DNA of 34,003 nucleotides from Candidatus Aquidulcis sp. (GTDB taxonomy: Bacteria; Chloroflexota; Limnocylindria; Limnocylindrales; Limnocylindraceae): positions 1 to 34,003 of the forward strand of contig QWRK01000004.1 in assembly GCA_003670455.1 (NCBI GenBank), in the 5' to 3' direction. A program made the position numbers and the translations under genes. Positions 1-34,003 of the stretch are shown piece after piece. The notes beneath the pieces were generated by a model. That model was not told where the DNA came from, made no database searches, and saw only the letters and a program-made list of their open reading frames with translations. Numbering within the stretch: the first letter of the stretch is position 1; every line of letters begins with the position of its first letter.

Positions 1-350
1 GGTGGGAGCCCGCCGTCGGCGATGCTTCCGAGTAGCTGCTGAATGCGTGCACCGCGATCCCCTGCTTCGTCAAGCTCAAAGTGCAGATCGGGAACGCGCC
101 GGATGCGCAACCCTTTGCCGATCACGGTGCGAAGGTGTGATGCCGCACTCTTTAGTGCTGCAAGTGAGGCAACGCGCTGCTCTTCACTACCGATCGTGCT
201 GACAAACACCTTGGCGTGTCGCAGGTCCGGTGACGTGGAGACGGAGGTGACGGTTACGAAGCCAAGCCGCGGATCGCTGAGAGATCGTCCGATATGGGCA
301 CTAATCTCTTCTCGAAGCAACTCGTCGACACGGGGCATCCGCTCAGACAT
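1..350 (-). CDS. rbfA: Ribosome-binding factor A (3' end cut by window edge)
   Basis: Manual minus-strand translation from ATG at 350: MSERMPRVDELLREEISAHIGRSLSDPRLGFVTVTSVSTSPDLRHAKVFVS...; RbfA-like DPR-GFVTVT and DLRHAKVFVS motifs; sits directly after infB. Not in the ORF track because it runs off the window. Confidence 0.93.
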   Translation of the reverse strand, partial: MSERMPRVDELLREEISAHIGRSLSDPRLGFVTVTSVSTSPDLRHAKVFVSTIGSEEQRVASLAALKSAASHLRTVIGKGLRIRRVPDLHFELDEAGDRGARIQQLLGSIADGGLP

Positions 351-352
351 GC

Positions 353-2224
353 TTAGAGGGTCCGCCTCGTTGACTTCTCGCCGATGATCTCCAAGATATC
401 GCCCTCTTGCACGGTAACGGAAGCACCAAGCCCAATGCCGCACTCCTGGCCCTCTTTCACCTCACGTACGTCATCACGGAAGCGTCGAAGTGATTCGATC
501 ACGTCGGTAGCAACCAGGTTGCCGCCGCGCATGACGCGTACCTTCGCACCACGGGTGACGCGGCCTTCGCGAATGATCGATCCGGCAATGACGAAGCCCT
601 TTCCAGGGAAGAGCTGCTTCACTTCGGCACGCCCCTCAACAACCTCTGACTTCTCAGGATCCAGCATGCCTTCGAGCGCGGCCTTCATATCGTCGGCAAG
701 TTCGTAGATGATCTCGTAGAGGCGCACGTCAACCTTGTTCGTTTCGGCCATGCGACGCGCCCCTGGGGTGAGCGTGGTGGTGAAGCCGAGCACGATTGCA
801 TCGGATGCTGAGGCGAGCAGGATGTCGTTCTCGGTGACCTCCCCCGCGGCGGAGAGAAGCACGTTGATGCGCACCTCATCGCTCTGCATCTTCTCGAGCT
901 GATGTTCGATAGCGCCGAGTGATCCGGCCACGTCGGACTTCAGGATGACGCGGACCTCTTTGCCCGCTCCAGACTGGATACGCTTGTAGAGGTCTTCCAT
1001 CGTGGCGTGGCCGCTATCGCGTCCGGCACTCGTGGCGTCGGCGGCGGCCTCAGACCAGGCGCGGGCTTCCTTCTCGTCTGCAGCAATACGGAAGATCTCA
1101 CCGCTAACGGGCACCTCGGGGAGGCCCGAAACGACTACTGCTGTCGAGGGGCCGGCCACCTTGATTCGGCCCCCATCGGTCGACTCCAGCGAGCGAACCT
1201 TCCCTGAGCTGGCGCCGACGACCATATGGTCGCCAACGCGGAGGGTGCCCGTCTGCACGATCACGGTGGCGATTGGGCCGCGACCCTTGTCGCGCTGGGC
1301 CTCAATAACCGTCCCTACCGCGAGTCGGGCCGCGTCAGCCTTGTAGTCACCCAGATCGGCAACGAGGAGGACCATGTCGAGGAGATCGTCGAGGCCAACG
1401 CCTGTTCGGGCCGACACCGCAACGAGTGGCACGTCGCCGCCGTAATCCTCAATGACGACGTTGGACTCCGCGAGCTCCGTCTTCACGCGATCTGGGTTTG
1501 CATCTGGCTTGTCGATCTTGTTGAGCGCGATGATGATCGGCACGTTCGCTGCGCGAGCATGGCTGATCGCCTCTTTTGTCTGTGGCATCACACCATCATC
1601 GGCAGCGACCACAACGATGGCGATATCGGTCACTCGCGCGCCGCGTGCTCGCATCGCCGTAAAGGCCTCATGTCCAGGGGTGTCAAGGAAGAGGATCGAA
1701 CGGTCGCCACGCTGAACCTGGCTGGCACCAAGGTGCTGGGTAATGCCGCCACGCTCGCCGTCGGCAACGCTGGTCTTGCGCAGCGCATCGAGCAGGCTCG
1801 TCTTGCCGTGGTCAACGTGGCCCATCACGGTAACGATCGGTGCGCGCGAGATGAGTGTCGCGCCTGGATCTTCACTAAAGAATTCCGTCTTCGCTGCAGC
1901 TGGTGCGGCCTCAGGAGTTGCCTCCGGCGTGGCCTCATCTTCGTCAGGTTCGGGCTCCTTAACCGTAAAGCCGAGCTCGGTCGCAATGAGGGAGGCCGTT
2001 TCACGATCAATGCCCTGGTTCATGGTGGCAAAGACGCCGCTCCGAATCAGCGGGTTGATGATGTCAGCGGGGTTTACCTTGAGCAGCGTTGCAAGATCGC
2101 CAACGACGATGGAGGCGGGCAGCTCAAGGACGCCATCATGCACCTGCGCAACACGTGCTGGCTTCGGCTCTGGCGGCAAGCGATCGGGGCGCGGTGGACG
2201 GATGCTCTTGCGCTGCTTCGTCAT
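353..2224 (-). CDS. infB: Translation initiation factor IF-2 (short form, 623 aa)
   Basis: GTPase motifs [31 protein letters not shown]; conserved C-terminal IF2 domains. Confidence 0.98.
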
Positions 2225-2227
2225 CTA

Positions 2228-2566
2228 CTACCCCCTTTCGTTTCTTTGGCGTTGTCGCTCAATCAGAATCTGTTCGATCTCGGCGGCTGCGATGCGACCC
2301 CTCAATCCTCGTCGTAGTCCGTCACCAATGAGCAGGTCATGCGCTTCGTCGCCGCTCTGGCAGATCCAGGCACCTCGACCGCCGACTGCGCCTGTTTGTA
2401 CTCCCCCATCTGCGGAGGCTCCGTACCGCACAAGCGTCTCCACCGGCTGTGTCAGCCGACAGGCCACGCAGGTGCGCGCACGAACGGCGGGCGTCTTAGG
2501 CCTCCTCGCCCACTGGGGCGTCCGCAGGCGCTTCAGCAGCCCCTGTTCCATCACTGGCAATGTCAA
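2228..2566 (-). CDS. rnpM: YlxR/RnpM family RNA-binding protein (true start uncertain)
   Basis: RTCVACR motif and position between nusA and infB; the annotated 5' end overlaps nusA by about 70 nt. Confidence 0.85.
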
Positions 2567-3566
2567 TGCGGAATCCGGTGAGTCGTGCCGCTAGGCGTGC
2601 ATTCTGTCCGCCAGCGCCGATCGCAAGCGAGAGTGCACGCTCAGGAACGACGACGGTTGCTGACTTAGACGCCTCATCAACGGTGACCGAAACGACGGGT
2701 GCTGGTGAGAGGGCTCGCCCAATCGCCTCAGCCGCGTCGTCGGTGTGCGCGATGATGTCGATCTTCTCGCCACCAAGGTCTTCAACAACAGCCTGTACAC
2801 GTGCGCCACGCTGGCCCACAACTGCGCCGACAGGGTCGAGGCCGACCTGTTTCGTTGCCACAACGATCTTGGTGCGGCTTCCAGGCTCACGAGCGATCGA
2901 GGTGATCTCCACGGTGCCCGCAGTCAACTCAGGAACTTCAAGCTCGAAGAGCTTCTTGACGAAGTTCTTATGGGTACGCGTCAGAAGGATCTCTGGGCCA
3001 CGAACGGTTGTGCGTACCTCGAGAAGCAGCGCCTTGACGTTTTCGCCAATGCGGAAGGTGTCGAGCTGCGACTGCTCGGTTGCAGGCAGGTACGCCTCGG
3101 CCTTCCCTACGTCCAAGACGAGGTTGCGGCGATCGACGCGCATCACGACACCGGTGAGGATCTCACCAGCACGCTCCGCAAACGACTGCATGATCAGGTC
3201 GCGCTGGATCTGAATGAGGCGCTGCTGGAGCGCCTGGCGCGCCTGGGCGGCAACGATGCGGCCCATGTCGCCATCCATCTCTTCCAGTTCAATGAGGTCC
3301 CCAGCAACGGCGCCTGGCTTTGCGGCCTGGGCCTCCTCTGGCGTCCACTCTGCACCGGGGACAAGTACCTCTTCTACGACTCGTCGGGCTCGAAAGACCC
3401 GCATTGCCCCTGATTCAGGATCAAGGCGCACGTGGATGTCGGATGAGGTGTGTCGGCGATTCAGAGCGACCGCGTAGGACTCCTCTGCCGCCTGCAACAC
3501 CGCAGCTCGATCGATACCGCGCTCAGCGCCTAGCTGAATGAGGGCGCTCACAAGCTCTTTGCTCAC
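2496..3566 (-). CDS. nusA: Transcription termination/antitermination factor NusA
   Basis: [31 protein letters not shown]..., S1 and KH domains ([22 protein letters not shown]). GTG start at 3566 chosen for SD GGAGGCG (3571-3577); the ORF-track start at 3686 lies in the leader. Confidence 0.95.
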
Positions 3567-3599
3567 GTCACGCCTCCCTTCTGTACTTGCGACCCCGAT

Positions 3600-3627
3600 A
3601 AAAAAGACGTGGGGGTCACCCACGTCT
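3600..3627 (-). terminator. Intrinsic terminator/attenuator in the nusA leader
   Basis: Minus strand AGACGTGGG-TGACC-CCCACGTCT-TTTTT: 9-bp perfect stem, 5-nt loop, T-tract, ending about 33 nt before the nusA GTG. Confidence 0.85.
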
Positions 3628-3653
3628 CTCGTTCGGCGGCCGTTGTTACAGGA

Positions 3654-3662
3654 ACTATACCA
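3654..3662 (-). promoter_or_regulatory. Candidate extended -10 promoter for nusA (TGGTATAGT)
   Basis: TGn-TATAGT on the minus strand upstream of the leader terminator; no convincing -35. Confidence 0.55.
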
Positions 3663-3796
3663 CGGGGTATGAGGCGATACTCCCAAGCCCGACCCATCGA
3701 ACCCCCATGGCGCTCAATCCGTGCAAAGACAGCGTCTCTACGCTTGCGCCGGGCGCCCCCACCTGTGCCAGGGGTTCATCGCGTGCTCGGGATTAG

Positions 3797-4123
3797 CTAG
3801 GCGTGGCTCCCCCCAGAGAGGTTCAACAGGACAATCCCACCGATGATGAGGGCGATCGCCAGGAATCGAGTGAGGCTGATTGGATCGTTGAAAATCAGCA
3901 TCCCCAAGATTGCTGTTCCGGTCGCCCCAATCCCGGTCCAAACCGCGTATGCGGTGCCGATTGGCAAGGTTTTCGCCGCTTCCGCAAGCAGTGAAAAACT
4001 AATCGCCGAGCACACAAAGAATCCGATGGAGGGAAGCAGTCGGCTAAATCCGTCCGAAAGCTTTAGAAAGGTCGCAAACCCGACCTCAAACAACCCTGCA
4101 ACGAAAATGAGCAGCCACGCCAT
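3797..4123 (-). CDS. Small multidrug resistance (SMR) family transporter, SugE/Gdx-like
   Basis: MAWLLIFVAGLFEVGFATFLKLSDGFSRLLPS...GTAYAVWTGIGATGTAILGM...; four hydrophobic helices; ATG at 4123 preceded by GGAGGTGACC. Confidence 0.88.
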   Translation of the reverse strand: MAWLLIFVAGLFEVGFATFLKLSDGFSRLLPSIGFFVCSAISFSLLAEAAKTLPIGTAYAVWTGIGATGTAILGMLIFNDPISLTRFLAIALIIGGIVLLNLSGGSHA

Positions 4124-4165
4124 GGTCACCTCCATCTGCCGGATAGTTGCACAGCACTTCCGCGC

Positions 4166-5443
4166 CTACTTCGGCTGCGTTTGAGTGTAATGATCTGCCA
4201 CGTAGCGTTCAAGGATCTCTAGGAACTCGGCCACAATCCGATCACCGCGTAGTGTGGTGAGCAGGGCGCCATCTTGGAATACGGGGGCGACTGGCTCCTC
4301 GAAGGTGCCCGGGAGGCTGATCCCAAGGTTGGCGTGCTTCGACTCCCCTGGTCCGTTGACGACACAGCCCATCACCGCAACCTCAAGGTTCTCCACCCCT
4401 GGATGTAGTGGTCGCCACTCTGGCAAGCGTGTCTTCAGATAACCCTGAATCTCTTGTGCCATCTCCTGGAAGAAGGTGCTCGTCGTGCGTCCGCACCCCG
4501 GACATGACGTCACCTGTGGTGAGAAGGCACGTAGCCCGAGGGACTGCAGGATCTGCTGCGCCACTTCCACCTCAAGTGCACGGTCAGCACCTGGCTCTGG
4601 CGTCAACGAGACGCGGATCGTGTCGCCGATCCCCTGGTTCAAGAGATGCCCGAGGGCGGCACTTGTCGCAACGATCCCCTTCATCCCCATCCCCGCCTCC
4701 GTCAGGCCGAGATGCAGCGGGTAGTCGCAGCGGCCTGCGAGCTCTGTGTACACGTCAAAGAGATCGCGAACGTTCGATGTCTTGGCAGAGAGCAGGATGC
4801 GATCGTGCGGTAGGCCCGTTGCTTCGGCGAGCTCCGCCGACTGTGTTGCAGAGCGGACGATCGCCTCAATCGTGACGGATCGTGCGCTAGCCGGAGTGGC
4901 CGCCGCGGCGTTCTCCTCCATCAGTCTCGTTAGGAGGTCCTGGTCGAGCGAGCCCCAGTTCACACCAATCCGCACTGGCTTGCCGTGATCAATCGCAACT
5001 TTGACGATCGTCTGGAAGTTCTCATCACGGTGCTTGCTCCCCACGTTGCCGGGGTTGATTCGATACTTGGCAAGGAGTTCTGCTGCCTTCGGGTGCGCAG
5101 CGAGGAGCTTGTGACCGTTGTAGTGGAAGTCACCAACGATCGGCGTGGTAAGGCCATCATCCGCCAGTCGCTGCACGATCTCGGGGATCGCTGCGGCAGC
5201 TGCGTCGTTGTTGACGGTAACGCGAACAATCTGACTTCCTGCGCGTGCAAGATGCGCTACCTGTGCTGCGGTGCCAGCTGCGTCAGCAGTGTCAGTGTTC
5301 GTCATTGACTGCACAACAATTGGGTGGGCTGAACCAACCAATACACCACCAACGGAGACGCTTGGGGTTGAGCGGCGAATCGGACGCAGTTGATCTGGGC
5401 TATCTGCTGCGGGGCGAGCAACCACGTTGAGCTCGCGACTCAT
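4166..5443 (-). CDS. ispG: 4-hydroxy-3-methylbut-2-en-1-yl diphosphate synthase (flavodoxin)
   Basis: CPGCGR and GCVVNGPGE Fe-S motifs; [13 protein letters not shown]-terminal signature; start at 5443 overlaps the rseP stop. Confidence 0.97.
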
Positions 5444-6522
5444 CGCTCCACTCCGAAGAGGTTGAGGATGTCGCCGAGGGAGATCCAAGCGAAGAGGGCA
5501 AGCATCAGCACGGCGCCTGCGGTAACGAGTTGTCGCTCAACGCGGCGACCACGAACCTCGCCGAGCAGGCGTCGGAGGAAGAGCGCAGCGACGCGGCCAC
5601 CGTCGAGTGGCGGAATCGGCAGCAGGTTCAGCACCGCGAGGTTTGCTGAGAGAAGGGCGGCGATATGCAGGAGGCCTACGAACCCGAGCTGTCCCGCAGC
5701 CGCAGAGACGCCGACGGCAATCCCAATTGGGCCAGCCACACCGCTTCCACCATCGGATGAGCTAAATGGTGACGTGATGAACGTACCCAACGCACCAAGA
5801 ATCGAGGTGCCGGCATCCCAGGTACGCGTAACAGCAAGGCCAAGTGCATCGACGATTGGGCGTTGCAGTGGGCCGGCGCCGTCAATCGATGCAATCTGCA
5901 CGCCCATGTACCCCTGCCCTGCCGCCTCAGCGGCGGTGCGCAGCGTCATGGAAACCTCGCGCGCCGATTGGCCAGGAGTCTCCACCGTCACGCGTACGGT
6001 TTCACCCGCCCGCCCTGGAAGACTCTGCAACGGTGAATCAAAGCGGTCAAACGTCTCTCCCTCAAGGCCCAGGATGCGATCACCTGGTAGCAGTCCAGCA
6101 GCGGCGGCTGGAGAGCCCGCCTGCACGTCCTCGAGAAGGATGCTGGCACGCTCGGCAAGTGGTCCGGAGAGGACGAACATCAGCAGGAAGGCGACCACAA
6201 CGTTCATGGCGACTCCTGCGACCATGACCAGGACCTTCGAGGTTAGCGTGGCTCGCTCCCAGCCTGCAGGGTCGGTATCACCCTCTTCGCTGCCCGCCAT
6301 GCGCACGAAGCCGCCGAGCGGAAGGGCGTTGATGGTGAGTTCGGTACGTCGACCGCGGAGCAGCGTGAAGAGGCGCGGTGGAAATCCAATGCCGAACTCA
6401 GGAACGTCGATGCCGCGGAGTCGCGCAACGATGAGGTGGCCCAGCTCGTGCACCACGATGAGCGGAACCACGAGGAGCACGAATGCGAGCACTGGTCCGG
6501 CAATGCCGGTCAGAATCTCCAT
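5440..6522 (-). CDS. rseP: Site-2 (RseP-type) intramembrane metalloprotease with PDZ domain
   Basis: HELGH zinc motif near N-terminus, PDZ region, [10 protein letters not shown]. Confidence 0.95.
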
Positions 6523-7649
6523 CAGGCGGCCCCACTCCAGCGCTCAGCAAATTGCGTCACCTCTTCATGCAGAGCGATCACCTCAGCGACGCTCGCTGGA
6601 GCCGGGCGTGCGCCAAACTGCCCCACCGCATCGTGAAGGAGCTGGGGGATGCCGCCGAGCGGGAATTCGCCGGCCAGGAAGCGGGTAACGGCCACACCGT
6701 CGGCAGCGATGAGCGCACCCGGGGCGGCGCCACCAGTTCGACCTGCCTCCAAGGCGATGGCAAGCCCTGGGAAGCGCACGAGGTCAGGCGGGGTGAAGGT
6801 TAGCGATCCGTGCGCTGCGAGATCCACGTTCGGGATTCCTAAAGCCATACGCACAGGATAGCCGAGGGCATAACCGATCGGCCCGCGCATATCTGGACTC
6901 CCCATCTGCGCCTTCGTCGAACCATCAACGAACTCCACGAGGCCGTGCACGACGCTCTGCGGGTGCACCACGATCTTGACCTGCTCCATAGGTACGGAGA
7001 AGAGCCGGTGCGCTTCAATTGCCTCTAGGCCCTTGTTTACGAGGGTCGCTGAATCAATGGTGATCTTGGCTCCCATGCTCCAGGTTGGGTGCTTGAGTGC
7101 CGTTGCGGGAGTTGCAGCGGCAATCTCAGCGGCGGTTGACTCACGAAATGGCCCGCCGCTCGCCGTCAGCCAGAGTGACCGAACTCGATCGAGCGATTCG
7201 CCAGCGAGGCACTGCCAGAGCGCAGAGTGTTCTGAATCGACTGGGCGCAACCGCTCCAAAACATCGGTCCCCTTGCGCTCTGCAGCTGAACGGGCGGCGC
7301 GCATCACCACATCACCGCCAGCAACGATCGTCTCCTTGTTCGCAATCGCCACCGCTACGCCCGCCTCAAGGGCGGCAACGGTGGCGGAGAGTCCAACAAC
7401 GCCTGTGGTAGCGACCAGCGCAATATCAGGCGCACAATCAAGAACCAGTAGACGAAGGTCCTCAGCGCTGCCGCCAACGAGGCTGCGCGCTTTCGGATTG
7501 GCCGTAGCCAGCGCATCATGCTGCTCGCCACCACGACCTGAGGCAAGTGCAACAAGTTCAAACTCATCGGGGTGCTGCGCAATCACATCGGCGGCTTGCA
7601 GGCCGATCGATCCGCTTGCACCAAGCAGCGCGACGCGGATTCGGCTCAC
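6522..7649 (-). CDS. dxr: 1-deoxy-D-xylulose 5-phosphate reductoisomerase
   Basis: VALLGASGSIGLQAADVI, NKETIV, SALWQCL, ASGGPFR, MGAKITIDSATL; GTG start at 7649 (ORF-track start at 7823 overlaps cdsA). Confidence 0.97.
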   Translation of the reverse strand: MSRIRVALLGASGSIGLQAADVIAQHPDEFELVALASGRGGEQHDALATANPKARSLVGGSAEDLRLLVLDCAPDIALVATTGVVGLSATVAALEAGVAVAIANKETIVAGGDVVMRAARSAAERKGTDVLERLRPVDSEHSALWQCLAGESLDRVRSLWLTASGGPFRESTAAEIAAATPATALKHPTWSMGAKITIDSATLVNKGLEAIEAHRLFSVPMEQVKIVVHPQSVVHGLVEFVDGSTKAQMGSPDMRGPIGYALGYPVRMALGIPNVDLAAHGSLTFTPPDLVRFPGLAIALEAGRTGGAAPGALIAADGVAVTRFLAGEFPLGGIPQLLHDAVGQFGARPAPASVAEVIALHEEVTQFAERWSGAA

Positions 7650-7650
7650 C

Positions 7651-8493
7651 CTACCCTCGCAGGATGAGTGCGGCGATGAGCGTGACTGGCGCTGCGAGCA
7701 GCAGGCTATCGATCCGATCAAGAACGCCGCCATGGCCTGGGATGAGGTTTGATGCGCTCTCGGCTCCCGCAACACGCTTGAAGAGCGATTCAAGGAGGTC
7801 CCCCGCCTCGGCCGCAGTGGCAATGATCAAACCCCAGACCAGTCCCCAGAGTGGGCGTACCTCTTCGGGGGTGCCAAGCGTGAAGAGTGGGCCGGCGATC
7901 AACGCGCCAACACCTCCGGCAACCAGGATGCCGCCAACAAAGCCCTCTAGGCTTTTGCGCGGCGAAAGGACCGGCGCCAACTTGCGCCGACCGATGGTGC
8001 GCCCAACAAGGTACGCAGCACTATCTGCTGTCCAGACGATCGCCAATAGCCATACGATCCAGCGTGCCGGCGCACCACGATCGAGCGGATCAAGTGATGC
8101 GAGTAGAGGAAGCAGCGTCAGTGGGCTGAGCCAAATGACGGCCGCCATCGTTCCAAGAAGAAGTCGCAGCTCAGGCTCCAGCCTCTTCTCTGATGCGCGC
8201 ACCGCGCGACGGATCACCGTGCCTACAAAGAGCAGCAACGTTGTAATCGTCAGTATCGCACCCAGAGCGGGCGAGATTGCGGCGAAGAGTGGGCTGATCA
8301 AGATGACGGTGATCCAGAACGCGGAGGCACCACCGAGCACCTTCGTGAGGATCCTTGCCGCCTCTCGTGCCGCGAGGGCAATCAGGAGAACGGTTACCGC
8401 GAGCGTGCCTACCGGCGGGAAGAGCGCAAGGGCAGCTACCGGAAGGATCAACAGAGAGCCAATCGCTCGCTGCGTCAGTGCCCCGCTGCTCAT
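7651..8493 (-). CDS. cdsA: Phosphatidate cytidylyltransferase
   Basis: Polytopic membrane protein with CdsA signature SPRKSLEGFVGG...KRVAGAESASNLIPGHGGVLDRIDSLLLAAP. Confidence 0.95.
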   Translation of the reverse strand: MSSGALTQRAIGSLLILPVAALALFPPVGTLAVTVLLIALAAREAARILTKVLGGASAFWITVILISPLFAAISPALGAILTITTLLLFVGTVIRRAVRASEKRLEPELRLLLGTMAAVIWLSPLTLLPLLASLDPLDRGAPARWIVWLLAIVWTADSAAYLVGRTIGRRKLAPVLSPRKSLEGFVGGILVAGGVGALIAGPLFTLGTPEEVRPLWGLVWGLIIATAAEAGDLLESLFKRVAGAESASNLIPGHGGVLDRIDSLLLAAPVTLIAALILRG

Positions 8494-9235
8494 CGCCCAA
8501 ACCTCCGAACACGCTGGGTGTAGGCAGCGACCGCGGCGTCAAGGTCCGCAGCACCGAAGTCTGGCCAGAGTGTTGCCGTTGTCACGATCTCTGCGTAGGC
8601 ACTCTGCCAGAGCAAGAAGTTGGAGAGGCGCTCCTCCCCGCCCGTGCGGATCACAAGGTCCGGGTCTGGCATGCCGGCGGTGTAGAGGGCGCTGGCTATC
8701 GTGCCCTCATCGATGCTCTCGGGAGAGAGCCCGGCTGCGGCAATCGAGCGAACCGCATCAACGATCTCAGTACGACTGCCGTAGTTGAAGGCCACACTCA
8801 GCTGGAGCTTTGTTCCACCGGCCGTCTTTGCACACGCCGCAGTGATGCGCTCCTGCGCCTGCGCTGGCAATTCGGCGAGTCGACCAAGGAAGCGCACGGC
8901 GACCCCTTGGCGCAGCAGCTCGGGTGTCTCGTCATCGATCACTTTGGCCAGAAGCGTGAAGAGCTGCGCGACCTCTTTATCGCTTCGCGCCCAATTCTCG
9001 CGGCTGAATGCATAGACGGTTAGATGCGGGATGCCGATCTGTACAGCGTGCTTGAGCACGGTCCGCAACGCCTCTGTGCCGGCGATGTGGCCATCGAGCT
9101 CATCAAGGTTTCGCCCGCGTGCCCAACGGCGATTGCCGTCCATGATGATGGCGACATGACTCGGACTACCATCGGGCGGTGGGGCGCTATGCACCAGCGG
9201 CTGCGCGTCAGCAGGTCGCCGAACCTCGGCGTCGG

Positions 9236-9239
<4 letters not shown>
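8490..9239 (-). CDS. uppS: Isoprenyl (undecaprenyl) diphosphate synthase
   Basis: IIMDGNRRWARGR, SRENWARS, RTGGEERLSNFLLWQSAYAEI. Confidence 0.97.
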
Positions 9240-10542
<1,303 letters not shown>

Positions 10543-11139
10543 CTACAGCTCCTCGCCGAGTGCGTAGCGCACGAAGCGCCGTACTCGGATGTTCTCACCA
10601 ATCGTGGCAATCGCGTTCGTAATCAGCTGACCAACGGTCTCATCGCCGTCGCGGAATGGCTGATCAAGAAGGCAGACCTCTTCGAACCACTTGCGTAGCT
10701 GCCCCTCAACGATCTGGGCCCGAATCGCCTCGGGCTTCTTGGCGAGCGCCTCATCCTCAAGGAGTGCGGCGCGCTTCGCCTCGAGTGCAGCGGCTGGGAT
10801 CTGCTCCTGGCTCACGTAGAGCGGGTGAAGTCCTGCGATCTGCATCGCGATGTCTTTCACCAGCTTCTGGAACTGCTCATTGCGCGCGACGAAGTCTGTC
10901 TCGCAGTTGATCTCAAGAAGCACGCCGACACGGCCGCCGGTATGGATGTACGAAGAGACGAGTCCCTCACGTGCATCACGGCCGGCCTTCTTCGCGGCGG
11001 CGGCTAGGCCAGCCTCACGAAGTGCCAGTACGGCCTTCTCAACATCACCGCCGCACTCTTCGAGTGCGCGCTTGCAATCCATCATCCCAGCGCCCGTGCG
11101 CTCGCGTAGGTCTCGTACCGCCTCTGCGCTAATCGCCAT
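10543..11139 (-). CDS. tsf: Elongation factor Ts (short form, 198 aa)
   Basis: LRERTGAGMMDCKRALEE, INCETDFVARNEQF. Confidence 0.98.
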   Translation of the reverse strand: MAISAEAVRDLRERTGAGMMDCKRALEECGGDVEKAVLALREAGLAAAAKKAGRDAREGLVSSYIHTGGRVGVLLEINCETDFVARNEQFQKLVKDIAMQIAGLHPLYVSQEQIPAAALEAKRAALLEDEALAKKPEAIRAQIVEGQLRKWFEEVCLLDQPFRDGDETVGQLITNAIATIGENIRVRRFVRYALGEEL

Positions 11140-11149
11140 GGTGGCCTCC

Positions 11150-12019
11150 TTACACTGCTGGGGTGGTGTCGACGGCGGGCGTTGGCTCCTCGTCAGGCGA
11201 GAAGCTCAGCGTGCCGGTGGCACTCAGCGCAGCAACGAGGTCGTCCTGCACATCAGAAGCATCAGGTGCATCTGCAGCGTTCTCTGCAGCAGCGGCAGCG
11301 GCCTCCTGCGCCTCGAGCTCAGGCAGACGTGCAGCACGAATTGCCGCGCCTTCGATAACCGCGTCAGCGACGGCGGTGCAGATCAAGCGAATGCACTTGA
11401 TTGCGTCGTCGTTCACTGGGATCGGGTAATTCAGCAGATCGGGATTCACGTTGGTGTCGGCGGTGCCGACAACAGGGATCCCGAGCTTGTTCGCCTCAAT
11501 CGCGGCGAGCGTCTCGCGGCTTGGGTCAATGATGAAGACCATGCCTGGGGCCTTGCGCAGACGGCGCATGCCGCCAAGCGCTCCGCGAAGCTTCTCTAGC
11601 TTGTCGCCAAGCTTGGAGGCCTCCTTCTTCGACATGATGTCGAACTCGCCAGCCTGCTCTCGTGCCTCAAGCTGCTCCATGAGGGTGAGGCGCTTGCGGA
11701 TCGTCGTGAAGTTGGTGAGCATGCCGCCGAGCCAGCGCTTGATCACGTATGGCTGACCGGCGCGGGTCGCCTCTTCCTGAATTGGCGCCTGTGCCTGCTT
11801 CTTGGTGCCGACGAAGAGAATGGTCTCCCCGTTTGCGCTCGCGTCGCGGACGGCGTCGAGGGCAATCTGCAGGTGCTTCGCGCTCTTGGCGAGGTCGAGG
11901 ATGTGGATCCCGTTGCGCTGCGCGTAGATAAACGGCGCCATCTTGGGATTCCATCGGCGTGTCTGGTGCCCGAAGTGGGCTCCGACCTCGAGGAGGTCGC
12001 GCATCGTTACTGGTGCCAT
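11150..12019 (-). CDS. rpsB: Ribosomal protein S2 with C-terminal Ala/Asp/Glu-rich tail
   Basis: VTMRDLLEVGAHFGHQTRRWNPKM; ATG at 12019 chosen over ORF-track start 12076 (family N-terminus; AAGGAGAACT upstream). Confidence 0.97.
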   Translation of the reverse strand: MAPVTMRDLLEVGAHFGHQTRRWNPKMAPFIYAQRNGIHILDLAKSAKHLQIALDAVRDASANGETILFVGTKKQAQAPIQEEATRAGQPYVIKRWLGGMLTNFTTIRKRLTLMEQLEAREQAGEFDIMSKKEASKLGDKLEKLRGALGGMRRLRKAPGMVFIIDPSRETLAAIEANKLGIPVVGTADTNVNPDLLNYPIPVNDDAIKCIRLICTAVADAVIEGAAIRAARLPELEAQEAAAAAAENAADAPDASDVQDDLVAALSATGTLSFSPDEEPTPAVDTTPAV

Positions 12020-12151
12020 AGTTCTCCTTGCACGGTTATTCCACCGCGGGGCGCCGTCACGACCCCGAAGGGCCACCGTAGTGAGGCGTCTTGTTCCGCG
12101 TGCGTATTTCGACCCCTTTCGGGGGCGGACGTCCGATTCGGACGCTCGGGA

Positions 12152-12160
12152 ATCCTAGCA
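12152..12160 (-). promoter_or_regulatory. Candidate extended -10 (TGCTAGGAT) for rpsB-tsf
   Basis: TGn-TAGGAT on the minus strand about 133 nt upstream of the rpsB ATG; same TAGGATTC string upstream of rpsP and rpmF. Confidence 0.5.
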
Positions 12161-12175
12161 CGGGGCGCCGAGCCC

Positions 12176-12523
12176 CTAGGCGACCCCCCGGATGAGGCGC
12201 AGACGCTCGCGTCCTGGACTGCCGAGTACGAGAAGGAGGTCGATGCGGCACCCCTCTGGGAGGCGGGCACGCTGCCGCCGCAGAGCCCGCATCTTGCGTG
12301 CTCCCAGGAGCTCTGATGGTGAGGCTGCACCGACGGAGCCACGGCGACGCACCTCGATGGCTACAAGGGAGCCGCGCGGGTCACGGGCAAGTAGGTCGAC
12401 CTCAAGTCGGCCCAGTCTCAGGTTGCGCGAGAGGATTACCCAACCGCTGCGAACTAGGGATCGCGCCGCCAGATCTTCAGTCTCACGGCCGACGATTGAA
12501 CGCTGTGCAGGGCTGCTTGTCAC
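12176..12523 (-). CDS. yraN: YraN/UPF0102 family nuclease-like protein
   Basis: LGRLEVDLLARDPRGSLVAIEVRRR aligns by eye to the YraN GEIDLIA..VFVEVKxR core; next to rnhB as in many genomes. Confidence 0.85.
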   Translation of the reverse strand: MTSSPAQRSIVGRETEDLAARSLVRSGWVILSRNLRLGRLEVDLLARDPRGSLVAIEVRRRGSVGAASPSELLGARKMRALRRQRARLPEGCRIDLLLVLGSPGRERLRLIRGVA

Positions 12524-12570
12524 TACGGCATGCTCCCAGCGGTGCCGTACCAGTGGCGTTCACTAGGGAG

Positions 12571-13242
12571 TTAGCTACGCGGCAGCAAACCAATGCGTGC
12601 TGCAACCGGGGCGTAGGTGCGGCGATGATGCGGCGTGATGCCAAGCGAATCAAGCGCGGCAAGATGCACAGGTGCGGGATAGCCCACATTGGACTCCCAC
12701 CCGTAGCCGGGGTAGCGCCGTGCGAGTTCGGCCATGAGTTTGTCTCGAAGGACCTTTGCGACGATTGAGGCGCAAGCGATCGCATAGACCGACTGGTCAC
12801 CACGAACGACCGTCGCGTGTGGCCCAATCAGGTCACGAAGCTCACGCGCGCTACTCCCATCAACGAGGGCAAAGTCTGGCGCCGCTCCCCTTCTGCGAGA
12901 GAGCTGCGCTACGGCGCGAGCCATGGCGCGATGCGATGCAGCACGCGGATTGATGCGCTCTACCTCTCGCGCCGAAGCGGCACCAATACCGATAGCGATC
13001 GCAACGTCTCGAATCTGCTGTGCGAGTACGACGCGACGTGCGGGCGTCAGCATCTTCGAATCTCGAACACCGGGGATCGGATCCCCTGCAGGCATAAGGA
13101 TCGCGCAGGCGACCACAGGTCCGGCGAGCGGGGCGAGACCAACCTCATCGATGCCAATCACGGCACGGTCAGGGTGTCCGTGGCGCAGCTCCAGTTCGCG
13201 AGTTGGCAGTGTGCGGCCACTCGTGGGCCGCAGGTCGCTCAC
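12571..13242 (-). CDS. rnhB: Ribonuclease HII (atypical GRG motif)
   Basis: VIGIDEVGLAPLAGPVVACAIL, ALVDGSS, GDQSVYAIACASIVAKVLRD, HHRRTY. Confidence 0.93.
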   Translation of the reverse strand: MSDLRPTSGRTLPTRELELRHGHPDRAVIGIDEVGLAPLAGPVVACAILMPAGDPIPGVRDSKMLTPARRVVLAQQIRDVAIAIGIGAASAREVERINPRAASHRAMARAVAQLSRRRGAAPDFALVDGSSARELRDLIGPHATVVRGDQSVYAIACASIVAKVLRDKLMAELARRYPGYGWESNVGYPAPVHLAALDSLGITPHHRRTYAPVAARIGLLPRS

Positions 13243-13910
13243 TCCGGAGCCTTCTCCGATGCCTCAGCGGCTGGCGCATCAACAGGTGCGCTCTCTTCGG
13301 TCGCGACGTCAGCGGTCACCTCGGCCACTTCGGCAGCTGGCGCCTCAGCGATTGGTGCTTCAGCGACAGGAGCCTCAGCAACAACCTCGGCTGCAGTTGC
13401 AGCAGCGGCGGCCTCTTCAGCAGCAACGGCTGCGGCGGCGGTAGCGGCTACTGCCGCCTCCTCAGCTGCAACGACTGCGGCGGCAGCGGCGATCACGGCA
13501 TCTGCTTCGTCCTTGATCGCCTTCTTTGCGGCGGCCTTCACTTCGTTCTTTGCAATGTCGGTGGCGCTATCGCGGCGCTCGCGGAGCGACGACTGCTTGC
13601 CAACACGATCACGGAGGAAGTAGAGCTGGGCGCGATTCGACACACCGTGGCGGACCACTTCAATCTTCTCGATGCGTGGGCTGTGCACCTTGAATGTTCG
13701 CTCAACGCCAACGCCTGAGGCGATGCGTCGGACGGTGATGTTCAAGCCGAGTCCGCCGCCGCGTAGGCGCATGACGGTGCCCTCGAATACCTGAATGCGC
13801 TCTCGGTTCCCTTCAACGACCTTTGCCGACACCTTCACGGTGTCGCCGGTCTTGATCTCCGGGAGATCGCTCTTCATCTGGGCATTAGTCAGCGTGCGGA
13901 TCAAATCCAT
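13239..13910 (-). CDS. rplS: Ribosomal protein L19 with about 110-aa Ala/Glu-rich C-terminal extension
   Basis: L19 core (GDTVKV..VVEGNRERIQVFEGTVMRLRGGG...SPRIEKIEVVRHGVSNRAQLYFLRDRVGKQSSLRERR) followed by low-complexity A/E/P/V tail. Confidence 0.96.
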   Translation of the reverse strand: MDLIRTLTNAQMKSDLPEIKTGDTVKVSAKVVEGNRERIQVFEGTVMRLRGGGLGLNITVRRIASGVGVERTFKVHSPRIEKIEVVRHGVSNRAQLYFLRDRVGKQSSLRERRDSATDIAKNEVKAAAKKAIKDEADAVIAAAAAVVAAEEAAVAATAAAAVAAEEAAAAATAAEVVAEAPVAEAPIAEAPAAEVAEVTADVATEESAPVDAPAAEASEKAPE

Positions 13911-13927
13911 GATTAGTCTCCGTGGTG

Positions 13928-13946
13928 GCCGACAGAACCTGTCGGC
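13928..13946 (-). promoter_or_regulatory. Hairpin in rplS 5' leader
   Basis: Perfect inverted repeat GCCGACAG-GTT-CTGTCGGC (minus) just upstream of the rplS SD (GGAG); no T-tract. Confidence 0.6.
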
Positions 13947-13956
13947 GCGGGCGGTG

Positions 13957-13965
13957 AGAATAGCA
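13957..13965 (-). promoter_or_regulatory. Candidate extended -10 (TGCTATTCT) for rplS
   Basis: TGn-TATTCT on the minus strand immediately upstream of the leader hairpin. Confidence 0.5.
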
Positions 13966-13986
13966 CAGGCCCCCTGGGGCCTCCCC

Positions 13987-14697
13987 TTACGACCCCTCGC
14001 TCCCCTTCGCAGGCTTGGCGAGGTCAGGGCGCTGGCGCTGGGTGCGACGAACCGCCTCCTCGTGCCGCCAGGCGGCTACCCCCGCGTGATTCCCAGAGAG
14101 GAGGATCTCCGGCACCCCTACGCCTCGGAACTCCGCCGGGCGGGTGAACTGGGGGTACTCCAAGAGGTCCCCAGAGAACGACTCCTCAGAGAGCGACGCG
14201 GCATCAATCGCCCCAGGGACGAGGCGCAGGATCGCATCACAGAGGACGATCGCGGCTGGCTCGCCCCCAGAGAGGACGAAGTCGCCAAGGCTGAGCTCGA
14301 GATCAACGTAGGCGCGAACGCGGTCATCCACCCCCTCGTAGCGCCCGCAGATGATGATCAGATGTGAGGCTGCGGCCAACGCTCGAACGCGCGGCTGGCG
14401 TAGGCGTTCACCACCCGCATCAAAGAGGATGACGGTGGAGTCTGGCCCGCGCAGCGCGTCAATCGCCTCAACCAGCGGCTCTGGCCGCAGGAGCATCCCT
14501 GCCCCACCGCCATACGGTTCGTCATCCACTGAGCGGTGCTTTCCGATCCCCCAAGTGCGCAGGTCATGACAGGTGAGAGTTGCCAAGCCGCGCTCAAGGG
14601 CGCGTGCTGGAATGCTGGCGGAGAGCGCCGACATGATCGTCTCCGGGAAGAGAGAGATCACATCGATCTTCAGCACTGGGCGAACCTCTTCGCTCAT
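13987..14697 (-). CDS. trmD: tRNA (guanine-N1)-methyltransferase
   Basis: IDVISLFPE, DDEPYGGGAGMLLRPEP, IIICGRYEGVDDRV, LSGGEPAA. Confidence 0.98.
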   Translation of the reverse strand: MSEEVRPVLKIDVISLFPETIMSALSASIPARALERGLATLTCHDLRTWGIGKHRSVDDEPYGGGAGMLLRPEPLVEAIDALRGPDSTVILFDAGGERLRQPRVRALAAASHLIIICGRYEGVDDRVRAYVDLELSLGDFVLSGGEPAAIVLCDAILRLVPGAIDAASLSEESFSGDLLEYPQFTRPAEFRGVGVPEILLSGNHAGVAAWRHEEAVRRTQRQRPDLAKPAKGSEGS

Positions 14698-15335
14698 GCG
14701 TCACCTGCCGGGGGCTTGGCGGAGCGCTGCTTCGGCCGGCGTGAAGCCTTCGCGGCACGTAGTGACGCAACGCTGCCAGGCGTCTTCTGTGGGCCACGTC
14801 GACGAGGTGCCTTCGCTGCACGAACGGTGAGCTCTGAGCCAGTCAAATCCGCAACGATGCGTCCCTCTCGGGGCGCGAATTCCACGATGACCGCCGCAAC
14901 AGCGGGGAGGTCAATCTCTCCGCCATCCGGTGTCTGCACAACGTAAACCTCGGCGCCACCGGCGCGATAGAGATCACGAACCTCGCCAATGATCTCGCCT
15001 TGCGGGTCGCGCACCGTCACCCCAATCACTTCATCCCAGAGCACACGGTCTGGCGGGATTTGCACCTGCGCAGCTGGGATTGTGAGATATGCGCCAATGA
15101 GGCGCTCACCTGCCAGTCGACTCTGCACCTCGCCGAATCGTACGAAAAGACCAGGAGAGCTTGGAGTGACTTCAAGAATAGTGAGGACACGATCTGAGCT
15201 CTCGATAGAGAGACGCGCGCCTGGAATAAAGCGCTGTTCAGGAGTATCCGTCAGGACTTCGAGCCGGAGCGAGCCGTCAAGACCGCGAACGCCGCGCACC
15301 TGCGCAACGCGCAGGTCAGTCGTTGCATCAGCCAA
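14694..15335 (-). CDS. rimM: Ribosome maturation factor RimM with basic C-terminal tail
   Basis: LRVAQVRGVRGLDGSLRLEVLTD...; PRC-barrel region. TTG at 15335 proposed to reduce overlap with khpA (ORF track starts at 15374). Confidence 0.88.
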   Translation of the reverse strand: MADATTDLRVAQVRGVRGLDGSLRLEVLTDTPEQRFIPGARLSIESSDRVLTILEVTPSSPGLFVRFGEVQSRLAGERLIGAYLTIPAAQVQIPPDRVLWDEVIGVTVRDPQGEIIGEVRDLYRAGGAEVYVVQTPDGGEIDLPAVAAVIVEFAPREGRIVADLTGSELTVRAAKAPRRRGPQKTPGSVASLRAAKASRRPKQRSAKPPAGDA

Positions 15336-15561
15336 TTTCGAGGACGTAGTTCTCTCCGGTGCGATTTGAGACAACCTTCAACAGGCTGCGCATAGCCTTG
15401 GCAATGCTGCCGTTGCGTCCGATCACTCGGCCCATGTCCTCTTCGTCGACGAGAAGGCGCAAGATAATGGCGTCGCCATCCTCTTCTACTTCAACGCTGA
15501 CACCGTCTGGGTTATCGGCAAGCGACTTCGCGACGTACTCAACAAGCTGCGCTGCTGCCAC
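15328..15561 (-). CDS. khpA: KH-domain RNA-binding protein KhpA (YlqC)
   Basis: LVEYVAKSLADNPDGVSV...VDEEDMGRVIGRNGSIAKAMRSLL; position between rpsP and rimM. Confidence 0.95.
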   Translation of the reverse strand: MAAAQLVEYVAKSLADNPDGVSVEVEEDGDAIILRLLVDEEDMGRVIGRNGSIAKAMRSLLKVVSNRTGENYVLEIG

Positions 15562-16080
15562 TTAGGCCTCCTCGGCGGCAGGTGCCGCCTCTGCTGGTGC
15601 CGCTTCGGCAACGAGTGCAGCTTCAACAGCCGCGACTTCCTCTGCCGGTGCCGCTTCAGCGACAGGTGCATCTTCAACCGGAGCAGACTCAGGAGCTGCA
15701 GCATCAGCGGTCGCCTCAACAGCAGCCTCTGGTGCAGCTTCAACGACAACCGTTGGCTCTTCGACAACTGGTCGCGTGCCAGGCTTGGTGTAGCCAGGCG
15801 TTGCAGCCTTGGCCAACGTCTTGCCGCCCATGGCGATACCGCCGGCGCGCGCCTTGGTAATCAGCTTGCCAACGACATCAGATGGCTGTGCGCCCTTGGC
15901 GATCCAGGCATCAACCTTGGCGAGATCAAGCACCAGCGTCAGCGGCTCGGTGCGTGGGTTGTAGTGGCCAAGAATTTCTAGCGAGCGACCATCTCGAGGC
16001 GAACGGCGATCGGTGGCAACCACGCGATACGATGGCTGCTTAGATGCGCCCACGCGGGTCAAACGGATCCGAACACTCAT
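15562..16080 (-). CDS. rpsP: Ribosomal protein S16 with Ala/Glu/Pro-rich C-terminal extension
   Basis: [42 protein letters not shown]; tail from about residue 101. Confidence 0.96.
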
Positions 16081-16102
16081 CCCTGATGCATCCTCCGAGG
16101 CG

Positions 16103-16144
16103 CCGCCCCTTCCGGAGCGGCTGGTGGCCCTGGCGTTGCCAGGG
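16103..16144 (-). promoter_or_regulatory. Two tandem hairpins in rpsP leader
   Basis: Minus-strand CCCTGGC-AAC-GCCAGGG (16128-16144) and CCGCTCC-GGAA-GGGGCGG (16103-16120, GNRA loop). Confidence 0.55.
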
Positions 16145-16157
16145 GGTCAGTCCGTGA

Positions 16158-16163
16158 ATCCTA
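16158..16163 (-). promoter_or_regulatory. Candidate -10 (TAGGAT) for rpsP
   Basis: GGCTAGGATTC on the minus strand, same TAGGATTC string as upstream of rpsB and rpmF. Confidence 0.45.
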
Positions 16164-16199
16164 GCCGCTCAGCGGCTCGGGCGCATCTCTCCCCGTGGA

Positions 16200-17633
16200 C
16201 TAGCGCCGTTTGCCACCCTTTTTGGCCCGCTTCTCACGCTTCGCCGCCTTGGGAGGGATCCGCCCGCCGGCGTGCTTGCCAGGGAGGCCGGCCCCACCGC
16301 CCATCAGCCGGCTCGGGTCTCCGCCGCCAGCACGTCGCATCAGGGTCCGCATCTCCTCAAGTCGCTTGACCAGCCTGTTGACCTCCTCGATGGCTCGCCC
16401 AGCCCCTGCGGCAATGCGCCGACGTCGTGGCAGGGTCAGCAGGGCTGGGTCGCGCCGTTCGGCGGGGGTCATCGAGAGGATGATCGCCTCTGTGCGCTTC
16501 AGTTCTCCGCTGGCGACGGCGGCTTCCGCCTGCTCTGCCATGCCGCCCATACCCGGAATCATCTTGACCACCTGGCCGATCGGTCCGAGCGACGACATCT
16601 GACGGAGTTGACCGAGAAGGTCGTCAAAGGTCATGCCGCCGCGCAGCGCGCGAGCCTCTGCCGCCTTCGCACGTACTTCAGCGTCGGGTGCTGCCATCGG
16701 TCCAATCTCTGCATCTCGAACGCGCTCTGCCAGCGTGGCGAGATCACCCATGTCGAGAATGCGGTTGGCGATGCGCTCGGGATGGAATCGCTCCAGCGCA
16801 TCGGAACGCTCGCCGGTACCGACGTAGACCACGGGAATTCCTGCACCGCCGGCGATAGAGAGCGCGGCCCCGCCGCGTGCATCGCCGTCAAGTTTGGAGA
16901 GGATCAGGCCGGTCGGTTCGGCGATTGACTTAAACCCTTCGGCAATCGCCAGTGCTGACTGCCCCGTCGCCGCGTCAAGCACCAAGAGGCGTTCACGTGG
17001 CTTCGTGGCGTCGCGGAGATCACGCAACTCCTCCAGCAGCTCATCGTCGAGGGTGGTGCGACCAGAGCTGTCGATGATCACCACGTCAAGGCCGAGACGT
17101 CGGGCGGCAGCAATCGCGCGCGTTCCGATCTCTGCGACCGGAGTGCCGATCGGTTCACGATGCATGGGCACCTTGATGGCGGCGGCCAAGGTCGCAAGCT
17201 GCTCTGCCGCTGCTGGACGACGAGGATCGGCGGCAACGAGCAGCGGACGGCGACCATCTTTCGCCAAGCGATAGGCAAGCTTTGCGGCCGTTGTTGTTTT
17301 GCCTGCACCTTGCAGGCCGAGCAGGAGGATGGTTGCCGGTCGCTCGCGCAGGTCAAGGTCGCGACCAGATCCGCCAAGCGTTTCCGTTAGCGCGCTGTGC
17401 AGGATTCCCAGCATGCGCTCGCCAGCGCCGAGACCGCCAACGATCTCACTTGCGCGTGCCCGCTCGCTGATGCGCTCCAACAGCTGCGCGACAACGGGCA
17501 TCGCAACATCAGCGCCGACCAGTGAGGTGCGGATGTCGGCAAGGCCGGCCTCAAGATCGGCGGCACTGATTCGCCCACTCCCCGTAAGGCGGCGAAGTGA
17601 GGCCCGAAGACTGCTACCGAGCGCGTCAAACAT
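16200..17633 (-). CDS. ffh: Signal recognition particle protein (SRP54)
   Basis: LLLGLQGAGKTTTAAKLA, AADPRRPAA, DSSGRT, LDGDARGGAALS, M-domain ending in basic tail. Confidence 0.98.
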   Translation of the reverse strand: MFDALGSSLRASLRRLTGSGRISAADLEAGLADIRTSLVGADVAMPVVAQLLERISERARASEIVGGLGAGERMLGILHSALTETLGGSGRDLDLRERPATILLLGLQGAGKTTTAAKLAYRLAKDGRRPLLVAADPRRPAAAEQLATLAAAIKVPMHREPIGTPVAEIGTRAIAAARRLGLDVVIIDSSGRTTLDDELLEELRDLRDATKPRERLLVLDAATGQSALAIAEGFKSIAEPTGLILSKLDGDARGGAALSIAGGAGIPVVYVGTGERSDALERFHPERIANRILDMGDLATLAERVRDAEIGPMAAPDAEVRAKAAEARALRGGMTFDDLLGQLRQMSSLGPIGQVVKMIPGMGGMAEQAEAAVASGELKRTEAIILSMTPAERRDPALLTLPRRRRIAAGAGRAIEEVNRLVKRLEEMRTLMRRAGGGDPSRLMGGGAGLPGKHAGGRIPPKAAKREKRAKKGGKRR

Positions 17634-17639
17634 GCCTAG

Positions 17640-17649
17640 AGTGTACGCT
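17640..17649. promoter_or_regulatory. Shared divergent -10 region for ffh (-) and MFS (+)
   Basis: AGTGTACGCT contains TACGCT (+) and TACACT (-), each separated from its ATG by exactly 6 nt; TTGAGC (17662-17667, minus) is 16 nt from the ffh -10. Confidence 0.5.
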
Positions 17650-17655
17650 CGCGCG

Positions 17656-18966
17656 ATGGCAGCTCAAAAACGAACCCCGAAGGGGCAAGGCGGACTCCAG
17701 GACCTGACTCCGCTCGTGCGCAGCGACGTCAACGTGCTGATCAGCGCACAGGCGATCTCAACCTACGGGTCATTCATTACCCGGGCTGCCCTCCCCCTCC
17801 TGGCGATCATTGGCCTCGGGATCAACGCAGCCGAAGCGGCCGCCCTTGCGGCGGTCGACCTCATCGCTGGTGCCGTGGTGAGCCAGTTCGCAGGCGTGTG
17901 GATTGACCGACTCCCCCGCAAGCCCGTGCTTATTGGCACCGACCTGCTGCGGGCGATCTTGCTCGGCACCATCCCACTCGCCGCTGCTCTGTTCGGCGAA
18001 GTAACCCTCCCCCACCTGATTGCGGTGAGCGCCCTCTGTGGCATGTGCGCAACGACGTTTGACATCGCAGAGCGCAGCTATTTCGCTGGACTGGTGAACT
18101 CCTCGGCGCTGCGTGCCGTGTTGGCCCGCACGTTGGGAATCCGTGGCGCGGCGGAGTTCTTCGGCTTCGGCTCTGCCGGACTCCTGGTTGGCGCCTTCGG
18201 TGGACCTGCGGCAATTGGTATTGATGCGTTGACCTACGTGGTTTCGGCGGTGCTGATCGGCTTCCTGCGTGTCGCGGAGCCGAAGCTGCCGCCAGCCTCT
18301 GCCCGAGCCAGCTTCCGCCGCGAGCTCTCCGACGGGCTGAAGAAAACCTGGTCTGTCGCGATCATGCGACCGTTGCTCATCTCGACCTTCGTGATCGGTC
18401 TCTACTTCGGACTCTTCCGCTCTTCGTACCTGCTCTTTGTCACGAACGGGCTCGGTCTTGGACCAGAGGCGATCGGGCTAGTCATCGCAACGGGCGGCAT
18501 CGCCGCCTTCCTTGGCGGAGTACTCACGGAACGCATCTCCAACCTCCTCGGTGTCGGGCGTGCGATCTCCGTGAGCCTGGCGATCGTGGGCTTTGGCCTC
18601 ATCCTTGTACCGCTCGCGCCAGGTGCAACAGTCCTTGGATTCGCCATGCTCATCGGACACCAGTTGCTCAGCGATGGCTTTGAGACGGTGTGGGAGGCGA
18701 ATCAGGCGGCCATCCGTGGACGCGTGCTACCCGCCGCCTTTCAGGGACGCGCAAACGCCGCAAATGATGGCGTCGGCATCCTCGGTCGACTGTTGGGGAT
18801 CATCGTTGGTGGTGTGATCGGGAGCTCTGTGGCCGGGAGCGGCGTTGCGCTCTTCGTGGGTGGTGCTGCCTCTATCGCCGTCGGCCTCTTCGTTGCAGCC
18901 TCTCGTCTGGGAAGGATCCAGTCGATCTCGCAGATTCCGGCGTCAGGAGCCCGTAGGCGCGCCTAG
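17656..18966 (+). CDS. MFS transporter (EntS-like / MFS_3 type)
   Basis: MAAQKRTPKGQGG...VNVLISAQAISTYGSFITRAALPLLAI...; about 12 hydrophobic segments, DRLPRKPVLIGTD loop. ORF track starts at 17299 inside antisense ffh; ATG 17656 is the first plausible start. Confidence 0.88.
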   Translation: MAAQKRTPKGQGGLQDLTPLVRSDVNVLISAQAISTYGSFITRAALPLLAIIGLGINAAEAAALAAVDLIAGAVVSQFAGVWIDRLPRKPVLIGTDLLRAILLGTIPLAAALFGEVTLPHLIAVSALCGMCATTFDIAERSYFAGLVNSSALRAVLARTLGIRGAAEFFGFGSAGLLVGAFGGPAAIGIDALTYVVSAVLIGFLRVAEPKLPPASARASFRRELSDGLKKTWSVAIMRPLLISTFVIGLYFGLFRSSYLLFVTNGLGLGPEAIGLVIATGGIAAFLGGVLTERISNLLGVGRAISVSLAIVGFGLILVPLAPGATVLGFAMLIGHQLLSDGFETVWEANQAAIRGRVLPAAFQGRANAANDGVGILGRLLGIIVGGVIGSSVAGSGVALFVGGAASIAVGLFVAASRLGRIQSISQIPASGARRRA

Positions 18967-19854
18967 CAACCCATCGACGTAGGCCTCAGCGGCGAACGGC
19001 ACCAGATCGGTGGCGCGCTCGCCCGTTCCGACCCAGCGAATTGGCAGTCCTAACTCACGTCGTACCGCCAGCGCCACGCCACCGCGTGCGCCGCTATCGA
19101 GCTTCGTGAGGACGATGCCATCAATACCCGCCGATGCATCAAAGCCACGCGCCTGTGCAAGGCCGTTCTGTCCCGCGGTGCCATCCAAGACGAGCAGCAC
19201 CTCAACCGTGCGCGTAGGGGCTACTTTCGTCACCACGCGTCGGATCTTTGCGAGCTCATCCATCAGGCCGCTCCGTGTTTGCATTCGACCGGCGGTGTCG
19301 ATGATCACGGGGCTAAAGTCCCGCGCCGCGGCAAGGGTCAGCGCATCATGAATTGCGGCGGCAGGGTCACCACCTGGTCGCCCTTCGACCACCTCGACCC
19401 CTTCGCGTACGCCGAGCGCCCGCAACTGATCGATCGCTGCTGCGCGGAAGGTATCTGCAGCAACGAGCAGAGGTGAGAGGCCAGCACTTTTGGCTCGGGC
19501 CGCGAGCTTCGCCGCGGTGGTCGTCTTCCCTACGCCATTGACACCAACGAGCAGCACCACATCGGCCTCATCGCTTAGGTTGGCTGGGTCCTCACCGAGC
19601 AGACTGAGTGCGGCTGCCCGCACTCGAGAGCGCCCATCTGCGCCGTCACCATCGCGTGCCGCTTGAATGAGTGCGGCGGTGGCAACTAGCCCAACGTCGC
19701 TGGCGAGCAGTGCCTCCTCGATTTCCCGCCAGTCAGGTTCGGGCGCAGTGAACCGACGGAGAACCTTGGCGAGTGGGTTAGAGGCTGGGGTTGTGGCTTC
19801 GGCCACGCGCTTCTCATCGTCGGGGGAACTCTTTCGCCAGAAGGCGAGTTTCAA
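18943..19854 (-). CDS. ftsY: SRP receptor FtsY
   Basis: LLVGVNGVGKTTTAAKLAAR, AADTFRAAAIDQL, DTAGRMQTRSGLMDEL, TKLDSGARGG. Confidence 0.97.
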   Translation of the reverse strand: MKLAFWRKSSPDDEKRVAEATTPASNPLAKVLRRFTAPEPDWREIEEALLASDVGLVATAALIQAARDGDGADGRSRVRAAALSLLGEDPANLSDEADVVLLVGVNGVGKTTTAAKLAARAKSAGLSPLLVAADTFRAAAIDQLRALGVREGVEVVEGRPGGDPAAAIHDALTLAAARDFSPVIIDTAGRMQTRSGLMDELAKIRRVVTKVAPTRTVEVLLVLDGTAGQNGLAQARGFDASAGIDGIVLTKLDSGARGGVALAVRRELGLPIRWVGTGERATDLVPFAAEAYVDGLLGAPTGS

Positions 19855-22800
19855 CGCGCCGCCTCGCGCTCAGCGCGCGCCTGATCAGCGATGCGCTTCG
19901 CCTCATCGAGGCGCAGCCCGAAGACGCGACTTGCTGCATCTTCGCCAACCGTCACGCCCCAGAGGCTGTCGGCCACTTCGACCGTGCCCCGGTTATGCGT
20001 AATCACCACAACCTGGGTGCGCTCGCTCAGCTCGCGAATCGCGTCGCCGAAGCGGGTTACGTTTGCCTCGTCGAGTGCAGCATCAACCTCGTCGAGCACC
20101 ACGAATGGAAGCGGCCGAACCGCCAACATGCCGAGAAGGAGCGCCACGCCGGTAAGCGCGCGCTCTCCACCCGAGAGGAGGGAGAGCTGCTGGCGACGCT
20201 TCAGTGGTGGGCGAGCATCGATCTCAACTCCCGGTCGACGTGATTCGCCATCATCCGCAAGGCGCAGCTGCGCATCGCCACCGCCGAAGAGAAGCTGGAA
20301 GTTTGACGCGAACGTGGTCTGTAGTGCGGTGAACTGTTCCGCAAAGGTCGACTCAACAAGCAGATCAAGTTCCCGCATCAACGTTGCAGCCTTCTCGATC
20401 GCACCATCAAGATCACGCGTCTGCACCTCGAGTGATTCGAGTCGAGCGCGAAGCTCTTGATGCTCCATCACAATGCTGGCCCCACCCGCCTCGAGTGGAC
20501 CAATCTTGCGTCGCAGGCGCTCCAAGGCGCGTAGCTCTTCTGGGTCGGGCGCAACGAGGGATGCCGGCTCGGAGGCAGCGTGCTGACCTTCCCAGTAGAC
20601 GGCAAGGGCTGCCGCCTGCTGACGTGCGAGTCCCTCGCGCGCAGCGGTATCCCCCTCGGCAGGAACCTCAGCTTCATCGGCGGTTGCTGTGGTGCGAAGT
20701 GCAACCGGAATTCCAGCGGCCAAGCGAGCGTCTTCAGAGAGGCGGCGACCAAATGCGGCAAGGTCGCCACTCAACTCTTCAATGAAGCGCTCTCGCTCGA
20801 ATTCAACCGCCTGCGCATCGCGTTCGAGCGGGCGCAGCGCCTCATCGAGCTGTTGCTCACGGGAACGGAGGCCACGCTTCGCCTCTTCGTCGGTAGCGAT
20901 CTCACTCTCAATCTCAACCTGCAGCGCCGCCTTTGCCTGCACGCTCTCTTCACGTTGGGCTGCGGCAGCGCGGGCCGCAGTGGCGAGGCCAGACTGCTCG
21001 GCGAGCTGGGCGCGGAGGTTTGCGACACGCGTCTCAAGTGCACCACGCTCCTCAGCGGCTCGGGTGATTCGAGTGGAGGCACCGGCAACGGTTGCGTCGC
21101 CGCGTGCTCGCGCCAACTCCCAGGTACGCAAGGCCGCTCGGTCGGTTTCAACGGCGGTGGCGAGGTCGGCGCGGCGGGCGGTGAGCTCTTCTACGCGGGC
21201 ACGCCACTGCGTTGCCGCATCAGTGGCAACTGACTGTTCAGGGGTGAGGGCGATCTCATTCAGCCGCGCCTGTGCTGCGGTGACGGCAGCATCAAGTCGA
21301 GCGATGCGCTCTGCACGTTCCGACGTGCTTCGACGGACCGCGTCACGACGGCGCTCCGCCTCTGCGCGGGCTGATTCAGCGGCTCGGAGCGCTGCACGGG
21401 TGCTGACCTCGGCACCACGCCCCTGCGCTAGGCGCGTCTCAGCGGATGCCAGGGTGCCTGCCGCCACGATGGCCTCGCTGCGCAACGATGCTGCTGCAGT
21501 GCGCAGTCGCTCGGTTGCCGCCGCGGCGCGGCCGATCTCTGAGTCGACAAGGGCATCCTCTGGCTCCGTCTCACGAATGACGACACCGCCGTGGCGCACA
21601 ACGGCGCCAGCGCGCGTGACGATCGTGCCGCCGAGCGGAAGATCTGCGAGAGCACTCAGTGCGGCAGCAACACTCGGGGCAACAAAGACGCTGGCGAGGA
21701 GCCGGCCCAATAGTCCGTCTGGATCGCTGAGAACCTCACTGCTGAGCGATGGGAGCGTCGGGTGCGTGGTTGCGCCAATTGCATCTGCGCCATCAATGAG
21801 GAGTGCGCCCTGCTCATCATCAAGCAGGCTTGCACCACGCTGATCAACGACGAAACCGCGCGCCAGTGCACCAAGGGCGGCGAGGACTGCGGTGCGGCCC
21901 TCTTCACGAAGCTCAACACCGGCGAGAAGGCTTCGTCCACCGATCGCGTGTGCCGCCTTCGACAGCGCACGCTCCTGCAGGGCTGCTCGACGCGCTTCAA
22001 GTGCGGTGAGTCGACCGGAGAGCGACCCCGCCTCTGCCTCTGCAGCGCGAGCCGCACGCTCACTCTCTCCAACGGTTGCTCGAGCGGCGGCGGCACCAGA
22101 TTCAGCCTCTGCGAGTTCGCGTGTCGCGGCGGCAAGGCGTGCCGCGGCATCGCTTGCAGCGGTCGCAGCGAGAATCAAAACGTTCTCTGCTGCGGAAGGG
22201 TCTTCGTTCACGCCATCTGCGGTAACGGCGGTGCGCTCTGCTTGAAGTCGCTCAAGACGGGCGGTGAGATCTGCGCGCTCTACCTCGCGTGACCGCTGAG
22301 CCCGTACAGCGGAATCGCTGCCATTTGCCCCCGTGCCGTCGGTGAGCGCCTCCAGCTCGCGGCGCGCGGCAGAGAGGTCAGCATCAAGGATCTCAAGTGC
22401 GGCAACAGCCTCGGCGTCGACGGCAGGAGCTGCAGCGGCGCGCAGCGCCTCCACTGAGGCGATCTCTGACTCAGCAACGGCAACCTCTGTGGCGATGCGC
22501 TCTACATCACGCGACAGGGCGGCCGATTCGGCCTCAACGCGCGCATGGGCACGCTCAGCAGATTCACGAGCCTCGCGTGCCGCCTCGAGGGCACGTCGGG
22601 CAACGTCGAGATCGGTGCGGGCAAGCCCGAGGCGCTCGCGGCGACGATGGGCCTCTTCGTCGGCGTTGCGCAGCTGTTCGCGAATGGACTGCAACTCGCT
22701 CGTCACTGTTGAGAGCTGGCCGCCGATGCGCACTCGACGCGAAGCGATCCAGGCGCCGCGAGCCGCACCCAACGCGGCGATGCGCTCAACCGCCTCGGTG

Positions 22801-23462
22801 AGCAACTCTTCGCGACCCGCCTCCTGCTTTGCCAGCGTCGCGAGGCGGCGCTCTTGTGGGCGGAGGGTGCCAAGAATCTCTTCAACGCGGGCGCGATTAT
22901 CGATCGCCTCCTTCATTTCGGTTTCGGCTCGTGCACGGCGTCGCTCATGGCGCGCGGTGCCGGCGAACTCTTCGACGAGCGCGCGGCGCTCTTCGGCCTT
23001 CAGGCTCAGTGCCTGGTCAACGGCACCCTGGCCAATGAAGAGGAGGCCGTTCTCGGCAAGACCGGCGCCATCGAGCAGCTCGTTGAGATCTCGAAGGCGA
23101 ATCTTCTCGCGATTGAGCAGGTACTCCTGGCCACCGCCGCGATCGGCGCGACGAGCAATTTCGATTTCGGTGAATGGAAGGTCGAAGAGCCCATCGTCGT
23201 TGGCGATGGAGAGCGAAACCTCGGCGAGGCCGAGTGGGCGGCGCTTCTCTGATCCCGCGAAGATGACCTCTTCGACACGCTTTGAACGAATGCCGCGACC
23301 GGCCTCGCCGAGTGCCCAGCGCAGGGCATCGACGACGTTCGACTTACCGCTGCCGTTTGGCCCAACGATTGCGGTAATCCCTGGGGTGAAGGCGATGGTC
23401 GTCTTGTCGGCAAAGGTCTTGAAGCCGCTCAGTCGTACTTCACGGAGTCGTAGTCGGCTCAC
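19851..23462 (-). CDS. smc: Chromosome segregation protein SMC
   Basis: SGFKTFADKTTIAFTPGITAIVGPNGSGKSNVVDALRW; C-terminal LLSGGERALTGVALL...VLDEVDAALDEANV; long coiled coils. Confidence 0.97.
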   Translation of the reverse strand: MSRLRLREVRLSGFKTFADKTTIAFTPGITAIVGPNGSGKSNVVDALRWALGEAGRGIRSKRVEEVIFAGSEKRRPLGLAEVSLSIANDDGLFDLPFTEIEIARRADRGGGQEYLLNREKIRLRDLNELLDGAGLAENGLLFIGQGAVDQALSLKAEERRALVEEFAGTARHERRRARAETEMKEAIDNRARVEEILGTLRPQERRLATLAKQEAGREELLTEAVERIAALGAARGAWIASRRVRIGGQLSTVTSELQSIREQLRNADEEAHRRRERLGLARTDLDVARRALEAAREARESAERAHARVEAESAALSRDVERIATEVAVAESEIASVEALRAAAAPAVDAEAVAALEILDADLSAARRELEALTDGTGANGSDSAVRAQRSREVERADLTARLERLQAERTAVTADGVNEDPSAAENVLILAATAASDAAARLAAATRELAEAESGAAAARATVGESERAARAAEAEAGSLSGRLTALEARRAALQERALSKAAHAIGGRSLLAGVELREEGRTAVLAALGALARGFVVDQRGASLLDDEQGALLIDGADAIGATTHPTLPSLSSEVLSDPDGLLGRLLASVFVAPSVAAALSALADLPLGGTIVTRAGAVVRHGGVVIRETEPEDALVDSEIGRAAAATERLRTAAASLRSEAIVAAGTLASAETRLAQGRGAEVSTRAALRAAESARAEAERRRDAVRRSTSERAERIARLDAAVTAAQARLNEIALTPEQSVATDAATQWRARVEELTARRADLATAVETDRAALRTWELARARGDATVAGASTRITRAAEERGALETRVANLRAQLAEQSGLATAARAAAAQREESVQAKAALQVEIESEIATDEEAKRGLRSREQQLDEALRPLERDAQAVEFERERFIEELSGDLAAFGRRLSEDARLAAGIPVALRTTATADEAEVPAEGDTAAREGLARQQAAALAVYWEGQHAASEPASLVAPDPEELRALERLRRKIGPLEAGGASIVMEHQELRARLESLEVQTRDLDGAIEKAATLMRELDLLVESTFAEQFTALQTTFASNFQLLFGGGDAQLRLADDGESRRPGVEIDARPPLKRRQQLSLLSGGERALTGVALLLGMLAVRPLPFVVLDEVDAALDEANVTRFGDAIRELSERTQVVVITHNRGTVEVADSLWGVTVGEDAASRVFGLRLDEAKRIADQARAEREAAR

Positions 23463-24196
23463 TCTGCCCCTCCCGCGGTGATGCCGAGGAGGTCAATGGC
23501 GGCCTCGGCGGCGGCGGCCTCGGCGGCGCGGCGACTTGGACCTGATCCGCGCGCTACCTCGCTGCCATCAATGCGCACGACGCATTCATACGTTCGGTCG
23601 TGCTCGGGGCCAGTGGTGGCAACAACGTCGTAGCGCGGCAGGGAGCCGTTGCGTGCCTGCGTCCACTCCTGCAGGAGGGTCTTGATCCCCTTGCCGAGTG
23701 CGGCGCGTGGTGCGGCAAGCTCGGCGCTCATGTGTCCTTCAATAAACGTTGCGGCGGCGGCGAAGCCGTGGCTCAGGTAGATCGCACCGATGAGCGCCTC
23801 AAACGCCGCAGCGAGTGCCGCCGGTCGACGTGCGCCACCGCGCGACGCCTCACCCTCACCGAGCATCAGCACCTCGTCAATGCCGATGCGCAGGGCAACC
23901 TCAGCAAGTGCGGTGCGCGAGACCACAGCGGCCCGGCGCTCGGAGAGATCCCCCTCCTCTGCTGCGGTGTCATCCGCATAGAGTCGGGAGGCGACGACGG
24001 CGCCGAGGATGGCATCGCCAAGGAACTCGAGGCGCTCGTTATCAGCGGAAGCACCCTCTTGGTGGCGGCGCGATGGGTGCGTGAGGGCCAGCTCGACGAG
24101 TGCCTCGCCCCCCACTGGGATGTTGAGGCGTTCACGTTGCGCTGGGGTCATCGACAGTGGCGCCACTACGAGCGTCATCGTGGGGAGTGGTGGCAC
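23459..24196 (-). CDS. rnc: Ribonuclease III (5' end may be 15-45 nt shorter)
   Basis: ALTHPSRR..NERLEFLGDAILGAVVA, EALIGAIYLSHG, C-terminal dsRBD. Confidence 0.95.
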   Translation of the reverse strand: MPPLPTMTLVVAPLSMTPAQRERLNIPVGGEALVELALTHPSRRHQEGASADNERLEFLGDAILGAVVASRLYADDTAAEEGDLSERRAAVVSRTALAEVALRIGIDEVLMLGEGEASRGGARRPAALAAAFEALIGAIYLSHGFAAAATFIEGHMSAELAAPRAALGKGIKTLLQEWTQARNGSLPRYDVVATTGPEHDRTYECVVRIDGSEVARGSGPSRRAAEAAAAEAAIDLLGITAGGAE

Positions 24197-24259
24197 GCCC
24201 CTATGGCTGCACCGCGCAAGGCTCGCGCCCCACGCCGGCGGCCAAGGGGCCGCCCCATC

Positions 24260-24505
24260 TCAGCCCTTCTTCTCGACGATGGCGTCGACGGCGTCCTGAA
24301 CCGTCTTGATCTTGCCGAGCTCTTCGTCAGCAATGGTCACGCCGAACTTCTCTTCGAGGCCCATTGCGAACTCAACAAGGTCGAGGGAGTCTGCATTGAG
24401 GTCTTCGATGAAGGCGGCCTCAGGCTTTACCTTCTCCTTCTCAACACCGAGCTGCTCAACGATGTAGCTCTGGAGCTCCTGGAAGATCTGATCCTTGTCG
24501 CTCAT
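24260..24505 (-). CDS. acpP: Acyl carrier protein
   Basis: [31 protein letters not shown], Ser of DSLD for phosphopantetheine. Confidence 0.98.
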
Positions 24506-24981
24506 GAGTTACTCCCTCCGTCTATCTCCGCCGTGGCGGCAACCTCGCGAAGCGCGGTGCCGAGTACGCCGTTGACCAGTTTGCGGGCCGGTTCGCCGCT
24601 ATACGTGCGGGCGAGTGAGGTCCACGCAGCGATCGCCTCGATCGGCGCCGCCGTGCGGGAGTGTATCACCTCCCCTAGGCCGCACCGCAGGAGCGAACGG
24701 TCAATTCGGGCCATTGTGGCAAGGGGGAAGGCGGGGGCGAGGCGCTCAATTGCGGCATCAATCTGCGGACGATTCGCCTCCACGACCTCGAGAAGCGGTC
24801 GGGACCAGACCAGGGTCTCCTCGGCCATATCCCCTGCCGCGACGCGACGCTCCAGTACCGCCAGCGCCGTACGCATCCCAAAGTCCGACTCATAGAGGGC
24901 GGTGAGCGCATCGCGTCGACCAGCCGTATGAGCCCGCGCCGCCGCATCCTTTGGCGCAGCCGGAGCTCGCCGGGTGGCCAC
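24502..24981 (-). CDS. nusB: Transcription antitermination protein NusB
   Basis: [11 protein letters not shown]..., [16 protein letters not shown]..., [15 protein letters not shown] start at 24981 preferred over the track start 25191, which overlaps plsX. Confidence 0.9.
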
Positions 24982-24982
24982 C

Positions 24983-26029
24983 TTACGCCGGCCCAACGGG
25001 GAGACCGTCGGGGGCGGCAATTGTGTTCTCTGCGATTGACGAGGTGATCTGCTCGGTGACCCGCTCGCGCACCGCGCGCGCCGCAGTGGCGCAGGCGAAG
25101 TAGACCATGCGCTGTCGGGCGCGACCATGCGTGATCGCGACGGTCCCCTGCACCCCCAAGAGAATTGCGGCGCCAACGCGCTCGTAGTCAAGCTGGGTAC
25201 GGATCCGCGCGATGGAGCCGCGCATCAGCAGCGCAGCGATCGGCCCGAATGGGAGACGACGAAACTCTGCGCGGAACATATCGGTGATGGTGGTCGTCAC
25301 CCCTTCAACAAGTTTGATTGCAACATTGCCGAGGACTGCGTCGCAAACAACCACATCGGCCTCATCCGCAGCGAGGTGGCGCCCTTCAACGTTCCCCGTG
25401 AAGTTGAGTGTCGATTGATCAAGGAGCTCGGTGGCACGCTGGATGCGCATATCGCCCTTCCCCTTCTCTTCCCCGATGGAGAGGAGTGCGACGCGCGGAT
25501 TAGTGACACCGAGAACGTGCTCCGAGAAGATCTTCCCCATGTGCGCGTACTGATACAGGTTCTCTGGGGTTGAGTCCGGGTTCGCGCCAACATCAAGCAG
25601 CAGGAGCGGCTTCTCGCGCAAGAGGAACTGCACGGCGATGGCCGGCCGAATCACCCCTTTGATGCGGCCGATGATCAACACGCCTGCAGCCATGCCGGCG
25701 CCGGTGTGACCCGCGGTGACGACGGCATCGGCAAGTTTGTCGCGTACGAGTGTTGCCGCAACGACCATCGATGCGTCTTTGCGTTCGCGGACAGCGATTG
25801 CCGGGTTCTCTTCCATGGTGATCACGCCTGGACCGTGGACGATGGAGACATTAGATGGAAGTTCGCCACCAGCGATCGCGCGAATGACCTGCTCATCACC
25901 GACGAGGGTGAGGTGGTCGGTGGGATTCTCTTTGGCCCAGCGCAGGCCGCCTGGGACAACTTCGGTGGGACCGTGGTCACCACCCATCGCATCGAGGGCG
26001 AGGCGGACAGTGCCGCCCGACGCGCTCAT
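24983..26029 (-). CDS. plsX: Phosphate acyltransferase PlsX
   Basis: LALDAMGGDHGPTEVVPG, TAGHTGAGMAAGVLIIGRIKGVIRPAIAV, LLDVGANPDSTPENLYQYAHMG. Confidence 0.97.
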   Translation of the reverse strand: MSASGGTVRLALDAMGGDHGPTEVVPGGLRWAKENPTDHLTLVGDEQVIRAIAGGELPSNVSIVHGPGVITMEENPAIAVRERKDASMVVAATLVRDKLADAVVTAGHTGAGMAAGVLIIGRIKGVIRPAIAVQFLLREKPLLLLDVGANPDSTPENLYQYAHMGKIFSEHVLGVTNPRVALLSIGEEKGKGDMRIQRATELLDQSTLNFTGNVEGRHLAADEADVVVCDAVLGNVAIKLVEGVTTTITDMFRAEFRRLPFGPIAALLMRGSIARIRTQLDYERVGAAILLGVQGTVAITHGRARQRMVYFACATAARAVRERVTEQITSSIAENTIAAPDGLPVGPA

Positions 26030-26035
26030 TGCGAG

Positions 26036-26239
26036 TTAGGCGTCGGCGACGTCCGCGTCCGGCGCAGGTCGGCGGATGACCTCGCGGCCGCGATAGGTTC
26101 CGCACTCTAGGCAGGCATGATGCGCACGCTTGACGGCGTTGCACTGTGGGCAGCGATCCATGGATGGGAGCGTCAAGGCATGGTGCGAACGTCGGTCACC
26201 CTGACGTGCGTGCGACTTCTTCCGCTTAGGTACGCCCAT
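26036..26239 (-). CDS. rpmF: Ribosomal protein L32
   Basis: MGVPKRKKSHARQGDRRSHHAL...CPQCNAVKRAHHACLECGTYRGREVI. Confidence 0.96.
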   Translation of the reverse strand: MGVPKRKKSHARQGDRRSHHALTLPSMDRCPQCNAVKRAHHACLECGTYRGREVIRRPAPDADVADA

Positions 26240-26289
26240 GTTTTTTGACCTCGCTCGTTGGCGCCCGACTGGGCGCGCCTTGGAGGGGA

Positions 26290-26295
26290 ATCCTA
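26290..26295 (-). promoter_or_regulatory. Candidate -10 (TAGGAT) for rpmF, overlapping the yceD stop codon
   Basis: GGGTAGGATTCCCC on the minus strand, 50 nt upstream of the rpmF ATG. Confidence 0.4.
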
Positions 26296-26832
26296 CCCGA
26301 TCGGCGCGCCTTCGTCCCCTTCAGTGGGGAGGAGGGCCGCAAGGCCAGCCAAACGAGGGTCCAGTCCCCGCTCAGGACAGGCGCTGGCGGGGTGGTCCGC
26401 GCCGCAGAGACCACAGCGCTCCGGGCAGGGTGGCGTACAGAGCAGCACGAGGCGACGTGCCAGGTCGAGCGCCTCCATGGCGAGGCGACCAACGTCGACG
26501 CTGTTCCCCTTGCCGATGAGGAGCGCCCCCTCCGTCGCATGTCGGGACTCAAGTGCCTCCTCGTCGATTGGGGCGCTCAGCTGCGCAGTGGCAGGCGTGA
26601 GGCAGCGACCGCAGGCACCCTCCTGGCTGCCGCGGACGGTTCCAACGATGCGCACGCCGCGATTGGTTCGGTCAATTCGAACTTGGACCGCAGCCTTGAA
26701 GTGCTCATCTCCGATGCGATCCTCGGCCGTGAATGGCTCCAAAGCAAATGTGCCGCCCGCCGATTCAGCGAGCAGTGGTGAGAGGTCAACGGGATAGAGG
26801 GGCGGCACCAATGCCGCCGATTCGCTCTCCAC
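26293..26832 (-). CDS. DUF177 / YceD family protein
   Basis: GACGRCLTPATAQL and Cys-rich C-terminus (CTPPCPERCGLCG); position upstream of rpmF. Confidence 0.85.
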   Translation of the reverse strand: MESESAALVPPLYPVDLSPLLAESAGGTFALEPFTAEDRIGDEHFKAAVQVRIDRTNRGVRIVGTVRGSQEGACGRCLTPATAQLSAPIDEEALESRHATEGALLIGKGNSVDVGRLAMEALDLARRLVLLCTPPCPERCGLCGADHPASACPERGLDPRLAGLAALLPTEGDEGAPIG

Positions 26833-26835
26833 CGA

Positions 26836-27357
26836 TTACGCCTTCGACGCTCGTCGTCGTGCGGCGGCGGCGAGAACGGGGACCACGGCGGCTGGCACGA
26901 GGCGATCGAGCGGTCCGCCATAGCGCGCAACCTCGCGAACGAGCCGGCTTGAGGTTGAAGCGTGTTCTGGCGCGGTCATCAAGAAGGCGGTCTCAATCTC
27001 TGGGGCGAGCAAACGATTGGCGTGCGCCATCCGCAGCTCAGCCTCGAAGTCGGAACCGGCACGGAGCCCGCGGATGATGAGGGTTGCACCGGCGTCGGCA
27101 GCGACGCGGACGGCAAGGTTCGATGCGGAGAGGATCTGCACCCGTGCGCTTGCAGCGCCGAGCTCTGCGTCAATCACGCTGCGCAGAAGGGCTGTGCGCT
27201 CATCAAGGGTGAGGAGCGCCTCTTTGTCGGAGTTCGGCAGGATCGCAACCACGAGACGATCGGCGATCGCAAGGCTGCGGCGGATCAGGTCGATGTGACC
27301 GAACGTCACAGGATCAAAACTGCCCGGGTAGAGCGCCACTCGTTCACTCATTGCCAA
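26836..27357 (-). CDS. coaD: Phosphopantetheine adenylyltransferase
   Basis: ALYPGSFDPVTFGHIDLIRRS, IIRGLRAGSDFEAELRMAHANR. Confidence 0.98.
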   Translation of the reverse strand: MAMSERVALYPGSFDPVTFGHIDLIRRSLAIADRLVVAILPNSDKEALLTLDERTALLRSVIDAELGAASARVQILSASNLAVRVAADAGATLIIRGLRAGSDFEAELRMAHANRLLAPEIETAFLMTAPEHASTSSRLVREVARYGGPLDRLVPAAVVPVLAAAARRRASKA

Positions 27358-27946
27358 CCTCCGTTCCCGTTCCCTCGGTGCGTTCCAAGAGATCTACGCA
27401 GCTATCGCCGTAGATCAGCGTTCGCACACATCGTAGTCCCTCAGGGAGCGCCCGGGGTAGATCACCCGGTCGCGTGCGCCCTGTGAGCGCAAGAAGCCCC
27501 TCGTCGGCGAGTGGGCCGCCAGGCGCTGCGCAGCGCGCCAGGATCCCCTCCGCCAGCGCGACGTCGTCGTAGGGGGGATCGGCCACGATCAGATCAAAGG
27601 TGGTGCCTGACGCTGTGAGCGCCACCAGCACATCGGCACCCTGGAGGGTTGCTCGATCGGTCAACTTCAGTGTCGTGAGATTCGCTTGAATGATTGCCAC
27701 GGCATCGCGTGACCGCTCAACAAAGAGCGCGTGAACAGCGCCGCGGCTCAGCGCCTCAATGCCGACTGCACCACTCCCCGCGCAGAGGTCGGCAAATCTC
27801 GCGCCAACGATTCGGGGCTCAAGTACCGCGAAGAGTGACTCGCGTACTCGATCAGCCATCGGGCGAGTGCCAACGGGCGGAACCGCAATGCGACGACCAC
27901 GGTGGTCACCCGCAATGATTCGGAGCGTCGCCCCCTGCGTGCTCAT
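27344..27946 (-). CDS. rsmD: 16S rRNA (guanine966-N2)-methyltransferase RsmD
   Basis: RIIAGDHRGRRI, PMADRVRESLFAVL, DLCAGSGAVGIEALSRGA, DPPYDD. Confidence 0.95.
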   Translation of the reverse strand: MSTQGATLRIIAGDHRGRRIAVPPVGTRPMADRVRESLFAVLEPRIVGARFADLCAGSGAVGIEALSRGAVHALFVERSRDAVAIIQANLTTLKLTDRATLQGADVLVALTASGTTFDLIVADPPYDDVALAEGILARCAAPGGPLADEGLLALTGRTRPGDLPRALPEGLRCVRTLIYGDSCVDLLERTEGTGTEVGNE

Positions 27947-30120
27947 ACTGGCGCGCTCTCGGTAAGCGCCGCGCCTGTCGCTCGACCAATCGGCCAGCCG
28001 CGGGCATACGACTGCACGAGGAGTACTGCCTCGCGCTTCGCCTCGCCGCGCTGATCAAGCAGTCGCTCCGCCTCCGCTCGCGCAACAAGAGCGAGGGCGC
28101 GATCTTCGGCGCGCGCCAGCGTTGCAATGCGCAACGGCGGGAGGCCACTCTGTGACGTGCCGAGGACGCTCCCCTCCCCGCGCAGTGCGATGTCTTGCTC
28201 TGCCAGCAAGAACCCATCACGGGTGGCCTCGATCGCCTGGAGCCGTGCAGCGGCAACCTCGTCGTCGCTGTCGCTCACCAGAATGCACCACCCTTTGTCG
28301 CCACCACGGCCAACACGGCCGCGCAGCTGATGCAGCGTCGCCAAGCCGAAACGCTCCGCCTCGAGGATCACCATCACACTGGCGGCTGGCACGTCGACGC
28401 CCACCTCAATCACCGTGGTGCCGACCAGCACGTCGGTTTCGCCCGCAACAAATGCCTGCATGGCGACGGTGCGCTCCGCGGCACGCTGTTGCCCATGGAC
28501 GACGCCGATGCGGCGGTGTGGGAGTCGCTCGCGCAGCAGCTCCGCCTGGGCCTCAACCCCGGTTGCGCCACCTTCAGCGACATCATCATCGAAGGTAGTC
28601 CCCTGCTCTGGCTCGCCGTCTGCTTCGGCATCGGAGATACGTGGCACCACGACAAAGGTCTGTCGCCCTGCGGCCGCCTCTTCATCGACAAAGGTCCAAA
28701 CGCGTTCAAGATCGCCGCTCGTCCGAATCGCGGTGCGGATTGGCTGACGACCGGAGGGGAGTTCGCGGAGCTCCGAAGAGGCGACGTCGGCATACAGGAG
28801 TTGCGCGATGGTGCGCGGGATCGGTGTCGCGGTCATCAGGAGCAGATGCGGCTCTCGAGAGGCTTTGGAGAGGAGCTTTGCCCGCTCCTCCACACCGAAG
28901 CGATGCTGTTCGTCGACGATGACGAGGCCGAGGGAGGCGAACTGCGTCCCCTCGGCGAAGAGGGCGTGGGTACCGATCACCAGTGCAGCGTGTCCGTCCG
29001 CGGCCGCAGCGCGCGCCGCTCGCCGTTCGGCGGCGGGGGTTCCGCCCAGCACAAGTGCCACCTCAATGCCGAGTGGGGCGAGGAGTCGCTTCGCCGTTGC
29101 GGCGTGCTGACGCGCCAACAGCTCCGTTGGGGCGAGGAGGGCGCTCTGATGCCCAGCGGCCGCCGTCGCAGCGGCGGCAACAAAGGCGACCGCGGTCTTG
29201 CCGGTACCGACATCGCCCTGGAGTAGGCGCAACATCGGCGAGCCTGTTGCCAGGTCTCGAAGAATTTCATCAATGGCCCGCCGCTGATCACCCGTCCACG
29301 GTGTCTTGCGCTTTGCGGTGGCGCCGCCGAGCCCGCCGAGGATGTGCGATTCAATGGTGGCCAGCTCCGTTTTGGTTGGCGTGATGCTGAAGGCGCCGCC
29401 GCCGGCACGACGGCGGCTGCGATGGACAAGCGCAATCTGCACCGCGAGGAGTTCATCGAAGGCGAGGCGGCGGAGGGCCGCATCACGAAGGTCAAACTCC
29501 TCTGGCCAGTGCAACGCCTCAATCGCCTGTGCGAGCGGCATGAGCCCATTACGCGACTGTACCGAGCCTGGCAACGGATCAACAAGGTCAGGGCCGAACT
29601 GGTCGAGAAGGCTTCGCACCGCGCGGCGCAGGCTCAAGGCCGTTACGCCACGGGTCAAGCGATAGATGGGGACGATACGACCGGCGCTGACCTGGTCCCC
29701 CCCGCCAATCGGGCTGAACTCTGGCGCCTCAAGCTGCTTCGTCCACCCCATCGCCTTCACGCGCCCGGTGGCGACAATCGTCGTGCCAACGGTCAGGCGA
29801 CGTTCAATGAACCTCCGTCCGTACCAGATTGCATCGACTGCCCCTGAGTCGTCGACGAGCGTTGCGATCGTGCGCTGAACGCCACGACGCCACGTCTTCT
29901 CAACGCGAAGGTCGGTGACGCGCGCCGAAATCGTGGCGCTGGTTCCCCCAACAAGCTCCGCGATCGGCGTGATCTCGCGGCGATCCTCATAGCGACGTGG
30001 CAGGTAGGTCAGCAGGTCGGCAACGGTGGTGACGCCGAGCTTTGCAAGGCCTCGAAGAAGACTTGAGCCACCTGGGAGAGGGAGCCCTTTCAGTAGGAGT
30101 TCGCCCGGGTCGACGGTCAC
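27943..30120 (-). CDS. recG: ATP-dependent DNA helicase RecG
   Basis: LLQGDVGTGKTAVA, DEQHRFGVEERAKL, MTATPIPRT, QLRGRVGRG. Confidence 0.98.
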   Translation of the reverse strand: MTVDPGELLLKGLPLPGGSSLLRGLAKLGVTTVADLLTYLPRRYEDRREITPIAELVGGTSATISARVTDLRVEKTWRRGVQRTIATLVDDSGAVDAIWYGRRFIERRLTVGTTIVATGRVKAMGWTKQLEAPEFSPIGGGDQVSAGRIVPIYRLTRGVTALSLRRAVRSLLDQFGPDLVDPLPGSVQSRNGLMPLAQAIEALHWPEEFDLRDAALRRLAFDELLAVQIALVHRSRRRAGGGAFSITPTKTELATIESHILGGLGGATAKRKTPWTGDQRRAIDEILRDLATGSPMLRLLQGDVGTGKTAVAFVAAAATAAAGHQSALLAPTELLARQHAATAKRLLAPLGIEVALVLGGTPAAERRAARAAAADGHAALVIGTHALFAEGTQFASLGLVIVDEQHRFGVEERAKLLSKASREPHLLLMTATPIPRTIAQLLYADVASSELRELPSGRQPIRTAIRTSGDLERVWTFVDEEAAAGRQTFVVVPRISDAEADGEPEQGTTFDDDVAEGGATGVEAQAELLRERLPHRRIGVVHGQQRAAERTVAMQAFVAGETDVLVGTTVIEVGVDVPAASVMVILEAERFGLATLHQLRGRVGRGGDKGWCILVSDSDDEVAAARLQAIEATRDGFLLAEQDIALRGEGSVLGTSQSGLPPLRIATLARAEDRALALVARAEAERLLDQRGEAKREAVLLVQSYARGWPIGRATGAALTESAPV

Positions 30121-31814
30121 TCCAAGCTCACGAGCACCCGTTCGATTGGTTGGCCGCCACGTTGTAGGTCTACCTCGACCCCAGCGATCGCACCACGCAC
30201 CGCGGTCACAAATTCGCTGGCCTGCTCGTCAGAGACATCAGCGCCAACGAAGAGGGTCACCAGATCTGCCGATTGACCCGCGAGTGCCGCAACGATGGAT
30301 TCAACATCGCTGCTCCCCGTTGCGATGATCCCGTCGACCGGGTCGAGCGCCATGATCTGCCCAGCCTTCACTGCCACGCCACGAACAACGGCGTCTCGCA
30401 CCGCCTCAACGACGCGGAAGGTTCGTGCGGCCGCTCGAGCCGCCTCCATGCGCGGGACGAGCTCTTCGAGTGTGAGTGACGGGTCCCACGCGAGGAGCGC
30501 GGCGATCCCTTCGGCGGCGTTGCGGGTCGGGATGACCACCACATTCGCCGCTGAGAGGTCGGCCGCCTGGCGTGCCGCCAACACAATGTTGCTGTTGTTC
30601 GGAAGAACGACGACGAACTCGGTGCCTGCATGGGCGATCGCCGAGGCAATCTCTGCAGCGGACGGGTTCTCAGTCTGTCCGCCATGAACGATCTGTGACG
30701 CACCCGCCGAGCGCAAGATATCGCCGAGGCCGGCGCCAGCGGCAACGGCAACGATCGACGTTCCGCGACCAAGTGAGGCAGCTGCGGGGCGTGCGGAGGC
30801 GGTAAGTGGGCCATCGGCCAACTGGTTGAATGCGGCATGCCCAGTCGCCCGTTCGGCGCTCTGTTGGTCGAGGTTCTCAATCGTGACCGCACGGACATCG
30901 CCGAGGCTGATCCCGTACGCCAAGACCTCATCGGGTCGCAGGTTGTGCACGTGCACCTTGCAGGTCACCTCATCGCCCGCAACCAGCACGCTCTCCCCGA
31001 TCGTCTCCAGATGCGCGCGAATTGCGGCAAGGTCCAGCGGTGTCGCTGGCGAGCTCAGGATGAACACAGTCTCGTAGCCAAACTCTGTCGGAGCGGCATC
31101 GACTGGCGCGGCTGGCGCCGCAACGGCAGGCTTCGGAGATGCGCTGGAGGCACTGCGGCGCTCCGCTTCGACCGTGCCGCGTGACGGTGCCACCGAAGGG
31201 ACATTGGCGATCCCTTCAAGAATGAGTTGCAGTCCTGCGCCACCAGAGTCAACGACGCCGGCTTCGCGGAGGACAGCCAATAGGGTCGGCGTCTTCTCTA
31301 CGGAGATGCGCGCCGTCGCGGCGATGCTCTCAAGGAATGGACGTAGCTCCGATGCCCCCTCCGACTCCTTCATTGCAGCAGCAGCAACTTCACGTGCGAC
31401 CGTGAGGATCGTCCCCTCTGTTGGCGTTGCCACCGCGGAGTAGGCGTGCAGCACACCGAGTGAGAGGGACTGTGCAATCTCAGTGGCTCGGGCACGTTGG
31501 CGGCCGCGGACCGCCTGTGGCAACCCGCGCAGGATCTGCGAGAGGAGAACACCAGAGTTGCCGCGAGCTCCAAGGAGGGCGCCTCGTGCGACCGCGGCAC
31601 TCACCTCATCGATCGCCGTCACCCCGGTTGCGAGTGAGGCGTCACCCTCGGCAATGGCGGCCTTCAGGGTCGCCAGCATGTTGGTTCCGGTGTCGCCATC
31701 GGGTACGGGGAAGACGTTGAGGGCATTCACCTCTTCGACCCTGCTCTCCAGGCGGTCGAGGCCAGATCGAAGGGCGGCCATCAGCTCGACGCCGTCCCAG
31801 CTCTTGCGGCTCAT
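30117..31814 (-). CDS. DAK2/DegV-associated fatty-acid kinase-like protein (YloV/FakA family)
   Basis: INALNVFPVPDGDTGTNM-like motif (VNALNVFPVPDGDTGTNMLATL), RGARGNSGVLLSQILRG; position next to recG and rpmB. Confidence 0.92.
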   Translation of the reverse strand: MSRKSWDGVELMAALRSGLDRLESRVEEVNALNVFPVPDGDTGTNMLATLKAAIAEGDASLATGVTAIDEVSAAVARGALLGARGNSGVLLSQILRGLPQAVRGRQRARATEIAQSLSLGVLHAYSAVATPTEGTILTVAREVAAAAMKESEGASELRPFLESIAATARISVEKTPTLLAVLREAGVVDSGGAGLQLILEGIANVPSVAPSRGTVEAERRSASSASPKPAVAAPAAPVDAAPTEFGYETVFILSSPATPLDLAAIRAHLETIGESVLVAGDEVTCKVHVHNLRPDEVLAYGISLGDVRAVTIENLDQQSAERATGHAAFNQLADGPLTASARPAAASLGRGTSIVAVAAGAGLGDILRSAGASQIVHGGQTENPSAAEIASAIAHAGTEFVVVLPNNSNIVLAARQAADLSAANVVVIPTRNAAEGIAALLAWDPSLTLEELVPRMEAARAAARTFRVVEAVRDAVVRGVAVKAGQIMALDPVDGIIATGSSDVESIVAALAGQSADLVTLFVGADVSDEQASEFVTAVRGAIAGVEVDLQRGGQPIERVLVSLE

Positions 31815-31861
31815 CGCAGGGAGACCCCTGTGACCACGCGGATCTGCTCAGTACCACTCAT
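31811..31861 (-). CDS. Possible 16-aa upstream ORF (MSGTEQIRVVTGVSLR) coupled to the FakA-like gene
   Basis: ATG at 31861 with SD AGGGAGG 8 nt upstream; TGA at 31811-31813 overlaps the next ATG (31812-31814). Confidence 0.45.
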   Translation of the reverse strand: MSGTEQIRVVTGVSLR

Positions 31862-31908
31862 GCGGGCTTCCTCCCTTTGCCGAGCCTGGGCAAGGCTTCG
31901 GACGTACC

Positions 31909-31917
31909 TGCTACGAT
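31909..31917 (+). promoter_or_regulatory. Candidate extended -10 (TGCTACGAT) for rpmB
   Basis: TGn-TACGAT 57 nt upstream of the rpmB ATG; complementary strand reads TATCGT. Confidence 0.45.
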
Positions 31918-31974
31918 ACGGCACGAACGACGGGCGTGTCCCACTGGGGCCCCCACCACGTAAGGAGAATCAAC

Positions 31975-32169
31975 ATGGCTCGCTTCTGCACCCTCTGCGG
32001 CAAGGATTCGATCGCGGGATTCAATCCCCAGTCGGTCGGAATGAACCGCGTCCGTGCTCACCGACGCTTCCGCGCCAACCTGCAGCCAACCGTGATTGCC
32101 GTTGGAACGACCACGAAGCGCGTCCTGGTCTGCACCCGCTGCCGACGCACGGCCAGCAAGGGCGCCTAA
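31975..32169 (+). CDS. rpmB: Ribosomal protein L28 (zinc-binding form)
   Basis: MARFCTLCGKDSIAGFNPQSVGMNRVRAHRRFRANLQP...VCTRCRR; AAGGAG SD upstream of ATG 31975. Confidence 0.97.
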   Translation: MARFCTLCGKDSIAGFNPQSVGMNRVRAHRRFRANLQPTVIAVGTTTKRVLVCTRCRRTASKGA

Positions 32170-32182
32170 TCCGACCGCGACC

Positions 32183-32863
32183 CTAGCGGGTCGCCGACTC
32201 CCGGATCGCACGAACCGCACCACCCATACCTGTCGGGCCCTGCGCCGAGAAGAGGGCGCTGCCGACGACCAGTAGGTCTGCCCCACCCGCCGCCGCGTCA
32301 GCCGCCGTCGTCGCGTTGATGCCGCCGTCCACATGAAGTGGCAAGGGATGCCCATCGCGTTCGCCCACAAGCGCGCGGATCGCAGCCATGCGCGCTGCCG
32401 CCTCGGGCCGATACGACTGTCCGCCGAATCCTGACTTCACGGTCATGACGAGTGCGAAGTCCAGCTGGTCGCGGAATGGGGCCAACGATTCGATCGGCGT
32501 CTCAGGGTCGAGCGCGAGCCCGGCGCGGCCGCCACTGTCACGAATCGCATCGAGGGTCACACGATGCTGGTCTGGCGCCTCCACATGAATCGCAACTGAC
32601 TCACACCCGGCATCCACGTAGCGCGTCGCCCAGAGCCCTGGCGAGAGGATCATCAGGTGCGCATCGAACGGAAGCTTCGTCGCCGATCGCAGCGCCTCAA
32701 CCGTCGCAATGCCAAAGGTAAGGTTCGGCACGAAGTGGCCATCCATGATGTCGAGGTGGATGCGGTCAACACCCGCCGCCTCTGCCGCCTGCACCGCCTC
32801 GCGGAGTGCACCGAGATCGGCATTCAAGATGCTCGCGGCAATTTCGATGCGCGCGCTACTCAT
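32183..32863 (-). CDS. rpe: Ribulose-phosphate 3-epimerase
   Basis: IAASILNADLGAL, HLDIMDGHFVPNLTFG, MTVKSGFGGQSY, HVDGGIN. Confidence 0.98.
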   Translation of the reverse strand: MSSARIEIAASILNADLGALREAVQAAEAAGVDRIHLDIMDGHFVPNLTFGIATVEALRSATKLPFDAHLMILSPGLWATRYVDAGCESVAIHVEAPDQHRVTLDAIRDSGGRAGLALDPETPIESLAPFRDQLDFALVMTVKSGFGGQSYRPEAAARMAAIRALVGERDGHPLPLHVDGGINATTAADAAAGGADLLVVGSALFSAQGPTGMGGAVRAIRESATR

Positions 32864-33996
32864 GCATCACCGCCAAGTGGCCCAGATGGGGCGATTGGCT
32901 GTGCGGTGCGCTGTCCCTGGAGGGCGGCCGCACTCGCCGCTACGAGCAACTCGCGTCGGCGGGCTACTGCCACGGGAGTTGGTGCGCCAGCCTTCTCAGC
33001 GGCGAGCTGGCCACATGCGGCGCCAGCCTCGCGACCGCGATTGCGGCGCACGGTGACAGTGAGACCCGCGGCCCGGAGCTGATTAGCGATCTGCTCGATG
33101 CGTTCAGGCTTGGACTCTTGCCATGGGGTGTGCGCCACAGCGTTCATGGGAATCAAGTTGACGTGCGCGCCGCTCCCGCGCAGCAGAGAGGCGAGTGCCG
33201 CTGAATCTTCGGCACGGTCATTGATCCCGTCGATCATCGTGACCTCGTAGGTGGTGCGGCGTCCCGTCGCACGCGAATGTCCATCTGCGGCGGCGATGAC
33301 CGCCTCCACTGGCCACTTCCGGTTGAGCGGCACAAGAAGATCGCGCAGTGGGTTGCGTGCCGCATGTAGCGAGACGGCGAGGGTGATCTGTGGGCGCTGC
33401 TTGGCAAGTCGCTCAATCCCCGGGACGACGCCGCTGGTTGAGACGGTGATGCGGCGCTGACCGATTCCGCCTCGGGCTGGCTCGGTGAGGCCATCAATAG
33501 ATGCAAAGACGGCATCGATGTTCTGCAGTGGCTCGCCCATCCCCATGTAGACGACGTTGGTCAGCTCGCGATCCTCGGTACGAAGGATCTGGCGCGCGAT
33601 GCGCACCTGGTCCTGGATCTCGCCCGCGCTGAGATTGCGGGTGAAGCCGAGCTCCCCCGTTGCGCAGAATGGGCAGCCGACCGCACATCCCGCCTGACTC
33701 GAAACACAGACGGTGGCACGCGGCCCCGAGCCACGGCGAGGGTCGGCAGGCGAGCGCATCAACACCGCCTCGACCTTCGCGCCATCAGAAAGGGTCAGCA
33801 GCAGCTTCGTGGTGGCGCCGTCTTCGGCCTCTTGTCGCTCAACCTCATCGAAAGCGCTGAAGCGGATCTCGTTCGCCAGGCGCTCTTGGAGCGGCTTGCC
33901 GAGTGTGGTGACGCCACTCCAGGAGGTGGCCACGGAGCGCCAGGCCCCATCAAGAATCTGCGTAACTCGATATGACTCAGCGCCGAGGTCGCTCAC
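32860..33996 (-). CDS. rlmN: Dual-specificity 23S rRNA/tRNA (adenine-C2)-methyltransferase RlmN (start may lie beyond window edge)
   Basis: ATVCVSSQAGCAVGCPFCATGELGFTRNLSAGEI, YMGMGEPLQN, C-terminal AACGQLA. Confidence 0.96.
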   Translation of the reverse strand: MSDLGAESYRVTQILDGAWRSVATSWSGVTTLGKPLQERLANEIRFSAFDEVERQEAEDGATTKLLLTLSDGAKVEAVLMRSPADPRRGSGPRATVCVSSQAGCAVGCPFCATGELGFTRNLSAGEIQDQVRIARQILRTEDRELTNVVYMGMGEPLQNIDAVFASIDGLTEPARGGIGQRRITVSTSGVVPGIERLAKQRPQITLAVSLHAARNPLRDLLVPLNRKWPVEAVIAAADGHSRATGRRTTYEVTMIDGINDRAEDSAALASLLRGSGAHVNLIPMNAVAHTPWQESKPERIEQIANQLRAAGLTVTVRRNRGREAGAACGQLAAEKAGAPTPVAVARRRELLVAASAAALQGQRTAQPIAPSGPLGGDA

Positions 33997-34003
33997 CCGC
34001 GCC

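Follow-up and report, generated by a model that had tools for sequence, protein, structure and literature searches.

The analysed stretch of DNA (the window) covers positions 1-34,003, forward strand, of contig QWRK01000004.1 from Candidatus Aquidulcis sp. (GCA_003670455.1). The genome belongs to Limnocylindrus / Ca. Aquidulcis, streamlined freshwater Chloroflexota, and is an 872-kb MAG of 62 contigs with a GC content of about 64%; the host organism is known here from MAGs alone. The signal recognition particle (SRP) gene ffh heads a minus-strand run that continues with rpsP, a RimM-like ORF and trmD, and it diverges from a gene for an MFS transporter, beyond which lie ftsY (minus strand) and an SMC-like ORF. 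The RimM-like and SMC-like ORFs were named by reading their translations by eye. The MFS protein has weak similarity, below the cut-off, to TIGR00900 (H+ antiporter protein). Between ffh and rpsP (16081-16199, minus strand), a TAGGAT box and, after it, a leader containing the hairpin CCTGGC-AAC-GCCAGG lie before rpsP, a possible internal promoter and S16 leader; upstream of rpsP in G015 and G016, a -10 (TACTAT) is kept together with a similar element (TTGGCGACCGCCAGG). Rfam had no match within the window. The features are summarized in Table 1.

Table 1. Features of the ffh/MFS intergenic region, the flanking genes, and further loci of the same design. Positions refer to the window unless a locus is named.
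Feature	Position	Strand	Remarks
Putative bidirectional element, whole start-to-start gap (6+10+6)	17634..17655		GCCTAG AGTGTACGCT CGCGCG
Near-palindromic core AGTGTACGCT, two overlapping -10 hexamers with common TA	17640..17649		9/10 columns invariant; unique in genome
-10 hexamer TACGCT of the MFS gene, 6-nt spacer to ATG	17644..17649	+	spacer 6 in 18/18 genomes
-10 hexamer TACACT of ffh, 6-nt spacer to ATG	17640..17645	-	spacer 6 in 14/18, 7 in 4/18
TTGAGC, -35-like box originally proposed for ffh, judged coincidental	17661..17666	-	lost in divergent relatives
MFS transporter, 436 aa from ATG, PF07690, predicted leaderless, +1 = 17656	17656..18966	+	RTG at same place in 18/18
ffh, 477 aa, SRP54 N/G/M domains, predicted leaderless, +1 = 17633	16200..17633	-	N-terminus MFDALG conserved
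6+10+6 locus: NTF2-like gene and 598-aa gene			
6+10+6 locus: polyprenyl-synthetase-like gene and recO-like gene			
6+10+6 locus: two related divergent CDP-glycerol-transferase-like genes	L188 1997-2024 (G015:C6)		putative 22-bp double-leaderless element; several genus genomes retain it

The ffh start codon (CAT, minus strand) ends at 17633 and the MFS ATG (plus strand) begins at 17656. The two hexamers in the gap share the TA at 17644-17645, which is read on both strands. The core follows the plan A-N3-TA-N3-T and is a near-palindrome with one mismatched position pair; T-12, A-11 and T-7 are present in both directions, as ANNNTANNNT, in 18/18 genomes. The original prediction had given the gap sequence, its coordinates and the TANNNT hexamers 6 nt from both ATGs exactly, and its symmetric -10 common to both genes corresponds to these overlapping hexamers with the same TA, kept in the genus. 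The 360,481 sampled bases contain 508 TANNNT on one strand, or about 0.0014 per position. By our own arithmetic, the chance of spacer-6 hexamers on both sides is about 2e-6 per divergent pair and roughly 2e-4 over the genome's approximately 85 divergent pairs, a pair number that is extrapolated. There is no Shine-Dalgarno (SD) sequence before the MFS start, for which the absence of a good one had been stated; the weak AGG that had been pointed out before ffh is present but is not kept in relatives. Since 6 nt lie between each hexamer and its ATG, the expected +1 is the A of each ATG (17656 on the plus strand, 17633 on the minus strand; predicted separation 23 bp), and both mRNAs would be leaderless.

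Genome-wide statistics were obtained from 360 kb of sampled stretches of this genome (L064-L083 and the window), with genes called by a simple codon-usage gene caller. TANNNT before candidate starts peaks at spacers 6 (44 matches) and 7 (15), with about 2 matches at most other spacers; the enrichment at spacer 6 is approximately 20-fold. SD-like words form a separate peak at spacers of about 4-8 nt, which indicates that both modes of initiation coexist. A leaderless -10 was present at 58 of 320 genes (~18%), before ATG in 51, GTG in six and TTG in one, and the preferred hexamer among these genes is T-A-S-R-M-T. TANNNT precedes 32 of the 70 divergently oriented genes (46%) against a background of about 1%, whereas only eight of 143 genes (6%) lying less than 20 bp behind a co-directional neighbor, i.e., operon-internal genes, have it. 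This contrast is the behavior expected from a promoter signal. As judged from the placement of TANNNT, leaderless initiation is a genome-wide habit. The original prediction had assumed that leaderless mRNAs are common in high-GC lineages; in this genome, leaderless -10 placement is frequent, and the leaderless starts on both sides of the gap, which are likewise predicted here, use the spacer that is common genome-wide. In the same sample, TANNNT is about four-fold depleted overall (508 occurrences where base composition predicts 2195). CTAG is depleted about six-fold (204, 1209 expected), and GATC is over-represented (3126, 1209 expected).

The comparison set consisted of the 18 of 19 genus genomes, the window's own included, in which ffh was found. 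In 18/18 of these genomes, which belong to one genus and are not independent, the same divergent MFS/ffh pair flanks AGTGTACG[C/T/A]T. A comparison of the gap geometry in relatives, which had been set earlier as a check, returned 6+10+6 in 14 genomes and 7+10+6 in the four genomes of one clade (G008, G015, G016, G017). The spacer of 7 nt is on the ffh side, so the ffh mRNA in this clade might carry one extra base; the MFS-side spacer is constant. The loci were then oriented, and conservation was scored by column over 12 distinct genus elements. Column 9 alone varies in the core, all 12 flanking columns are variable, and the downstream MFS codons vary too; the probability that nine invariant columns of 22 all fall inside the core is 2e-5. 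Because the element is conserved across the genus, purifying selection on the element itself is suggested, rather than a by-product.

The variable core column corresponds to position -8 of the MFS hexamer and is not part of the ffh hexamer. G010 has TACGTT as its MFS hexamer, and the T that it carries at -8 departs from the genome's A/C preference at that position. The full invariance of the ffh hexamer beside this variation would fit a promoter that is real in one direction only, probably that of ffh with TACACT, the other hexamer being a by-product of -10 symmetry and the MFS gene being transcribed or started elsewhere. Near-symmetry is inherent in TA-rich -10s, and bidirectionality can therefore arise incidentally (PMC10268837). 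We nevertheless consider a single active direction unlikely: the MFS spacer is 6 in 18/18 genomes, the RTG is kept there although adjacent codons change, and the only other TANNNT for the MFS gene within 200 bp is TAGAGT, 13 nt away.

Conservation of the core could also reflect protein constraint, if the MFS gene started upstream, at the ATG at 17632 or the GTG at 17641 within the core, and the core were coding. In the window genome, both codons share the reading frame of the MFS gene, and an MFS-side spacer of 6 preserves the frame. However, the ATG is not in frame in the clade whose gap is 23 bp, and in G009 and G012 an in-frame stop comes after it; in two genomes an in-frame TGA (from the ATATGAGG spacer) stands directly upstream of the MFS start. 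No SD precedes either alternative codon. Both the residues that the spacer would encode and those of the MFS N-terminus are highly variable, whereas the RTG codon is constant, alternating between ATG and GTG at the same place amid diverging codons. A coding core is therefore extremely improbable, and the upstream starts were ruled out as candidates, being out of frame or stopped in relatives.

The core is almost perfectly conserved beyond what TANNNT needs (a G, a C and a further G are also fixed), which is a point in favor of the palindrome being an operator at which a DNA-binding protein regulates both genes, and resembling two -10 boxes only secondarily. Yet AGNGTACNCT occurs once in the 872-kb genome, and the uniqueness of the core argues against the operator of a regulon; a regulator with multiple targets was discarded because the sequence does not recur at other promoters of the genome. 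A 10-bp site is also short for a dimeric regulator, and both -10 spacers equal the genome-wide leaderless optimum of 6 nt. An operator is decidedly unlikely on these counts, though a regulator dedicated to the ffh/MFS promoter alone may exist.

Two ordinary divergent promoters, each with its -35 box inside the opposite gene, would be a further explanation. The TTGAGC that had been put forward as a -35-like box for ffh is indeed present at a 16-bp spacer, and in the window genome, as in its nearest relatives, four of its six bases agree with the consensus. But about 13% of random sequences contain an equally good match by chance, and TTGAGC is confined to the closest relatives, whose MFS N-termini are almost the same; in divergent relatives the best matches are 1-4 of 6, at other spacings and with other words. 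The MFS gene has no -35. TTGAC occurs in 0/58 leaderless promoters of the sample, and the upstream columns of these 58 promoters hold no -35 signal. As TTGAGC is neither conserved nor typical of other leaderless genes, the -35 was rejected, and ordinary promoters at this gap are very unlikely.

The sequence evidence makes it highly probable that the gap is a bidirectional promoter that relies on -10 elements only, belongs to the known 23-bp class and yields two predicted leaderless mRNAs. We infer a minimal sigma-70-type promoter without -35 elements, whose single 10-bp near-palindrome holds both -10s. RNA polymerase would bind in either orientation, singly, and would initiate 7 nt downstream of the hexamer, which in both directions is where the ATG begins; the leaderless mRNAs would then be translated by direct recognition of the start codon. 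A TAGGTT 126 nt upstream of ffh counts against this explanation, as a promoter elsewhere could also serve ffh. With a shared -10, the two polymerases would be mutually exclusive; because competition at a shared bidirectional -10 is weak at basal activity in E. coli (PMC12825309), the coupled expression of SRP and transporter that had been inferred is not implied by the anatomy. The anatomy points to a shared promoter, from which joint regulation of secretion and transport does not follow.

The design appears at other loci of the genus. The pattern CAY-N6-ANNNTANNNT-N6-RTG had 44 matches in the 19 genus genomes compared with 13 for the reversed control, and 36 compared with 28 in the 42 genomes of the sister family, which are roughly three times as large; these are our own sums, and copies of a locus in related genomes do not count as independent. 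In addition to ffh/MFS, long open frames flank the element on both sides at three conserved 6+10+6 loci (Table 1; genes named from translations read by eye, not from database results), so that at least three other genus loci would have this design. An element of the 18-bp class (5+7+5) lies between a conserved MTAN-like/CapA-like pair, likewise named from translations. The second 6+10+6 match in the window's own genome, C1:36725, was rejected: its right-hand GTG opens a frame of only six aa, which would make it a one-sided leaderless gene. Adjacent, non-overlapping hexamers (6+12+6) were absent from the genus.

In the sister family, the MFS gene is also divergent to ffh in G046, G053 and G059, but across a long gap. 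Most of the sister-family ffh genes inspected have a TACACT-like -10 and a leader of roughly 70-100 nt with a conserved hairpin, GGUG-U-CGC-CAGAACCC-GCG-CACC (AGAAUCC loop in fen genomes), at, e.g., L114 ~2910-2990, L022-L026, L028-L033 and L113-L130. A covariance model of this hairpin (R1) had exactly one match per genome, just upstream of ffh, in 28 of 42 sister-family genomes, and 0/19 in Limnocylindrus. Stem pairing holds in 92.5% of cells, covariation is only moderate, and the hairpin has no match in Rfam; it is a candidate cis-regulatory RNA of the SRP gene. The simplest history would be that the streamlined genus lost the ffh leader but retained the -10, which now abuts the ATG, the compact promoter form presumably arising during genome streamlining. 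In a Dehalococcoidia MAG from Lake Baikal (L139, just before 3001), TACACT stands exactly 6 nt before the ffh ATG, a leaderless-looking ffh in another Chloroflexota class. The Ffh of CAMAXG010000008.1 (L105), titled Thermoflexus hugenholtzii JAD2, is 99% identical to that of the window genome; the organism name looks wrong.

The closest known systems are the bidirectional promoters with a symmetric -10 described by the Grainger laboratory (PMC10268837, PMC12825309), whose common start-site separations are 18, 10 and 23 bp (PMC12825309). The ffh/MFS element resembles them in its overlapping opposite-strand -10s, which are enriched between divergent genes, and in its predicted separation of 23 bp; such promoters are defined by divergent start sites that lie 7-25 bp apart. 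The ffh/MFS element differs in that both predicted start sites fall on start codons, so that neither side would have a 5' UTR and the promoter would fill the intergenic region. TANNNT leaderless genes are known from several lineages (Zheng et al. 2011, PMC3160421; Deinococcus-Thermus, PMC12340547; M. tuberculosis, PMC3898074). As in these, the first T lies 12 nt before the start codon, there is no SD and no needed -35, and the high-GC form carries little information in its middle positions; Deinococcus and mycobacterial leaderless genes also have 6 nt between hexamer and ATG, with the +1 at the A of the ATG (PMC12340547, PMC3898074), as predicted here. Unlike in known TANNNT leaderless genes, the -10 is common to two divergent genes. 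Leaderless genes make up about 4-6% in the four Chloroflexi genomes with any detected by Zheng et al. (2011, PMC3160421), compared with the ~18% of our sample. A literature search combining leaderless and bidirectional terms matched a single paper, on archaeal annotation.

Limnocylindraceae have reduced genomes with short intergenic spacers (median 12 bp) and few sigma factors (PMC13212565); the word "promoter" is absent from the main text of that paper. In the same lineage, the leaderless bidirectional design would be one way in which short spacers carry promoters. For Limnocylindrus as a whole, we regard as evenly balanced the proposal that a shared -10 exactly 6 nt from both starts (17- and 22-bp gaps) is a recurrent, selectively maintained gene-pair unit: a minimal divergent promoter with no spare intergenic base, arisen by streamlining (at ffh, where an ancestral structured leader would have been lost) and with built-in mutual exclusion of the transcripts. 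For start-codon annotation in the lineage, a TANNNT 6 nt upstream would mark the start. The predicted element unites bidirectional -10 symmetry with leaderless mRNAs, both of them known phenomena, in a very small divergent promoter. With no UTR or -35 to confound the outcome, it would allow competition between polymerases for one -10 to be studied cleanly in a natural setting, and it offers a concrete promoter architecture for streamlined genomes with such short median spacers.
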